From the NCBI RefSeq assembly GCF_003663945.1, contig NZ_RCCH01000007.1, positions 62,001 through 126,000 of the forward strand: DNA of 64,000 nt. The letters are read 5' to 3'. The stretch comes from Lacinutrix venerupis (lineage in GTDB: Bacteria; Bacteroidota; Bacteroidia; Flavobacteriales; Flavobacteriaceae). The position numbers and the translations under genes were made by a program. Below the pieces are notes generated by a model. The model saw only the letters and a program-made list of their open reading frames with translations, did not search any database and was not told the origin of the DNA. Shown here piece after piece: positions 1 to 64,000 of this stretch. Each line of letters opens with the position of its first letter. The first letter of the stretch is position 1.

Positions 1-1278
1 TTCTATAGATTTAAAATCTCTTAAATTTTCTCCAATATAAATTTGTCTTGGGCGTCCTATTGGCTCTTTACGGTTTCTCATTTCTTTCCATTGCGCTATC
101 CATCCTGGTAAACGACCTAAAGCAAACATAACTGTAAACATTTCTACAGGAATACCCATAGCTCTGTAAATAATTCCTGAGTAAAAATCTACATTTGGAT
201 ATAATTTTCTTTTTACAAAGTACTCGTCACTTAATGCTTCTGCTGCTAAGCCTTTAGCAATATCTAATACTGGATCTTCAACACCTAAATCTCCTAGAAC
301 TTCGTCTGCAGCAACTTTTATAATTTTTGCACGAGGATCGAAGTTTTTGTATACTCTATGCCCGAATCCCATTAAACGGAAAGGATCGTTTTTGTCTTTA
401 GCCTTAGCCATAAACTTTTTAGTATCTCCTCCGTCTTCTTTAATTGCTTCAAGCATTTCTAAAACTGCCTGGTTTGCACCACCGTGTAATGGTCCCCAAA
501 GTGCAGAAATACCTGATGATAAAGATGCAAATAATCCTGTGTGTGCAGAACCAACTATTCTTACTGTTGAAGTAGAACAGTTTTGTTCATGGTCTGCATG
601 TAGAATTAATAATTTATCTAATGCATTTACTAATATATCGCTTTGTTTATAAGTTTCGTTTGGTTTAGAGAACATCATATTTAAAATGTTTTCTACGTAA
701 CCTAAAGAGCTATCTCCATAACTTAATGGCATACCTTTTTTCTTACGCATTGTCCAAGCGACTAATACTGGAAATTTTCCCATTATCTTACATACGGTAT
801 TGTACATATCTTCTTCAGAATCTACATTTACCGATGAAGGATTAAAAGCTGTTAACGCACTTGTTAAAGATGATAACACTCCCATTGGGTGTGCTGACTT
901 AGGAAAAGCATCTAATATTTTCTTTACATCGTCATCTACAACAGATTGCTCTTTAATATCTTCATTAAATTTATCTAATTGCTGCTGAGTTGGTAGCTCG
1001 CCAAAAATTAACAAATATGCAACTTCTAAAAAGTCTGCTTTTTCTGCTAGTTCTTCTATAGAGTAACCTCTATATCTTAATATACCTTCTTCTCCATTTA
1101 AAAAGGTAATGGCACTTTCGCAAGAACCTGTATTTTTATAACCAGGATCTATAGTAGTAACTCCACCAGTAACACTTCTAAGTGTTTTTATATCTATTGC
1201 GACTTCATTTTCTGTTCCTACAATTAAAGGAAACTCGTGCTTTTTTCCGTCTATTTCTAACGTAGCAGTTTTTGACAT
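1..1278 (-). CDS. gltA: citrate synthase, 3' end cut by window edge
   Basis: Condenses oxaloacetate with acetyl-CoA to citrate, the entry step of the TCA cycle, in the cytoplasm. The window holds 426 codons from ATG at 1278 and ends without a stop; type II bacterial enzymes are about 428 residues, so only a few residues are missing. The catalytic triad is visible: His265 in GPLHGGANQ, His307 in FGHRVYKNFDPRA and Asp364 in PNVDFYSG. The N-terminal strand-rich segment is typical of the long, hexameric type II form. It follows eno with its terminator between, so it is probably transcribed separately. No insertion or frameshift is seen. Confidence 0.97.
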   Translation of the reverse strand, partial: MSKTATLEIDGKKHEFPLIVGTENEVAIDIKTLRSVTGGVTTIDPGYKNTGSCESAITFLNGEEGILRYRGYSIEELAEKADFLEVAYLLIFGELPTQQQLDKFNEDIKEQSVVDDDVKKILDAFPKSAHPMGVLSSLTSALTAFNPSSVNVDSEEDMYNTVCKIMGKFPVLVAWTMRKKKGMPLSYGDSSLGYVENILNMMFSKPNETYKQSDILVNALDKLLILHADHEQNCSTSTVRIVGSAHTGLFASLSSGISALWGPLHGGANQAVLEMLEAIKEDGGDTKKFMAKAKDKNDPFRLMGFGHRVYKNFDPRAKIIKVAADEVLGDLGVEDPVLDIAKGLAAEALSDEYFVKRKLYPNVDFYSGIIYRAMGIPVEMFTVMFALGRLPGWIAQWKEMRNRKEPIGRPRQIYIGENLRDFKSIE

Positions 1279-1395
1279 ATTTTTATTTGTTTTTTTCTAG
1301 TTTATTGAGGACTGCTAATTTACAAAATAAGCTCCTATTTATAAAGTATATTTACAAGGATTTAACAATTTAAGTATTGATAAAAATTATGGTAC

Positions 1396-1430
1396 AAAAA
1401 AGCCTTTCAAAAAATTAATGAAAGGCTTAA
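1396..1430 (-). terminator. intrinsic terminator of eno
   Basis: A 10-bp perfect stem (AAGCCTTTCA at 1400-1409 with its complement at 1419-1428) is followed on the minus strand by a run of six T (1396-1401). It lies 25 bases after the eno stop codon and points the same way. Confidence 0.88.
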
Positions 1431-1454
1431 ATTTTAATATCTTAATAAATGCTA

Positions 1455-2768
<1,314 letters not shown>

Positions 2769-2776
2769 TTAACCTT

Positions 2777-2784
2777 CAAATTTA
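2777..2784 (-). promoter_or_regulatory. -7 promoter element of eno
   Basis: On the minus strand this reads TAAATTTG, an exact match to the Bacteroidota -7 consensus TAnnTTTG, 29 bases upstream of the eno ATG. No TTG is found at the ideal -33 distance, so the call rests on the -7 box and its position. Confidence 0.55.
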
Positions 2785-2860
2785 CTATTTAATTCTGTGT
2801 TTTTTAAAATTTCCATATAGAATTGAATATAAATTTTGCGATAACGTTTTAGTATAATAA

Positions 2861-2893
2861 AAAAAGCAACAGATTGAATTTCTATTGCTTTTT
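2861..2893 (-). terminator. intrinsic terminator of carA
   Basis: AAAAAGCAA at 2861-2869 pairs with TTGCTTTTT at 2885-2893 around a 15-base loop, and on the minus strand the stem ends in a T run. It starts directly after the carA stop codon. Confidence 0.75.
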
Positions 2894-2898
2894 TTATA

Positions 2899-4002
2899 TT
2901 ATTTGTTTTTTAAAATATTTATAAATTCATCAAATAAATAAGATGAATCATTTGGTCCAGGACTTGCTTCTGGATGGTATTGTACTGAGAATACATTTTT
3001 AGATTTCATTTTTATACCTGCTACAGTATTATCGTTTAAATGTACATGTGTAATCTCTATATCATCATGTGCTTCGGTTTCTTCTCTATTAATTGCAAAT
3101 CCATGGTTTTGAGATGTTATTTCTCCTTTTCCTGTTACTAGATTTTTTACAGGATGATTTATTCCTCTATGTCCATTGTGCATTTTGTATGTTGAAATAC
3201 CATTAGCTAATGCTATTACTTGGTGTCCTAAGCAAATTCCAAATAAAGGCAAATCTCTTTTAATAATTTCTTTAGCAACTTCTTGAGCTTCTATTAATGG
3301 TTCTGGATCTCCTGGTCCATTTGATAAAAAATATCCATCCGGGTTCCAAGAACTTAAATCTTCGAAAGTTGAATTATAAGGAAATACTTTTATATAACTT
3401 CCTCTTTTTGCAAGGTTTCTAAGAATATTCTTTTTAATACCAATATCTAATGCTGCAATTTTTATTGGTGCATTTTCATCTCCTACAAAATAAGGTTCTT
3501 TTGTAGATACTTTTGAAGCTAACTCTAATCCATTCATATTTGGAATATTTGCTAACTCTTTTTTTAATTCTTCTATATTATCAGTTTCAGTAGATATTAC
3601 TGCATTCATTGCTCCATTATCTCGAATATATGCAACTAATGCTCTTGTATCTACATCTGAAATTGTTAAGAGATTGTTTTCATTTAAAAAGTCTTCTAAA
3701 GATCCATCTGCAGCATCACGAGAAAAATTATAGCTAAAATTCTTGCAAATTAAGCCCGCTATTTTAATAGAGTCAGACTCTACTTCCTCATTATTAACAC
3801 CATAGTTTCCTATGTGTGCGTTTGTTGTTACCATTAACTGGCCGTAGTATGAAGGATCTGTAAATATTTCTTGATAACCAGTCATTCCGGTATTAAAGCA
3901 TACTTCACCAAATGCACTGCCTTCCCTACCTACTGCTTTACCATGAAAAATGGTACCATCGGCTAATAAGATTACTGCTTTCTTTAATTTTTGATATTTC
4001 AT
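2899..4002 (-). CDS. carA: carbamoyl-phosphate synthase, small (glutaminase) subunit
   Basis: Hydrolyses glutamine and passes ammonia to CarB for carbamoyl phosphate, the precursor of arginine and pyrimidines. The N-terminal CPSase domain covers about residues 8-140 (AVILLADGTIFHGKAVG, GYQEIFTDPSYYGQ) and a class I glutamine amidotransferase domain follows. The nucleophile elbow FGICLGHQ and the QYHPEASPGP histidine/glutamate motif are intact. I chose ATG 4002 (367 residues) because it begins the conserved domain; the reading frame runs open to 4035, but that overlaps a probable -7 box (one mismatch) at 4033-4040. carB is not in the window. Its place after the ribosomal cluster and before eno is typical of flavobacteria. 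Confidence 0.96.
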   Translation of the reverse strand: MKYQKLKKAVILLADGTIFHGKAVGREGSAFGEVCFNTGMTGYQEIFTDPSYYGQLMVTTNAHIGNYGVNNEEVESDSIKIAGLICKNFSYNFSRDAADGSLEDFLNENNLLTISDVDTRALVAYIRDNGAMNAVISTETDNIEELKKELANIPNMNGLELASKVSTKEPYFVGDENAPIKIAALDIGIKKNILRNLAKRGSYIKVFPYNSTFEDLSSWNPDGYFLSNGPGDPEPLIEAQEVAKEIIKRDLPLFGICLGHQVIALANGISTYKMHNGHRGINHPVKNLVTGKGEITSQNHGFAINREETEAHDDIEITHVHLNDNTVAGIKMKSKNVFSVQYHPEASPGPNDSSYLFDEFINILKNK

Positions 4003-4043
4003 AATTTGTAGTAGTTGTGTCAAAAAGTTTTGCAAAATTGCAT

Positions 4044-4074
4044 AAAAAAAAGGATAAACTAAAATAGTTTATCC
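4044..4074 (-). terminator. terminator of the 4100-4864 gene (copy 1 of a shared terminator)
   Basis: GGATAAACTA at 4052-4061 pairs perfectly with 4065-4074 around a three-base loop, and the minus strand then reads eight T (4044-4051). The stem and loop are identical to the rplQ terminator at 5778-5809. Confidence 0.9.
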
Positions 4075-4099
4075 TTTATATATTAAATGATTATTAACA

Positions 4100-4864
4100 T
4101 TATAACGAATTATAATATTTCATAATCTTAATTACATCTTTTTCTTCTTTATAAGATAAATTATTTTTCTTTACATAGCTAACGATTTCTTTTTTAAAAT
4201 CGGACATTATATCTAAAATCTGCTTCTTTTTTAATTTAATTTCTTGAACATTATAGTTGTCTTTTGAATAAAAATAGTCTTCTTTTATATAATATCTATC
4301 GTTTGTTTCTTTAAGTTTAGTCAGAACATTTACAGATCCTTTTAAAATTTCTCCTTGATAGCTTTTTGTAAAAGTTATTTTCTCTCCTTGAGATAAGAGA
4401 AAATGAAATCTAGACTTATTTGTTTCAATATTGTTCATCTTCTTTAATAGGATATTATCAAGTTTGGCATAATTTATATTACTGTCTCCAAACATGTAAA
4501 TAGAATCCTTTTTATATTCGGTAACCAATTTATCTTCGTTCGAATTATAATTACCGTTTTCTATTTTATATACTTTTTTATCTTTAGTATAAATAGTTAA
4601 CTCTCTATTGTTTTCTAAAACTAACGGAGTTCCTTTAACTAGTTCCTCTTTATTTACATACATCCACTGGCCTTTTGAGTTCACTGCGGCATAAGCTAAA
4701 CGATCGTTATTATTTATTTGAGGCCCTTGCCACATGGCGTGACTATAAGTTTCTGGGTTAAGCGTTAAACTGCTTTCTCCTACTGCTCCAACGTTAGGTT
4801 GGTTAATTTGAGCATTACTGATAAAAAAAATAAAATTAATGGCAATAAAAACTACTTTTCTCAT
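4100..4864 (-). CDS. secreted protein of unknown function, paralogue of the next gene
   Basis: I do not recognise a named family. The 254-residue product begins with a signal peptide (MRKVVFIAINFIFFISNAQ). The start at ATG 4864 is chosen because the open frame upstream to 4900 adds residues ahead of this signal peptide. It shares its whole body with the product of 4993-5709: both have SRGQW/SKGQW near residue 60, the NGNYN...KLVTEY.KDSIY.FGD block, NKSRFHF.LSQGEK, TNDRY/TSDKY, and a C-terminus of form YKEE.DV.KI.KYYN.L. This copy has an additional stretch near residues 20-40 (MWQGPQINNNDRLAYAA). Both sit between rplQ and carA. The mature protein is probably periplasmic or outer-membrane associated; function unknown. 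Confidence 0.85.
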   Translation of the reverse strand: MRKVVFIAINFIFFISNAQINQPNVGAVGESSLTLNPETYSHAMWQGPQINNNDRLAYAAVNSKGQWMYVNKEELVKGTPLVLENNRELTIYTKDKKVYKIENGNYNSNEDKLVTEYKKDSIYMFGDSNINYAKLDNILLKKMNNIETNKSRFHFLLSQGEKITFTKSYQGEILKGSVNVLTKLKETNDRYYIKEDYFYSKDNYNVQEIKLKKKQILDIMSDFKKEIVSYVKKNNLSYKEEKDVIKIMKYYNSL

Positions 4865-4932
4865 AATTAAAATATTTTTGGTTACTATAAAAAATATCAA
4901 AAATCACACCAAAAAATAAAAAATAAACAAAC

Positions 4933-4967
4933 AAAAAAAAAAAAGGATAAACTGTTTAAGTTTATCC
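4933..4967 (-). terminator. terminator of the 4993-5709 gene (copy 2, diverged loop)
   Basis: GGATAAACT at 4945-4953 pairs with 4959-4967; on the minus strand a run of about twelve T follows. The stem is the same as in the terminators at 4044-4074 and 5778-5809, but the loop differs. Confidence 0.9.
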
Positions 4968-4992
4968 TTTTAAGTATTAATGTTAATTTAAA

Positions 4993-5709
4993 TTATAGTG
5001 TATTATAATATTTTATAATTTTAACTACATCTTCTTCTTCTTTATAAGATAAGTCATTTCTCTTAACATAGTCTGTAATATCTTTTTTTGCATCGGACAT
5101 TACATTTAATAAATGTTTTTTCTTAAGTCTTATCTCCTCAACTGTTGAATTATCTTTTGAAATGTAATAATCGTCATTAAGAATGTATTTGTCGCTTGTT
5201 TCTTTCAACTTTGTCATTACATTAATTGTACCTTCTTTTATGGTAGAAAAATAAGCTTTTGTTAATGTAAGTTTTTCTCCTTGACTTAATATAAAATGAA
5301 ATCTACTTTTATTAGATTCTGTATCGTTAAATTTTCTTAAAACAACGTTATCAAGTTTTGCATGAGCGATATTTTTATCTCCAAATACATAAATTGAATC
5401 TTTAGTATACTCTGTTACTAATTTATCTAATTTAGCATTATAATTACCATTTTCAATTTTATAAACTTTATCATCTTTTGTAAAAATAACTAAATTGCAA
5501 TTATCTTCTAAAGCTAATGGCGTCCCTTTTACTGTAGTTTTCCAAGAAGAAGTCATCCATTGTCCTCTGGAATTAACGGCATCAAAAGCGTTTCTAAAAT
5601 CGTTAGATGCTGCCGGGCCACTTAAATTCTGCATGGGATTTGCGCTTCCTTGAGAATAAGAAGTTAAAGTTATTAAAAGAGTTAATGCAATAAACATTAT
5701 TTTTTTCAT
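4993..5709 (-). CDS. secreted protein of unknown function, paralogue of the previous gene
   Basis: A 238-residue protein with a clear signal peptide (MKKIMFIALTLLITLTSYSQ) and no recognised domain. It is a diverged tandem copy of the 4100-4864 product, with the same order of conserved blocks over its whole length, ending in a lysine/glutamate-rich helix (residues about 195-238). The start ATG 5709 is the only one giving a signal peptide. An exact TATTTTTG -7 box lies 62 bases upstream, just below the rplQ terminator, so the gene is probably transcribed on its own. Single strand-rich middle and helical tail suggest a soluble envelope protein; function unknown. Confidence 0.87.
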   Translation of the reverse strand: MKKIMFIALTLLITLTSYSQGSANPMQNLSGPAASNDFRNAFDAVNSRGQWMTSSWKTTVKGTPLALEDNCNLVIFTKDDKVYKIENGNYNAKLDKLVTEYTKDSIYVFGDKNIAHAKLDNVVLRKFNDTESNKSRFHFILSQGEKLTLTKAYFSTIKEGTINVMTKLKETSDKYILNDDYYISKDNSTVEEIRLKKKHLLNVMSDAKKDITDYVKRNDLSYKEEEDVVKIIKYYNTL

Positions 5710-5770
5710 AATTGTATTTTTATTAGTTATAATTAAGGTATCAAGAATTATACCTTTTGGGTGGTTAAAC

Positions 5771-5778
5771 CAAAAATA
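5771..5778 (-). promoter_or_regulatory. -7 promoter element before the 4993-5709 gene
   Basis: The minus strand reads TATTTTTG, an exact TAnnTTTG match, 62 bases upstream of the start codon. The -33 region would lie inside the stem of the rplQ terminator, and no TTG is present there. Confidence 0.45.
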
Positions 5779-5809
5779 AAAAAAAAGGATAAACTAAAAT
5801 AGTTTATCC
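5778..5809 (-). terminator. terminator of the ribosomal cluster after rplQ (copy 3)
   Basis: GGATAAACTA at 5787-5796 pairs perfectly with 5800-5809 around a three-base loop, followed on the minus strand by nine T. It ends the long ribosomal transcription unit 26 bases after the rplQ stop. Confidence 0.92.
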
Positions 5810-5835
5810 TTTTAAAATAATGTTAATTAACATTA

Positions 5836-6303
5836 TTATTCTTCTTCGTTAGTTGCTTTAGTTTCAACTGGAGTAGCTGCAGCTTTTCCACCACGACGAC
5901 TTCTACGCGTAGTTTTCTTAGCTTTCTTATCTGCATTGTAGATTTCATTATAATCTACAAGTTCAATCATTGCCATATCAGCATTATCACCTAAACGGTT
6001 TCCTAACTTAATTATTCTTGTATATCCACCTGGACGATCTCCAATTTTTGCGGCTACATCTCTAAATAATTCTGTAACTGCATCTTTTTGACGCAATTTA
6101 GAAAAAACTAAACGACGATTATGTGTCGTATCGTTTTTAGATTTTGTAATCATTGGCTCAACAAAACCTTTTAAAGCTTTAGCTTTTGCAACAGTTGTGT
6201 TAATACGTTTGTGCTCGATTAAAGAACAAGCCATGTTTGCTAACATTGCTTTTCTATGAGCGGTTTGTCTTCCTAAGTGATTTACTTTTTTTCCGTGTCT
6301 CAT
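5836..6303 (-). CDS. rplQ: 50S ribosomal protein L17
   Basis: Large-subunit protein bound near the peptide exit tunnel. The 155-residue product has the family start [21 protein letters not shown] and the L17 signature around residues 30-55. It carries the C-terminal extension usual in Bacteroidota: a basic patch ([15 protein letters not shown]) followed by an alanine/threonine/glutamate tail ending NEEE; the E. coli protein stops at 127. It is the last gene of the ribosomal run, directly after rpoA, and is closed by a strong terminator. Confidence 0.98.
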
Positions 6304-6373
6304 GACATTTGTGTTATCATCTTGCTACCAAACTCATTTTTTGAGGAGCAAAATATGATTAATAAAAAAATTG

Positions 6374-7366
6374 TTAGTCTTTATCTAACTTATATTTTGA
6401 TAAGTCCATTCCGAAATTTAAACCTTTTACATTTACAAGCTCTTCAAGCTCTGTTAAAGATTTCTTACCGAAGTTACGGAACTTCATTAAATCGTTTTTA
6501 TTGAAAGATACTAAGTCTCCTAATGTATCTACTTCAGCAGCTTTTAAACAATTAAGTGCACGTACAGATAAATCCATATCCACTAATTTAGTTTTAAGCA
6601 ACTGTCTCATGTGAAGTGACTCTTCATCATAAGTTTCGGTTTGTGCTATTTCATCAGCTTCTAATGTAATACGCTCATCTGAGAATAACATGAAGTGGTG
6701 AATTAACGTTTTTGCAGCTTCTGTTAAAGCATCTTGAGGAGTTATTGATCCGTCAGATTGAATTTCGAAAACTAATTTTTCGTAATCTGTCTTTTGCTCT
6801 ACACGGTAATTCTCAATGCTATACTTAACATTCTTTATTGGTGTATAAATTGAATCTGTAAAGATTGTTCCTATTGGTGCAGAAGCTTTCTTGTTTTCTT
6901 CTGCAGGAACATAACCTCTTCCTTTTTCAATAGTAATTTCCATAGAAACACTCACTTTACGATCTAAGTTACAGATTACTAAATCTGAATTTAATACTTG
7001 GAAACCTGAAATAAACTTTTGGAAATCACCTGCTGTAATTTTATCTTGACCAGAAATAGAGATAGAAACAGACTCGTTATCTACATCTTCTATTTGACGC
7101 TTAAAACGCATTTGTTTTAAGTTTAATATAATTTCTGTTACGTCTTCTACGACACCTGCTATTGCAGAAAATTCGTGATCAACACCTTCTATTCTTACCG
7201 ATGTTATTGCAAATCCTTCTAAAGAAGATAATAAAACTCTTCTTAAAGCATTTCCTACTGTTAATCCATATCCTGGTTCTAGTGGTCTGAATTCGAATTT
7301 ACCTTCGAAATCAGTAGAATCAATCATGATTACTTTATCGGGCTTTTGAAAATTAAATACTGCCAT
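6374..7366 (-). CDS. rpoA: DNA-directed RNA polymerase alpha subunit
   Basis: Scaffold subunit whose N-terminal domain dimerises and binds beta and beta', and whose C-terminal domain contacts DNA upstream elements and activators. The 330-residue length is standard. The N-terminal domain (to about residue 235) shows [28 protein letters not shown]; the C-terminal helix-hairpin-helix domain (about 255-320) shows [20 protein letters not shown] and [14 protein letters not shown]. It lies between rpsD and rplQ as in the alpha operon. The 70-base gap before rplQ holds a small CTCA/TGAG inverted repeat of uncertain meaning. Confidence 0.98.
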
Positions 7367-7461
7367 TTTTTTCTTCGTTTTAATTGTTATTTAGTTGCGC
7401 GGTTAATAAGTTTGAAGAACACAAATAAACCCTTTGGCTAAATACCAATATTAATAATTTA

Positions 7462-8067
7462 TTATTTAGAGTATAATTCGACGATGAATTGCTCATTAAT
7501 GTTTTCTGGAATTTGAATTCTAGCAGGAACAGAAACATATGTTCCTTCTTTAGTTGCAGAATTCCAAGTTATCCATTCGTAAACATTACTTGAATTTGAT
7601 AATGATCTTTCGATAGCTTCTAAAGATTTAGATTTTTCTCTAACTGCTACAACATCACCTGCTTTTAATTGGTAAGAAGGTACATTTACCAACTCTCCAT
7701 TTACCGTAATGTGTCTGTGTGATACTAATTGTCTTGCGGCACTTCTTGTTGGAGCGATTCCCATTCTAAATACTACGTTGTCTAATCTAGACTCACATAA
7801 TTGTAATAAAACCTCACCTGTAATACCTGGAGCAGCTGTTGCTCTTTTAAACATATTTCTGAATTGCTTCTCTAATACACCGTAAGTATATTTAGCTTTT
7901 TGCTTTTCCATTAATTGGATTGCATATTCAGATTTCTTTCCACGACGACGTGCGTTACCATGTTGTCCTGGTGGGTAATTTCTTTTTTCGAAGGCTTTAT
8001 CGTCTCCGAAGATAGCTTCGCCAAATTTACGAGCTATTTTAGTTTTAGGACCAGTATATCTTGCCAT
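7462..8067 (-). CDS. rpsD: 30S ribosomal protein S4
   Basis: Primary 16S rRNA binder that nucleates assembly of the 5' domain, 201 residues. It shows [16 protein letters not shown], the S4 RNA-binding domain at about residues 90-155 ([34 protein letters not shown]) and the C-terminal segment [16 protein letters not shown]. The N-terminal zinc-binding cysteines of the metal-bound form are absent, so this is the zinc-free type. A 185-base gap separates it from rpsK; that gap holds a promoter box and a foldable leader, suggesting separate control of rpsD, rpoA and rplQ. Confidence 0.98.
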
Positions 8068-8180
8068 TTTAAATTGTTTTATGAGAGTGCTTGGTGAATT
8101 AAGGTCTTAATCTTATCCTTCGACTAGCGTTGGTCTCTCGTTAATACTTGTTAATATTATTTTTTCAGTTTGCAAATTTA
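8068..8180 (-). promoter_or_regulatory. internal promoter and structured leader of rpsD
   Basis: On the minus strand TAAATTTG (8173-8180) matches the Bacteroidota -7 box exactly. The transcript leader of about 100 bases can fold: GAGAG (8135-8139 on the template) with its partner at 8083-8087, GCT with AGC (8126-8128 with 8089-8091), and an inner hairpin between 8117-8120 and 8101-8104. In other bacteria S4 represses its own operon by binding a leader; that this leader does so is inference. Confidence 0.5.
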
Positions 8181-8252
8181 CACAAAAAAATTAACATCAG
8201 CTATATTAAATAACTGATATTAATTTTATCTATAAATGCAAATGCAATGTAA

Positions 8253-8645
8253 TTAAACTCTTCTACGCTTAGGAGGACGACATCCATTGTGCGGTAAAGG
8301 TGTAACATCAATAATTTCTGTTACTTCAATACCAGCATTATGTATAGAACGAATAGCAGATTCTCTACCATTTCCTGGACCTTTAACGTAAACTTTTACT
8401 TTCTTTAATCCAGCTTCCTTTGCTACTCCTGCTGCATCTTCTGCACATAATTGTGCTGCGTAAGGTGTGTTCTTTTTAGAACCTCTAAATCCCATTTTTC
8501 CAGCAGATGACCATGAAATTACATCACCTTTCTTGTTTGTTAATGAGATAATAATGTTGTTAAAAGAAGCTGTTATGTGAGCTTCTCCAACAGCTTCAAC
8601 TATAACTTTACGTTTTTTAGCTGATTTTGTATTTGTCTTTGCCAT
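8253..8645 (-). CDS. rpsK: 30S ribosomal protein S11
   Basis: Platform protein of the small subunit, contacting the E site and the Shine-Dalgarno helix region. The 130 residues contain the family core [26 protein letters not shown] and the [17 protein letters not shown] motif, ending in [13 protein letters not shown]. It lies 109 bases below rpsM, and the longer gap before rpsD includes a second promoter. The gap upstream shows nothing I can interpret. Confidence 0.98.
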
Positions 8646-8754
8646 ATTTCTATAGGGTTGAGTAATTAGTGTATAGTCGCTAGAATCCTAAACTATTATA
8701 ATTTCAAACAGATTCTTTCCAACGCCTAAATACTAAAGACTAAATATTTAATTA

Positions 8755-9129
8755 TTACTTAGTTGCTTTTTTCTTATTAGCAACAGTTTTTCTTCTACCT
8801 TTTCTAGTTCTAGAGTTGTTTTTAGTACGTTGACCTCTTAAAGGTAAACCAGCTCTATGACGAATACCTCTGTAACATCCGATATCCATTAATCGCTTAA
8901 TGTTTAATTGTGTTTCAGAACGTAATTCTCCTTCGATAGTAAATGTTCCAACAGACTCACGAATAGCTGCTATTTGATCATCGTCCCAATCTTGAACTTT
9001 AATACTTTCATCTACTTTAGCTGTCGCTAAAATTTCTTGAGCTCTACTTCTACCTATTCCATAGATATAAGTTAAAGATATAACTCCTCTTTTGTTTTTT
9101 GGTATGTCTACACCTGCAATTCTAGCCAT
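8755..9129 (-). CDS. rpsM: 30S ribosomal protein S13
   Basis: Head protein of the small subunit that bridges to the large subunit and touches P-site tRNA. The 124-residue product starts [26 protein letters not shown] and keeps the signature [21 protein letters not shown] near residue 90, followed by a basic tail that reaches the P site. It starts two bases after the rpmJ stop codon, suggesting coupled translation. Confidence 0.98.
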
Positions 9130-9131
9130 AA

Positions 9132-9248
9132 TTATCCTTGTCTTTGTTTGAATCTAGGATTCTTTTTGTTAATGACGTAAAGTCTTCCTTTTCTACGTAC
9201 GATTTTGCAATCTACGCTTCTTTTTTTAACTGATGCTCTTACTTTCAT
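9132..9248 (-). CDS. rpmJ: 50S ribosomal protein L36
   Basis: A 38-residue gene between infA and rpsM, found by translating the gap: it begins [17 protein letters not shown] and ends NPRFKQRQG, then TAA. L36 binds 23S rRNA at the base of the large-subunit stalk. Classical L36 binds zinc through three cysteines and a histidine; here only one cysteine remains and the usual histidine before KQRQ is phenylalanine, so this is the zinc-independent type. Start ATG 9248 is 5 bases after the infA stop. Confidence 0.96.
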
Positions 9249-9253
9249 CTCTG

Positions 9254-9469
9254 TTAGTATCTATAAGTTATACGAGCCTTAGTTAAATCATAAGGACTCA
9301 TTTCTAATTTCACCTTATCTCCAGGTAACAATTTAATGTAATGCATACGCATCTTACCCGAAATATGTGCCGTCACTATGTGACCATTTTCTAATTCTAC
9401 ACGAAACATAGCATTAGATAATGCTTCTATAATTGTTCCGTCTTGTTCTATTGCTGCTTGTTTTGCCAT
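9254..9469 (-). CDS. infA: translation initiation factor IF-1
   Basis: A 71-residue OB-fold protein that occupies the A site during initiation together with IF-2 and IF-3. The sequence shows [22 protein letters not shown] and [26 protein letters not shown], the normal core of the family at its normal length. It follows secY by 9 bases. In many bacteria map and sometimes adk lie between secY and infA; neither is here. Confidence 0.98.
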
Positions 9470-9478
9470 AGTATAATA

Positions 9479-10831
9479 TTAAGCTACTGCTTTTCTATTT
9501 TTACCAGTTTTCATTAAGCCATCATAATGTCTATTCAACAAATAAGAATTTACTTGCTGCATAGTATCAATTGCAACTCCAACCATAATTAATAATGATG
9601 TTCCTCCAAAAAATAACGCCCAACCTGATTGTACTCCCATTAACTTAAATACAAATGCTGGAAAAACAGCAATTAAAGCTAAAAAAATTGAACCTGGTAA
9701 TGTTATTTGAGACATGATCTTATCTAAATATTCTGATGTTTCAGATCCTGGTCTAATTCCTGGAATAAAACCTCCACTACGTTTAAGATCGTCTGCCATT
9801 TTATTAGTTGGTACTGTAATAGCTGTATAAAAATATGTGAATATTATAATTAACAATCCAAATACTATATTATACCATAAGCCAAACATATCTTGAAAAT
9901 TAGCTTGTATCCAAATTCCTGTTGAAGTATCTTTTAATAAAGACGATCCTCCTATTAAACCAGGTACAAACATAATTGCTTGAGCAAAAATTATTGGCAT
10001 TACTCCAGAAGCGTTAAGCTTTAACGGAATAAATTGTCTTGCTCCTCCAAATACATTTTTTTCGTATCCTCCTGTTGCAGATCGTCTAGCATATTGCACT
10101 GCTATTTTTCTAACTGCCATTACTAATAATACAGAAGCTGCTATAATTGCAAACCAAATTACAATTTCAAAAAGAATCATCATTGCTCCACTTCCAGAAG
10201 TTGTTCTAGCACTTACATTCTGTAAGAAAGATTTTGGTAATGTTGCAATAATACCTACCATAATTAATAATGAGATTCCATTACCAATACCCTTATCGGT
10301 AATTTTTTCTCCTAACCACATAGCAAAAATACAACCGGTAACTAAAATTACTATAGATGAAAAATAGAATACACCGCCTTGTCCTAATAGAAAAGCAGAG
10401 TTTGGAATACCAAACATTGGCTGTAAACTAGCTAAATAACCTGGAGCTTGTACTAAACAAATTCCAATAGTTAACCATCTAGTAATTTGAGTTATTTTCT
10501 TTTGTCCGCTAGCACCTTCTTTTTGAAGCTTTTGCAAATAAGGAATAGCTATTCCCATTAACTGAACTACAATAGAAGCCGAAATGTATGGCATAATACC
10601 TAAAGCAAAAACTGATGCATTTGCAAAAGCTCCACCTGTGAAGGCATTTAACACTCCTAATATACCGTCTTGAGTACTATTCTGTAAATTTGTTAACTGA
10701 GTAGCATCAATTCCTGGTAATACAATTTGTGCACCAAAACGATAAACTAATAATAAACCTAAAGTAAATATGATTCGGTTTCTTAGTTCCTCGATCTTCC
10801 AGACATTCTTAATCGTTTCTATAAATTTCAT
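9479..10831 (-). CDS. secY: protein translocase subunit SecY
   Basis: Central pore of the Sec translocon in the inner membrane, working with SecE, SecG and SecA. The 450-residue product has ten predicted membrane segments, the first around residues 18-36, and the family signatures ASIVVQLMGIAIPYLQKLQKEG (second segment, plug side) and the cytoplasmic loop KRSGGFIPGIRPG near residue 350 that contacts SecA and ribosomes. It sits in the spc segment right after rplO, the conserved position, 15 bases downstream. Confidence 0.98.
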   Translation of the reverse strand: MKFIETIKNVWKIEELRNRIIFTLGLLLVYRFGAQIVLPGIDATQLTNLQNSTQDGILGVLNAFTGGAFANASVFALGIMPYISASIVVQLMGIAIPYLQKLQKEGASGQKKITQITRWLTIGICLVQAPGYLASLQPMFGIPNSAFLLGQGGVFYFSSIVILVTGCIFAMWLGEKITDKGIGNGISLLIMVGIIATLPKSFLQNVSARTTSGSGAMMILFEIVIWFAIIAASVLLVMAVRKIAVQYARRSATGGYEKNVFGGARQFIPLKLNASGVMPIIFAQAIMFVPGLIGGSSLLKDTSTGIWIQANFQDMFGLWYNIVFGLLIIIFTYFYTAITVPTNKMADDLKRSGGFIPGIRPGSETSEYLDKIMSQITLPGSIFLALIAVFPAFVFKLMGVQSGWALFFGGTSLLIMVGVAIDTMQQVNSYLLNRHYDGLMKTGKNRKAVA

Positions 10832-10846
10832 ATTCTTTAGTAGGTC

Positions 10847-11299
10847 TTATAAAGTTTCTGCTTTTCCACCAGCAGCTTCTATAGCAGCTTTAGCGGTAGC
10901 AGTAAATTTATGTGCAGTTACATTTAATTTTGCTTTTAACTCTCCTCTTCCTAAGATTTTTACAAGCTCGTTTTTACCAGCTAATCCTAAAGAAACGATA
11001 GTTTCAAAATCTAATGTATCATTAATTTTCTTATCATCAACTAATTGTTGTAAAGTATCCAAATTAATTCCTTGGTGCTCTATACGATTGATGTTAGTAA
11101 AACCAAATTTAGGCACACGTCTTTGAAGTGGCATTTGACCTCCTTCAAAACCAACCTTTTTAGAATATCCTGAACGAGATTTTGCTCCTTTGTGACCACG
11201 AGTAGCAGTACCACCTTTTCCAGAACCTTGTCCTCTTCCTATTCTTTTTCCTTGGTTTTTTACTGAACCTTCTGCAGGTTTTAAATTACTTAAATTCAT
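10847..11299 (-). CDS. rplO: 50S ribosomal protein L15
   Basis: Late-assembling large-subunit protein, 150 residues. The glycine/arginine-rich N-terminal extension that threads into 23S rRNA is visible (KRIGRGQGSGKGGTATRGHKG), followed by the globular part with FEGGQMPLQRRVPKFGF. It follows rpmD by 14 bases and precedes secY. Nothing is unusual. Confidence 0.98.
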   Translation of the reverse strand: MNLSNLKPAEGSVKNQGKRIGRGQGSGKGGTATRGHKGAKSRSGYSKKVGFEGGQMPLQRRVPKFGFTNINRIEHQGINLDTLQQLVDDKKINDTLDFETIVSLGLAGKNELVKILGRGELKAKLNVTAHKFTATAKAAIEAAGGKAETL

Positions 11300-11313
11300 T
11301 TTTCAGTATATTG

Positions 11314-11496
11314 TTATTTAGCTTCCTCTACAGAAACTAAGTGATTAACTTTTCTAATCATTCCTAAAATATTAGGAGTGTCTTCGTGCTCAATAGTTTG
11401 TCCAACTTTTTTTAAACCTAAAGCTAATAATGTAAGCTTTTGTCTTTTAGTACGGTTGATTGCGCTCTTAACTTTTGTTACTTTTATTTTTGCCAT
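11314..11496 (-). CDS. rpmD: 50S ribosomal protein L30
   Basis: Small large-subunit protein of 60 residues near the central protuberance. It begins MAKIKVTKVKSAINRTKRQK and has the family core LLALGLKKVGQTIEHEDTP with the closing MIRKVNHLVSVEEA. It is placed between rpsE and rplO with 11- and 14-base gaps. Some bacterial phyla lack L30; it is present here. Confidence 0.97.
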   Translation of the reverse strand: MAKIKVTKVKSAINRTKRQKLTLLALGLKKVGQTIEHEDTPNILGMIRKVNHLVSVEEAK

Positions 11497-11507
11497 TTCT
11501 GTAAATA

Positions 11508-12032
11508 TTAACCGTTAAAAACTTTCTCTAATGATATCCCTCTTTCACGAGCAATAGCTTGTGCACTTCTTAATTGTAATAAAGCATCAAAAGTTGCTTT
11601 TACTACATTATGAGGATTTGATGAGCCCTGAGATTTAGAAAGTACATCATGTACTCCTACTGCTTCAAGAACTGTTCTTACAGCTCCACCAGCAATTACT
11701 CCTGTACCAGGAGCTGCAGGAATGATGTTTACTCTTGCTCCACCAAATTTACCTTTTTGTTCATGAGGTAAAGTTCCTTTAATAATAGGAATACGAACAA
11801 GGTTCTTTTTAGCGTCTTCAATAGCCTTTGCAATAGCACTTGCTACATCTTTTGATTTTCCTAAACCGTGTCCTACTACACCTGCTTCATCACCAACCAC
11901 AACGATTGCTGAAAAACCAAATGCTCTACCACCTTTTGTTACTTTTGTAACCCTTTGTACACCAACCAAACGATCTTTAAGATCTAATCCACTTGGTTTT
12001 ACTAACTCTGCACTTTTGTATTTTTGATACAT
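11508..12032 (-). CDS. rpsE: 30S ribosomal protein S5
   Basis: Lies at the mRNA entry channel and the body-head hinge, and with S4 sets decoding accuracy. The 174-residue protein has the double-stranded RNA-binding-like N-terminal domain (residues about 20-85; [22 protein letters not shown]) and the C-terminal domain with [15 protein letters not shown]. The positions where ribosomal ambiguity mutations occur show no obvious defect. It starts 6 bases after rplR. Confidence 0.98.
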
Positions 12033-12038
12033 AATTTC

Positions 12039-12395
12039 TTAGAATTTAAGTCCTGCTTCTCTAGCTCCTTCAGCTAATGATTTGATTCTTCCATGATATA
12101 AATACCCACCTCTATCAAAAGCGATAGTATTTATCCCTGCTTTAATTGCTTTTTCGGCAACAGACTTCCCTACTAATGTAGCGATTTCACTTTTATTACC
12201 TTTTGCAGAACTAATGTCTTTATCTCTTGAAGAAGATGCTACTATAGTTTTACCTGAAACATCATCAACTACTTGAGCATAAATTTCTTTATTACTTCTA
12301 AAAACAGCTAATCTAGGTCTTGCTTCTGTTCCAGAAACAACCTTACGGATTCTGCTTTTTATTCTTAGTCTTCTTTCGTTTTTTGTTAACGCCAT
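12039..12395 (-). CDS. rplR: 50S ribosomal protein L18
   Basis: Binds 5S rRNA in the central protuberance together with L5 and L25. The 118 residues are the usual bacterial length, with basic N-terminus [16 protein letters not shown], the core [20 protein letters not shown] and the C-terminal [24 protein letters not shown]. It follows rplF by 10 bases. Confidence 0.98.
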
Positions 12396-12405
12396 AACTT
12401 AATTA

Positions 12406-12948
12406 TTATGCTGATTTACCAGCTTTTCTTCTTAGTAATTCACCTACAAATTTAACACCTTTTCCTTTGTAAGGTTCTGGTGGTCTAAAACCACGAATTT
12501 TCGCAGCTACTTGTCCTACAAGTTGTTTGTCGTGTGATGTTAACTTAATGATTGGATTCTTACCTTTATCTGAAACTGTTTCCACTTTCACCTCTGGTGC
12601 AATACTCATAATAATATTATGAGAAAAACCTAAGGCTAACTCTAATTTGTTACCTTGGTTACTTGCTCTATATCCTACTCCTACTAGCTCAAGCTCTTTT
12701 GTCCATCCTTTTGATACACCTTCAATCATATTATTGATTAATGATCTGTATAAACCGTGCTTAGCTTTATTTTCTTTATTGTCTGATGAACGTGTAACTA
12801 AAACATTTTCATCTTCAACTTTTACTTCAACTGTATCATAAGTTTGAGACAATTCTCCTAACTTACCTTTTACAGTGATTACGCTATCTTTTACCTCTAT
12901 AGTAACTCCTTCTGGAATTGCCACTGGATTATTTCCTATTCTTGACAT
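12406..12948 (-). CDS. rplF: 50S ribosomal protein L6
   Basis: Two-domain protein next to the sarcin-ricin loop and the factor-binding site, 180 residues. The start MSRIGNNPVAIPEGVTIEV and the C-terminal signature PEPYKGKGVKFVGELLRRKAGK (beginning near residue 155) are intact. It follows rpsH by 19 bases in the spc order. Confidence 0.98.
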   Translation of the reverse strand: MSRIGNNPVAIPEGVTIEVKDSVITVKGKLGELSQTYDTVEVKVEDENVLVTRSSDNKENKAKHGLYRSLINNMIEGVSKGWTKELELVGVGYRASNQGNKLELALGFSHNIIMSIAPEVKVETVSDKGKNPIIKLTSHDKQLVGQVAAKIRGFRPPEPYKGKGVKFVGELLRRKAGKSA

Positions 12949-12967
12949 CTCTTTCTTGTTTTATAGA

Positions 12968-13366
12968 TTAGTAAACGTAACATAAAACTTCACCACCAAC
13001 ATTCTCACGTTGTGCTTGCTTTCCTGTCATTACTCCATGAGAAGTTGAAACGATAGCAATACCTAATCCGTTAAGAATTCTTGGTAATTCAGCTGAACTA
13101 GAATATTTACGTAAACCAGGCTTACTGATTCTTTGTAACTTTCTAATTACTGGTTCTTTTGTTTCTTTATTGTACTTAAGAGCAATTTTAATTGTTCCTT
13201 GTACAGAAGAATCATCGAATTTATAACTTAAAATATATCCTTGATCGAATAAAATTTTAGTTATATCCTTTTTTAAATTTGATGCAGGTATCTCAACAAC
13301 TCTATGGTTAGCACGCACTGCGTTTCTAACTCTTGTAAGATAATCTGCAATTGGATCTGTATACAT
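12968..13366 (-). CDS. rpsH: 30S ribosomal protein S8
   Basis: Binds helix 21 of 16S rRNA early in assembly and, in E. coli, represses the spc operon by binding a mimic of that helix in the mRNA. The 132 residues start MYTDPIADYLTRVRNAVRANH and contain the C-terminal signature STSHGVMTGKQAQRENVGGEVLCYVY. The 60-base gap upstream holds a hairpin with two internal loops (13381-13415), an attractive site for autoregulation. Confidence 0.98.
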   Translation of the reverse strand: MYTDPIADYLTRVRNAVRANHRVVEIPASNLKKDITKILFDQGYILSYKFDDSSVQGTIKIALKYNKETKEPVIRKLQRISKPGLRKYSSSAELPRILNGLGIAIVSTSHGVMTGKQAQRENVGGEVLCYVY

Positions 13367-13380
13367 ATGTATTAATTTGC

Positions 13381-13415
13381 GGACTGGGTTTTCGCACTAT
13401 TGCGAACCTTAGACC
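13381..13415 (-). promoter_or_regulatory. hairpin in the rpsN-rpsH gap, possible S8 binding site
   Basis: Read on the minus strand the 35 bases form a long imperfect stem: an apical 5-bp stem TTCGC/GCGAA around AATAGT, a GG/CC pair beyond a small internal loop, a second internal loop, then CT/AG and GG/CC closing pairs. It ends 14 bases before the rpsH start codon and has no T run, so it is not a terminator. A regulatory role is inference. Confidence 0.45.
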
Positions 13416-13426
13416 AATTTATAATT

Positions 13427-13696
13427 TTACCAACTTGCTTTTCTAACTCCTGGTATTAATCCTTGGTTAGCCATTTCTCTAAATGTAACACGAGAAATAC
13501 CAAATGTACGCATGTAACCTTTTGGTCTTCCTGTTAATTTACATCTATTGTGCTGACGAATTGGAGATGCATTTTTTGGTAGTTTTTGTAATGCTTCGTA
13601 ATCACCAGCTTCTTTTAAAGCTTTGCGTTTCTCTGCATATTTTGCTACTGTTTTAGCTCTCTTCACCTCGCGGGCTTTCATTGATTCTTTAGCCAT
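13427..13696 (-). CDS. rpsN: 30S ribosomal protein S14, zinc-free type
   Basis: Head protein of the small subunit. The 89-residue length and the sequence ([24 protein letters not shown], then [22 protein letters not shown]) mark the long, zinc-independent form; the short form has about 61 residues and two CxxC motifs, and here only one cysteine is present. It starts 3 bases after rplE and is separated from rpsH by a hairpin-containing gap of 60 bases. Confidence 0.98.
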
Positions 13697-13699
13697 AAC

Positions 13700-14251
13700 T
13701 TAGTTTTTTTGAAAAGGTAAACCTAATTCTGTTAATAATGATTTTGCTTCTTTATCAGTTTCAGCAGAAGTTACAAATGTAATATCCATTCCTGAAATTT
13801 TATTGATTTTATCAATATCAATTTCTGGAAAAATAATTTGTTCAGTAATTCCTAAATTGTAATTACCTCTTCCATCAAAACCTTTTGCTTTAATACCACT
13901 AAAGTCTCTTACTCGTGGTAAAGCAGAAGTTACTAAACGATCTAAAAATTCGTACATTCTTTCTCCTCTTAACGTAACCATAGCACCAATAGGCATACCT
14001 TTACGTAATTTGAAACTTGCAACATCCTTTTTAGACAATGTAGCGATAGCTTTTTGTCCTGTTATAGTTGTTAACTCATCTAAAGCGTAGTCAACTAATT
14101 TCTTATCTGCAACTGCTGCACCAACACCTCTAGATACTACTATCTTTTTAAGTTTAGGTACTTGCATTACATTACTATAACCAAATTCTTCTGTAAGAGC
14201 TGCAATTACTTTGCTTTTATACTCTTCTTTAAGTCTAGGTGAATATGCCAT
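13700..14251 (-). CDS. rplE: 50S ribosomal protein L5
   Basis: Binds 5S rRNA and contacts the P-site tRNA and S13 across the subunit interface. The 183-residue protein carries [41 protein letters not shown] and a C-terminal [20 protein letters not shown], the standard features and length. It starts 2 bases after rplX. Confidence 0.98.
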
Positions 14252-14253
14252 AA

Positions 14254-14565
14254 CTATATTACTTCGTTTGATTTTTTTGAAAATCTTACTTTCTTTCCAT
14301 CTTCCATTCTATAACCTACTCTTGTTGTTTCTCCTTTAGAAGTTAACAATGATAAGTTTGAAATTTGAATAGGAGCTTCTTTTTCAACGATTCCTCCTTG
14401 TGGACTTTGTGCACTTGGCTTAGTATGTTTCTTTACCATGTTCACGCCCTCAACGATCGCTTTGTTCTTATCGGCTAATACTTTTTGTACTTTCCCTTCT
14501 GATCCTTTATGATCTCCAGCAATTACTTTTACAGTATCTCCAGATTTTATTTTAAGCTTTGTCAT
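14254..14565 (-). CDS. rplX: 50S ribosomal protein L24
   Basis: Assembly initiator protein at the rim of the exit tunnel, 103 residues. The KOW motif is at about residues 5-32 ([25 protein letters not shown]), followed by the loop [24 protein letters not shown] that reaches into the tunnel region. It lies between rplN and rplE with 13- and 2-base gaps. Confidence 0.98.
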
Positions 14566-14578
14566 CTTATTAAATGTC

Positions 14579-14947
14579 TTAAAGCACTTCTGGTGCTAAT
14601 GATACAATTTTCATGAATTGTTTATCACGAAGTTCTCTAGCAACAGGTCCAAATACACGTGTTCCTCTCATTTCACCCGTTGGGTTTAAAAGTACACAAG
14701 CATTATCATCAAATCTTATATAAGATCCATCTGGACGTCTTACTTCTTTTTTAGTACGAACAACTACTGCTGTAGATACTGCTTTTTTCTTAATGTTTCC
14801 ATTAGGAGTTGCATCTTTAACAGAAACAACAACTTTATCACCTACAGAAGCATATCTTCTTTTAGTACCTCCTAAAACACGGATTACTAAAACTTCTTTA
14901 GCTCCTGTGTTATCTGCTACTTTTATTCTTGATTCTTGTTGTACCAT
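14579..14947 (-). CDS. rplN: 50S ribosomal protein L14
   Basis: Interface protein of the large subunit that contacts 16S helix 14 and is the target of the RsfS silencing factor. It has the normal 122 residues with [19 protein letters not shown] at the start, the signature [37 protein letters not shown], and the terminal [10 protein letters not shown]. It follows rpsQ by 2 bases. Confidence 0.98.
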
Positions 14948-14949
14948 AA

Positions 14950-15207
14950 TTACTTCGCTCTTTCAATTATTTCAACTAATCTCCAACATTTAGATTTAGA
15001 TAAAGGTCTTGTTTCCATGATCTTTACTGTATCTCCAATGTTACAGTCGTTTGTTTCGTCGTGTGCTACGTATTTTTTCGTTTTTAAAACGAATTTTCCG
15101 TACATAGGATGTTTTACTTTTTTTACTTCGGCAACAACAATTGATTTCATCATTTTGTTACTAGTAACTACTCCTATACGTTCTTTTCTTAAGTTTCTTT
15201 TTTCCAT
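14950..15207 (-). CDS. rpsQ: 30S ribosomal protein S17
   Basis: OB-fold primary binder of the 5' domain of 16S rRNA, 85 residues. It shows [25 protein letters not shown], the [19 protein letters not shown] segment and the family motif [23 protein letters not shown]. Position between rpmC and rplN is the conserved one, 12 and 2 bases apart. Confidence 0.98.
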
Positions 15208-15219
15208 CTTTCAGCAGAA

Positions 15220-15411
15220 TTATTGTAATTCTCTTTTAGTTAATTCCGTTGCCAATCTAGCTACATCTCTTCTTACAGAACGTAATTGAATTGGGTTATC
15301 TAAAGGAGATATTGCATGTGCCATTTTTAGGTCTGAATAACTCTTTTTTGTCTCACTAAGTTTCTCTTGTAACTCAGCTACAGATAATTCTTTAATTTCT
15401 GATTGTTTCAT
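15220..15411 (-). CDS. rpmC: 50S ribosomal protein L29
   Basis: Small two-helix protein beside the exit tunnel, near the docking site of trigger factor and SRP on L23. The 63 residues form the usual helical hairpin: MKQSEIKELSVAELQEKLSETKKSY, then NPIQLRSVRRDVARLATELTKRE. It lies between rplP and rpsQ. Confidence 0.97.
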   Translation of the reverse strand: MKQSEIKELSVAELQEKLSETKKSYSDLKMAHAISPLDNPIQLRSVRRDVARLATELTKRELQ

Positions 15412-15424
15412 AATATCAAATAAA

Positions 15425-15844
15425 TTATGCTTCGTAATCTCTAGCGATTAAAAACTTTGTTTTTACCGGTAATTTTTGTGCTGCTAAACGTAATGCTTCT
15501 TTTGCAACGTCTAATGGCACACCTCCTATTTCAAAAAGGACTCTACCTGGCTTTACTACTGCTGCCCAATATTCTACTGCACCTTTACCTTTACCCATAC
15601 GTACTTCAAGAGGTTTTTTAGTAATTGGCTTATCTGGAAATATTTTAATCCAAAGTTGCCCTTCTCTTTTCATGTGACGAGTTGCTGCAATACGTGCTGC
15701 TTCTATTTGACGCGAAGTTAAAAAGTTCGAGTCTAGTGATTTTATTCCAAAAGTTCCGTTAGATAGTTGATGCCCTCTTCCGGCATTACCTTTCATACGT
15801 CCTTTTTGTTGTTTACGAAATTTTGTTCTTTTAGGCTGTAACAT
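15425..15844 (-). CDS. rplP: 50S ribosomal protein L16
   Basis: Late-assembling protein that helps place A-site tRNA and shape the peptidyl-transferase centre. The 139-residue product begins [24 protein letters not shown] and carries the signature [25 protein letters not shown]. It lies 21 bases after rpsC. No extra or missing segment is seen. Confidence 0.98.
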
Positions 15845-15865
15845 TTTTGTCTTTTCTTTAAAAAA

Positions 15866-16585
15866 TTACTTTCTACGACGTGATTTGTTGTCTCTGTTTC
15901 CTCCACGTCCACCTTTTCCTTGCTTCTTAGATAACCCAACAAGAGGAGAAAGTTCTCTTTTACCATATACTTCACCTTTCATGATCCATACTTTAACACC
16001 TAATCTACCATAAGTAGTATGTGCCTCAACTAAAGCATAATCAATATCGGCTCTAAAAGTTGATAAAGGAATACGTCCTTCTTTGTAGTGTTCTGAACGT
16101 GCCATTTCAGCTCCATTTAAACGACCACTAATTTGGATTTTTATTCCTTCAGCATTCATACGCATAGTAGCAGCAATAGCCATCTTAATTGCACGTCTGT
16201 AAGAAATTCTATTTTCTATCTGACGAGCGATACTTGTTCCTACTAAAAATGCATCTAATTCAGGTCTTTTAATCTCAAAGATATTGATCTGAACTTCTTT
16301 ACCAGTAATTTTCTTAAGTTCTTCTTTTAACTTGTCTACTTCTTGCCCACCTTTACCAATAATGATTCCAGGTCTTGCAGTAGTAATAGTAACGGTTACA
16401 AGCTTTAAAGTTCTTTCAATTATTACTCTACTTACACTAGCTTTAGATAAACGCGCGTGAACGTATTTTCTAATCTTATCGTCTTCGGCAAGTTTGTCAC
16501 CATAATCGTTTCCTCCGTACCAGTTAGACTCCCATCCTCTGATAATTCCTAAGCGATTCCCGATTGGATTTGTCTTTTGTCCCAT
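15866..16585 (-). CDS. rpsC: 30S ribosomal protein S3
   Basis: Forms the mRNA entry channel and has helicase-like function with S4 and S5. I start the gene at ATG 16585 (239 residues), which gives the universal beginning [18 protein letters not shown]; the frame is open to 16621 but that would overlap rplV and has no counterpart in the family. The KH domain with [14 protein letters not shown] lies near residues 60-100 and the C-terminal domain contains [31 protein letters not shown]. The tail is glycine/arginine rich. Confidence 0.97.
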
Positions 16586-16592
16586 ATCTATC

Positions 16593-17000
16593 TTAGCTTT
16601 GTGTATTATTGTTAGCTCCAACTACGATTGTTACGTGGTTAGAACGTTTTCTTATTCTGTGTGCACGTCCTTGAGGTGCTGGACGTAATCTCTTTAACAT
16701 AGATCCTCCGTCAACTCTAATTTCTTTAACAAAAAGTTCTGCTTCTTCTATAGATGCATCTTCATTTTTAGCTTGCCAGTTTGCAATAGCAGATACTAAC
16801 AAAGTTTCTAAACGGTTTGATGCTTCTTTAGAGCTAAACTTAAGAATATTAAGTGCTTTTTCCACGCGTTCACCTCTTACTAAATCGGCTACTAAACGCA
16901 TTTTTCTCGGTGATGTAGGACAGTTATTAAGTTTTGCAAAAGCAATTTGCTTTTTACTTTCCTTAATAGCGTCTGCCATTTGTTTTTTACGACTTCCCAT
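16593..17000 (-). CDS. rplV: 50S ribosomal protein L22
   Basis: Its long beta hairpin lines the exit tunnel and touches the macrolide site. The 135-residue protein has a short extra N-terminus ([17 protein letters not shown]) before the conserved core [25 protein letters not shown], and the hairpin ends with [24 protein letters not shown]. Insertions in this hairpin that cause macrolide resistance elsewhere are not seen. It follows rpsS by 6 bases. Confidence 0.97.
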
Positions 17001-17006
17001 AGCTTA

Positions 17007-17285
17007 CTACTTTTTACCTTTATTTTTAGCACCAGCGTGACCTCTAAAAGATCTTGTTGGTGAAAATTCTCCTAATTTATGTCCTACCATATTCTCAGTA
17101 ACATATACTGGAACAAATTGACGCCCATTGTGTACTGCTATTGTTTGTCCAACAAAATCTGGAGTTATCATACTAGCTCTAGACCAAGTTTTGATAACTG
17201 TTTTTTTATTAGCCTCTACATTAGCCGCCACTTTTCTTTCTAATTTATAATGAACGTAAGGTCCTTTTTTTAATGATCTTGCCAT
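17007..17285 (-). CDS. rpsS: 30S ribosomal protein S19
   Basis: Head protein in contact with S13 and the A-site finger of the large subunit. The 92 residues start [19 protein letters not shown] and carry the family signature [24 protein letters not shown]. It starts 3 bases after rplB. Confidence 0.98.
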
Positions 17286-17288
17286 GTC

Positions 17289-18113
17289 TTATTTTTTTCT
17301 ACGTTCTACAATATATTTATTACTTGCTTTAGTTTTAGAACGAGTTCTAAATCCTTTAGCTGGTATACCGTTTCTAGAACGTGGATGTCCACCAGATGAT
17401 TTTCCTTCACCACCACCCATTGGATGATCGACAGGGTTCATTACTACTGGTCTTGTTCTTGGTCTTCTACCTAACCATCTTGATCTACCTGCTTTACCTG
17501 AAACTAATAATTGGTGATCTGAATTAGATACTACTCCAATTGTAGCCATACATGTAACTAAGATTAATCTTGTTTCACCTGAAGGTAACTTTACTGTTGC
17601 AAACTTTCCATCTCTTGCCATTAACTGAGCAAAAGCACCAGCACTACGAGCCATAACAGCTCCTTGACCTGGACGTAATTCTATACAAGAAATTATTGTC
17701 CCTAATGGTATATTTGCTAAAGGCATTGCATTTCCGATTTCTGGAGCTACATTTTCACCTGAAACAACAGTTTGTCCAACTTGTAATCCATTTTGAGCAA
17801 TTACATAAGTTTTCTCACCATCTTGGTAATTTAATAATGCGATAAACGCTGTACGGTTAGGATCGTATTGAATTGAAGCAACTTCTGCAGGAATTCCCGC
17901 CTTAGTTCTTTTAAAATCAATTATACGATACCTTCTTTTATGACCACCACCTTTATAACGGCTTGTCATACGACCTTGACTGTTTCTACCACCTGAACGT
18001 TTTTTCGGAGCTAATAAACTTTTCTCCGGCTTATCAGTTGTAATGGCGTCAAATCCATTAACAACTCTAAATCGCTGTCCTGGTGTGATTGGTTTTAATT
18101 TTCTTACTGACAT
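17289..18113 (-). CDS. rplB: 50S ribosomal protein L2
   Basis: One of the most conserved large-subunit proteins, needed for subunit joining and peptidyl transfer. The 274-residue length is typical. Features include the N-terminal [23 protein letters not shown] segment split across residues 41-65, the OB and SH3-like domains, and the C-terminal motif with the functionally important histidine, [15 protein letters not shown], near residue 225. It lies 10 bases after rplW. Confidence 0.98.
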
Positions 18114-18123
18114 TTGTCTTTAA

Positions 18124-18414
18124 TTACATGTTAGTGTATAAATCAATTATCTCACCTTCCGCCAGTTGTACTATCGCTTTTTTCTTTGCGTTAGTTTTAC
18201 CATGTTGAATACCAGTTTTTGTATACTTGGTACTTCTATCTGGACGGACATTTATAGTACGAACTTTTTCTACAGAAACTCCATAAGCAGCTTCAACTGC
18301 TTTTTTTATTTCTACCTTGTTCGCCTTAGTGTTCACGAAGAAGCTGAAACAGTTGTTTAATTCGCTGTTTGCAGTTGCTTTTTCTGTGATTATAGGTTTA
18401 ATTAAGATACTCAT
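18124..18414 (-). CDS. rplW: 50S ribosomal protein L23
   Basis: Exit-tunnel protein that docks trigger factor and SRP. The 96 residues begin MSILIKPIITEKATANSE and contain FFVNTKANKVEIKKAVEAAYGVSVEKVRTINV, the standard fold. The loop that enters the tunnel is short. It lies 8 bases after rplD. Confidence 0.98.
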   Translation of the reverse strand: MSILIKPIITEKATANSELNNCFSFFVNTKANKVEIKKAVEAAYGVSVEKVRTINVRPDRSTKYTKTGIQHGKTNAKKKAIVQLAEGEIIDLYTNM

Positions 18415-18422
18415 TTTGTTTC

Positions 18423-19052
18423 TTATTTACTTAAATTCGTTACAATTCCTTCTAAAGCTCCTTCTAAAAGCACTACTTGATTTGCATTTAAAATCTTATA
18501 AGTACTTAATTCTGAAGCGGTTACAACTTCAGAGCCTTTTAAATTGCGTGACGACAAATATACATTTTTATTTGACGCACCCAACACGAAGAGTGATTTT
18601 TTATTTTGTAAGTCTAAAGCATTCAAAATATTAGTGAAATTTTTAGTCTTTGGAGAATCAAAATTGAAGTCTTCTAAAACTACAATTGCCTTCTCATTTG
18701 CCTTGATACTAAAAGCTGATTTACGAGCTAATCTCTTTAAGCTTTTATTAAGTTTAAAACTATAGTTTCTTGGTCTTGGCCCAAACATACGTCCTCCACC
18801 TCTAAAAACTCCAGATTTAATTGAACCTGCACGAGCTGTACCTGTTCCTTTTTGCTTTTTAATCTTACGTGTAGATCCAGTAATCTCAGCTCTTTCTTTA
18901 GATTTGTGAGTACCTTGTCTTTGGTTTGCTAAATATTGTTTAACATCCAAATACACAGCATGATTATTAGGCTCAATAGCAAAAACATCGCTAGAAAGGT
19001 CTGCCTTTCTACCTGTTTCTTTTCCGTTTATATCTAAAACTGCTACTTTCAT
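18423..19052 (-). CDS. rplD: 50S ribosomal protein L4
   Basis: Binds domain I of 23S rRNA and extends a loop into the exit tunnel; in E. coli it also represses the S10 operon. The 209-residue product shows the extended loop [33 protein letters not shown] spanning about residues 67-100, with the tunnel tip intact. Its start overlaps the rplC stop by one base (ATGA-type junction), so translation is probably coupled. Confidence 0.98.
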
Positions 19053-19669
19053 TATTTTCTAATAATTACATAAGCGTTTTTGTGACCAGGAACACATCCT
19101 TTAACCACAAGTAGATTCTTTTCAGCAACTACTTTTAAAACTCTTAAATTTTGAACTTTAATTGTCTCTCCACCCATTCTTCCTGCCATTTTCATTCCTT
19201 TGAAAACTCTTGCAGGATAAGATGCAGCTCCAATAGATCCTGGCGCTCTTAAACGGTTATGTTGACCGTGAGTAGCTTGACCTACACCACCGAAACCATG
19301 ACGTTTTACAACACCTTGAAATCCTTTACCTTTTGATGTTCCTGAAACATCTACAAATTCGCCTTCTGCGAAGTGATCCACGGTGATAGCATCACCTAAT
19401 TTGTACTCCTCCTCAAAACCTTGAAATTCGGCGATTTTGCGTTTTACAGAAGTTCCTGCTTTTTTAGCGTGACCTAAGTCTGCTTTTGTAGCACTTTTTT
19501 CTGTCGCGTCATCGAAACCTAATTGAACAGCTTCATAACCGTCAACTTCTTCAGTTCTGACTTGGGTAACGATACATGGTCCAGCTTCGATTACTGTACA
19601 TGGAATATTTTTTCCATTTTCGTCGAAAATGCTGGTCATACCGATTTTTTTTCCAATTAACCCAGACAT
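19052..19669 (-). CDS. rplC: 50S ribosomal protein L3
   Basis: Early assembly protein whose long loop reaches the peptidyl-transferase centre. The 205-residue protein begins [20 protein letters not shown] and carries the signature [22 protein letters not shown] and the methylated-glutamine region [19 protein letters not shown]. The 120-base gap from rpsJ is the longest in this part and holds a strong hairpin, so L3 and following genes may be regulated apart from rpsJ. Confidence 0.98.
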
Positions 19670-19703
19670 AATTATTATTTATTTATTATTATTTATTAAA
19701 AAC

Positions 19704-19736
19704 ATTCAAGGCCGAAAATACGTTTCAGCCTTGAAT
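19704..19736 (-). promoter_or_regulatory. strong hairpin between rpsJ and rplC
   Basis: ATTCAAGGC (19704-19712) pairs perfectly with 19728-19736, a single C-A mismatch follows, and GAAA/TTTC extends the stem around a five-base loop. On the minus strand it is followed by GTTTTTAAT, a weak T run, and lies 35 bases before the rplC start. It may be an attenuator or partial terminator; the T run is too short for a confident terminator call. Confidence 0.5.
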
Positions 19737-19789
19737 TGTATTTTTTTCCGTTTTTCCTCAACCATCGTTAAGGACATGTAAGTTTATAC

Positions 19790-20095
19790 TTAAACTTTGA
19801 TTTCTACTTCTACTCCACTTGGTAACTCTAATTTCATAAGAGCATCAATTGTTTTTGAAGATGAAGAGTAAATATCTAATAATCTCTTGTAAGAGCTTAA
19901 TTGAAATTGTTCTCTTGACTTCTTATTTACGTGTGGCGAACGTAGTACAGTAAAAATTTTCTTGTGTGTTGGTAATGGAATTGGTCCAGTTACAACAGCT
20001 CCAGTACTTTTAACTGTTTTTACAATCTTATCAGCAGACTTATCTACTAAGTTGTGATCGTAAGATTTTAATTTTATTCTGATTTTTTGACTCAT
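19790..20095 (-). CDS. rpsJ: 30S ribosomal protein S10
   Basis: Head protein that also acts as NusE in antitermination complexes with NusB. The 101 residues show [22 protein letters not shown] and the signature [30 protein letters not shown] split over residues 36-66. It starts 11 bases after fusA; in this lineage tuf does not lie between fusA and rpsJ. Confidence 0.98.
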
Positions 20096-20106
20096 TTTCT
20101 TAAGAT

Positions 20107-22233
20107 TTACGATTCAACTCCTTTAGCTGCTTTGATTACTTCTTCTGATATATTAGAAGGTGTTTCAGCATAGTGAGAAAATTCCATTGTTGATGTTGCA
20201 CGACCTGAAGATAATGTTCTTAATGTTGTTACATATCCAAACATTTCAGATAATGGTACAGTAGCTTTAACTGTTTTTGCTCCAGCTCTGTCACCCATAT
20301 CACTTACTTGACCACGACGACGATTTAAGTCACCTACAATATCACCCATATTTTCTTCTGGAGTAATAACTTCAAGCTTCATGATTGGCTCCATAATTAC
20401 CGCTTTTGCTGCTTTAGCTGAATTTTTAAATCCAAGCTTCGCTGCTAATTCGAACGATAATTGATCAGAATCCACATCATGGTAAGACCCATCTGTTAAT
20501 GTTACTTTCATAGCATCAACTTCGTAACCAGCTAATGGTCCGTTAATCATTGCCATTTTAAATCCTTTTTCAATTGAAGGGATAAATTCTTTAGGAACGT
20601 TACCACCTTTAATTTCAGAAACGAATTCTAAACCAACTTTTCCTTCTTCAGCAGGTTCTAATGTAAATACAATATCTGCGAATTTACCACGTCCACCAGA
20701 TTGTTTTTTGTAAACTTCTCTGTGTTCTGCACGTTGTGTAATTGCTTCTTTGTACTCTACTTGTGGCTGACCTTGATTTACTTCAACCTTAAACTCACGC
20801 TTAAGACGATCTACAATAATATCTAAGTGAAGCTCACCCATACCAGATATAATTGTCTGTCCAGAAGCCTCATCTGTTCTTGCTGTAAATGTTGGATCTT
20901 CTTCAGATAGCTTAGCTAATGCCATACCTAATTTATCAACATCTGCTTTAGTTTTAGGCTCAACAGCAATACCAATTACTGGATCTGGGAAATCCATAGA
21001 TTCTAACACTATTGGATGCTTTTCGTCAGACATCGTATCTCCAGTCTTAATATCTTTAAATCCTACTGCTGCTCCAATATCTCCTGCTTCAATAAAATCG
21101 ATAGCATTTTGCTTATTAGAGTGCATTTGGTAAATACGAGAAATACGCTCTTTTTTACCTGAACGGTTATTTAAGATGTAAGAACCCGCATCTAATCGTC
21201 CTGAATACGCTCTAAAAAATGCTAAACGTCCTACAAAAGGATCTGTTGCAATTTTAAATGCTAAAGCAGCAAATGGCTCCTTTACATCAGGCTTACGTAG
21301 CTCTTCTTTTTCTGTATCTGGATTAATTCCTCTAATACCTTCTTTATCTGTTGGAGACGGTAAATAACGACATACTGCATCTAACAAGAACTGTACACCT
21401 TTATTTTTAAATGCTGAACCACAAATCATTGGAATAATAGCCATATCCATTACAGCAGCTCTAAGTGCAGCGTGCACCTCTTCTTCTGTAATAGAATCTT
21501 CATCTTCCATGAATTTTTCTAATAAGTTCTCATCATAAGTCGCAACTTCTTCAATTAAAAGTGCACGGTACTTACGAGCTTCAGATTTCATATCCTCAGG
21601 AATATCGATAACATCGAAAGTTGCTCCTTGAGTTTCATCGTGCCATACAATAGCACGGTTTTTTACTAAATCTATAATACCTTTAAAATCTGCTTCGTCT
21701 CCAATGTTTAAAACGATTGGCACCGCGTTAGATTTTAACATATCTTTTACTTGTTGACAAACACCTAAAAAGTTAGATCCTTGACGGTCCATTTTATTAA
21801 CGAAACCAATTCTTGGAACTTTATAGTTATCTGCTAATCTCCAGTTAGTTTCAGATTGCGGTTCAACACCATCAACTGCACTAAATAAAAATACTAAACC
21901 ATCTAATACACGTAAAGATCTATTTACTTCAACTGTAAAATCTACGTGACCAGGAGTATCAATAATATTAAAGTGATACCCTTTTGTTTCTGGAGTAGGC
22001 TGTGCGTTTTCTAAAGGAAACTGCCATGTACAAGTTGTAGCCGCAGAGGTAATAGTAATACCACGCTCCTGCTCTTGCTCCATCCAGTCCATTGTTGCAG
22101 CACCATCATGTACTTCACCAATTTTATGTGAAACTCCAGTATAATATAGAATACGCTCTGTTGTTGTTGTTTTACCAGCATCAATATGAGCTGCAATTCC
22201 TATGTTTCTTGTGAATTTTAAATCTCTTGCCAT
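20107..22233 (-). CDS. fusA: elongation factor G
   Basis: GTPase that drives translocation of tRNA and mRNA and, with RRF, ribosome recycling. The 708-residue protein has the G1 loop [12 protein letters not shown] (residues 15-26), switch [10 protein letters not shown] and the NKMDR guanine motif, then domains II to V, with the domain IV tip near [22 protein letters not shown]. It lies 6 bases after rpsG in the str order. Residue changes linked to fusidic acid resistance cannot be judged by eye. Confidence 0.98.
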
Positions 22234-22239
22234 TTTTTC

Positions 22240-22716
22240 TTAAAATCTAAAGTGAGAGAATGCTTTATTTGCTTCAGCCATTTTATGAGTATCTACTCTT
22301 TTCTTAACCGCTGCACCTTCTTCTTTAGCCGCTGCTAAAACTTCTGCTGCTAAACGTTGTGCCATAGATTTTTCGTTTCTTTTTCTAGAAAAGCTAATAA
22401 GCCATTTCATAGCTGTAGAAACCTTACGGTCTGCACGTATTGGGTTAGGAATTTGAAATGTAGCTCCACCAACTCTACGACTACGCACTTCTACGTGAGG
22501 CATAACGTTAGACAAAGCATCCTTCCATACTTCTAATGCTGTTTTTTCTTCGTCTGTTTTCTTAGACTCTACAATGTCAATCGCATCGTAAAATACCTTA
22601 AAAGCTACTGACTTCTTTCCATCCCACATCATCATGTTAACAAAACGAGTTACTAACTGATCGTTAAAACGCGGATCTGGTAAAAGCGGTCTTTTTTTCG
22701 CTGCTCTTTTTCTCAT
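22240..22716 (-). CDS. rpsG: 30S ribosomal protein S7
   Basis: Organises the 3' major domain of 16S rRNA and contacts the E-site tRNA. The 158-residue product starts [22 protein letters not shown] and shows [20 protein letters not shown] plus the C-terminal [20 protein letters not shown]. It is between rpsL (23 bases) and fusA (6 bases). Confidence 0.98.
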
Positions 22717-22739
22717 GTCTTCTTCTTAAAGTTTTAAAA

Positions 22740-23114
22740 TTACTTCTTAGGGCGTTTTGCACCATACTTAGATCTACGTTGCGTACGACCATCAACACCT
22801 GCGGTATCTAATGCTCCACGTACAATGTGGTACCTAACTCCTGGCAAATCTTTTACCCTTCCACCTCTAACCAATACTATCGAGTGCTCTTGTAGATTAT
22901 GACCTTCTCCACCGATGTATGCGTTTACTTCGTTACCATTTGTTAAACGAACCCTTGCTACCTTACGCATTGCTGAGTTTGGTTTTTTAGGTGTCGTTGT
23001 ATACACACGAGTACACACACCACGTCTCTGTGGACAAGAATCTAAAGCAGCCGATTTACTCTTCTTGGTTATTTTGGCTCTTCCTTTTCTTACTAATTGT
23101 GAAATTGTTGGCAT
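22740..23114 (-). CDS. rpsL: 30S ribosomal protein S12
   Basis: Decoding-centre protein and the first gene of the ribosomal transcription unit. The 124 residues contain both loops that monitor codon-anticodon pairing, [16 protein letters not shown] and [13 protein letters not shown]; lysines at about 43-44 and 88 are the wild-type residues, so no classical streptomycin-resistance substitution is visible. The gene lies 45 bases below a promoter with near-perfect Bacteroidota consensus. Confidence 0.98.
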
Positions 23115-23140
23115 ATATATTTATATATAAATTTAATTGA

Positions 23141-23188
23141 CCTCTTCTAAGAGGGCTGCAAAGGTAGAAATTAATTTTTGAAATTCAA
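23141..23188 (-). promoter_or_regulatory. promoter of the ribosomal cluster, with a small palindrome at the start site
   Basis: On the minus strand TTG (23186-23188), 19 bases, then TACCTTTG (23159-23166): a full match to the Bacteroidota consensus TTG-N19-TAnnTTTG. The expected transcription start falls in an inverted repeat CCTCTT..AAGAGG (23141-23154). rpsL starts 27 bases further on. Confidence 0.85.
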
Positions 23189-23294
23189 ACCTTAAAAGAT
23201 TAATTTTCAATACTTTTTTAAATTTCCATTTCAGTCTATATTATATCCAATGTTTTTCCGTTAGATTTACAATCATATATAATAAATTAATTCT

Positions 23295-24989
23295 GTGTCA
23301 AAACACACCTACATAATACTAATCTTTTTTTTATTCTCTCTCTCGAATCTACTTGCTCAAGACTTAAACTTAATTATTTCTGGATCGAACAATCAAGAGA
23401 ACACCATAATTAATAGTTTAGAGTATAAAAAAAAACATCCCAACTACAACTCTATTATAAATGAAGTAGACACTGTTGCTCAAAAATTGATTAAAACAGG
23501 TTATATTGATTACGAACAATCACCAATAAAAAAACTTAATGACACTGTATTTAAAATTAAACTTAAGCTAAACACAAAATACAATCTCATAAAAATAAAT
23601 TACAACAACTCTGTTATAGACAAAAAAATAATAGACGAAATCTCAAAGAATAGTTTCGAACATTATTTTATTATTCCATTTAAAAATATTGAAAAAACAT
23701 TAGAAACAATAAATAATAAAATTTCAAACAATGGATTTCCTTTTTCAAAAATCAAACTTTCAAACCTAAAAAAAGAGAGTAAAAATTCTCTAACCGCAAA
23801 TTTAATTATTCTAAAAGGTGGCAATAAAAGAAGTTTAGATAAGATTACAATTAAAGGATATGAAAAATTCCCAAAATCATACCTAAAAAGATTCCTTAAA
23901 ATTAAAACTCAAAAAAAATTCAATATAGAAGAGATAAACAGAAAAATGACAACATTAAAGAGCTTAGGTTTTGCTGAACAAACGAAAAATCCTGAAGCTT
24001 TATTTACAAAAGATTCCACAACGTTATACATATATCTTAAAAAATTACAAAATAATGCTTTTGATGGCTTCTTAGGTTTTAATACTAATGAAGAAACAAA
24101 TAAAATAGACTTTAACGGATATATTAATTTAAAGCTAAATAACAATCTTAACTATGGAGAGTCTTTTAATTTAATTTACAAAAGTGATGAAAGTCAACAA
24201 AAGAATTTTGAAATAAATTTAAATTTACCATATTTATTCTCAACTCCTATTGGCACAGAATTATCTTTACAAATCTTAAAGAGAGATTCCTCTTTTACAT
24301 CTGTAAGTCAAAAAGCAAATTTATTTTATCAGCTAACACCTAAAAGCAAAATATTTTTAGGCATTGAAAATGTAGAGTCTAACAATTTATTAAATAACGA
24401 ATTAAATTTAGACATAGAAGATTACAATAGCAACAATATTAATCTCAAATATATTTTTGAAAACGCAAACAACACCAGTAATCTTTTTAGATTAAACAGC
24501 AAAATAAACCTAGAATTGAGTTTTGGAAAACGAAAAACAGAAAATCTAATTGAAGAACAGGAAAAATATAGTATTGACGCGTTTTATACATTTAAAATTA
24601 ACAAAAAAAACAGTTTTTACACAAGAATACAAGCTGCTACAAAAAACTCTGAAACTTATTTTGAAAACGAATTATTTAGGTTTGGAGGAATAAATTCCAT
24701 AAGAGGTTTTCAAGAAAATAGTATTTTAGCAAATAAGTTCTATGTTTTTAATACAGAATACAGATACGAACTAAACAAAAACTTATACAGCTACACAATA
24801 ATTGACTTTTCAAACTACGAAAATAAAATTTCAAATACGAAAGAAAACCTATATGGTTTTGGACTAGGATTTGGACTTTTAACAAGGGCAGGATTGTTAA
24901 AATTTAACTTTGCAAACGGAAAATCTGAAAATCAAAACTTCGTGTTTTCAAATAGTAAGATTCACATAAGTTTAGTCTCATTTTTTTAA
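23295..24989 (+). CDS. small Omp85-family (BamA/TamA-like) outer membrane protein
   Basis: A 564-residue predicted outer membrane protein with signal peptide (to about residue 22, ...NLLAQ). Residues about 25-250 are compatible with two POTRA-like domains; the rest alternates as a beta barrel. The Omp85 hallmark RGF in loop 6 is present (INSIRGFQEN near residue 475), and the chain ends in phenylalanine, as barrel proteins do. It is shorter than true BamA (about 800 residues or more, five POTRA domains). It starts with GTG; no in-frame ATG lies upstream. Very lysine- and asparagine-rich, divergent from rpsL and 120 bases ahead of a SusC operon. Its substrate is unknown. Confidence 0.8.
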   Translation: MSKHTYIILIFFLFSLSNLLAQDLNLIISGSNNQENTIINSLEYKKKHPNYNSIINEVDTVAQKLIKTGYIDYEQSPIKKLNDTVFKIKLKLNTKYNLIKINYNNSVIDKKIIDEISKNSFEHYFIIPFKNIEKTLETINNKISNNGFPFSKIKLSNLKKESKNSLTANLIILKGGNKRSLDKITIKGYEKFPKSYLKRFLKIKTQKKFNIEEINRKMTTLKSLGFAEQTKNPEALFTKDSTTLYIYLKKLQNNAFDGFLGFNTNEETNKIDFNGYINLKLNNNLNYGESFNLIYKSDESQQKNFEINLNLPYLFSTPIGTELSLQILKRDSSFTSVSQKANLFYQLTPKSKIFLGIENVESNNLLNNELNLDIEDYNSNNINLKYIFENANNTSNLFRLNSKINLELSFGKRKTENLIEEQEKYSIDAFYTFKINKKNSFYTRIQAATKNSETYFENELFRFGGINSIRGFQENSILANKFYVFNTEYRYELNKNLYSYTIIDFSNYENKISNTKENLYGFGLGFGLLTRAGLLKFNFANGKSENQNFVFSNSKIHISLVSFF

Positions 24990-25049
24990 ACTTCTTTAAC
25001 TAAAAAAATTTTTTTTTTGAAAAAAAATCAAAAATTTAACCAATAAATA

Positions 25050-25080
25050 TTGTTTTATTAACTTTTTATTATGATTTTTG
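25050..25080 (+). promoter_or_regulatory. probable promoter of the SusC/SusD operon
   Basis: TTG at 25050-25052, 20 bases, then GATTTTTG (25073-25080), one mismatch from TAnnTTTG. The start codon lies 29 bases downstream. The preceding A and T runs at 25000-25030 lack a GC stem. Confidence 0.5.
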
Positions 25081-25108
25081 GCACAGACTAATTCAAATAA
25101 AATATAAA

Positions 25109-28100
25109 ATGAAAACAAAGTTTAGTGGAATTTTAACGCTATTGCTAGCGTTTGTTGTGCAACTCACGTTCGCACAGGGAAAAACAATTTCAGGTACCAT
25201 CTCCGATGGAGATAATTTACCGTTACCTGGAGTAAATGTTCTTGTTAAAGGTACTAGTAATGGTACTACAACAGATTTTGACGGTAAGTATTCAATTTCA
25301 GCAAACACAGGAGATGTTCTTGTATTCTCTTATGTTGGTAATACAGTAGAAAAAACTGTAGGAGCAAGTAACGACATAAGTTTTGTTATGAATGAAAATG
25401 CTTTAGAAGAAGTTGTAATTACTGTTTTAGGTGTTGAAAGAAAGGCGGATGAGCTTACATCTTCTACACAAATAGTAAAAGCTGAAACTTTAACACAAGC
25501 ATCTAACCCTAACGTAATACAGAGTTTAGCTGGTAAAGTTTCTGGTTTAAAAATTAATACAACTAACAACGGAGTTAATCAATCAACTCGTATTGTATTA
25601 AGAGGTAACAGATCTTTAACAGGAAGCAACGAGGCTTTAATAGTTATTGATGGAGCTATTTCATCTGCTAACACTTTAGCAAATTTAGCACCAGAAATTA
25701 TTGAGTCTACAAATGTAATTAAAGGAGCTGGTGGTAGTGCACTATATGGTTCTCAAGGAGCAAACGGTGTAATTATCGTTACTACAAAAAGAGGTACTGC
25801 TGATGAAAAAATTAACATTGCTGTTAATACATCAATCTCTTTTGAAGACATATCTTTTCTTCCACAACGTCAAACTAAGTACGGTCAAGGTTGGAACGGA
25901 GGTCATGTAACTTATGAAAATGGTGGATGGGGACCAGAATTTGATGGTTCTATTCAGCCTGTAGGTTTAGCTCAAGCAGATGGTTCATACATTATGGCAC
26001 CATACTCTCCTATTGAAGATAACATTGAGCAATTTTTCCAAACTGGTACTATTGCACAAACAGGTGTATCTATCTCTGGAGGTGATACAAATTCTTATGC
26101 ATTATTATCTGTTAACCGCCAAAACACAGAGTTTGTGGTGCAAGATGATAAATTAGGTAGAACAAACGTTTTATTTAAGGCTGGTAAGAAAATTGGAAAA
26201 TGGGATATCGGTGGAAACATTAACTATGTAAATTCAAAAACAGAAACTACAACTTCTAGTTTATTTACAGAGTTATTACAGACAGCTACAAACGTTCCTG
26301 TTGAGCAATTTGCTAATTCTGGAAACGAAGGACACTGGACATCTTATTACAGAAGTCCATATTGGATGAGAGATAATATTAGAAATACTACAGAGTCTGA
26401 CCGTTTTAACGGTATCATAAACTTAAAATATGAAATAAACGATAACATTAGTTTAAGCTCATTAACAAGTTTAAGAACTTTTAGCAGTAATTTTGTTGGG
26501 TATACTAATGAATACACTGATACTTCAGGTGTTGGTGGAGGAGATCACTCTACTGTTTCTCAATTCGCTACTAACAATCAAGAGTCTAAGAATTTTTATA
26601 ACGATATTTTCGTGAACTTTAACTACATGTTAACTGATGATTTATCATTCAAAGCAACATTAGGAAATAACGTTCAAGATAACTGGTCTTCTTTAACTTC
26701 TGTAAATGGTAGTAATGTAACAATTCCTAACTTTTACAACATTAGTAACATAACTGGTATACCAGGTGTTAGCAATAGTTCTTTTAGAAGTAGAAGTTAT
26801 GCATTATTTGGAAGTTTCGATTTTGGATTTAAAGATTATTTATTTTTAACTTTAACAGGAAGAAATGATTGGACTTCAAGATTAGCTGCAGATAGAAACT
26901 CATTCTTCTATCCAAGTGTAGGTGTATCTTTTGTACCAACAACTGCTTTTCCTAGCTTAAAAGAAGGTGGTGTTTTAAATTATGCTAAAATATCTGCTAA
27001 CTTAGCACGTGTAGGTAACGACAGAGTAGGAACTTACGAAACAAATAGTACACTTAATCAAGTTGCTGGATATCCTTATGGAGGTTTAAATTCATTTGCA
27101 ATAGATGCAACAGTTGCAGATCCTTTATTAGTAAACGAGTTTATTGACTCTAAAGAAGTTTCTTTAAACTTAGCATTTTTCAAAGGAGATAGAATTACTT
27201 TAGGAGCATCTTACTATATTACTAACAACAAAGACTTAGTAACTAATGTAAGTACTTCTACAGCTTCTGGTTTAACAAACTCAACAATTAATATTGGTGA
27301 AACAGAAACTAAAGGATATGAAATTGATTTAGGAATTACTCCTATTAGAACTGCAGATTTTAGATGGGATATTAACATGAGTTTATCTTCTGATGAAACA
27401 ATTGTTAAAAAAGTATCTGATAACACAGACGAAGTTTCATTAGGAAATGGTAATGCAGATGTTGGTATTTTTGCAACAGTAGGTGAGCCATTCCCATTAA
27501 TTAAAGGTACAGGATACCAAAGAGATCCTCAAGGAAGAGTATTAATTGACCCAAGTACAGGAAACCCATTAAAAACATCAGAATTTATTAATTTAGGTGT
27601 TGCTAACCCTGATTACATTGTTGGTCTTAATACAAGCTTAACATATAAAGGTTTTAGATTAGCTGGTGTTTTTGATTACAGAACTGGTCACCAATTCTGG
27701 GCTGGAACTAAAGATTGGTTATCATGGAGTGGACACTTAGTAGAGTCTGCAGAAAACGGTAGACGTGGATTTATTTTCCCTAACTCTGCTATAGAAACTT
27801 CTCCAGGTGTATATCAAGCTAACACAAATGTTGTAACAGGTGGTACAACTTATGCTAACTACTTAGATTATTTCTCTAATGAGTATAGAGATGTTTCTGA
27901 AAACTTTGTACTTGATGCTACAGCTTTTAAAGTAAGAGAACTTTCTTTAAGCTATGCTTTCAATAAAGATGTACTTAATGCTCTAGGGTTTAGTGATTTT
28001 AGAATCGGTATTAACGCAAGAAATCCATTTGTTGTTCTTCCAAAAGAAAACAGAGGTTATGCAGATCCAGAATTTTCAAACACTACAGGTAATGCACAAG

Positions 28101-28168
28101 GTTTAAGTGTTACAGGACAATATCCTGCAACAAGAACTTACGGTATGACTGTTAATTTAACTTTTTAA
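25109..28168 (+). CDS. SusC/RagA-family TonB-dependent outer membrane receptor
   Basis: A 1019-residue TonB-dependent transporter that would pair with the SusD-like lipoprotein encoded next. Signal peptide MKTKFSGILTLLLAFVVQLTFAQ; carboxypeptidase-regulatory-like domain at about 25-100 (GVNVLVKGTSNGTTTDFDG, FSYVG); plug at about 110-230 (VIQSLAGKVSGLKI, LRGNRSL, ALIVIDG, ALYGSQGANGVIIVTTKRG); then a barrel ending in ...TVNLTF. Barrel energised by TonB-ExbBD at the inner membrane. It heads a four-gene operon without degradative enzymes, so its cargo cannot be inferred from context. Its plug resembles the module inside the alpha-2-macroglobulin gene at 42907. Confidence 0.96.
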   Translation: MKTKFSGILTLLLAFVVQLTFAQGKTISGTISDGDNLPLPGVNVLVKGTSNGTTTDFDGKYSISANTGDVLVFSYVGNTVEKTVGASNDISFVMNENALEEVVITVLGVERKADELTSSTQIVKAETLTQASNPNVIQSLAGKVSGLKINTTNNGVNQSTRIVLRGNRSLTGSNEALIVIDGAISSANTLANLAPEIIESTNVIKGAGGSALYGSQGANGVIIVTTKRGTADEKINIAVNTSISFEDISFLPQRQTKYGQGWNGGHVTYENGGWGPEFDGSIQPVGLAQADGSYIMAPYSPIEDNIEQFFQTGTIAQTGVSISGGDTNSYALLSVNRQNTEFVVQDDKLGRTNVLFKAGKKIGKWDIGGNINYVNSKTETTTSSLFTELLQTATNVPVEQFANSGNEGHWTSYYRSPYWMRDNIRNTTESDRFNGIINLKYEINDNISLSSLTSLRTFSSNFVGYTNEYTDTSGVGGGDHSTVSQFATNNQESKNFYNDIFVNFNYMLTDDLSFKATLGNNVQDNWSSLTSVNGSNVTIPNFYNISNITGIPGVSNSSFRSRSYALFGSFDFGFKDYLFLTLTGRNDWTSRLAADRNSFFYPSVGVSFVPTTAFPSLKEGGVLNYAKISANLARVGNDRVGTYETNSTLNQVAGYPYGGLNSFAIDATVADPLLVNEFIDSKEVSLNLAFFKGDRITLGASYYITNNKDLVTNVSTSTASGLTNSTINIGETETKGYEIDLGITPIRTADFRWDINMSLSSDETIVKKVSDNTDEVSLGNGNADVGIFATVGEPFPLIKGTGYQRDPQGRVLIDPSTGNPLKTSEFINLGVANPDYIVGLNTSLTYKGFRLAGVFDYRTGHQFWAGTKDWLSWSGHLVESAENGRRGFIFPNSAIETSPGVYQANTNVVTGGTTYANYLDYFSNEYRDVSENFVLDATAFKVRELSLSYAFNKDVLNALGFSDFRIGINARNPFVVLPKENRGYADPEFSNTTGNAQGLSVTGQYPATRTYGMTVNLTF

Positions 28169-28177
28169 TTAATAAAT

Positions 28178-29665
28178 ATGAAAACGAAATATAAATTTTT
28201 ACTACTAGTAATTCTCGCAATTACTACATCATGTAGCGACTACTTAGATATCAACGAAAGTCCAAATAGTCCTTCTTCAGAACTTGTTTCTCCAGATTTA
28301 ATCTTGGCAGGAGCTTTAACTCAAACGTATAGAACTCAATCGAGAACTATGAATATTTTGGGTAATGTTATGATGAATAGATGGGGAGCCAACGTAAATG
28401 CTTTTACAGGTGGTTTTTCAGAAGAATTCTCATTAGCAATAGATAACAATTTTTATTCTGGTATTTTTACAGGATTATATTTATCAACAGCAAATTTCCA
28501 AGAGATTATTGATAATCCAGGTGATGAATATGCTAACCATAAGGCAATTGCTAAAATCATGAAATCATTCTATTTTCAATATTTAGTTGATTTATATGGA
28601 GACATTCCTTATTCTCAAGCACACCAAGGAATAGAGAATTTAACTCCTGCTTATGATGATGATAAAGCAGTTTACAGACAGTTAGTTGCAGAGATTGATG
28701 AGGCTATTAGTCTTATTCAAAATCAAGGTACTTCAGCAGTAGCTGTTGGTGCTGAAGATGTTGTTTACAACGGAAGTATGACAAATTGGATTGCATTAGC
28801 AAATACAATTAAATTAAGAATCTTATTAAGAGAGTCTACAAAAGCTTACGATTTAAATGATGCTGAATCTGCAACCTATTTAGATGCTCAATTTGCAGCT
28901 TTAGATGGTGCTACATTTATCGGGTCAGACGCAACAATAAATCCTGGTTATTCTGATGGTGAAGTTGCTCAGCAAAATCCTTTTTACGCAATAATGTTTT
29001 CTAATGACGAGTCAACATCTGTTAACTATAACTTTTACAGAGGTTCTGATTACGCAATAGAATACTTAAAAGGTAATGCTTCAGGAGCTGTACCAGATGC
29101 AAGATTAACTGCTATCTATGGAGAAGACGATGACGGTGGATATACTGGACACGTACAAGGTGCTGATGGAGATAACTCTCCAGCAACTTTATCTCCAATA
29201 GGTCCTGGTTTAGTTATTAACTCTGCACAAGATGGTTACATTATGTTAGCTGCAGAAAGTTTATTATTACAAGCTGAAGCTCAATTAAGAGGAAAAATCT
29301 CAGGAGATCCTCAAGCAAGTTTCCAAGCTGCTATCGATGCTTCATTTAATCTTTACGGATTATCATCTGCATCATACAACCCAACAGCTCCAGGAATTGC
29401 ATGGGCTGGTAGTGATGATGATAAGTTAGAAGCAATAATGAGACAAAAGTGGACTGCTCTTAACGGTATAAATGGTATTGAATCTTATATTGAGTTTACT
29501 AGAACTGGATATCCTACAGGAATTCCATTAGCTTTAACAGCACAGTCTACTACAAGACCTAAGAGATTATTATACCCTTCTTCTGAGCTTACGTCTAATG
29601 CATCAAATGTACCAAATGTAACAAGTACAGATGCATTTGCAACAGGTCCATTTTGGGCACAATAA
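28178..29665 (+). CDS. SusD/RagB-family surface lipoprotein
   Basis: Partner of the SusC-like receptor, which in this family sits as a lid over the SusC barrel and binds the nutrient. The 495-residue protein has a lipoprotein signal with lipobox TTSC (Cys20) followed by SDYLDINESP; the acidic residues after the cysteine fit the Bacteroidota surface-export signal. The helical TPR-like core (FYFQYLVDLYGDIPYSQAHQG) and the form of the C-terminus match the SusD-like_2 group. It starts 9 bases after the susC stop. Confidence 0.94.
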   Translation: MKTKYKFLLLVILAITTSCSDYLDINESPNSPSSELVSPDLILAGALTQTYRTQSRTMNILGNVMMNRWGANVNAFTGGFSEEFSLAIDNNFYSGIFTGLYLSTANFQEIIDNPGDEYANHKAIAKIMKSFYFQYLVDLYGDIPYSQAHQGIENLTPAYDDDKAVYRQLVAEIDEAISLIQNQGTSAVAVGAEDVVYNGSMTNWIALANTIKLRILLRESTKAYDLNDAESATYLDAQFAALDGATFIGSDATINPGYSDGEVAQQNPFYAIMFSNDESTSVNYNFYRGSDYAIEYLKGNASGAVPDARLTAIYGEDDDGGYTGHVQGADGDNSPATLSPIGPGLVINSAQDGYIMLAAESLLLQAEAQLRGKISGDPQASFQAAIDASFNLYGLSSASYNPTAPGIAWAGSDDDKLEAIMRQKWTALNGINGIESYIEFTRTGYPTGIPLALTAQSTTRPKRLLYPSSELTSNASNVPNVTSTDAFATGPFWAQ

Positions 29666-29690
29666 AAAAAAACTATAAAAAGAGAAAATT

Positions 29691-30593
29691 ATGAAAAATT
29701 TAAAAATTTATTTTGCAGCTGCAATCTGCTGCTTATTATCTGTTTCTTGTCTAGTTGACGATGAAATAGATCAAAATGATCAAACATACAACGGACCTCT
29801 AGTTGTTGGTTTTAAAGGAGCTGAAACTTTAGGTAATTTTGTTGAAGAGCCTGGAGCTGTATTTCCATTCGATATTCCTGTTCACCTAATTGGTGGTGCT
29901 TCAGGGCAACCTTCGAATGCTACTATTACTATGTCTTATGAAATCGGTGATTTCTCAGACTTAAAAATAGATAGTGAGGAATTAGCTGAACTTAACACAA
30001 TGTTAGATGTTAATAATACACCTAATGATCCTTCTGATGATGAAAGAAAATATCCTATCGCAGAAGAAGGAACTCATTTTGATTGGGTAGATACAACTTT
30101 AGAAACTACAATTCCTGCAAATTCAACTTTTGATTTAATTCCAATTGCAGTAAACAATGATGCTTTAGATAATGCAAAAACAACTGTATTTGTTGTAAAT
30201 TTAAAGACGTTAGTAACAGTTGATAATGTTGTTATTTCTGAGCAATTAGAGTCTACATTAGTTAAATTACAATTATGTCGTACTGACTTAGCAGGAACTT
30301 ACACTTTATCATCAGATGTATTAGGACCTGGAACTTACACAATTTCACACTTAGGTGCAGGAAATTATGAGTTAAGTAGTATGTTTGGATGGTCAACTAG
30401 TGGTTACACATCTTACTTCTATGCTTGTGCTGGTCAGTTAATATTTACAGAATGGGTATTCTCTAACGAAATCATTCAAGGTTCTCCTGGTTTTGTTAAC
30501 GCTTCTGGTCAATTAGTTTTCCCAGAATTTGGAATAGGTGGTTCAGCTGGACCAATATATTCAGGAGCTACAATTACATTAACATTACAATAA
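29691..30593 (+). CDS. surface lipoprotein of the SusCD operon, function unknown
   Basis: A 300-residue lipoprotein with signal peptide and lipobox SVSC followed by LVDDEIDQND, an acidic stretch that fits the surface-export signal. Residues about 35-205 look like an immunoglobulin-type beta domain (AVNNDALDNAKTTVFVVNL), and residues 210-300 a second beta domain with CRTDLAGTYTLSSDVLGPG and aromatic-rich loops. This two-domain layout is common in lipoproteins encoded after SusD genes (SusE/SusF position). It lies 25 bases after susD and 13 before the next gene. Ligand unknown. Confidence 0.85.
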   Translation: MKNLKIYFAAAICCLLSVSCLVDDEIDQNDQTYNGPLVVGFKGAETLGNFVEEPGAVFPFDIPVHLIGGASGQPSNATITMSYEIGDFSDLKIDSEELAELNTMLDVNNTPNDPSDDERKYPIAEEGTHFDWVDTTLETTIPANSTFDLIPIAVNNDALDNAKTTVFVVNLKTLVTVDNVVISEQLESTLVKLQLCRTDLAGTYTLSSDVLGPGTYTISHLGAGNYELSSMFGWSTSGYTSYFYACAGQLIFTEWVFSNEIIQGSPGFVNASGQLVFPEFGIGGSAGPIYSGATITLTLQ

Positions 30594-30606
30594 AAACTTA
30601 TAAAAA

Positions 30607-31623
30607 ATGAAATTTAACTATATAAAAAGTATTCTACTTTCTTTTTCACTTGTAGCTTTAAGCTCTTGTGTAGATGATGATGCAAATTATACAACATCTG
30701 TAAAGCCAGTAGTTTCAAAAACTAGTCAATCTGCCACTTCTGTTATGGAAGGTGAAACAATAACTGTTTCTTTAGAAACGAATATGACTTATAAAGAAAG
30801 AATGGATTTTAAACTAGAGCTTGTATCTGGTGGACAAAATGCAGATTATTTTGTTAGTGATGCCGACGGTGCAGAAGTTGGAGCAACATCTGTAGATGAT
30901 GGTTTTGGAGCTTTTGGTTATAAAATTGAATTCCCAGCTTACGCTACTACACACTCATTTAACATTACAGCTACAAGAGACGTACTTGCTGAAGCAACTG
31001 AGAATTTAGTTTTTAAATTAACAAGTACAGATAATGGTAATGGATTACCTGCTAACGGTGCTATAATGATTAATCTTGAAGTTACTAACCTTGTTAGTGA
31101 TGAAGTAGTTGTAGTTCTAGATTTTGATAAAACTGTAACTTATAATACCATCGAAAGAAATATTATAGAAACAGATTTAGATGATGAAACTGTAGGTCAT
31201 ACTACTAGCTTATGTAATTTAGCTGATTTTGATTTATATGTTGGAAGTTTCTATTCTTGGGCTAGTTGTCCTGAAGAAGTTAGTGCAGAAAACGCTGCTG
31301 CTAACCCTGGAAATACAACTGCTCCTTCTGGTCCTTTAGCTGATGGTGATTATCCAATTGTAGCTGATTTATGGGGATTTGATTTAGATTTAGATGCTGA
31401 TACTAACGAAGTATTAGATGGTGACTTTGCTTTACCTTTTACTCTTTATGTTAACCATTTTGGTACATTTAATGCTAGTCTTGATTTCCCATCTACTTAT
31501 TTTAGTAATAATACACCTTCTGATAGTGGAGGAAATGGTGAAACTTTATTAGGATTCTTAAGAGTTGTTGGTGGAGATTATTCATTATTAAACGCTAATG
31601 GAGAAGTTGTTGCTGCTGAGTAA
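30607..31623 (+). CDS. surface lipoprotein with Calx-beta-like domain, function unknown
   Basis: A 338-residue lipoprotein: signal peptide, lipobox LSSC, then VDDDANYTT, again with acidic residues suited to surface export. Residues about 35-165 resemble a Calx-beta-type beta sandwich (SVMEGETITVSLETN, EATENLVFKLTS); the C-terminal half is rich in aspartate and glycine (DLWGFDLDLDADTNE), which could bind calcium, though this is inference. It is the last gene of the four-gene operon, followed by a strong terminator. It resembles the preceding product in layout rather than sequence. Confidence 0.83.
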   Translation: MKFNYIKSILLSFSLVALSSCVDDDANYTTSVKPVVSKTSQSATSVMEGETITVSLETNMTYKERMDFKLELVSGGQNADYFVSDADGAEVGATSVDDGFGAFGYKIEFPAYATTHSFNITATRDVLAEATENLVFKLTSTDNGNGLPANGAIMINLEVTNLVSDEVVVVLDFDKTVTYNTIERNIIETDLDDETVGHTTSLCNLADFDLYVGSFYSWASCPEEVSAENAAANPGNTTAPSGPLADGDYPIVADLWGFDLDLDADTNEVLDGDFALPFTLYVNHFGTFNASLDFPSTYFSNNTPSDSGGNGETLLGFLRVVGGDYSLLNANGEVVAAE

Positions 31624-31650
31624 TAACTCCTAAATAATTAAATTTATAAA

Positions 31651-31680
31651 AGAGTCTGATTTATATCAGACTCTTTTTTT
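31651..31680 (+). terminator. terminator of the SusCD operon
   Basis: AGAGTCTGA (31651-31659) pairs perfectly with TCAGACTCT (31666-31674) around a six-base loop and is followed by a run of T to 31680. It lies 28 bases after the last stop codon of the operon. Confidence 0.93.
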
Positions 31681-31694
31681 ATACCTTTACACCA

Positions 31695-32429
31695 ATGAAA
31701 GAAAACACTCAAATATTTGGTTTAAGATCAGTAATAGAAGCTATAAACGCAAATGAAACAATAGATAAAGTATTTTTACAAAAAGGTCTTAAAGGAGAAT
31801 TATTTGTTGAATTAGAAAGTTTAATAAAACAAAATGGTATAAACTCTTCTTATGTACCTGTGGAAAAGTTAAACCGTCTTACTAAAAATAATCATCAAGG
31901 CGCAGTTGCACAAATATCTCCTATCGAGTTTCATGATTTAGATACTTTAGTAGAAAAAACATTAGAAAGTGGTGCTACTCCTCTATTCCTTTTATTAGAT
32001 CAATTAAGTGATGTTAGAAATTTTGGTGCTATTATAAGAACGGCAGAATGTACAGGTGTTCATGGAATAATAGTACAAAAGAAAGGTGGTGCCCCAGTTA
32101 ATGGTGATACCATAAAAACTAGTGCTGGAGCTGTATTTAAAGTTCCTATATGTAAAGTAGACCATATTAAAGATGCTATGTTTCATATGCAGGCCTGTGG
32201 TATAAAAGTAATAGCAGCTACCGAAAAAACAGAAAACACAATTTTTGATGTTTCTTTTAAAGAACCTTGTGCAATAATAATGGGTAGTGAGGGACGTGGA
32301 ATTAATCCTTCTGTATTAAAACTAGTAGATGCCAAAGCCAAGTTACCTTTACTTGGAGAAATAGAATCGTTAAATGTTTCTGTTGCTTGTGGTGCCTTTT
32401 TATATGAAGCTGTAAGACAACGTTTGTAA
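31695..32429 (+). CDS. rlmB: 23S rRNA (guanosine-2'-O)-methyltransferase RlmB/TrmH family
   Basis: SpoU-type SPOUT methyltransferase, 244 residues, expected to methylate a 23S rRNA guanosine (G2251 in E. coli). The N-terminal substrate-binding domain (to about 75) begins FGLRSVIEAI; the trefoil-knot domain has motif 1 DQLSDVRNFGAIIRTAE, motif 2 IMGSEGRGI and motif 3 LNVSVACGAFLYE. A TACCTTTA box at 31682-31689 lies only 6 bases before the ATG, so the transcript may have almost no leader. The product of the homologue at other sites (tRNA) cannot be excluded. Confidence 0.9.
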   Translation: MKENTQIFGLRSVIEAINANETIDKVFLQKGLKGELFVELESLIKQNGINSSYVPVEKLNRLTKNNHQGAVAQISPIEFHDLDTLVEKTLESGATPLFLLLDQLSDVRNFGAIIRTAECTGVHGIIVQKKGGAPVNGDTIKTSAGAVFKVPICKVDHIKDAMFHMQACGIKVIAATEKTENTIFDVSFKEPCAIIMGSEGRGINPSVLKLVDAKAKLPLLGEIESLNVSVACGAFLYEAVRQRL

Positions 32430-32431
32430 TT

Positions 32432-33184
32432 TTAATCTTTATTTTCTTTAAAAATATAATTGATTTTTGATATTTCTGAAGAAATTTCATCTGTTTCAGC
32501 AAACCATTCGGTTTCTGGAGGCAATTCTATAAAGTTTCCATTTTCATCAAAATATTTTAAAAATTCATCATCCTCTTCATTGTAATCTGGTTGTTCCCAA
32601 ACGTAACGTTTTGGTTTTGCTATTTCTTTTCTAAATATTAAAGCGAATATAAAACCAACTAATAAACCTGCACTATGTCCTTCCCAAGAAATTTTCTCAT
32701 CTATTGGAAAAGCGTACATAAACATACTACCATAAATAAAAACAACCACTAAGGATAATGCAATTAACCTATAGTTTTTGGCAAAAATTCCTTTAAAAAA
32801 ATTAAAGCTAAATAACACATAAATTAAACCACTAGCTCCTATATGATAGGATGGTCTTCCTATTATCCAAGTAAGTAATCCAGAAAATAATATACCGAAA
32901 ACAACTACTTTAAATGCAATTGGCCTATAAAAATAGAATAACGCAGAAGACAATACAAATAATGAAATAGTATTAGAATATAAATGTTTTATTCCAGAAT
33001 GAATAAATGGACTAAATATTATACCTCGTAAACCTTTTAAAGTTTGTGGATAAACACCATATTTATTAAAACGTAAACCAAAACGAATTTCTACAGCAAA
33101 AACTAACCAAATTAATAGCACAAATAGTATTGGATACAAAATGGTATCTATACTAAAAGTAAAAGGCTGTATTTGTTTTTTCAT
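32432..33184 (-). CDS. rhomboid-family intramembrane serine protease
   Basis: A 250-residue inner membrane protein with about six membrane segments. The catalytic dyad is visible: Ser118 in HIGASGLIYVLF and His170 in WEGHSAGLLVGF; the conserved HxxSN-type motif HLYSN (68-72) lies in the second segment. The C-terminal tail (about 190-250) is cytoplasmic and acidic, with an aromatic run around FAETDEISSEI. It converges on rlmB with only 2 bases between the stop codons and no terminator. Natural substrates are unknown. Confidence 0.93.
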   Translation of the reverse strand: MKKQIQPFTFSIDTILYPILFVLLIWLVFAVEIRFGLRFNKYGVYPQTLKGLRGIIFSPFIHSGIKHLYSNTISLFVLSSALFYFYRPIAFKVVVFGILFSGLLTWIIGRPSYHIGASGLIYVLFSFNFFKGIFAKNYRLIALSLVVVFIYGSMFMYAFPIDEKISWEGHSAGLLVGFIFALIFRKEIAKPKRYVWEQPDYNEEDDEFLKYFDENGNFIELPPETEWFAETDEISSEISKINYIFKENKD

Positions 33185-33356
33185 ATAAAATTAAATATAG
33201 CAATTTGCAATCCAAATTTTAAAAAATGTTACAATGTCAGTCCCACTTAAATAAAACCTTTATTTATTTTTTAAAATACTAAATAGACACTAGCTTGTTT
33301 CTTTATTTATGAATTACATAACATTATTTTAAATCAAAAAAGTTTAATTTTACTAT

Positions 33357-34634
33357 ATGAATACTCCTCTTGCCGAAAGATTAAGACCAAAAACACTAGT
33401 AGATTATGTTAGTCAAGCTCATTTAGTGGGTGAAAATGGAACATTAACTAAGCAAATAAATTTAGGCATGATTGCTTCCATGATTTTTTGGGGACCGCCT
33501 GGTATTGGTAAAACAACATTAGCCAATATAATTGCAGAAACTTCAGGAAGGCCTTTTTATACTTTAAGCGCTATTAGCTCTGGAGTAAAAGATGTACGTG
33601 ACGTTATTGAAAAAGCAAAACAAAGTGGTGGTTTATTTACAACAAAAAATCCTATTTTGTTTATAGATGAAATTCACAGATTTAGTAAATCTCAACAAGA
33701 TTCTCTATTACAAGCAGTAGAAAAAGGTTGGGTTACATTAATTGGAGCAACTACTGAAAACCCGAGTTTTGAAGTTATTCCAGCATTATTGTCACGCTGT
33801 CAGGTTTATATTCTTAAACCTTTTGAAAAAAAAGATTTAGAAGTGCTTTTAAAGCGTGCAATAGAAACTGATGAGGAAATATCTAAAAAAAAGATAAACC
33901 TTAAAGAAACTGAAGCGCTTTTGCGTCTTTCTGGAGGTGATGCTAGAAAATTACTTAACATTTTTGAACTTATTGTAAATTCTGAAGATTCTAATGATAT
34001 AACAATAACAAATGATTTAGTATTAGAAAAGGTACAAAACAATACAGTGCGATATGATAAAACTGGCGAACAGCATTATGATATTGTTTCGGCTTTTATA
34101 AAATCTATACGTGGTAGCGATCCTAATGCTGCAGTATACTATCTAGCTAGAATGGTTGAAGGTGGTGAAGATGTAAAATTTATTGCACGTCGTCTTCTTA
34201 TTTTAGCTAGCGAAGATATTGGTAACGCAAACCCAACTGCTTTAGTAATAGCAAATACAACTTTTCAAGCTGTATCTACTATAGGTTATCCAGAATCTAG
34301 AATTATTTTAAGTCAATGCGCAACATATTTAGCTTGCTCTCCAAAAAGTAATGCCGCTTATATGGCCATAGGTAATGCTCAACAATTAGTTAAACAAACA
34401 GGAGATTTATCTGTACCATTAAATATCCGTAATGCACCTACAAAATTAATGAAAGAAATAGGTTATGGTGAAAATTATAAATATTCACATAATTACGAAA
34501 ACAACTTTGCTTCGCAAGAATTCTTACCAAAAGAAATAGCCAACACTAAACTTTATGAGCCAGGAAATAATAGTAGAGAAAAAGCACAACGCGATTTTTT
34601 AAAAGCACGTTGGAAAGAAAAATATGGATACTAA
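33357..34634 (+). CDS. rarA: replication-associated recombination protein RarA (MgsA) AAA+ ATPase
   Basis: AAA+ ATPase acting at stalled replication forks and single-strand gaps with SSB; related to clamp loaders and the Holliday-junction motor RuvB. Walker [10 protein letters not shown] at residues 46-54, Walker [11 protein letters not shown] around 100-108, sensor 1 [12 protein letters not shown], then the arginine-finger segment ALLSRCQVY. The C-terminal MgsA tetramerisation domain (about 240-425) contains [17 protein letters not shown] and [10 protein letters not shown]. 425 residues is normal. Its stop overlaps that of the convergent next gene by 3 bases. Confidence 0.95.
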
Positions 34635-35437
34635 AATTTAATATCTATAGATTTAACTTGTAAGTCTTTGCCTTTAGCTTCTGCTATTACCCACTTATTA
34701 TTTAGCTTATAAATTACGGCATCTCTATTTTTAACTATATACAAATCTTCTTTCCCTGAAAAGAAAATTGTGTATACCTTATCGTTATTACTATTCACAA
34801 GATTATAGCCCATAAATCCACCATCAATAGCTTCGGCTTTAAACTTAGCATTTTCTACTAGCGGCTTTTCTATTAATTCTGGTTTTTCTGTTATAGTTTC
34901 TTTAGCTTTAGCTTCTTTTAAAACCTTTATTTCTTCTTTTAATTTTACTATTTCATCTTGTTGCTCTCCTACTTCTTCAACAGTATTATTAACTAATGCA
35001 TTATCTGGGTTGTACTTATAGTTTGCCGCTTCAATACTTTTAAAAGCATTTCTTAATGCTTGGTTATGAGCTACATTATATTTTTTCTCTCTAGATTCTC
35101 CTTGCGTACTGGTAAATATAATTTGATCTTGACAGTTTTTTAATTGTACTGTTAGTTTAGTTTTAAAAATAGTAGACTCTTTTAAAACATCTGCTTTTAA
35201 AGCTAAACAGTTATTTTTCCCATAATCACTTGGAAATGTTTCACCTTCCATTAAAGCATCAAAATTGTACTTTTCAAAAAGAAATTTTGTTAACGAATTA
35301 AGCATATACTCATCCGGCTTATTTGCAAAATCATAATGTTTTGGTACAATTACATATTTATAATCGTTTAAACTAGTTTGTGCTGAAACTGAAGTTAATG
35401 CAATAAAAGCAAGTAAAATTAAAATTGTTCTTTTCAT
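34631..35437 (-). CDS. secreted protein of unknown function with central coiled coil
   Basis: A 268-residue protein with a clear signal peptide (MKRTILILLAFIALTSVSAQ). The N-terminal half (about 20-140) is a mixed alpha/beta domain with KYVIVPKHYDFANKPDEYMLNSL, followed by a short coiled coil rich in glutamate and lysine (about 155-195) and a C-terminal strand-rich domain of about 65 residues (GFMGYNLVNSNNDKVYTIFFSG). I know similar flavobacterial hypothetical proteins but no assigned function. It lies 8 bases upstream-to-downstream from the HAD gene and may share its transcript. Probable periplasmic protein. Confidence 0.82.
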   Translation of the reverse strand: MKRTILILLAFIALTSVSAQTSLNDYKYVIVPKHYDFANKPDEYMLNSLTKFLFEKYNFDALMEGETFPSDYGKNNCLALKADVLKESTIFKTKLTVQLKNCQDQIIFTSTQGESREKKYNVAHNQALRNAFKSIEAANYKYNPDNALVNNTVEEVGEQQDEIVKLKEEIKVLKEAKAKETITEKPELIEKPLVENAKFKAEAIDGGFMGYNLVNSNNDKVYTIFFSGKEDLYIVKNRDAVIYKLNNKWVIAEAKGKDLQVKSIDIKF

Positions 35438-35445
35438 AATAATAT

Positions 35446-36141
35446 TTATAAGTATTTTTTTAAATCTAGTAAATGTTTAATTTCTTTTATTTCTTTTTCT
35501 AAAATTACATTATGGTAATTGTAACATATAGCATCTAAACCTATGTTTAATGCTCCAAGAATATCGGCTTCATAATTATCACCAATCATTATACCATTTT
35601 CTTTTGTAATATTAGCTATTTTTAAAGCGTGATTAAACACTTTAGGATTAGGTTTTTTTACACCAACAGCTTCAGAACTTGTAACTGTGCTAAAATAGTG
35701 TGCAATATTAGATTTTTCTAATTTTGTTTGCTGTACTTCTTTAAAACCGTTAGTAATTATGTGTAACTTATACTTTGGTTTTAAGTACTCTAAAATTTCA
35801 ATAGTACCTTCAAAAACATAATTGTATTCTGTTAAATAATTTATATAATCTATTGATAACTGATTAATTACACGGTCTTCAACCTTAATTTTTAAAGCAT
35901 CAAAAGTTTCTTTCAACCTTCCGTATCTTAATTTACTTTTAGATACTTTCTCATCTCTATATAATTTCCAGTACTTAAGGTTTATAGGTTTATATATTTC
36001 TGAAAAACGTTCTAAATCCAAGTCGACGTTATTCTTTTTAAAAATTATGTCGAAGGTCAAAGCAGAGTTTTTATCAAAATCCCATAGTGTATGATCTAGA
36101 TCAAAAAATATATCGGTTATTTTATTTTTTATTTGCGGCAT
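35446..36141 (-). CDS. HAD-superfamily nucleotidase, YjjG type
   Basis: A 231-residue haloacid-dehalogenase phosphatase. Motif I is FFDLDHTLWDF (nucleophile Asp14 or so and Asp two residues on), motif II IITNG, motif III the lysine in KKPNPKVF, and motif IV IGDNYEADILGALNIG. The helical cap lies between motifs I and II. The HTLWDF pattern and length fit the YjjG group of pyrimidine nucleotidases that clear non-canonical nucleotides. Its start overlaps the end of the deacetylase-like gene by 20 bases, so the two are cotranscribed. Confidence 0.88.
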   Translation of the reverse strand: MPQIKNKITDIFFDLDHTLWDFDKNSALTFDIIFKKNNVDLDLERFSEIYKPINLKYWKLYRDEKVSKSKLRYGRLKETFDALKIKVEDRVINQLSIDYINYLTEYNYVFEGTIEILEYLKPKYKLHIITNGFKEVQQTKLEKSNIAHYFSTVTSSEAVGVKKPNPKVFNHALKIANITKENGIMIGDNYEADILGALNIGLDAICYNYHNVILEKEIKEIKHLLDLKKYL

Positions 36142-37423
36142 CTAAAATAATATTAAAAAGCTCTTTATAATTTTTCCAAGTTTCTGAAGCACTAAATGTA
36201 TAGTTATGAAAAACTGAAACAAATTCTCCATTTACATTTTTTACTGCGCTAATAATTTGATTTAGGTGCATTTTTTTATCTAATAACGATTGGTATTTTA
36301 ATAACGCATAATCTAAAACGTGATAAGTATTAATACGAAGTGGTGTTTGTACTTCGTAATCTAAATCGTAAAAGAAAAAAGGTGTACACGTTCCGGCTCG
36401 AAATCCTATATGGTTTATATAACCCATAGTATAATCTTCGGTTATTTCTAATTCCACAAGATTTCTATAAGATTCTGGTAAATTTAATTTAGAATAAGAT
36501 TGCCTTGATGCTTTTAAATCTTGATTAATAATAGATTCCATTCTTAGTTTTTCGGTTTTAAGAATTGAAATATTATTTAAAGCAAAAAAAGAGGCTTTCA
36601 AACCAATTTTAGAGTAGTCTCCTACTTGCTTTATTAACGATACAAATTTACTTTTTTGTACATTAATATTTTTGTCGTAAGTAGAAAAATCACCTACTAA
36701 AAAAAAGAAAATAAATTTAAATTTAACTTGCTTTTGTTTGTTTATAATATACTTAAAAGTATCAAAAGGATCATGTTTTAAACCAAATAGAACAGAGTAC
36801 CGTTTGTAAACGTTTTTTAACCTTAATCGAAAAAAATCACTTAATGTACCACCAATAGTTCTCATTATTCCATTTAATTTATAACTATAAGCTTTTGGAA
36901 CATCTATAATAGGTGTTACTTTAAAATCTCTTTCTTCAAATGTAAAATCTGGATATTGTTCTTGTAAAGCTTTTTTAAATTTATAAGCCCAAATATCTAC
37001 AACTGGCTGTCTTAAAAATCCATTGTTAAAAGCTAAACTTTCTTCGGCAGTAAATCGTCCAAATTCATCTTTAACGTGTGGTAAATATTCTTCGTAGCGG
37101 CTTAATAAATAAAAAGAAGCGGCAAAAATATCGAAAGGTAAAGCGCTTTGCTCTCCATTAGAAAAAAAACATTTTGTGTCTTTCCAATCACTTACTTTTG
37201 TTTCTATATCGCTTAAGCCTTGTTCGAAAAGTAACTCGTTAGAACGTATAAAAAACTCTTTTCCTAAAGGCTGTCTTGTATAAGACATTTTTAAGCTATC
37301 GTGTGCAATAAACTCTTCGATTGTGGTAGTAAAACTAACTGGTATATCTAAAATTCGGGTACAAACCTGCTTAAAGATATAACGCAATCTAGGTGTAATT
37401 TTATGTGTATAAACTAATAGCAT
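36122..37423 (-). CDS. polysaccharide-deacetylase-like protein, large Bacteroidota form
   Basis: A 433-residue cytoplasmic-looking protein. I start at ATG 37423 (MLLVYTHKITPRLRYIFKQV); the frame opens earlier only through a TTG. The N-terminal 200 residues resemble a Bacteroidota-specific domain found ahead of NodB-like deacetylase folds; the second half contains TIGGTLSDFFRL and a segment FHNYTFSASETWKNYKELF near the C-terminus typical of these proteins. The expected D-D...H metal triad of active deacetylases is not clear to me, so activity is uncertain. Its end overlaps the HAD gene. Confidence 0.7.
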   Translation of the reverse strand: MLLVYTHKITPRLRYIFKQVCTRILDIPVSFTTTIEEFIAHDSLKMSYTRQPLGKEFFIRSNELLFEQGLSDIETKVSDWKDTKCFFSNGEQSALPFDIFAASFYLLSRYEEYLPHVKDEFGRFTAEESLAFNNGFLRQPVVDIWAYKFKKALQEQYPDFTFEERDFKVTPIIDVPKAYSYKLNGIMRTIGGTLSDFFRLRLKNVYKRYSVLFGLKHDPFDTFKYIINKQKQVKFKFIFFFLVGDFSTYDKNINVQKSKFVSLIKQVGDYSKIGLKASFFALNNISILKTEKLRMESIINQDLKASRQSYSKLNLPESYRNLVELEITEDYTMGYINHIGFRAGTCTPFFFYDLDYEVQTPLRINTYHVLDYALLKYQSLLDKKMHLNQIISAVKNVNGEFVSVFHNYTFSASETWKNYKELFNIILDAANKK

Positions 37424-37541
37424 ATTTAATTGCAATATTCTAGAACGGTTAGCTTTTTTAAAACAATAGTCTCAAAAGTAATAAAAGCATCTTAATTGTT
37501 ACTTATATTTATAATATAGTCGTAATAACTACACTATATCT

Positions 37542-38240
37542 TTAAAGAATATTTTCATCGGCAAAACTAAAATATGCGTTTTCTGTTACTATTAAATGGT
37601 CTAAAACTTTAATATCTAAACTTTCTGCTGCTGTTTTTAATTTTTGGGTAAGTTGTTTATCGGCTTCACTTGGTTTTAAGTTTCCAGAAGGATGATTATG
37701 AGCCAATACAAGACCTACTGCTCCAACCTCTAAAGCTGTTTTTAAAACCAAACGCACATCTACCAAAGTGCCAGTTATACCACCTTTACTTAATTGGTTT
37801 TTTTGTATTACTTTATTAGAATTATTTAAGTAAACAATCCAAAACTCCTCATGTGGTAACTCACCAATTACTGGTTGTAAGAATTCAAAAACCGATTTAC
37901 TAGACGTAATTTTTTTACGTTCTAAAGCCTCTACGCCTCTTCTACGTCTACCTAATTCTAATGCTGCGATTATAGAAATGGCTTTCGCTTCACCAATACC
38001 TTTAAATTGCGTAAGCTGTTTTATAGATAGCTTACCAAGTTCGCTTAAATTATTTTCTGTACTTGCTAAAATACGTTTGCATAATGCTACTGCACTCTCC
38101 TCTCTATTTCCAGAACCTATTAATATAGCCACCAACTCGGCATCGCTTAAACTTGCTTTACCTTTATCTCGTAGTTTTTCTCGAGGCTGGTCGTCTTGCG
38201 ACCAGTTTTTTATAGAAAACGAAGCGTCTTTTTCTGTCAT
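37542..38240 (-). CDS. radC: RadC-family JAB/MPN domain protein
   Basis: A 232-residue protein with a helix-hairpin-helix DNA-binding region in the N-terminal half (FKGIGEAKAISIIAALELGRR, residues 79-99) and a JAMM metalloprotease-like domain in the C-terminal half. The zinc ligands are present: HNHPSGNLKPSEAD with His181, His183 and Asp194, and Glu131-132 upstream. The historical link to DNA repair is weak; biochemical role remains unsettled for the family. It stands alone, 118 bases from its neighbour, with no clear promoter box. Confidence 0.93.
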   Translation of the reverse strand: MTEKDASFSIKNWSQDDQPREKLRDKGKASLSDAELVAILIGSGNREESAVALCKRILASTENNLSELGKLSIKQLTQFKGIGEAKAISIIAALELGRRRRGVEALERKKITSSKSVFEFLQPVIGELPHEEFWIVYLNNSNKVIQKNQLSKGGITGTLVDVRLVLKTALEVGAVGLVLAHNHPSGNLKPSEADKQLTQKLKTAAESLDIKVLDHLIVTENAYFSFADENIL

Positions 38241-38329
38241 GTAGTAAATATAATTATTGTAAATTTAAGTCCATTAAAATTTTATAATTAATTAAAAGGT
38301 AACTAGCCTTTACAATAATAAAACTAGTA

Positions 38330-38920
38330 TTGAAATATCCACCGAAACATCATCAAGACAACAATAGAACTCACATAGTAGAAGTGATTAAAACCTATCC
38401 TTTAGCAACTATTATTTCGGTAAAAGATAACGAGCCTTTAATTACACACTTACCTTTAATTTTTAAAGACGATAAATTAGTTGGACATATAGATATTTAC
38501 AATCCGCAAACCGACTTACTAAAAGACAATAATGATATTACAGTGCTCTTTAATGGTCCGCAATGTTACATCTCACCAAGTATTTATACTACTACGCAAT
38601 TACCAACATGGAATTATATAAGAGTACACATAAAAGGAAAAGTAAATGCTATTGAAAATACTAACGCTTTAAAAGAATCCTTAATTACAATGACAGAGTT
38701 TCTTGAGTCTCCAGACCATAAATATGTGTTAGAACCAGAAAACCCAAGATTAGATGCTAACCTTAAATACATAAAATTATTTGAGATAGAAATTAACAGT
38801 TGGGAAGGCAAATTTAAACTGTCTCAAGACAAACATCCAAAGGATATTAAAAATGCAAGAGCAGAATTGATTCGTGCAAACCAAGAAAGTATTAAGCAAT
38901 TTTTAAATAGTGTTTTTTAA
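38330..38920 (+). CDS. PaiB-like FMN-binding split-barrel protein
   Basis: A 196-residue protein of the PaiB family (FMN-binding negative transcriptional regulator). The N-terminal KYPPKHHQDN resembles the family's MY-P-F start, and the split-barrel core has TYPLATIISVKDNEPLITHLPLIF, GHIDIYNPQ and FNGPQCYISPSIY. The C-terminal part WEGKFKLSQDKHPKD is the family's usual ending. It begins with TTG at 38330; no ATG is available in a plausible place. In Bacillus PaiB affects sporulation and protease genes; here the role is unknown and could be flavin-linked reduction. Confidence 0.85.
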   Translation: MKYPPKHHQDNNRTHIVEVIKTYPLATIISVKDNEPLITHLPLIFKDDKLVGHIDIYNPQTDLLKDNNDITVLFNGPQCYISPSIYTTTQLPTWNYIRVHIKGKVNAIENTNALKESLITMTEFLESPDHKYVLEPENPRLDANLKYIKLFEIEINSWEGKFKLSQDKHPKDIKNARAELIRANQESIKQFLNSVF

Positions 38921-38998
38921 TTAGTGTTATATTTTGCTTAATATGGAAAAAAGGCGAAATTCGGCTAACATTTAATCTATAATAAACCATCCAAAATA

Positions 38999-39979
38999 GT
39001 GTTTAAAACAAAATACATAGTAATTTTTATATTTCCAATCGTTCTGTTTAATTGTAAAACAAAATCTAAAAAACAGGAAAAATTAATTACAAATACAATA
39101 AATATTAAAACAACTGCAAAGCAATTAACATTGTTTGCAGAACATGTAATTTCTACACCTCTATATGAAAGAGATATGGCTATTTCTCCTCAAGGTAATG
39201 AACTTATTTATACCTTAGGTGATTATAAACAGAATAGAAGATGTCTTGTTTACTTATCACAAAATAGTGACGAGTGGACTGAACCACAAATATTAAACAT
39301 ATCAGGAAAATATCAAGATATAGAACCATTTTATAGTAACAATGGAAACCGATTATATTTTGCATCTAACAGGCCAATCTATAATGACACTTTAAGGACC
39401 GATTATAATATTTGGTATAGCGACCGTATAAACAATAAATGGTCTAATCCTGTTGCTTTAGATTCTATTATAAATACTAAAAACGATGAATTTTATCCAT
39501 CTTTAAGCAATAATGGAAATTTATATTTTACAGCTACAAAAGCTTCTGGTGTGGGAAGAGAAGATATTTTTATTTCTGAATTTAAAGAAAATAAATTTCA
39601 GTCTCCTAAACCATTACCTACAGAAATAAACACAACTGCGTTTGAATTTAATGCCTATATAAACCCTGAAGAAAACATACTTATTTTTAGTTCATTTGGT
39701 AGAGCAGATGGTTTTGGAGGTGGAGATTTGTACATTAGTCGTAAAGACAGTTTGGGTAAATGGACGGCATCTAAAAACTTAGGGAAAACTATAAATTCAG
39801 ATAAATTAGATTATTGTCCGTTTGTAGATTGGAACTCACGAAACTTTTATTTTACAAGTGAAAGAAAACCGATTAATGATAAAAAAATAGAAAGTGTAGA
39901 AGAATTAAAATCACTTTCTAATAGTCCATTAAATAGTTATGGAAATATTTATAAAATAGGATTTGACCAATTAGAATAA
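38999..39979 (+). CDS. PD40 (WD40-like) beta-propeller lipoprotein
   Basis: A 326-residue lipoprotein starting with GTG. The lipobox is LFNC (Cys about 19) followed by the basic stretch KTKSKKQEK, which lacks the acidic surface-export signal seen in the SusCD lipoproteins, so it probably stays periplasmic. At least three PD40 repeats are visible: FYSNNGNRLYFASNRP, FYPSLSNNGNLYFTATKA and FNAYINPEENILIFSSFGRADGFGGGDLYIS, as in TolB-type propellers. Function unknown; a binding or scaffolding role is likely. Confidence 0.85.
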   Translation: MFKTKYIVIFIFPIVLFNCKTKSKKQEKLITNTINIKTTAKQLTLFAEHVISTPLYERDMAISPQGNELIYTLGDYKQNRRCLVYLSQNSDEWTEPQILNISGKYQDIEPFYSNNGNRLYFASNRPIYNDTLRTDYNIWYSDRINNKWSNPVALDSIINTKNDEFYPSLSNNGNLYFTATKASGVGREDIFISEFKENKFQSPKPLPTEINTTAFEFNAYINPEENILIFSSFGRADGFGGGDLYISRKDSLGKWTASKNLGKTINSDKLDYCPFVDWNSRNFYFTSERKPINDKKIESVEELKSLSNSPLNSYGNIYKIGFDQLE

Positions 39980-40266
39980 CAAATACTAACACTTTAAAAT
40001 ACAGCGTAAAACTGATTGTTACTTACTATTATAGAGCTTGACTTTAAAAAAAGTTTTAAACAAAACAATTGTTCAAGAAATATATAATAAATTAAGCGAC
40101 GGATTTGAGCAAGTTGTGAAAATGATTGAATAAAAAACTGCTTACAACAATGTATTAAAACAATTGCAGTTTAGTACTAAAACAAAGGTAGTTGCGTATT
40201 TGCTGCATCTGATTTTCCTTTCGAAATTCCTCACACACTAAACCGTTAAACTTACCTTTCAAAAAC
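39980..40266. other. intergenic stretch with decayed coding-like and repeat-like sequence
   Basis: No intact gene is present in these 287 bases. On the plus strand 40038-40133 reads as a 31-codon peptide ending KLSDGFEQVVKMIE then TAA, bounded upstream by TAG and without an ATG start, so it looks like the 3' remnant of a gene. The following 40140-40240 (GCTTACAACAATGTATT..., ...CCTTTCGAAATTCCTCACA) reminds me of degenerate dispersed intergenic sequence common in flavobacterial genomes; that is from memory and was not checked. Confidence 0.35.
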
Positions 40267-41622
40267 TTACCCAACCAACGCCTTTAAAGCCTCAAAATCT
40301 AATCCTCCATAATTTCCAGAACTCATTAATAATAATGCTTTCTCATTAAAATTTTGAGAAAATAAAAAGTCTTTAAACTCCTCTGGATTGGTATAAATAA
40401 TTAAATCGTCGCGCTCGAAAGCACTAGCTATCTGCTCGTGTGTTACCTCTTCTAGCTTTTTAATTTCTACCGCATGCGGAGAGTAAAAAACAACAGCAAC
40501 ATCTGCTGCATCTAGTGCACCTTTATACTCTTTTAAAAATTCGGCATTTAAGCTACTATAAGTATGTAACTCTAAACAAGCTACTAGAGTTCTATTTTGG
40601 TATTGCTCTTTAACAGCATTAGTAGTCGCTTGAACCTTACTTGGCGAGTGTGCAAAATCTTTATAAACAACACTGGTTTTACTTTCGGCAATTTTTTCTA
40701 AACGTTTACTTGCTCCTTTAAAGGTTGAAATGGCTTCGTAAAAATCGTCTTCGTCGATGCCCATGTGTTGGCATATCCATTTTGCGCCAGCAAGGTTGTT
40801 TAAATTATGTTTTCCAAAAACTTCTATTGGCAAAGGTCCTTCTGGCGTTTCTAATAATGTTTCACCATTTTCAACTGTATATTCTGGTGTTTGGTAAGCT
40901 ATTTTTCTAATTGGGTTTTCGCTAGCTTCTACTACTCTTTTAACCTCAGCGTCTTCTTCGTTATAATTTATACTTCCGCCTTGTACAATAGAGTCTACAA
41001 AAATACTAAACTGTTCTACGTAGTTTTGGTATGTAGGAAACACATTAATATGGTCCCAAGCAATACCGCTTAGTAATGCAATATTGGGTTTGTAGAGATG
41101 GAATTTTGGTCGTCTGTCTATTGGTGAGCTTAAATACTCATCGCCTTCAAGTACAATAAAATCGTTGTCTTCGGTTAGTTTTACCATAACATCGAAACCT
41201 TCTAATTGTGCACCAACCATGTAATCGACATCGCGATCGTGATAGTGCATAACATGCAAAATCATAGAGGTTATGGTTGTTTTACCATGACTTCCTCCAA
41301 TTACTACTCGGGTTTTATGTTTAGATTGCTCGTATAGAAACTCTGGATAACTGTATATTTTTAAGCCTAATTCTTGTGCTTTTAATAGCTCAGGATTATC
41401 TTCTTTTGCATGCATACCTAAAACAATAGCATCTAAAGTAGGTGTTATTTTTTCTGGAAACCACCCAAAAGTTTCTGGTAATAAACCTTTACTTTTTAAT
41501 CGAGATTTTGATGGTTCGAAAATAGTATCGTCACTTCCTGTTACTTGGTATCCTTTGTTATGTAATGCTAATGCAAGGTTATGCATAGCACTGCCTCCTA
41601 TGGCTATAAAATGTACGTTCAT
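40267..41622 (-). CDS. mpl: UDP-N-acetylmuramate:L-alanyl-gamma-D-glutamyl-meso-DAP ligase (Mpl-like)
   Basis: Mur-ligase family enzyme, 451 residues, expected to join recycled tripeptide to UDP-MurNAc in peptidoglycan recycling. The N-terminal nucleotide-fold start is MNVHFIAIGGSAMHNLALAL, the ATP loop GGSHGKTTITSM is near residue 108, the central segment has LEGDEYLSSPIDRRPKF and SGIAWDHINVFPT, and the C-terminal domain begins near 315 (VYKDFAHSPSKVQAT). The DEY...DRRPKF form fits Mpl better than MurC, which it resembles. MurC itself is not in the window. Single gene with no close upstream partner. Confidence 0.88.
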   Translation of the reverse strand: MNVHFIAIGGSAMHNLALALHNKGYQVTGSDDTIFEPSKSRLKSKGLLPETFGWFPEKITPTLDAIVLGMHAKEDNPELLKAQELGLKIYSYPEFLYEQSKHKTRVVIGGSHGKTTITSMILHVMHYHDRDVDYMVGAQLEGFDVMVKLTEDNDFIVLEGDEYLSSPIDRRPKFHLYKPNIALLSGIAWDHINVFPTYQNYVEQFSIFVDSIVQGGSINYNEEDAEVKRVVEASENPIRKIAYQTPEYTVENGETLLETPEGPLPIEVFGKHNLNNLAGAKWICQHMGIDEDDFYEAISTFKGASKRLEKIAESKTSVVYKDFAHSPSKVQATTNAVKEQYQNRTLVACLELHTYSSLNAEFLKEYKGALDAADVAVVFYSPHAVEIKKLEEVTHEQIASAFERDDLIIYTNPEEFKDFLFSQNFNEKALLLMSSGNYGGLDFEALKALVG

Positions 41623-41677
41623 AGAGTTTTTTAATGGACTGTAAAGATATGAATTGTAATACTAAATTTTAATAAAG

Positions 41678-41780
41678 TGCAAGGATTTCTGCGTTAGGGA
41701 TTGAACGGTATGTTTGAGCTCTTTTTTGTTTTTCTCAAAAAAAGCGAGTAGTGAAAGCCCGACCTTTAGGTAACGCCCAA
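41678..41780 (+). ncRNA. structured RNA resembling the Flavo-1 family
   Basis: The 5' GCGTTA (41691-41696) pairs with TAACGC (41771-41776). Inside are a hairpin CTTTTTTG/CAAAAAAAG, with flanking CTC/GAG, and a small ACCT/AGGT hairpin just before the closing strand. Conserved-looking pieces are GGGATTGAACGG, GTGAAAGCCCGACC and GGTAACGCCC, which I associate with the Flavo-1 RNA of Bacteroidota. The strand is chosen from memory of that family. Role unknown. The region lies between mpl and a TPR gene, both on the minus strand, and codes no protein. Confidence 0.55.
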
Positions 41781-41793
41781 ATTTTAAAAATTA

Positions 41794-42741
41794 TTAAATA
41801 GAGGCTTTAAATGTTTTAAAAACTTCAATTTTTGGAAGGTCTGTAATTGCTTTATCAATCCATTTAAGTGCTTCGCTTTTATCGTTTTTATGTTTATTAA
41901 TTTGTGCCAACCTGTAATAAGCCCATGCTTTTGGCACACCGTCTTTAGCAGTATAATTTTCGATATAAACTTTAAGGCAAAATTCTCCTTTTTCTAATTG
42001 TACGTTATAATCTGCACACACTTTCCCTATTTGGTAGTGCATAGCGTTACGTTTGTGTTTTACATGCGCTGCTTCAAGGTTAGAAATGGCTTCGGTAGAT
42101 TTACCTTCCTTTTCGTAGAGTTTTGTTAGCTTATCGTAACAGGTAATAGAACCTCCTTCTTTTATTGCTTTTTTATAGAATTCTTCGGCTAGTTCTGGTT
42201 CATTATCATACTCATAAATATAACCTTTGGCTAAATAACCATCGACTTTAGAAAGGTTTTCAAGCTCATTCGCATATTTTAAACTTTTATTTTTACTACC
42301 ACCAACAATGCCTGGTAATTGCATATACAATTCTACTAAAGCCCAACGTGTGTCTATATGTTGTGAATCTAACTCTGCTGCTTTTAAGAAAGAACTTTTT
42401 ACATCTCCTATAATACCTAAAGCTCTAATTTTACTAACGCTTAAAGCTTTCATACCTAAAGCGCCTCCATATTTATAATGAAAATTTGCTTCGCTAGGTT
42501 TAGCTTCAACTAACTGCTTATAATATATTATGGCATCATCCCATTTTTTTTGATGACCGTAAGCATCTCCTAATAATTCGGTTGCTTTTAAATTGGTAGG
42601 ATTCGTGTTTAAATAATTAATTAAAACGGTTTCTGCTTTAGAGAAATTTTTATCTTTAATAAATGCTTCTGCATCGGTTAAACTTGATTGTCCTATTAAC
42701 AATAAGGGACTTAATATTAAAATAAATAGTATTTTTTTCAT
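41794..42741 (-). CDS. secreted TPR-repeat protein
   Basis: A 315-residue protein with signal peptide (MKKILFILILSPLLLIGQSSLT) and tetratricopeptide repeats, for example AETVLINYLNTNPTNLKATELLGDAYG, DDAIIYYKQLVEAKPSEANFHYKYGGALG, and ELAEEFYKKAIKEG. A conserved ALGIIGDVKSSFLKAAELD helix pair lies between. Such proteins act as scaffolds in the periplasm; partner unknown. An exact TAGCTTTG -7 box at 42753-42760 is only 11 bases upstream of the ATG, implying a very short transcript leader. It is divergent from the alpha-2-macroglobulin gene at 42907. Confidence 0.88.
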   Translation of the reverse strand: MKKILFILILSPLLLIGQSSLTDAEAFIKDKNFSKAETVLINYLNTNPTNLKATELLGDAYGHQKKWDDAIIYYKQLVEAKPSEANFHYKYGGALGMKALSVSKIRALGIIGDVKSSFLKAAELDSQHIDTRWALVELYMQLPGIVGGSKNKSLKYANELENLSKVDGYLAKGYIYEYDNEPELAEEFYKKAIKEGGSITCYDKLTKLYEKEGKSTEAISNLEAAHVKHKRNAMHYQIGKVCADYNVQLEKGEFCLKVYIENYTAKDGVPKAWAYYRLAQINKHKNDKSEALKWIDKAITDLPKIEVFKTFKASI

Positions 42742-42752
42742 AGTTTATAAAT

Positions 42753-42760
42753 CAAAGCTA
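42753..42760 (-). promoter_or_regulatory. -7 promoter element of the TPR gene
   Basis: The minus strand reads TAGCTTTG, an exact TAnnTTTG match. With transcription normally starting about 5-7 bases beyond the box, the leader before the ATG at 42741 would be only a few bases. No TTG lies at the ideal -33 distance. Confidence 0.4.
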
Positions 42761-42906
42761 AAATAATCATCTATTGGTATTGTTTTTGATTTTTAGAAAG
42801 AAAATAAAAGCTTTACTTTTAAAATCGCTTAGTTTACTCATTCAAACGCTTGTGTTACACATTTAGTGTTTTATAAATTTAGCTTTCCAATTATATTGCT
42901 TCAAAA

Positions 42907-45900
42907 ATGTATAAAATGAACAAAATAGTTTCCATATTAATGATTATTCTTTTTGCTAATACGTCCTTTTCTCAAGACAACAACTATTCCAAATTATGGA
43001 ATGATGTTGAAAATTTTGAAATTGAAGGCTTGCCTAAATCGGCATTAAAAGCTTTAGAAGTTATTGAAGACAAAGCGAAAGCCGAAAACAATGCGTCGCA
43101 GCTTGTTAAAATTATGTTGTTTAAAAGTAAATTCATGCTTACGCTTGAAGAAGATGCACAACTTAATATTATTGAAGCTTTTAAAGCTGAAATTAAAAAA
43201 AGCAATGCGCCAACTAAAAACGTTCTAGAGAATATTTTAGCAACATTATATTGGCAATATTTCCAGCAAAACCGTTGGAAATTTTATAACAGAACAAAAA
43301 CAAATGACAAAGTCGATTCTAACGATTTTAGAACTTGGGATTTAGAGACACTTTTTGCAGAAGTACACTTGCACTATAAAAACTCGCTTAATAACGGTTT
43401 AATTTTACAACAAACCAATTTAGATAATTTTGATGCCATAATACATAAGCAAAAAGATTCTAGAATTTACAGACCTACATTATTCGATTTTTTAGCGCAC
43501 AATGCACTTATTTTCTACAAACATCAAGAAACACATATTACAAAACCTGCTTATAAATTTATAATAGATAACCCACAATATCTATCTGCCTCAAGTGCGT
43601 TTGCTGCCTCAAAAATTGAGACTAAAGACACCAGCTCTTTAGAGTTTAATGCTTTAAAATTATACCAAGAACTTATAAAATTTCATTTAAAAGATAAAGA
43701 GCCTTATGCTTTAGCAACTGTTAATATAGAACGCTTAAATTTTGTAAAACAGTATGCTACATTTAATAATAAAGATGCTATTTATATAAGCGCGCTTAAA
43801 GCTGAAATTGAAAAACATAAAACACACGAGGTTTCTGCTTTATATAGTTTTCAATTAGCTTCAATTTATAACGCTCATGCTTTAGCTTATAATGCCAAAA
43901 CCAATCCAGATGCACGTTGGAAAATTAAGGAGGCAATTGCTATTTGTGATGCTGCTATTTCAAAATTTCCAAAAAGTAAAGGTGCAGAACAGTGTAATGT
44001 TTTAAAACAAAACATGCAAAATCCAAGTTTACAAATACTAACAGAAACAATACTTCCCATTCAAACCGAAGCAAAACTTTTAGTCACTTATAAAGCACTG
44101 GACGTCATTAACCTTAAAGCTCACAAACTAACAGAAAAACAGTATAACACTTTTTCTAAAATTTATAGAAACGATGAAAAAAAAGAGTTTATAGCTGGAC
44201 TAAACACTTATAAAACATGGGATGCTTCACTTAAAAATGAAAAAGATTACCTGGTACATTCTACAGAAATTTTAATGCCTAAGTTAGATAATGGTCGCTA
44301 CCTTATAACTGCTAACACTTCAGCATTAAAAGAAAATTTCTCAGCGCATACTTTAGTACAAGTTACTAATATTGCAATGTTAGAGTACGACGATTCTACA
44401 AAAAAACACTTGCAATTTATAGATAGAAATAATGGAATTCCTATTGCAAATGCAAAAGTTAAATTAGATTATACTTATGGAAATGAAAAAGTAGAAACTA
44501 TAAATAAAACTACAGATTCTAATGGAAAATTAAGTATTAGCAAATCGAAAAAAAATCGAAATAACATACAAGTAAAAATTTCGACCTCTAGTGATGTTGC
44601 CTATTACTCTAACCTATATATCAACAATTATTACAGAGATAGAAACAGAGACGAAAAACCAAGATATAACACCTTTGTATTTACAGACAGAAGTATTTAC
44701 AGACCAGAACAAACGGTTTATTTTAAAGGTATTTCTATAAAAACTCATGATAATAAATCTGAAGTTGTTACCAACCAAAACATAACAGCAAAGCTATTTA
44801 ATGTAAATGGTGAAACTGTAAAAGAGCTCGATTTAAAAACTAACGATTATGGTTCTGTTACTGGAGAATTTATTTTACCAGAAGGCGGATTAACTGGTAA
44901 TTTTTCTATTCGCTTACAAGGTAATAACTACAATAGTGGCTACACTAATATTTTGGTTGAAGAATACAAACGACCAAAATTCGAAACCAATTTTAAACCT
45001 ATTACCGAAACTATAAAAGTTAACGACAGTGTAAAAGTTACAGGCGAAGCTTTAGCTTTTGCTGGCTCAACTATTAGCAATGCAAAAGTAGTGTATCGTG
45101 TAAAACGAAATATACAATTTCCACGTTGGTATTATTGGAGAGGACCAAACAATACTGTAGATCAAGGTCAAGAAATTACACAAGGTGAAACCACGACTGA
45201 TGCTTCTGGAAATTATGAGATTACTTTTAAAGCCATTCCAGATGAAAGTGTAGACAAAAAAAGCTTACCAATTTTTAATTACGAGATTACCGCTGATGTT
45301 ACAGATATTAATGGCGAAACAAGAAACACAAAAACTATTGTAAATGTTGGCTACCATGCTTTAACCGCAACTATTTCAATTAATAATACTTTAGACAAAA
45401 CTAATAAAGACCATAAAGTAGAAATAGATACACGTAACTTAAATGGAGAATTTGTACCTGCAAAAGGAACATTAAAAATTTATAAACTAAAAGCTCCAGA
45501 ACATGTGCTACGTCCAAGACCTTGGAATGCTCCAGACTATCAAAATTTTACCGAAACCGAATTTAAAAAACATTTTCCTCACGAGGCTTATACAAACGAG
45601 CACCAAACTGAAAACTGGGAAAAAGGTGAGTTAGTTTACGAGAAAAAATTTGACACCGAAAAATCTGCAGCATTAGATTTAGGAAACATTAAAAAATGGC
45701 AATCTGGAGAATATATTGTCATTCTAGAAACCAAAGACAAATTTGGTCAAGATGTAAAAGACGAAGCTAAAACGAGAGTGTATAGCGATAAAGATGAAGT
45801 ATTAGCAGACAATCAATTATTTCGTGTTACAACAGATAAAGAGCAATATGCAACTAACGAAACTGTGGAACTAACATTTGCCACAGCCGCTAATGATATT

Positions 45901-48900
45901 TGGGTAACTGTGGATATTGAAAAAGACCACCACATTGTTAAAACTGAAATAATAAAACTTAATAGAAACAGTAAAACCATAAAAATTCCTGTAACCTCAA
46001 AAGATCTTGGTGGTTTTGTTGTACATTATAGTTTTGCGGCTTTTAATAGTTTTCACAGCAATTCGGTTAAAATAAATGTGCCTTATCCTAAAACCGATTT
46101 AGAAATTGAAACATTAACCTTTAGAGAGAAACTTCAACCAGGAACAGACGAGACTTGGAAATTTAAAATTAAAGGACCAAAAGGAGATAAAGTAGCTGCT
46201 GAACTTTTAGCAAGTATGTACGATTCGTCTTTAGACGAGTTTAAATCTCATAACTGGAGTTTTAATCCTATTTATCGTTATAACTACTACTCTAGCTTTA
46301 GACGTCATGCTTATAAAAGTTTTGGGAATACTAATTTTAATGTGCAGCGTAATACATCGTATAAAAACTATCCTCAAACACAACAATATGACCAGTTAAA
46401 TTGGTATGGTTTTAATTTGAATAATAAATGGCAATACCAACAGTATTTAAAATCACTTCAAAAAACTGTTTCTACTTACGATAAGGATTTAAAAGCAGGA
46501 ACAGTAACAGGTTTAGTTTTCGATGGTGGAAATCAACCAATTGCTGGAGTTAATGTTATTGTTAATGAAAAAAGAAAAGGAACAACAACAGACAGTAATG
46601 GTGCATTCACTATTAATGCAAAAACTGGCGACAAATTAACATTAAGCTACGTTGGCAACCAGAAAACAATAACAATAGGTAAAGAAAATACTTTTAAAAT
46701 CTATTTTAATGATAATTCTTTAGGTCAAGTGGTTGTTACTTTGGGATCAGAAAAAAAAGAAGCAGAACTAACATCATCAACAAAAAGGATAACTGCTGAT
46801 GAATTAACACAAGCATCTAATCCATCAGTCATGGAGCAGGAAGAAGATTTTGCTTATTATAGAGGGAATATGTACTCAAAGAAAGTAACTCTTCGTGGTA
46901 ATAGCTCTATTTCAGGAAATGAAAAAGCTTTAGTTGTAATTGATGGAGAAATTTCTACAAATGAAATTCTTCAGTCTTTAAACCCAAAAAATATTGTTTC
47001 AATAAATGTATTAAAAGGAGCTGAAGGTACCGCTTTGTATGGATCTAAAGCAGCAAATGGCGTTATAATTGTTACCACATCTAAAAATTCTAACGCAAAT
47101 TTCGATAACGTAAAAATCCGTAAAAATCTTCAAGAAACGGCATTTTTCTTTCCGCAATTACAAACAAACGAAAAAGGCGAAGTAAGTTTTAGCTTTACAA
47201 CACCAGAAGCATTAACTAAATGGAAATTACAATTATTAGCACACACTAAAACTTTAGAACACGCTACAACATCACTTACAGCAGTTACCCAAAAAGAATT
47301 AATGGTGTTACCAAACGTACCACGTTTTTTACGAGAAGGCGATCAAATTAGTATATCTACTAAAATATCTAATCTTACTAAAAAGGAATTAAATGGTGTT
47401 GCTGTGCTTCAGCTGTTCGATGCTTTAACTGGAAAATCTATAGATAACCAATTAGCGAATGCTAACAATAATAAAAGTTTTACTGTAGATGCTAAAGGTA
47501 GTACAAGCGTCACTTGGAATTTAAATGTATCAGATAATGTACAAGCTATTCAATATAAAATAATAGCAAAATCTGGTAACTATAGCGATGGTGAGCAAAA
47601 TGCATTACCTGTTTTAACAAACAGAATGTTAGTAACAGAGAGTTTACCAATGTGGATTAGAAGTAACCAAACCAAAACATTCACTTTAGATAAACTTAAA
47701 AACAATACCTCAACAACACTTAAAAACCATAAGTTAACGTTGGAAATGACAAGTAATCCTGCATGGTACGCAGTGCAAGCTCTACCTTATTTAATGGAAT
47801 ATCCTTACGAGTGTAACGAGCAAACGTTCTCTCGTTTTTATGCCAACGCTTTAGCAAGCCATATTGCAAACTCGAATCCTAGAATTCAAGAGGTCTTTAA
47901 CCAATGGAAAAATACAGATGCTTTATTAAGTAATTTAGAAAAGAATCAAGAATTGAAATCTATTTTAATTCAAGAAACACCTTGGTTACGTGATGCGCAA
48001 AGTGAAACCGAACAGAAAAAACGTATTGCGTTGTTATTCGATTTAAATAAAATGAATAACGAACTATCTAAAGCAAAAAACAAATTAAAACAAAACCAAA
48101 TGTCTTCTGGTGCTTGGTCTTGGTTTGGAGATTATCGCGAAAACCGTTACATCACACAGCATATTATTACCGGTTTTGGACATCTTGATAAATTAAATGT
48201 CACGTCGAGCGCAGGCGACACGTCTCAAATGATTGATAAAGCGCTAAATTATCTTGATTCAGAATTCGTGCAAGAATATAAAGACATTAGAAAATACGAT
48301 AAAGATGCCGATTTAAATATTGATAGATTAAGCTACACACAATTACATTACTTATACATGCGAAGCTTCTTTCCAAATAATAAACCTAGTGAAGAAGTTC
48401 GTGAGATTATGGAATATTACCATTCTCAAATTAAAAACTATTGGTTAAAAAGACCTTTATATGCAAAAGGTATGATGGCATTAATCACTTATAGAATGAA
48501 AGATGAAGTAACTTCTGCTAAAATTTTAAAATCTCTAAAAGAAACAAGTATTACTAGCGAAGAATTAGGCATGTATTGGAAAGCAAATACTAGTTCATGG
48601 CATTGGTATCAAGCACCTATTGAAACTCAAGCGTTAATGATTGAAGCATTCTCTGAAGCAGGAACTATTATTCAGAGCGAAGCTAAAAATCTAGAAACCA
48701 TAGACGAACTTAAAATTTGGTTACTTAAAAATAAGCAAACTAACCGTTGGAAAACTACTAAAGCCACAACCGAAGCGGTTTATGCTCTATTGCTTCAAGG
48801 TAGCGATTGGTTAAGTGTTACAGATATGGTAGAGGTTGTTATTGGGGGACAAAGTATTAATCCTTCAAAATTAGAAGCTGTAAAAATAGAAGCAGGAACC

Positions 48901-49467
48901 GGTTATTATAAAACGTCTTGGAATGGTGAAGAAATTAAACCAGAAATGGCCGAAGTAAAAATTACTAAAAAAGGAAATGGTATTGCTTGGGGAAGTATGT
49001 ACTGGCAATATTTCGAAGATTTAGACAAAATTACCTCAGCTGAAACACCTTTAAAACTGAAGAAAAAACTCTTTAAAAAAACGAATACAGATAAAGGTGA
49101 AGTAATAACAGATATTACAAAAGACACCAAACTTGAAGTTGGAGATTTAGTTCGTATTCGTATAGAATTACGTAGCGATCGTGCTATGGAATTTGTACAC
49201 ATGAAAGATATGCGAGCTGCAGGTTTAGAACCTGTAAATGTGTTATCTCAATACAAATACCAAGATGGTTTAGGCTATTATGAAGCTACAAAAGACGCAT
49301 CAACAAATTTCTTTTTCGATTATTTGCCAAAAGGCATTTATGTTTTTGAATACGATTTACGAGTAAGTAATGCTGGAAATATGAGTAATGGTATTACAAC
49401 CATACAAAGTATGTATGCTCCTGAATTTAGTAGCCATAGTGAAGGCAGTAGAATTACGGTTGAATAA
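42907..49467 (+). CDS. alpha-2-macroglobulin-like protein with inserted TonB-plug module
   Basis: A 2186-residue secreted protein (signal peptide to about residue 23, ...NTSFSQ; a second ATG at 42916 is an alternative start). An N-terminal helical region of about 400 residues precedes the macroglobulin domains; the MG2 domain is near 590-690 (VFTDRSIYRPEQTVYFKG). At 1197-1400 lies an insert: a carboxypeptidase-regulatory-like domain (AGVNVIVNEKRKGTTTDSNG) and a TonB-receptor plug (VTLRGNSSISG, ALVVIDG, ALYGSKAANGVIIVTT). The A2M core then begins (about 1408, ETAFFFPQLQTNEKGE) and carries the thioester motif CNEQ at 1636-1639, followed by the thiol-ester helical domain and a C-terminal beta domain. 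Such proteins trap proteases by covalent capture; no pbpC neighbour is present. Confidence 0.92.
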   Translation: MYKMNKIVSILMIILFANTSFSQDNNYSKLWNDVENFEIEGLPKSALKALEVIEDKAKAENNASQLVKIMLFKSKFMLTLEEDAQLNIIEAFKAEIKKSNAPTKNVLENILATLYWQYFQQNRWKFYNRTKTNDKVDSNDFRTWDLETLFAEVHLHYKNSLNNGLILQQTNLDNFDAIIHKQKDSRIYRPTLFDFLAHNALIFYKHQETHITKPAYKFIIDNPQYLSASSAFAASKIETKDTSSLEFNALKLYQELIKFHLKDKEPYALATVNIERLNFVKQYATFNNKDAIYISALKAEIEKHKTHEVSALYSFQLASIYNAHALAYNAKTNPDARWKIKEAIAICDAAISKFPKSKGAEQCNVLKQNMQNPSLQILTETILPIQTEAKLLVTYKALDVINLKAHKLTEKQYNTFSKIYRNDEKKEFIAGLNTYKTWDASLKNEKDYLVHSTEILMPKLDNGRYLITANTSALKENFSAHTLVQVTNIAMLEYDDSTKKHLQFIDRNNGIPIANAKVKLDYTYGNEKVETINKTTDSNGKLSISKSKKNRNNIQVKISTSSDVAYYSNLYINNYYRDRNRDEKPRYNTFVFTDRSIYRPEQTVYFKGISIKTHDNKSEVVTNQNITAKLFNVNGETVKELDLKTNDYGSVTGEFILPEGGLTGNFSIRLQGNNYNSGYTNILVEEYKRPKFETNFKPITETIKVNDSVKVTGEALAFAGSTISNAKVVYRVKRNIQFPRWYYWRGPNNTVDQGQEITQGETTTDASGNYEITFKAIPDESVDKKSLPIFNYEITADVTDINGETRNTKTIVNVGYHALTATISINNTLDKTNKDHKVEIDTRNLNGEFVPAKGTLKIYKLKAPEHVLRPRPWNAPDYQNFTETEFKKHFPHEAYTNEHQTENWEKGELVYEKKFDTEKSAALDLGNIKKWQSGEYIVILETKDKFGQDVKDEAKTRVYSDKDEVLADNQLFRVTTDKEQYATNETVELTFATAANDIWVTVDIEKDHHIVKTEIIKLNRNSKTIKIPVTSKDLGGFVVHYSFAAFNSFHSNSVKINVPYPKTDLEIETLTFREKLQPGTDETWKFKIKGPKGDKVAAELLASMYDSSLDEFKSHNWSFNPIYRYNYYSSFRRHAYKSFGNTNFNVQRNTSYKNYPQTQQYDQLNWYGFNLNNKWQYQQYLKSLQKTVSTYDKDLKAGTVTGLVFDGGNQPIAGVNVIVNEKRKGTTTDSNGAFTINAKTGDKLTLSYVGNQKTITIGKENTFKIYFNDNSLGQVVVTLGSEKKEAELTSSTKRITADELTQASNPSVMEQEEDFAYYRGNMYSKKVTLRGNSSISGNEKALVVIDGEISTNEILQSLNPKNIVSINVLKGAEGTALYGSKAANGVIIVTTSKNSNANFDNVKIRKNLQETAFFFPQLQTNEKGEVSFSFTTPEALTKWKLQLLAHTKTLEHATTSLTAVTQKELMVLPNVPRFLREGDQISISTKISNLTKKELNGVAVLQLFDALTGKSIDNQLANANNNKSFTVDAKGSTSVTWNLNVSDNVQAIQYKIIAKSGNYSDGEQNALPVLTNRMLVTESLPMWIRSNQTKTFTLDKLKNNTSTTLKNHKLTLEMTSNPAWYAVQALPYLMEYPYECNEQTFSRFYANALASHIANSNPRIQEVFNQWKNTDALLSNLEKNQELKSILIQETPWLRDAQSETEQKKRIALLFDLNKMNNELSKAKNKLKQNQMSSGAWSWFGDYRENRYITQHIITGFGHLDKLNVTSSAGDTSQMIDKALNYLDSEFVQEYKDIRKYDKDADLNIDRLSYTQLHYLYMRSFFPNNKPSEEVREIMEYYHSQIKNYWLKRPLYAKGMMALITYRMKDEVTSAKILKSLKETSITSEELGMYWKANTSSWHWYQAPIETQALMIEAFSEAGTIIQSEAKNLETIDELKIWLLKNKQTNRWKTTKATTEAVYALLLQGSDWLSVTDMVEVVIGGQSINPSKLEAVKIEAGTGYYKTSWNGEEIKPEMAEVKITKKGNGIAWGSMYWQYFEDLDKITSAETPLKLKKKLFKKTNTDKGEVITDITKDTKLEVGDLVRIRIELRSDRAMEFVHMKDMRAAGLEPVNVLSQYKYQDGLGYYEATKDASTNFFFDYLPKGIYVFEYDLRVSNAGNMSNGITTIQSMYAPEFSSHSEGSRITVE

Positions 49468-49511
49468 TTTCATAAACATTATTATTTTTATAAAAAATAG
49501 CCCAATAAAAA

Positions 49512-49538
49512 AACCTCGCAAATGCGAGGTTTTTTTTG
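49512..49538. terminator. bidirectional terminator between convergent genes
   Basis: AACCTCGCA (49512-49520) pairs perfectly with TGCGAGGTT (49523-49531), with A runs on the left and eight T on the right, so it can end transcripts in both directions: from the macroglobulin gene and from the lipoprotein gene at 49562. Confidence 0.92.
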
Positions 49539-49561
49539 TGTTAAACTAATATAGATAATTA

Positions 49562-50242
49562 TTATTTTTTATCGTCTGCTACTTCGTTTAATTTGTTGAT
49601 TTCCTTATTATATTTTTCTCTAGCATTATCAACATTCTTATTTAGCTTCTCATTAGCCTTACGGTTTATTTTAACGTAAGTATCAAATGTTTCGTTTATT
49701 TCCTCTACTAAATCATCATACGCTTCATTAACCTCTTCTAGATCTCTTTTATACTTTTTCTCATTAGTATTATCTGAACTCATAAGAGCTTTATATTCCT
49801 TTTGCAAATCTTCAATATCTTCACTTATCTCTTCGGTCATCATCCATTCTGGTCTAGTTGTACTTAAAGACGCAATGGTACTTTCAAAATTTGGTAATGC
49901 AGTTTGCATTGTATTTAAATCTGCATCCTCTAATTTCTTCATTTCGATAGATAATTCATTAAATCCGTCCCAACCACTAATTTGTAAAGCCTTTACATCA
50001 TTATTTATTGAACGCTCAACAACTTCTCCATCTACAGATGTTACTTTATTATAAGCCATCATTTGTTCTGTATCAGAATTAGAAGTATTCTCTTTAAGCA
50101 TATCTTCTTTCTCAGAATTCATTTCAACCTTATTTTCTTCGTCCATATCTTTCATGTCTTTAGATTTATTTTCGTCCATACAAGACGTAAAAATTAATCC
50201 GGACATTGCTAATACCGATATTGATGTTTTTAAATTTTTCAT
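49562..50242 (-). CDS. acidic coiled-coil surface lipoprotein, function unknown
   Basis: A 226-residue lipoprotein. I start at ATG 50242 (MKNLKTSISVLAMSGLIFTSC), which gives a proper lipobox FTSC; the frame opens further upstream but that lies over a probable promoter at 50267-50274. After the cysteine comes MDENKSKDMKDMDEENK, rich in acidic and lysine residues. The rest is mostly helical, with coiled-coil propensity in residues 120-226 (EEINETFDTYVKINRKANEKL). No known family is recognised. Convergent with the macroglobulin gene, separated by a shared terminator. Confidence 0.83.
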   Translation of the reverse strand: MKNLKTSISVLAMSGLIFTSCMDENKSKDMKDMDEENKVEMNSEKEDMLKENTSNSDTEQMMAYNKVTSVDGEVVERSINNDVKALQISGWDGFNELSIEMKKLEDADLNTMQTALPNFESTIASLSTTRPEWMMTEEISEDIEDLQKEYKALMSSDNTNEKKYKRDLEEVNEAYDDLVEEINETFDTYVKINRKANEKLNKNVDNAREKYNKEINKLNEVADDKK

Positions 50243-50266
50243 AATATTTAGTTTTTTGGTTCGGTA

Positions 50267-50274
50267 CAAAGTTA
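50267..50274 (-). promoter_or_regulatory. -7 promoter element of the acidic lipoprotein gene
   Basis: The minus strand reads TAACTTTG, an exact TAnnTTTG match, 25 bases above the chosen ATG at 50242. This supports that start over the more upstream one. Confidence 0.5.
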
Positions 50275-50428
50275 AAACCATGACATGCTTTAATAAAGAA
50301 AAGAATTGTAAAATCGTCTTAAATTTTTGATAATAATTAACAAAATCACAATTTTATTTAACAAATGTTGAAATAAAACATAATATTTTATTAAAAAAAT
50401 AAGATTACCTCAAGAGTGTAAACAAAAA

Positions 50429-50453
50429 AAGCCTTTTCAAAATGAAAAGGCTT
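50429..50453 (-). terminator. terminator of valS
   Basis: AAGCCTTTTCA (50429-50439) pairs perfectly with TGAAAAGGCTT (50443-50453) around a three-base loop; on the minus strand a run of T follows (complement of 50424-50430). It lies 22 bases after the valS stop codon. Confidence 0.93.
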
Positions 50454-50474
50454 TAAGGTTTTAATATGTCTGTT

Positions 50475-53111
50475 CTATTTTAAACTGGCTAAACTTGTAT
50501 TTAATGTTTCAATTTTAGCTAAAGCATCTGCTTCTTTTTTCTTCTCTGCTGCAACTACTTGTTCTGGTGCGCCTGCAACAAAACGTTCGTTTGATAATTT
50601 CTTTTGCACAGATTTAAGGAATCCTTCGGTGTATTTTAATTCTTCCGTTAATTTAATAATTTCTGCTTCAACGTCTATTGCACCTTCCATAGGTATAAAA
50701 TACTCGTTAGATTTTACTCTAAAGGTTAATGCTCCTTCTACGGCTTCATTAACGTAATCTATACTTTCAAGATTTCCTAATTTAGAAATAACCTCGTCGA
50801 AAACAGTATTTGCTTTTTCATTATTTATTACAGAAAAACCAATAGCATCTTTAAAAGCTATATTTTTTTCTTTTCTAACGGTTCTTATTCCTGAAATAAC
50901 TTCTGAGGCAAAATCGAATTGAGATATAAGCTCTTTATTAATAGGTTTTGCTTCTGGCCATTTTGCAATTATTAAAGCTTCTTCTGGTGTACGTTCTGAA
51001 ATATATTGCCAAATATCTTCGGTTAAAAATGGCATAAAAGGATGAAGTATTTTTAAGTTGTCCTCAAAAATAGCCATTACATTATTGTAAGTTTTAGCAT
51101 CTATAGGTTGTTGGTAAGCAGGTTTTACAATCTCTAATAACCAACCACAAAAATCATCGTAAATTAATTTGTATGTTGCCATTAAAGCATCGCTTAAACG
51201 GTATTTACTAAAATGGTCTTCTATTTCTACTAATGCTGTTTGAAACTTAGCTTCGTACCATTTTAAAGCTATTTCACTAGATTTTGGTTGTGCAATTGCA
51301 TCACTAACTTCCCATAAGTTTGTTAAATTGAAGGCATTCCATATTTTATTTCCAAACTTTTTACCTTGGTCGCAAAGTGCTTCGTCAAACATTAAATCGT
51401 TTCCTGCTGCACTACTTAACAGTAAACCAACTCGAACTCCACCAGCTCCATAATCGTCAATTAACTTTAGAGCATCTGGAGAATTTCCTAAAGATTTAGA
51501 CATTTTACGACGTTGTTTATCGCGAACTAAACCTGTTAAATATACATTATTAAAAGGTTTTTGGTCTTTATATTCGTAACCAGCAATTATCATACGTGCT
51601 ACCCAAAAGAATAAAATATCTGGACCTGTTACTAAATCGTTAGTTGGGTAATAATATTTTATTTCTTCGTTTTCTGGATTACGAATACCATCGAAAACAC
51701 TCATTGGCCATAACCAAGAGCTAAACCAAGTGTCTAAGGCATCGGTATCTTGTTTTAAATCTTCCGCTTTTAAATCTGTTTTACCAGTTACTTTTTGCGC
51801 TTTTTCAACTGCTTTTTCTATATTCTCTGCAACTACAAAATCTTCTTTTCCTTCACCATAGAAATAGGCAGGAATTTGTTGTCCCCAAAGTAACTGTCTA
51901 GAAATATTCCAATCGCGAATGTTCTCCATCCAATGACGGTAGGTGTTTTCGAATTTCTTTGGAAATAATTTAATTTCAGGATCTTCGCCTAAAACGGCTT
52001 CTATAGCTGGTTTTACTAATTCTTCCATTTTTAAGAACCACTGGTCGCTTAATCTTGGCTCGATTACAGCTTTTGTTCTTTCACTAGTTCCAACTTTGTT
52101 AATATGTGTTTCGGTTTTAACTAAAGCACCTGTTTCTTCTAATAATTTTGAAACGGCTTTTCTAGCAACAAAACGATCTTGGCCTTCAAATTGTAAACCA
52201 AAGCTATTTAATGTAGCATCTTCATTAAAAATATCTATTACTTCTAAATTATGTTTATCTCCTAAAACTTTATCGTTTTCATCATGAGCAGGTGTTACTT
52301 TTAAACAACCTGTACCGAATTCTAAATCTACGTATTCGTCTTCTATAATAGGAATAACCCTTCCGCAAATAGGAACAATTGCTTTTTTTCCTTTTAAATG
52401 AGTAAAACGCTCATCTTCTGGATTTATACAAATTGCAGTATCTCCAAAAATAGTTTCAGGACGTGTTGTAGCAATGGTTAAAGTATTATCACTTCCTTCA
52501 ATTTTATAATTGATATAGTATAAGTTACCTTGGCGTTCTTCGTGTATTACCTCTTCATCAGACAAAGTAGTTTTGGCTTCAGGATCCCAGTTTACCATAC
52601 GGTAACCTCTATAAATAAGACCTTTTTCGTGTAAATCTACAAAGACTTTAATTACAGCTTCAGACATGTCGTTGTCCATTGTAAATTTTGTGCGTTCCCA
52701 ATCGCAAGAACATCCTAATTTTTTAAGTTGCTCTAAAATAACGCCACCATATTCTTCGGTCCAATCCCAAGCATGTTTTAAAAACTCGTCTCTTGTAAGG
52801 TTGTTTTTATCTATACCTTGCTCTTTTAAACGCGCTACAACTTTTGCTTCTGTTGCAATAGATGCATGATCTGTTCCTGGCACCCAACAAGCGTTTTTAC
52901 CTTGTAATCGTGCACGACGTATTAAAACATCTTGAATTGTATTATTTAGCATGTGTCCCATATGCAATACACCTGTAACATTAGGAGGCGGAATTACAAT
53001 GGTGTAAGGTTCTCTCTCGTCTGGTGTAGAATGAAAATAATTATGTTTCATCCAGTAGTTATACCACTTGTTTTCTACGGTTTTTGCATCATATTTAGAT
53101 GGAATGCTCAT
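50475..53111 (-). CDS. valS: valine--tRNA ligase
   Basis: Class I aminoacyl-tRNA synthetase that charges tRNA-Val and edits threonine. I start at ATG 53111 (878 residues, MSIPSKYDAKTVENKWYNYW); the open frame to 53144 runs over a promoter box at 53142-53149. The HIGH motif is HMGH at residues 50-53 (PPPNVTGVLHMGHM), the CP1 editing domain includes TIATTRPETIFGDTAI, and the KMSKS loop lies near residue 535 (RRKMSKSLGNSP). The C-terminal coiled coil is present. Length is typical of Bacteroidota. Confidence 0.97.
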   Translation of the reverse strand: MSIPSKYDAKTVENKWYNYWMKHNYFHSTPDEREPYTIVIPPPNVTGVLHMGHMLNNTIQDVLIRRARLQGKNACWVPGTDHASIATEAKVVARLKEQGIDKNNLTRDEFLKHAWDWTEEYGGVILEQLKKLGCSCDWERTKFTMDNDMSEAVIKVFVDLHEKGLIYRGYRMVNWDPEAKTTLSDEEVIHEERQGNLYYINYKIEGSDNTLTIATTRPETIFGDTAICINPEDERFTHLKGKKAIVPICGRVIPIIEDEYVDLEFGTGCLKVTPAHDENDKVLGDKHNLEVIDIFNEDATLNSFGLQFEGQDRFVARKAVSKLLEETGALVKTETHINKVGTSERTKAVIEPRLSDQWFLKMEELVKPAIEAVLGEDPEIKLFPKKFENTYRHWMENIRDWNISRQLLWGQQIPAYFYGEGKEDFVVAENIEKAVEKAQKVTGKTDLKAEDLKQDTDALDTWFSSWLWPMSVFDGIRNPENEEIKYYYPTNDLVTGPDILFFWVARMIIAGYEYKDQKPFNNVYLTGLVRDKQRRKMSKSLGNSPDALKLIDDYGAGGVRVGLLLSSAAGNDLMFDEALCDQGKKFGNKIWNAFNLTNLWEVSDAIAQPKSSEIALKWYEAKFQTALVEIEDHFSKYRLSDALMATYKLIYDDFCGWLLEIVKPAYQQPIDAKTYNNVMAIFEDNLKILHPFMPFLTEDIWQYISERTPEEALIIAKWPEAKPINKELISQFDFASEVISGIRTVRKEKNIAFKDAIGFSVINNEKANTVFDEVISKLGNLESIDYVNEAVEGALTFRVKSNEYFIPMEGAIDVEAEIIKLTEELKYTEGFLKSVQKKLSNERFVAGAPEQVVAAEKKKEADALAKIETLNTSLASLK

Positions 53112-53141
53112 ACTTTGGAATAGTTTTTGAATATTGATTAG

Positions 53142-53149
53142 CAAAAATA
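53142..53149 (-). promoter_or_regulatory. -7 promoter element of valS
   Basis: The minus strand reads TATTTTTG, an exact match to TAnnTTTG, with TTC rather than TTG at the -33 position 19 bases above. It lies 31 bases above the chosen start at 53111. Confidence 0.5.
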
Positions 53150-53214
53150 CTTATATTTCTGTTTCTGCGAAATATTAAAGAGTATTAATGTATAGTTAAA
53201 TAAGTTGAATGTAC

Positions 53215-53245
53215 TTGTGAGATTGCATTACATCTAATATTTTTG
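53215..53245 (+). promoter_or_regulatory. promoter of the DUF1573 gene
   Basis: TTG (53215-53217), 20 bases, then TATTTTTG (53238-53245), a full match to the Bacteroidota promoter consensus. The start codon is 54 bases downstream. Confidence 0.75.
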
Positions 53246-53298
53246 CAGATAGAGGAAAAAGGAGTTAAATTTACAAAACCATTATAAATCAAAATAAA

Positions 53299-53727
53299 AT
53301 GAAAAATTTAATAACATTATTATTTGTCGGATTAATTACATTTTCAATTAATGCTCAAGAAAAAGTAGCAAAAATTGAATTTAAAGAGACTACAATTGAT
53401 TACGGAACTATTGAAAAAGGCGCTGATGGCGTAAGAACATTTGAATTTACAAACACTGGAGACGCTCCATTAATTGTATCTAAAGTTAGTTCTAGTTGCG
53501 GTTGTACTGTACCTAAAAAACCTAAAGCACCTATTATGCCAGGAAAAACTGGTGAAATTGAGGTTAAATATGACACAAAACGTGTAATGCCAATTAGAAA
53601 AACAATTACTGTTTTATCTAATGCAGAAACTCCAACTGTATCTTTAAAAATAAAAGGAGAAGTTATAGATCCTTCTAAAACAAGTGTACTTGAAAAGTCT
53701 AGAAGTAAAAGTGTAATGGAAAAGTAA
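53299..53727 (+). CDS. secreted DUF1573 protein
   Basis: A 142-residue protein with signal peptide (MKNLITLLFVGLITFSINAQ) and one DUF1573 domain, an immunoglobulin-like (ASPM/SPD-2/hydin-type) beta sandwich: IDYGTIEKGADGVRTFEFTNTGDAPLIV, the cysteine pair in SSCGCTVP (conserved in the family), then KVRYDTKR-type strand (IEVKYDTKRVMPIRKTITV). These proteins are abundant in Bacteroidota envelopes; their role is not established. It has its own promoter and is closed by a terminator shared with the convergent protease gene. Confidence 0.9.
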   Translation: MKNLITLLFVGLITFSINAQEKVAKIEFKETTIDYGTIEKGADGVRTFEFTNTGDAPLIVSKVSSSCGCTVPKKPKAPIMPGKTGEIEVKYDTKRVMPIRKTITVLSNAETPTVSLKIKGEVIDPSKTSVLEKSRSKSVMEK

Positions 53728-53748
53728 ATCTATACTCCATAAAATTTA

Positions 53749-53778
53749 TAAAAGCCGAAATTTTTTTTCGGCTTTTTT
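53749..53778. terminator. bidirectional terminator between DUF1573 and the aspartyl protease
   Basis: AAAGCCGAAA (53751-53760) pairs with TTTCGGCTTT (53766-53775) around five T, and the outer arms are A and T runs, so it works on both strands. The right arm reaches into the last codons before 53777. Confidence 0.85.
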
Positions 53779-55114
53779 ATTTTATTAAAGATTCTAATCT
53801 AAATATGGCGATAAATTTAATTCCATAACGCTCTAACTCCATCGTTATTTTTTTTCCTTCTTTACCATAAAAGTGAAATATTAATTCTTGTAAACTGTAT
53901 TTTAAAGTATCGTGCCCATTAATTTTAGTAATTATATCTCCTTTTCTTATTCCTACCCTAGCGGCTGGAGAATTAGCTCTTACCGAAGAAACAGTATATG
54001 CTTTTTTAGCTACATATTTTCCCGTATTTACATAAACAGCCTGAACATTTATAATATCGCCATCCATTGAAAATTCGTTTTTTGAAATAATATTTTTATC
54101 ATACTCTGTAATTAATCTAACACCTTCATTTTCTACTTCAATACCACTTTTATTATAACTAAACTCTTTATTAAAATTAAAATTTCGCTTTAACACCATA
54201 CGTTGCTTACTATAGTCTAAAGTAATATTAAAACGCTTTAAAATTTCTCCGCCAACGCTACCTCTTCGACCTTTTATCTCCCTTAAAACAGAAGTGTAAC
54301 TTTTATCCGGGAAAGCTACTAATGGATTATATAAAGTATAGCTATTTAATTTCAAAGCATTAATTTTTGAACGCTTACCGTGAACACTACCGCTTAAGCC
54401 GTAACCTAAAAAATCGTCGAAATAATTATCTTTAATAGATATACCTAAACTATCATTCTCAAAAAGCCATAATGCATCACTACTACCAGAATCTATCAAT
54501 AATTTTACAGGAATAGTTTTACTCCCTATATCTACAGCAATATTAACATATGGTTTATTATTATAAAACTCTAAATCAAAGCTTTCGCACCTACTACATG
54601 ATTTGTATTTATACCCATCTAAAGCAGTTAACTTAAGTTGCTTTTTACTATAGTTTATATCTACAACAAAATCTTTTAATAAATCGTAACCAATAATGCC
54701 ATGTATTGCCACACCTAGTTTAGGTGCAAAATTTATTGAAGAATCATAAATCACATAAAAATCTTGATTATTATTTACTGCATCTCCAATTTTAAAAGTG
54801 TTACCAGAAGATTTTAAAGCTTCAATTTCACCATTATTCCCTAAACCTTTAAGGTAAATTTTTTCGGCATTTAAAATTTCTAAAGAGTCTGATGATTTTA
54901 AAAAATTAAATATAATTGGCTTACTAACTCCAGTGTCTAACAAAAAAGAAAGTTTAACTCCATTTACTTCAACAGGAATAATTATAACATTATTAATAAT
55001 TTCGAAATTAATTTTATCTATTCCTTTTTTATTATTAATTACATAACTTCCTTGTGTAAAGCAAAGTATTGGAAACCATAAGAATATAAAAAGCAATCTC
55101 AATTTAATTATCAT
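53777..55114 (-). CDS. secreted aspartyl (retropepsin-like) protease with PDZ domain
   Basis: A 445-residue envelope protein. I start at ATG 55114, giving a signal peptide (MIIKLRLLFIFLWFPILCFTQ). Two retropepsin-type segments each carry a DTG/DSG active-site triad: FLLDTGVSKPIIF near residue 58 and LLIDSGSSDALWLF near residue 206, so the two lobes could form a single-chain active site. A PDZ domain lies at about 375-435 (ANSPAARVGIRKGDIITKINGHD). Flavobacteria often encode such proteases; substrates are unknown. Its start is 75 bases from the divergent aminotransferase gene. Confidence 0.88.
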   Translation of the reverse strand: MIIKLRLLFIFLWFPILCFTQGSYVINNKKGIDKINFEIINNVIIIPVEVNGVKLSFLLDTGVSKPIIFNFLKSSDSLEILNAEKIYLKGLGNNGEIEALKSSGNTFKIGDAVNNNQDFYVIYDSSINFAPKLGVAIHGIIGYDLLKDFVVDINYSKKQLKLTALDGYKYKSCSRCESFDLEFYNNKPYVNIAVDIGSKTIPVKLLIDSGSSDALWLFENDSLGISIKDNYFDDFLGYGLSGSVHGKRSKINALKLNSYTLYNPLVAFPDKSYTSVLREIKGRRGSVGGEILKRFNITLDYSKQRMVLKRNFNFNKEFSYNKSGIEVENEGVRLITEYDKNIISKNEFSMDGDIINVQAVYVNTGKYVAKKAYTVSSVRANSPAARVGIRKGDIITKINGHDTLKYSLQELIFHFYGKEGKKITMELERYGIKFIAIFRLESLIK

Positions 55115-55189
55115 AGTGATTGAAGTTAAGAAATTTATTAACATAGATTAGACTTTTTTTTTGCAACTTTGTTTTTTAAAATTAATTCT

Positions 55190-56380
55190 ATGCCATCGAT
55201 TTCTAAAAAAGGGCAATTAATGCCACAATCTCCTATAAGAAAACTTGTTCCATTTGCTGAAAAAGCATACAAACAAGGCAAAACAGTATACCATTTAAAT
55301 ATAGGACAGCCAGATATTAAAACACCTCAAGTAGCTTTAGACGCAGTTAAAATACACTCTTTAGATATTTTAGCCTATACAAGATCTGAAGGTTCTGAAC
55401 AATACAGACAAAAAATAGCAAAATATTATGCTAACAATGACATTCATGTAAATCACGATGATATTATTGTAACCACAGGAGGAAGCGAAGCGCTTTTATT
55501 TGCTTTTGGAAGTATTATGGACGTAGATGATGAAATTATTATTCCAGAACCTTTTTATGCCAATTACAATGGATTTTCAACAGCCTCTGGTGTAAAAGTA
55601 GTACCTGTTATTTCTAAAATAGAAAACAATTTTGCACTGCCTCCTATCGAGGAATTTGAAAAATTAATAACACCAAAAACAAAAGGTATATTAATTTGTA
55701 ACCCAGGAAATCCAACCGGGTACTTATATTCTAAAGAAGAAATAAAAAAATTAGCAGATATAGTAAAAAAACACGACCTATTTTTAATAGCAGATGAGGT
55801 TTACAGAGAGTTTGCCTATGATGGAGCAACACACTACTCTATATTACAAGAAGAAAGCCTGAATGATTATGCCATAGTTATAGATTCTGTTTCTAAGCGT
55901 TATAGCATGTGTGGTGCAAGAATAGGATGTTTAGTTTCAAAAAACAAACAAGTTATACAAACAGCATTAAAATTTGCTCAGGCAAGATTAAGTCCGCCAA
56001 CATTAGCACAAATTGCTAGTGAAGCAGCTTTAGAGACACCGCAAAGTTATTTTGACGATGTTATTGAAGAGTATGTAGATAGAAGAAACACTTTAATTTC
56101 TGAATTAAATAAAGTAGAAGGTCTAAAAGTTGCCAATCCAAAAGGTGCATTTTATTGTATAGCAGAGCTTCCAGTAAAAAATAGTGATGCTTTTGCTCAA
56201 TGGCTTTTAGAAGATTTCGACGTTAATGGAGAAACAATTATGGTTGCTCCTGCAGCAGGTTTTTATTCTACTCCTGGTGTTGGTTTAAATCAAATTAGAA
56301 TTGCATATGTTTTAAACAAAGAAAGTTTAATTAAAGCAGTAAACATTCTAAAAGAAGCTTTAAAAGTATATAAAGACTAG
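55190..56380 (+). CDS. pyridoxal-phosphate-dependent aminotransferase, class I
   Basis: A 396-residue fold-type I aminotransferase of the aspartate/aromatic group. The start ATG 55190 (MPSISKKGQLMPQSPIRKL) is preferred to the TTG at 55169 seen in the same frame. Visible motifs: NIGQPDIKTP, the PLP pocket TTGGSEALLFAF, NPGNPTGYLYS, the IADEVYREFAYDG aspartate/tyrosine, the Schiff-base lysine in IDSVSKRYSMCGARIG (about residue 235), and the C-terminal carboxylate-binding RIAYVL. The natural amino acid cannot be decided. It overlaps murB by one base. Confidence 0.92.
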   Translation: MPSISKKGQLMPQSPIRKLVPFAEKAYKQGKTVYHLNIGQPDIKTPQVALDAVKIHSLDILAYTRSEGSEQYRQKIAKYYANNDIHVNHDDIIVTTGGSEALLFAFGSIMDVDDEIIIPEPFYANYNGFSTASGVKVVPVISKIENNFALPPIEEFEKLITPKTKGILICNPGNPTGYLYSKEEIKKLADIVKKHDLFLIADEVYREFAYDGATHYSILQEESLNDYAIVIDSVSKRYSMCGARIGCLVSKNKQVIQTALKFAQARLSPPTLAQIASEAALETPQSYFDDVIEEYVDRRNTLISELNKVEGLKVANPKGAFYCIAELPVKNSDAFAQWLLEDFDVNGETIMVAPAAGFYSTPGVGLNQIRIAYVLNKESLIKAVNILKEALKVYKD

Positions 56381-57393
56381 TGCAAATACAGCATAACATA
56401 TCATTAAAAAAATTTAATACTTTTGGAATAGAGGTTAATGCAAGGTATTTTATATCTGTTAACACATTAGCCGAATTAATTGAAGTTTTAAAAGTTAAAG
56501 ACTATCCTAAAAAATTAATTCTTGGTGGTGGTAGCAATATGCTTTTAACTAAAGATGTAGAAGCTTTAGTAATCCACATTAACTTAAAAGGTATTACTAT
56601 TGTTAAAGAAGATACTAATCACGCAATAATTACAGCTAATGCAGGAGAAAATTGGCATGAATTTGTACTTTGGTGTTTAAGTAATAATTTTGGCGGCTTA
56701 GAAAACATGTCTTTAATACCAGGAAATGTAGGCACCTCTCCTATTCAAAACATTGGTGCTTATGGTATAGAATTAAAAGATAATTTTATATCCTGCGAAG
56801 CATTAAACTTAGAAAACTTAAAAATTGAATCTTTTAATAATAAAGATTGTAATTTTGGTTACAGAAACTCAATTTTTAAAAATGAAGTTAAAGGTAAATA
56901 CATTATTACTAGTGTTACTTTTAAACTTACAAAAACTAACCACCAATTACACACTAATTACGGAGCCATAACTTCTCAATTAGAGAATATGGGTATTACT
57001 ACGCCAACTATTCAAGATGTTTCTAATGCAGTAATAGCAATTAGACAAAGTAAACTTCCCGATCCAAAAGAAATTGGAAATAGCGGTAGTTTTTTTAAAA
57101 ATCCAATAATATCCACAGAAGCATTTAACCAATTAAAAACTAATTTTCCAGAAGCTCCTAGCTATCCTGTTTCAAAAACAGAGGTTAAAGTTCCTGCAGG
57201 TTGGCTTATTGAAACAGCAGGTTTTAAAGGTAAAACTTTTGGAAATTATGGTGTGCACAAAAAACAAGCATTAGTTTTAGTAAATTATGGAGGAGCAAAA
57301 GGGCAAGAAATACTTGAACTTTCTAAATTAATACAAAAAACAATTTATCGTATCTTTAATATTTCTATTGAAGCAGAAGTAAATATTTTATAA
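56380..57393 (+). CDS. murB: UDP-N-acetylenolpyruvoylglucosamine reductase
   Basis: FAD enzyme that reduces the enolpyruvyl group to make UDP-MurNAc in peptidoglycan synthesis. The 337-residue product has the FAD-binding segment LILGGGSNMLLTKDV, ENMSLIPGNVGTSPIQNIGAYG, and the catalytic serine region GNSGSFFKNP; it has the longer C-terminus of the E. coli type I form. It starts with GTG whose G is the last base of the preceding TAG stop, so translation is coupled to the aminotransferase gene. Confidence 0.96.
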   Translation: MQIQHNISLKKFNTFGIEVNARYFISVNTLAELIEVLKVKDYPKKLILGGGSNMLLTKDVEALVIHINLKGITIVKEDTNHAIITANAGENWHEFVLWCLSNNFGGLENMSLIPGNVGTSPIQNIGAYGIELKDNFISCEALNLENLKIESFNNKDCNFGYRNSIFKNEVKGKYIITSVTFKLTKTNHQLHTNYGAITSQLENMGITTPTIQDVSNAVIAIRQSKLPDPKEIGNSGSFFKNPIISTEAFNQLKTNFPEAPSYPVSKTEVKVPAGWLIETAGFKGKTFGNYGVHKKQALVLVNYGGAKGQEILELSKLIQKTIYRIFNISIEAEVNIL

Positions 57394-57447
57394 ACAATAA
57401 GTTTGCAATCTTAAAGTTAAAATAATAAACAAAAGAACCTACAAAGT

Positions 57448-57978
57448 TTGAGCACTGTAATTGAACAAGATATAATAATTTTATTAAAAAATGGAGACAA
57501 AAAAGCCATTTCACTTCTATATGAAAACTATTCTGGTGCATTGCTAGGTGTAGTAAAAAAAGTTATTTCTGATGATGACATTGCTCACGATGTACTACAA
57601 GAAAGCTTTATAAAAGTTTGGAAAAAAGGAAAAACTTATGACCCAGATAAAGCTAAGTTATTTACATGGTTATACCGTATTTTCTATAATTCGGCAATAG
57701 ATAAAGTACGCTCTTTAAACAATAAGATAAAAAAAGAAGTCCAAATTGAAGATTCTAACGTATATAAGCTGACGACCAAGAGTTTAAATCAAGACACGCT
57801 AGATATACAAAAGCATTTAAGCAGTTTAGATTTAAAATATCAGGTAGTGCTAAACGCGCTTTTTTTTGAAGGTATGACACAACAAGAAGCAAGCGAAGAA
57901 TTAGATATTCCATTAGGAACAATTAAATCCAGATTAAAAATTGGATTAAGAGAATTAAAAAAAATTTACAACCCTTAA
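57448..57978 (+). CDS. RNA polymerase sigma factor, ECF type
   Basis: A 176-residue extracytoplasmic-function-type sigma factor. Region 2 lies near residues 20-90 (DIAHDVLQESFIKVWKKG, then LFTWLYRIFYNSAIDKVR) and region 4 near 120-170 (FFEGMTQQEASEELDIPLGTIKSRLKIGLREL). It begins with TTG; no better codon precedes it. The next gene encodes its probable anti-sigma factor, 19 bases away, so the two form a regulatory pair that likely senses an envelope signal. Target promoters are unknown. Confidence 0.93.
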   Translation: MSTVIEQDIIILLKNGDKKAISLLYENYSGALLGVVKKVISDDDIAHDVLQESFIKVWKKGKTYDPDKAKLFTWLYRIFYNSAIDKVRSLNNKIKKEVQIEDSNVYKLTTKSLNQDTLDIQKHLSSLDLKYQVVLNALFFEGMTQQEASEELDIPLGTIKSRLKIGLRELKKIYNP

Positions 57979-57997
57979 TTGTAAAAACACTAAAGTG

Positions 57998-58795
57998 ATG
58001 ACTGTTGATAAAGACGCATTTTTAAAAACAGATTTGTTAGAAAGATACCTAACAGGTTTAACAAACTCTCAAGAAAATCTTGAGGTTGAACGCTATATAA
58101 ATACTTTTCCAGAAGTAAAAGAAGCATACAATAAACTTGAAAACAAATTAGAACTAGTAGCCTTTGCTAATGCTGAAGAAGCTCCTAATTATTTATTGGA
58201 TAACATTTTAGAATCTTTAGACGAGAAACCTGTTATTGCATTAAAACAAAAACCTAAAAAATCTTGGTTTAATTTTGGAATTGCAGCCAGTGTAGCCGCT
58301 TTAATTTTTGCAGGCAGCTCTGTTTACTTTTACTTTCAAAATCAAGATTTATTAAACGAAAACCAAACTATTGTTGAAGAATTATACGATTTAAGAGGTG
58401 ATATAAACGAAAATAATTTAAAGTTAAATGCGTTAGCAGAGCAATTTTCGCAACTTAATAATCCTGAAACCGAAAAATATATTTTAAAAGGAAATCGTCG
58501 TGCAAAAAACTTAAAAACTGTTGCGTATATTAATCCTAAAGAAAAAACATCTATGATAGATGTTGTTTCTCTCCCTACATTACCAGAAAACCAAGAATAT
58601 CAAATTTGGGCCGAGTTACAAGATAAGCAAGTAAATTTAGGTATTTTAAGCGTTAGAGATAGACAATTACAACAAATTCCTTATACTAAAGACGCATTAG
58701 GTTTAAGTATTACTATTGAAGAAAAAGGAGTTAAAACAAACAGCAATAATAACGATACTCCTGTTGCAGAAATAGAATTAAAATTAGAAGACTAA
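57998..58795 (+). CDS. anti-sigma factor with RskA-type C-terminal domain
   Basis: A 265-residue membrane protein (start ATG 57998; a GTG directly before it is possible). The N-terminal 90 residues form a helical sigma-binding region (LLERYLTGLTNSQENLEVERYINTF). One membrane segment lies at about 90-112 (FGIAASVAALIFAGSSVYFYF), then a short coiled coil and a C-terminal periplasmic domain of the RskA/DUF family (ENQEYQIWAELQDKQVNLGIL). It lacks the zinc-binding HxxxCxxC motif. Encoded with the sigma factor before it; probably holds it at the membrane until a signal arrives. Confidence 0.9.
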   Translation: MTVDKDAFLKTDLLERYLTGLTNSQENLEVERYINTFPEVKEAYNKLENKLELVAFANAEEAPNYLLDNILESLDEKPVIALKQKPKKSWFNFGIAASVAALIFAGSSVYFYFQNQDLLNENQTIVEELYDLRGDINENNLKLNALAEQFSQLNNPETEKYILKGNRRAKNLKTVAYINPKEKTSMIDVVSLPTLPENQEYQIWAELQDKQVNLGILSVRDRQLQQIPYTKDALGLSITIEEKGVKTNSNNNDTPVAEIELKLED

Positions 58796-58816
58796 TACTC
58801 TAAAATATTCATAAAA

Positions 58817-58850
58817 CAAAAAACGCCTTGCAATTGCAAGGCGTTTTTTG
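58817..58850. terminator. bidirectional terminator after the anti-sigma gene and aqpZ
   Basis: A 13-bp perfect palindromic stem without loop bases (AAACGCCTTGCAA at 58821-58833 with its complement at 58834-58846), flanked by A on the left and T on the right, between convergent genes. Confidence 0.93.
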
Positions 58851-58868
58851 TTTCTACTAATTTTAATA

Positions 58869-59555
58869 TTAGTCTTTATTAAAAAAAGCTTTATGTATAA
58901 AACCTGCTACAATTGCTCCTGCTATTGGAGCTAACCAAAACAACCATAATTGAGAAGTAAAATCTCCGCCTGCAAATAAAGCTTGACTAGTTGATCTAGC
59001 AGGATTTACAGATGTATTTGTAATAGGAATACTTATTAAGTGTATTAGTGACAACGCTAAACCTATAGCTATACCAGCAAAACCTTTAGGTGCTTTGGGA
59101 TAAGTACTACCAAGAATAATTAATAAGAAAAATAAGGTTAATAAAAATTCGGCTACAAGTGCAGAAGTCATAGAGTAACCTCCTGGAGAAAGCGCTCCAT
59201 ATCCATTAGCAGCAAAACTACCAATATCTGTAAAGCCATCTTTACCAGAAACAATTAAATACAAAGCTCCTGCCGCTACTATAGCTCCTACAAGTTGCGC
59301 TAAAATATAGCCTAATAATTCTTTTGCGGGAAACTTTCCACCAGCCCATAGCCCTATAGATACAGCTGGATTAAAATGAGCTCCAGACACATGACCTACA
59401 GCATAGGCCATAGTTAATACGGTTAAACCAAATGCTAGCGAAACACCTACAAATCCAATTCCTAATTCTGGATATCCAGCTGCAAAAATTGCACTACCAC
59501 AACCTCCAAATACAAGCCAAAAAGTTCCAAAAAATTCTGCTAAAAGTTTTTTCAT
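58869..59555 (-). CDS. aqpZ: aquaporin Z
   Basis: A 228-residue water channel of the inner membrane with six membrane segments and two half-helices. Both NPA boxes are intact: Asn62-Ala64 ([10 protein letters not shown]) and Asn184-Ala186 ([10 protein letters not shown]). The selectivity filter reads Phe42, His172, Thr181 and Arg187, the pattern of water-selective AqpZ rather than the glycerol facilitator GlpF. Convergent with the anti-sigma gene and sharing its terminator. Confidence 0.96.
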
Positions 59556-59710
59556 AATGTTGATTAATTTTAAAATTATGATTTTAAATTAGTTACATAA
59601 AATAATTTAGTAGAGATTGACAACTACATTTTTTTCCAAATACGTTAAAATGCAAAAAACATGGTTTAAAAAAGCAAATACATAACTTCTTTTAAATCAT
59701 ATAAAACTAT

Positions 59711-59718
59711 TACCTTTG
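59711..59718 (+). promoter_or_regulatory. -7 promoter element before the small Cys-rich gene
   Basis: TACCTTTG, an exact match to TAnnTTTG, 29 bases before the GTG start at 59748. The -33 position reads CTT instead of TTG. It probably also drives the glycosyltransferase and sigma factor genes that follow. Confidence 0.5.
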
Positions 59719-59747
59719 CAGTATTATAATTTCAAACATATATTTAC

Positions 59748-59951
59748 GTGAAACTTTTACTACTTACGTTATCATTATTAGGAATTGCATTTGCAGGAAT
59801 TGCTATTAAAATTTGGGCAAAAAAAGATGGTAAATTTGCAGGAACTTGTGCTAGCCAAAATCCAATGCTTAATAAAGAAGGTGATGCTTGTGGATTCTGC
59901 GGAAAAACTCCAGACCAATTCGAAAATTGTAACGAACCACAACACTCTTAA
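59748..59951 (+). CDS. small membrane-anchored protein with four cysteines
   Basis: A 67-residue protein with one membrane segment at the N-terminus (LLTLSLLGIAFAGIAIKIWA), then a short soluble part with cysteines in CASQNP, DACGFCGKT and ENC. The four cysteines could bind a metal or form disulfides; no enzyme family is recognised. Similar small 'membrane or secreted protein' entries exist in flavobacteria. It starts with GTG and lies 6 bases before the glycosyltransferase gene, so the two are almost certainly in one operon. Confidence 0.8.
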   Translation: MKLLLLTLSLLGIAFAGIAIKIWAKKDGKFAGTCASQNPMLNKEGDACGFCGKTPDQFENCNEPQHS

Positions 59952-59957
59952 TTTTTA

Positions 59958-61070
59958 ATGAGTTTACTTGACGTTGCTTTCTACAGCTTTGTTGTTGTAG
60001 CACTTATTCAAGTAGTATACTATGGTGTTCTTTTTGGTAGTTTTTCATTTAAAAAGAAAGAACCTTCAAAAACGCAAAGCGTTCCAATTTCTATATTAAT
60101 ATGCGCAAAAAATGAAGCTGAAAATTTAAAACAATTTTTGCCTTCTATTATTGAGCAAGACTATTATAATTTTGAAATAGTATTAATAAACGATGCTTCT
60201 ACAGATAAAACTTTAGAAGTCATGGAGCATTATTCAGAAAAACACAATAATATTAAAATTGTTAATGTTAGAAATAATGAAACCTTTTGGGCTAATAAAA
60301 AATATGCTTTAACACTTGGTATAAAAGCTGCTCAACATGACCATTTATTATTTACAGACGCAGATTGTAAACCCGTTTCAAAACAATGGATTAGTGAAAT
60401 GGCGTCTCATTTCACCAATAAAAAAACAATTGTTTTAGGATATGGTGCATATCACAAAATACCTAAATCGTTTCTAAATAAATTAATAAGGTACGAAACA
60501 CTTTTAACTGCTATTCAGTATTTTTCTTTTGCAAAACTAAACATGCCATACATGGGAGTTGGCAGGAATTTAGCATATCATCGTGATGAATTTTATAAAA
60601 CAAATGGCTTTATAAAACATATAAAAATTCGTTCTGGAGACGATGATTTATTTATAAACGAAGCTGCAAATTCAAAAAACACAACTATTTGCTATACAGA
60701 AACAAGTTTTACAAGTTCCATTCCTAAAAAATCATTTAAAGAATGGTTTAGGCAAAAACGCCGCCATGTTTCAACAGCAAATAACTATAAGTTTAAGCAC
60801 AAAGCATTGCTAGCATTATTTTATATATCTCAAATACTATTTTGGTTATTATTAATAATAACATTTACACTTCAAATTTATTGGGAACTGGCTATTGCTA
60901 TATTAGTTATTAGATTATTAATTCAATACTTATCAATTGGTTTTTCTGCAAAAAAACTAAACGAAATAGATGTTCTTTATTTACTTCCATTACTTGAAAT
61001 ATTCTTAATTGGTTTTCAATTAACTATATTTATCACAAATATTATTTCAAAACCAAAATATTGGAAATAA
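59958..61070 (+). CDS. family 2 glycosyltransferase, membrane-bound
   Basis: A 370-residue GT-A-fold enzyme. N-terminal membrane helix (about 3-28), then the catalytic domain: ILICAKNEAENLKQFLPSI, INDASTDKT (nucleotide-sugar binding), TDADCKP (DxD-type aspartates near 129), and SGDDDLFINEA, with the QKRRH acceptor-loop motif (KEWFRQKRRHVSTANNY). The last 110 residues hold two or three membrane segments. The acceptor is unknown; secretion of a surface sugar polymer or glycolipid synthesis would fit. Its end overlaps the next gene by 10 bases. Confidence 0.88.
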   Translation: MSLLDVAFYSFVVVALIQVVYYGVLFGSFSFKKKEPSKTQSVPISILICAKNEAENLKQFLPSIIEQDYYNFEIVLINDASTDKTLEVMEHYSEKHNNIKIVNVRNNETFWANKKYALTLGIKAAQHDHLLFTDADCKPVSKQWISEMASHFTNKKTIVLGYGAYHKIPKSFLNKLIRYETLLTAIQYFSFAKLNMPYMGVGRNLAYHRDEFYKTNGFIKHIKIRSGDDDLFINEAANSKNTTICYTETSFTSSIPKKSFKEWFRQKRRHVSTANNYKFKHKALLALFYISQILFWLLLIITFTLQIYWELAIAILVIRLLIQYLSIGFSAKKLNEIDVLYLLPLLEIFLIGFQLTIFITNIISKPKYWK

Positions 61071-61606
61071 ACGAAGCCATAGCAAAAGCAAAAGAAAATA
61101 ACCAAAAAGCATTTAATTTTTTATTAGATGAGTTTTGGGACTATGTTTATGGTTACCAATTAAAACGAGTATCTAGCGAGCATGATGCAGAAGATATAAC
61201 TATACAAACTTTTTCGAAAGCTTTTGATAAAATTGATACTTTTAATGAGAAATATAAGTTTAAAACTTGGCTAATTACTATTTCAAAAAACATTCAAATA
61301 GATTTACAACGTAAAGAAAAAAGCTCTATAAACTCTAAAATTACAGATCATGAAAATGATACAGTTTATCGTGTTATGGACGATTCTCCAACTGTTGAAG
61401 ACAAACTTATTACAGAACAAAATCTAGCCAAATTACTTCGTGATATCAAAAAATTAAAACCTCATTATCAAGAAGTAATAAACCTAAGGTATTTTCAAGA
61501 ATTAACCTATGCCGAAATAAGCCAACAACTTAATGAGCCAATGAATAATGTAAAAGTAAAATTACTTCGTGCAAAAAAATTATTGGCAGAAATAATTACC
61601 AAATAA
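61061..61606 (+). CDS. second RNA polymerase sigma factor, ECF-like
   Basis: A 181-residue sigma-70-family protein. Region 2 lies near 20-90 (VSSEHDAEDITIQTFSKAFDKI and YKFKTWLITISKNIQIDLQR) and region 4 near 125-178 (EVINLRYFQELTYAEISQQLNEPMNNVKVKLLRAKKLLAE). It starts with TTG inside the last codons of the glycosyltransferase gene, so translation is coupled. No anti-sigma gene follows, unlike the pair at 57448. An ATG further in would remove part of region 2, so TTG is retained. Confidence 0.9.
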   Translation: MEINEAIAKAKENNQKAFNFLLDEFWDYVYGYQLKRVSSEHDAEDITIQTFSKAFDKIDTFNEKYKFKTWLITISKNIQIDLQRKEKSSINSKITDHENDTVYRVMDDSPTVEDKLITEQNLAKLLRDIKKLKPHYQEVINLRYFQELTYAEISQQLNEPMNNVKVKLLRAKKLLAEIITK

Positions 61607-61650
61607 AGGTTAAACTAAAACAACTTCTAAAGGTTTAATAGAATACTTTG

Positions 61651-61658
61651 TATCTTTG
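61651..61658 (+). promoter_or_regulatory. -7 promoter element of lipA
   Basis: TATCTTTG, an exact match to TAnnTTTG, 20 bases before the lipA ATG. A TTG is not present at the ideal -33 spacing. The leader of the transcript would be about 14 bases. Confidence 0.6.
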
Positions 61659-61678
61659 TAAACCGAAAGAAAAATTCT

Positions 61679-62560
61679 ATGAGTACAGAAACAGCATCAG
61701 TAATTCTTCCTAAAGAAAGACAGCCTAAACCAAAATGGTTACGTGTAAAATTACCAACTGGAAAAAAATACACAGAGCTTCGTGGATTAGTAGATAAATA
61801 CAAATTAAATACTATTTGCGCGTCTGGAAGTTGCCCAAATATGGGAGAATGTTGGGGAGAAGGCACTGCAACTTTTATGATATTAGGAAATGTTTGTACA
61901 CGATCTTGTGGTTTTTGCGGTGTAAAAACTGGAAGACCAGAAACGGTAGATTGGGATGAACCAGAAAAAGTGGCACGCTCAATAAAAATAATGAAAATTA
62001 AACATGCCGTTTTAACTAGTGTAGATAGAGACGATTTAAAAGATATGGGAAGCATAATGTGGGCAGAAACTGTAAAATCTGTACGTAGAATGAATCCAGA
62101 AACCACCTTAGAAACTTTAATTCCAGATTTTCAAGGTATAGAAAAACACATCGATAGAATTGTTGATGTTGCACCAGAAGTAGTGTCGCATAATATAGAA
62201 ACTGTAAAACGTCTTACCAGAGAAGTTAGAATACAAGCAAAATACGAACGTAGTTTAGGTGTTTTAAAATATTTAAAACAACAAGGACAACGCAGAACAA
62301 AATCTGGTATTATGTTAGGTTTAGGCGAAACTCGTGAAGAAGTAATTGAAACATTACACGATTTACGAAATAATGATGTAGATGTTGTAACTATTGGGCA
62401 ATACCTTCAACCAAGTAAAAAACACTTACCTGTTAAGCAATTTATTACACCATATCAATTTAAAGAATACGAAACTATTGGCTTAGACTTAGGTTTTCGA
62501 CATGTAGAAAGTAGCGCATTAGTACGTTCATCTTATAAAGCTCAAAAACACATTAACTAA
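61679..62560 (+). CDS. lipA: lipoyl synthase
   Basis: Radical-SAM enzyme that inserts two sulfur atoms into protein-bound octanoate to give lipoate. All six iron-sulfur ligands are visible: Cys47, Cys52 and Cys58 of the auxiliary cluster ([16 protein letters not shown]) and Cys73, Cys77 and Cys80 of the radical-SAM cluster (CTRSCGFC). [10 protein letters not shown] and a closing serine-rich tail ([12 protein letters not shown], containing the RSSY motif that ligates the auxiliary cluster) are present. 293 residues is typical. Its stop is directly followed by the next ATG without a gap. Confidence 0.97.
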
Positions 62561-63577
62561 ATGGTTACTGTTGCTATAAATGGTTTTGGGCGCATAGGCC
62601 GTCGTGTTTTTAGATTACTTGAAGAAAAAAACAATATAAAAGTTGTTGCAATTAACGACTTGGCAGATGCAAAAACATTAAGCCATTTATTAAAATATGA
62701 TAGTATTCATGGTATTTTTAATGCCGAAATAGCGCATACCAAAGACTCTATTATTGTAAATAAAAATAAAGTTGCGCTTTTAAATGAAGCTCATCCAAAA
62801 AATATTAACTGGCAATCATTTAGCCCTGATTTTGTTATTGAAGCAACAGGAAAATTTAAAACTAAAAAAGAGTTAGATTTTCATATAAAAAATGGAGGAA
62901 AACGTGTAATATTAAGCGTTCCTCCTATTGATGATGAAATAAAAACAATTGTTTTAGGTGTTAATGAAACTATTTTAAATGGTAACGAGAGCATAATTTC
63001 AAACGCATCTTGCACAACAAATAATGCTGCTCCAATGATTGATGTTATTAATGAGCTTTGTGGTATTAACCAAGCTTATATTACAACAATTCATTCTTAC
63101 ACAACAGACCAAAGTTTACACGATCAACCTCACCGCGATTTACGTCGTGCACGCGCAGCCGGACAATCTATTGTACCAACTACTACTGGAGCAGCAAAAG
63201 CACTTACCAAAATTTTTCCAGAATTAGCTAATGTTATTGGCGGTTGTGGTATACGTGTTCCTGTTGCAAATGGTTCGCTTACAGATATTACTTTTAATGT
63301 AAAAAACACAGCATCGATAGAAGCTATTAATAATGCCTTTAAAAAAGCATCAGAAAAAAAATATAAAAACATTTTAGAATATACAGAAGATCCAATAGTT
63401 TCTATTGATATTGTTGGCAATTCGCACTCGTGTATCTTCGATTCTCAAATGACATCTGTAATTGGTAATATGGTAAAAATTATTGGTTGGTACGATAATG
63501 AAACAGGTTACTCAAATCGTATTATAGACTTGATTACCAATTTATCGCAAAAAAAAATGCATTTAACTGTTAAATAA
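62561..63577 (+). CDS. gap: glyceraldehyde-3-phosphate dehydrogenase, type I
   Basis: Converts glyceraldehyde 3-phosphate to 1,3-bisphosphoglycerate in glycolysis. 338 residues: the NAD-binding start INGFGRIGRRVFRLLEE with Asp33 (INDLAD), which favours NAD over NADP, the catalytic cysteine Cys151 in SNASCTTNNAAPM, His178 in IHSYT, and the S-loop IRVPVANGSLTDI near residue 230. The ATG follows the lipA stop with no spacer, so the two are translated as a unit. A second GAPDH gene is usual in flavobacteria, so this may be the paralogue with a special role. Confidence 0.95.
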   Translation: MVTVAINGFGRIGRRVFRLLEEKNNIKVVAINDLADAKTLSHLLKYDSIHGIFNAEIAHTKDSIIVNKNKVALLNEAHPKNINWQSFSPDFVIEATGKFKTKKELDFHIKNGGKRVILSVPPIDDEIKTIVLGVNETILNGNESIISNASCTTNNAAPMIDVINELCGINQAYITTIHSYTTDQSLHDQPHRDLRRARAAGQSIVPTTTGAAKALTKIFPELANVIGGCGIRVPVANGSLTDITFNVKNTASIEAINNAFKKASEKKYKNILEYTEDPIVSIDIVGNSHSCIFDSQMTSVIGNMVKIIGWYDNETGYSNRIIDLITNLSQKKMHLTVK

Positions 63578-63606
63578 GTATATTTGTTGTTAGTAAATAT
63601 CCTAAA

Positions 63607-64000
63607 ATGTCCCACTTTTATAAAACCTTTTTTATACTATTCTTACTCTTTGGAGCTCTTGTAAATGCGCAAGAACTTTCTTTAGAGGAGTTAGATATAC
63701 TTCAGGCAAAAGTAAATACGGATCTTTCTTTTGCTCAAAAAAACATAGAGAACTCTTTTTATTTTCAAGCGAAAACAAACATAGACAGTGCTTTAGAAAA
63801 TGCTAAAAAACTTGATAACAAAAAAAGCTTAGGTTTAGTTTATTCTAAATTAGGAAAAATTCAACATTTATTAGAAGAAGATAGCGAAGCTACAAATACA
63901 CTTATTAAAGCTATAGAAATACAACGCTTTGCAAAAGATAATATAAATATTGCCGAAACATACAAAACACTTGCAGATGTTTATATGGCAACAAAAAAAT
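63607..64000 (+). CDS. secreted TPR protein, 3' end outside the window
   Basis: 131 codons from ATG 63607 run to the window edge without a stop. The product starts with a signal peptide (MSHFYKTFFILFLLFGALVNAQ) and continues with tetratricopeptide-type helices (SLGLVYSKLGKIQHLLEEDSE, IAETYKTLADVYMATKK). In flavobacteria this layout often leads into a membrane segment and a histidine kinase or a LuxR-type output domain, so it may be a sensor; the visible part cannot prove this. It lies 29 bases after gap. Confidence 0.8.
   Translation, partial: MSHFYKTFFILFLLFGALVNAQELSLEELDILQAKVNTDLSFAQKNIENSFYFQAKTNIDSALENAKKLDNKKSLGLVYSKLGKIQHLLEEDSEATNTLIKAIEIQRFAKDNINIAETYKTLADVYMATKK

Follow-up and report, generated by a model that had tools for sequence, protein, structure and literature searches.

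Why should a bacterial alpha-2-macroglobulin (A2M) carry, between its macroglobulin domains, the start of a TonB-dependent transporter? The question arises from a gene of Lacinutrix venerupis, which forms a single uninterrupted reading frame within the 64,000-nucleotide stretch of DNA that was analysed (hereafter, the window; Table 1). The MG2, bait-region and A2M core domains follow each other in the order typical of the A2M family and above the curated Pfam cut-offs. The plug, matched with 32.5 bits against a cut-off of 23.9, is followed in Pfam by the A2M core and not by a barrel, as an earlier reading of the letters alone (the sequence-only reading) had held. The Pfam match to the carboxypeptidase-regulatory-like domain (CPD) extends over the TonB box at its end. 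Related A2Ms were divided into classes a and b by an arbitrary split at a profile E-value of 1e-40, and the CxEQ thioester motif is present in 117 of the 121 class-b relatives.

Table 1. Features of the A2M gene, in window coordinates, with residue numbers of the encoded protein.
Feature	Residues	Position	Strand	Basis
A2M gene, 2186 codons		42907..49467	+	open frame, Pfam
Signal peptide, SPI-like, without lipobox		42907..42972	+	by eye from sequence; crude family scan
MG2 domain	589-684	44671..44958	+	Pfam PF01835
Bait-region domain A2M_BRD	973-1087	45823..46167	+	Pfam PF07703
Bait gap (bait-domain profile to A2M core profile), contains the entire insert	1129-1401	46291..47109	+	profile boundaries, profile alignments
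YDQLNWYGF, conserved across the family, immediately upstream of the variable bait		46387..46413	+	sequence comparison
CPD, SusC N-terminal-extension type	1200-1277	46504..46737	+	Pfam PF13715 (CarbopepD_reg_2), fold match
TonB-box position LGQVVV, degenerate L-x-E-V-V-V	1272-1277	46720..46737	+	alignment; 11.7 bits
Linker, proposed cuttable part of the bait	1273-1336	46723..46914	+	pLDDT <50 (model)
TonB-receptor plug, without a barrel after it	1287-1386	46765..47064	+	Pfam PF07715
Plug section modelled as folded (VIDG ... LYGSKAANGVIIVTT)	1339-1394	46921..47088	+	pLDDT 76-85 by blocks
Segment after the plug, reaching into the A2M core domain, likened to an animal A2M segment		47116..47154	+	sequence comparison; excerpts of PMC9352918; the correspondence is our own reading
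A2M core domain	1411-1496	47137..47394	+	Pfam PF00207
Thioester motif CNEQ	1636-1639	47812..47823	+	sequence
bMG10, C-terminal macroglobulin domain	2049-2173	49051..49425	+	Pfam

The insert is the N-terminal module of a SusC transporter, comprising a CPD, a degenerate TonB box and a shortened plug, without the barrel. Its closest solved relatives by sequence are SusC (E 3.8e-18) and RagA (E 3.8e-16), over the N-terminal extension and the plug, and it is 48% identical over 201 positions to a SusC protein of the same genome (L094). The CPD was modelled at a pLDDT of 89-96 by blocks, and its fold matches the SusC N-terminal extension (9hfj, E 1.7e-6). Within the plug, fair model confidence is limited to the C-terminal part, which weakly matches RagA (6sml) and SusC (8aa4; E 0.005-0.006) by fold. 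Between the N-terminal extension and the plug lies a TonB-box position that the sequence-only reading had not named; the window's degenerate box scores below the 16-32 bits of 23 receptor boxes, and its score was reached by 7 of 2000 shuffles.

The bait stretch of an A2M is where proteases are thought to cut, springing the trap. For the placement of the insert relative to this stretch, 30 insert-free relatives were profile-aligned to 43 class-a A2Ms, a class that aligns lengthwise to E. coli YfhM. In this alignment, the gap that holds the window's insert falls over the YfhM bait, residues 923-942 of which are disordered in the crystal (excerpts of PMC4498604). Both the Pfam order and this alignment bear out the earlier claim that a plug and a regulatory-like domain sit in frame at the bait position. 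An 801-aa model of the insert with its flanks, with a mean pLDDT of 61, was too weak to place the insert within the whole A2M. Its top Foldseek match, Salmonella A2M (4u48; E 5.5e-16, TM 0.14), agrees with a macroglobulin fold, although only domain by domain.

Among 80 A2M frames taken from related genomes, 28 have both the CPD and the plug (these frames are the 80 best matches out of at least 561, a set skewed to close kin, so that the phylum sample gives the fairer count). Because the architecture recurs in relatives, an assembly join or chimera, named by the sequence-only reading as a possible refutation, is excluded, and the same recurrence confirms its guess that the arrangement may be found in other flavobacteria. 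The distant A2Ms L225 and L180, which have a plug upstream of the A2M core, also contradict a join. Nor is the plug insert a one-off. The CPD and the plug are optional modules that are gained and lost in the bait, and the window's six-row clade shows all four combinations of their presence and absence (here the window's state and box were entered by hand, the box as present with a score below the 14 bits applied in that analysis). These states come from in-house profiles that differ slightly from Pfam, which finds 35 plugs in 122 gaps versus 37 by the in-house states including the window. The sequence-only reading named no described function for this architecture, and in the open-licence PubMed Central literature we found no paper on it.

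The sequence-only reading can also be refined, in that the baits hold SusC-like TonB boxes and scraps of the plug where the modules themselves are missing. Of the 56 class-b relatives with neither CPD nor plug, 13 have a TonB box scoring 16 bits or more in the bait; 11 of these are among 28 close kin and two among the 28 of the even phylum sample (the 16-, 14- and 10-bit thresholds were picked after the motif was known). At this threshold, no box was detected outside the bait across 121 class-b proteins, in 45 whole class-a proteins (the nearest, in a wider scan, being L225 with 15.7 bits) or in the 411,223 residues of 1222 other nearby ORFs. Where the bait-domain profile missed, the gap was trimmed to 120 aa (17 of 45 class-a and 2 of 121 class-b rows), and because of this trimming the L180 box, at 22.5 bits, was left uncounted. 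When each module-free bait was compared with 200 shuffles of itself, the box was exceptional (p <=0.005) in 22 and unexceptional in 34 of the 56; 43 of them score below 16 bits. Among relatives with both CPD and plug, 27 of 30 reach 16 bits; 10 of the 29 CPD-only baits stay below it, with L156, L160, L161 and L162 far lower. Because few baits of the even phylum sample reach 16 bits (7 of 41 class-b baits), the box is mainly a trait of the window's kin.

The plug motif ALxGRVAGVxV is present in 13 of the 56 module-free baits versus 5 of 56 in the remainder of the protein, and at the same threshold it is found outside the bait in 6 of 44 class-a proteins. In seven of the 13 motif-bearing baits (L065, L068, L046, L055, L048, L072 and L079), the motif precedes the box, the opposite of the order in SusC, whereas it follows the box in two; the other four have no clear box. 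It seems to be short sequences, and not the plug fold, that are retained. The turnover of the CPD and the plug, and the TonB boxes and plug scraps of module-free baits, are the novel elements of the present analysis.

Because the N-terminus resembles a plain signal peptide without a lipobox, the window A2M is probably a soluble protein of the periplasm; in a crude lipobox scan of 118 class-b proteins, 112 were without a lipobox, five had one and one was not judged. Given this signal peptide and the likely location, the earlier idea of a docking domain for surface receptor partners finds no support. Among the readings offered then, that of a bait released by a protease is the best fit, the linker modelled as disordered being the part that would be cut. 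The bait is best read as fashioned from the periplasm-facing start of SusC, that is, the CPD, the TonB box and the plug. We tentatively predict, with somewhat less than even confidence, that it imitates the periplasmic face of SusC transporters, the linker being the cuttable bait. Under this mechanism, the loose linker with the TonB-box position, flanked by two small folded beads, would be open to cleavage, and the look-alike would be cut by proteases that reach the periplasm and target SusC at its exposed TonB box or expelled plug; the cut end of the bait would then retract, the trap would close and the thioester would couple to the protease. In favour of imitation are the domain order with the thioester motif, the position over the YfhM bait, the TonB boxes and plug motifs of module-free baits, the prevalence of SusC-type domains in the gaps, the rapid change of the bait with better retention of its box, and the plugs of distant A2Ms. 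According to excerpts of PMC7782687, the plug of SusC seems to be displaced when the transporter is closed, and proteolytic cleavage left one crystal without it. The degenerate box of the window and the many module-free baits below 16 bits argue against imitation. A protease with specificity for SusC plugs is not known to us.

The rarity of the box across the even phylum sample shifts some support from imitation toward tolerated capture, whereby recombination would drop functionless fragments of the very numerous SusC genes into an insertion-tolerant loop, an explanation that we consider doubtful. Potential donors abound, with 30 plug hits in this genome, the other 29 of which lie near the N-terminus with at least 456 aa downstream (judged by length, not by a barrel profile). 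Likeness at the DNA level is also apparent, the L020 insert being 70% alike over 587 bases to a SusC gene of its own genome and the L081 box matching SusC DNA in 31 of 33 bases. The patchy box, the frequent switches of state and the rapid change of the bait point the same way: in 25 hand-picked pairs with shared members, dN of the gap exceeded that of the downstream core in all 25 and that of the upstream core in 24. Positive selection is not demonstrated, because dN exceeded dS in 0 of the 25 pairs. However, the box persists better than the bait around it: its core was retained more often than the remaining residues of the gap in 18 of 19 pairs with CPD only, 19 of 19 with both modules, 12 of 16 with neither and the single pair with plug only. 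Indifferent capture is also at odds with the plugs upstream of the A2M core in distant A2Ms and with the content of the 122 gaps, where the recurring Pfam domains are the CPD (60), the plug (35) and overlapping CPD-like folds, all from the start of SusC, and the only other repeated element is the bait domain's own edge. In a free tree of 30 A2M and 30 receptor rows, the A2M inserts adjoin two SusC groups, and the AU test did not reject a single A2M-insert clade, that is, one SusC origin (p 0.08). Left out beforehand were four duplicates among the A2M rows, five receptor rows that were long or fragmentary, and L230, an A2M mislabelled as a TonB-dependent transporter.

The TonB box, perhaps together with the CPD, could instead be a working address tag, recognised by TonB or some other machinery of the envelope, which would bind the bait, station the trap at the inner mouth of SusC transporters, or even pull on the bait as an alternative trigger. 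The bait box matches the SusC box VDEVVV, which was shown by mutation in B. thetaiotaomicron (excerpts of PMC7782687). Its L, E and V belong to the positions that hardly vary in inserts with both modules (31 and 29 sequences), it lies within the stretch modelled as disordered, and a plain signal peptide would place the protein on the TonB side. Such docking nevertheless appears unlikely, considering that many baits have a weak box or none, that the window's own box is degenerate, and that TonB binding requires neither plug scraps beyond the box nor the reversed order of the blocks. That the trap is wired to the TonB motor, which would hold or pull it at the inner mouth of SusC, where incoming proteases or protein toxins would meet the trap first and force would serve as a second trigger beside cleavage, is rather unlikely as well. 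Improbable in our view is self-camouflage, in which bait sequences spared by the cell's own periplasmic proteases would leave the trap unsprung by residents and open to foreign ones, since, although the anatomy and distribution suit it as they suit imitation and no result here distinguishes the two, the SusC plug is not protease-proof, having been lost to cleavage in one preparation (excerpts of PMC7782687).

Known systems resemble the window protein in part. SusC/RagA transporters share with the window protein the CPD as N-terminal extension, the position of the TonB box and the plug, in identical order; unlike them, the window protein is without the beta-barrel, its plug is shortened and the module has macroglobulin domains on either side. 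Human A2M has been given engineered baits, including a tabula rasa bait, which show that the bait can be replaced (excerpts of PMC9352918); those baits are man-made, whereas the natural baits described here draw on one transporter family. Close relatives swap parts of the bait naturally, akin to the protein engineering of human A2M. The finding bears on what bacterial A2Ms trap and why, and borrowing from a single family suggests that the inner side of SusC transporters is either what comes under attack or where the trap is stationed.

Docking to the BAM complex was considered and rejected. A Foldseek match of the insert was chain E in an F. johnsoniae BAM complex (9n2d), a chain that we do not equate with BamP, the protein whose N-terminal domain binds the POTRA domains of BamA (excerpts of PMC12611786); the small CPD protein L263 gave no sequence match to 9n2d.

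E. coli YfhM and Salmonella A2M resemble the window protein in their macroglobulin domains, bait domain, A2M core, CxEQ motif and C-terminal MG domain. They represent the lipoprotein type linked to PBP1C, whereas the window A2M is without a lipobox and has SusC modules in its bait. No penicillin-binding protein was found among the nine neighbouring ORFs scanned; the second A2M of this genome, on contig 3, has a PBP1C-type neighbour.

The alpha-2-macroglobulin (A2M) gene of the window is one open frame of 2186 codons by translation, and all of its Pfam matches, in the order MG2, bait-region domain, CarbopepD_reg_2, Plug, A2M and bMG10, lie above the curated cut-offs. This order in a single frame confirms the sequence-only reading that a carboxypeptidase-regulatory-like domain (CPD) and a TonB plug stand in frame ahead of the A2M core. 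In sequence searches with the insert alone (the whole protein was also searched), SusC and RagA chains were matched among the solved structures, over the N-terminal extension and the plug jointly. This genome has 30 plug matches. In 29 of them the plug is close to an N-terminus and is followed by 456 residues or more, a receptor-like layout by length; the other is the window A2M. The nearest in sequence to the insert among the plug ORFs of this genome is the N-terminus of the SusC-type receptor L094 (48% identity). In four related genomes, SusC rows from the tree group of L094 are located 20-32 kb from an A2M. This genome encodes one further A2M, L257, which belongs to class a, the group split at a profile E-value of 1e-40 from class b, where the window gene falls. 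A single 287-codon ORF separates L257 from a PBP1C-type penicillin-binding protein with BiPBP_C, the arrangement described for E. coli in excerpts of PMC4498604.

The insert occupies the bait position, as the sequence-only reading had proposed. Profile alignment of 30 insert-free relatives against 43 class-a A2Ms places the variable gap after the 'SMYDASLD' strand and ahead of the A2M core; class-a A2Ms in turn align along their full length to E. coli YfhM, in which the bait, residues 923-942, is disordered (PMC4498604, excerpt). In a low-confidence 801-residue model of the bait region, the first Foldseek match was the Salmonella A2M. Just after the insert, IRKNLQETAFFFP holds the only gap residue kept in at least 90% of 122 gaps; we read this segment as corresponding in place to the alpha'NT segment that, in animal A2Ms, threads the central channel (PMC9352918, excerpt). 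When the insert was modelled by itself with 29 sequences (whole-model mean pLDDT 68.5), the CPD was predicted confidently (blocks of 89-96) and the later plug part at 76-85, with residues 1273-1336, including the TonB-box position, below 50. The top fold match was the SusC N-terminal extension 9hfj (E 1.7e-6), and RagA and SusC plugs ranked lower (E 0.005-0.006). In this prediction, then, the insert looks like two small beads with a loose linker between them.

The architecture recurs in flavobacteria, as had been suspected: in the close-relative set, whose 79 loci are the best among at least 561, CPD and plug occur together in 28 of 80 A2M frames, along with 21 frames with CPD only, 3 with plug only and 28 with neither. 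At these loci the nearest relatives belong to the Flavobacteriaceae, for example Lacinutrix, Olleya and Winogradskyella. An even draw across Bacteroidota yielded A2Ms in 66 of 148 genomes. In the phylum sample of 86 A2M places, the window's own excluded, plugs are present in 6 and CPDs in 11: by in-house profiles, the 41 class-b members comprise 8 with CPD only, 3 with plug only (one of which, L180, has both domains by Pfam and is counted among the 11), 2 with both and 28 with neither, and the 45 class-a members include one plug. The class-a A2M L225 (1512 aa) matches TED_complement and A2M_recep but not the bait-domain profile; ahead of its A2M core lies a SusC-like plug that covers profile positions 5-107 of 107. 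Four distant A2Ms (L156, L160, L161 and L162) have a CPD-like domain in the bait and no TonB box; therefore, the CPD recurs there by itself.

Coordinates of the A2M genes and of the related receptor plug
Feature	Location	Strand	Description
Window A2M	42907-49467	+	class b, CPD and plug in bait gap
L094 plug	about 25448-25771 (G000:C7:87448-87771)	+	1042-codon SusC-type receptor, ~21 kb before the A2M insert
L257	5768-15151		class-a A2M of 1886 aa, the other one in this genome, on contig 3
L030	9920-22835		tandem A2M genes; first without CPD/plug, with CNEQ; second with CPD and plug
L040	from 9965		tandem A2M genes, as in L030
L076	774-7564		Marivirga A2M with CPD and plug, broken into two frames (986 and 1391 codons)

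TonB boxes were scored with a matrix built on 23 boxes of this genome's receptors, A2Ms excluded. Boxes of at least 16 bits are present in 61 of 121 class-b baits (62 with L180, missed because of its boundary), namely 27/30 with both domains, 19/29 with CPD, 2/6 with plug and 13/56 with neither. None was found outside the bait in the 121 class-b proteins or along the whole length of 45 class-a proteins (best, the plug-bearing L225, 15.7). Module-free baits, 6,536 residues in all, hold 13 boxes, compared with none in 1222 control ORFs (411,223 residues; at least 150 aa, six frames, around the 79 loci). TonB boxes are found mainly among the kin of the window: across the phylum sample, such a box is present in 7 of 41 class-b baits and, where both modules are missing, in 2 of 28. 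The bait matches correspond to VDEVVV, which mutation established as the TonB box in a SusC from B. thetaiotaomicron (PMC7782687, excerpt). The box of L081 shares 31 of 33 bases with a SusC gene; the window's own box is of a weak form. The plug motif ALxGRVAGVxV (at least 10 bits) occurs in 13 of 56 module-free baits, compared with 5 of 56 of these proteins outside the bait, a far longer stretch, and 6 of 44 class-a proteins, likewise outside the bait. Of the 13, 7 have the motif ahead of the box, opposite to the SusC order, and 2 have it behind; the other 4 lack a clear box.

Box cores are better conserved than the remaining gap when each box of at least 14 bits is compared with the nearest same-state relative, whatever that relative's score: identity is 0.84 vs 0.50 with CPD (19 pairs), 0.83 vs 0.53 with both (19), 0.66 vs 0.46 with neither (16) and 0.80 vs 0.35 in the one plug-only pair. 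By Pfam, 60 of the 122 gaps, including the window's, have a CPD and 35 a plug; CooC_C (28), a teneurin TTR-like domain (10), the bait domain's own edge (4) and others (at most 4 each) come next, and by our reading these further domains, that edge aside, are mostly CPD-like folds. Because CxEQ is retained in 117 of 121 class-b proteins, the trap chemistry is preserved while the bait varies. The class-b A2Ms without CxEQ in the scanned stretch are L167, L168, L170 and L174, the last with CPD, plug and SAEQ instead.

The insert turns over readily. On the core tree (119 rows, quick method, long branches, 41 of 116 inner branches open), the minimum number of changes is 28 for the four-state insert, 19 for CPD and 18 for plug, and the starred six-row clade that includes the window shows all four states (both in the window, L004 and L020; CPD in L003; plug in L037; neither in L030). 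Among 25 chosen pairs, dN of the gap was higher than in the following 300 residues in all 25 and higher than in the preceding 300 in 24, and exceeded dS in none. End branches on the insert tree are 0.29 (window), 0.21 (L020) and 0.59 (L004), and 0.07-0.11 for the SusC copies of the same genomes (L094, L234 and L236).

In A2Ms, cleavage of the bait springs the trap (PMC4498604, excerpt). Class-b A2Ms are probably soluble in the periplasm because their signal peptides are mostly plain (a crude scan saw no lipobox in 112 of 118). SusC exposes its N-terminal extension and TonB box to this compartment and, in the closed state, its displaced plug as well; in one SusC crystal, the plug was lost through proteolytic cleavage (PMC7782687, excerpts). 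A bait made of SusC pieces would then be cut by whatever protease cuts those pieces in SusC. Rivals to this proposed imitation of SusC by the bait are tolerated capture, docking to TonB and self-camouflage. In the open-licence PubMed Central literature, we found no paper joining a macroglobulin with a TonB box, TonB bait or TonB plug; the architecture itself may well be already listed in protein databases.

Four related genomes also encode small, probably exported proteins (L262, L263, L265, L266 and L267; frames of 271-287 aa) in which a CPD is followed by a TonB-box-like LALEEVVV or LALEEIVV; L263 weakly matches solved SusC N-terminal extensions.
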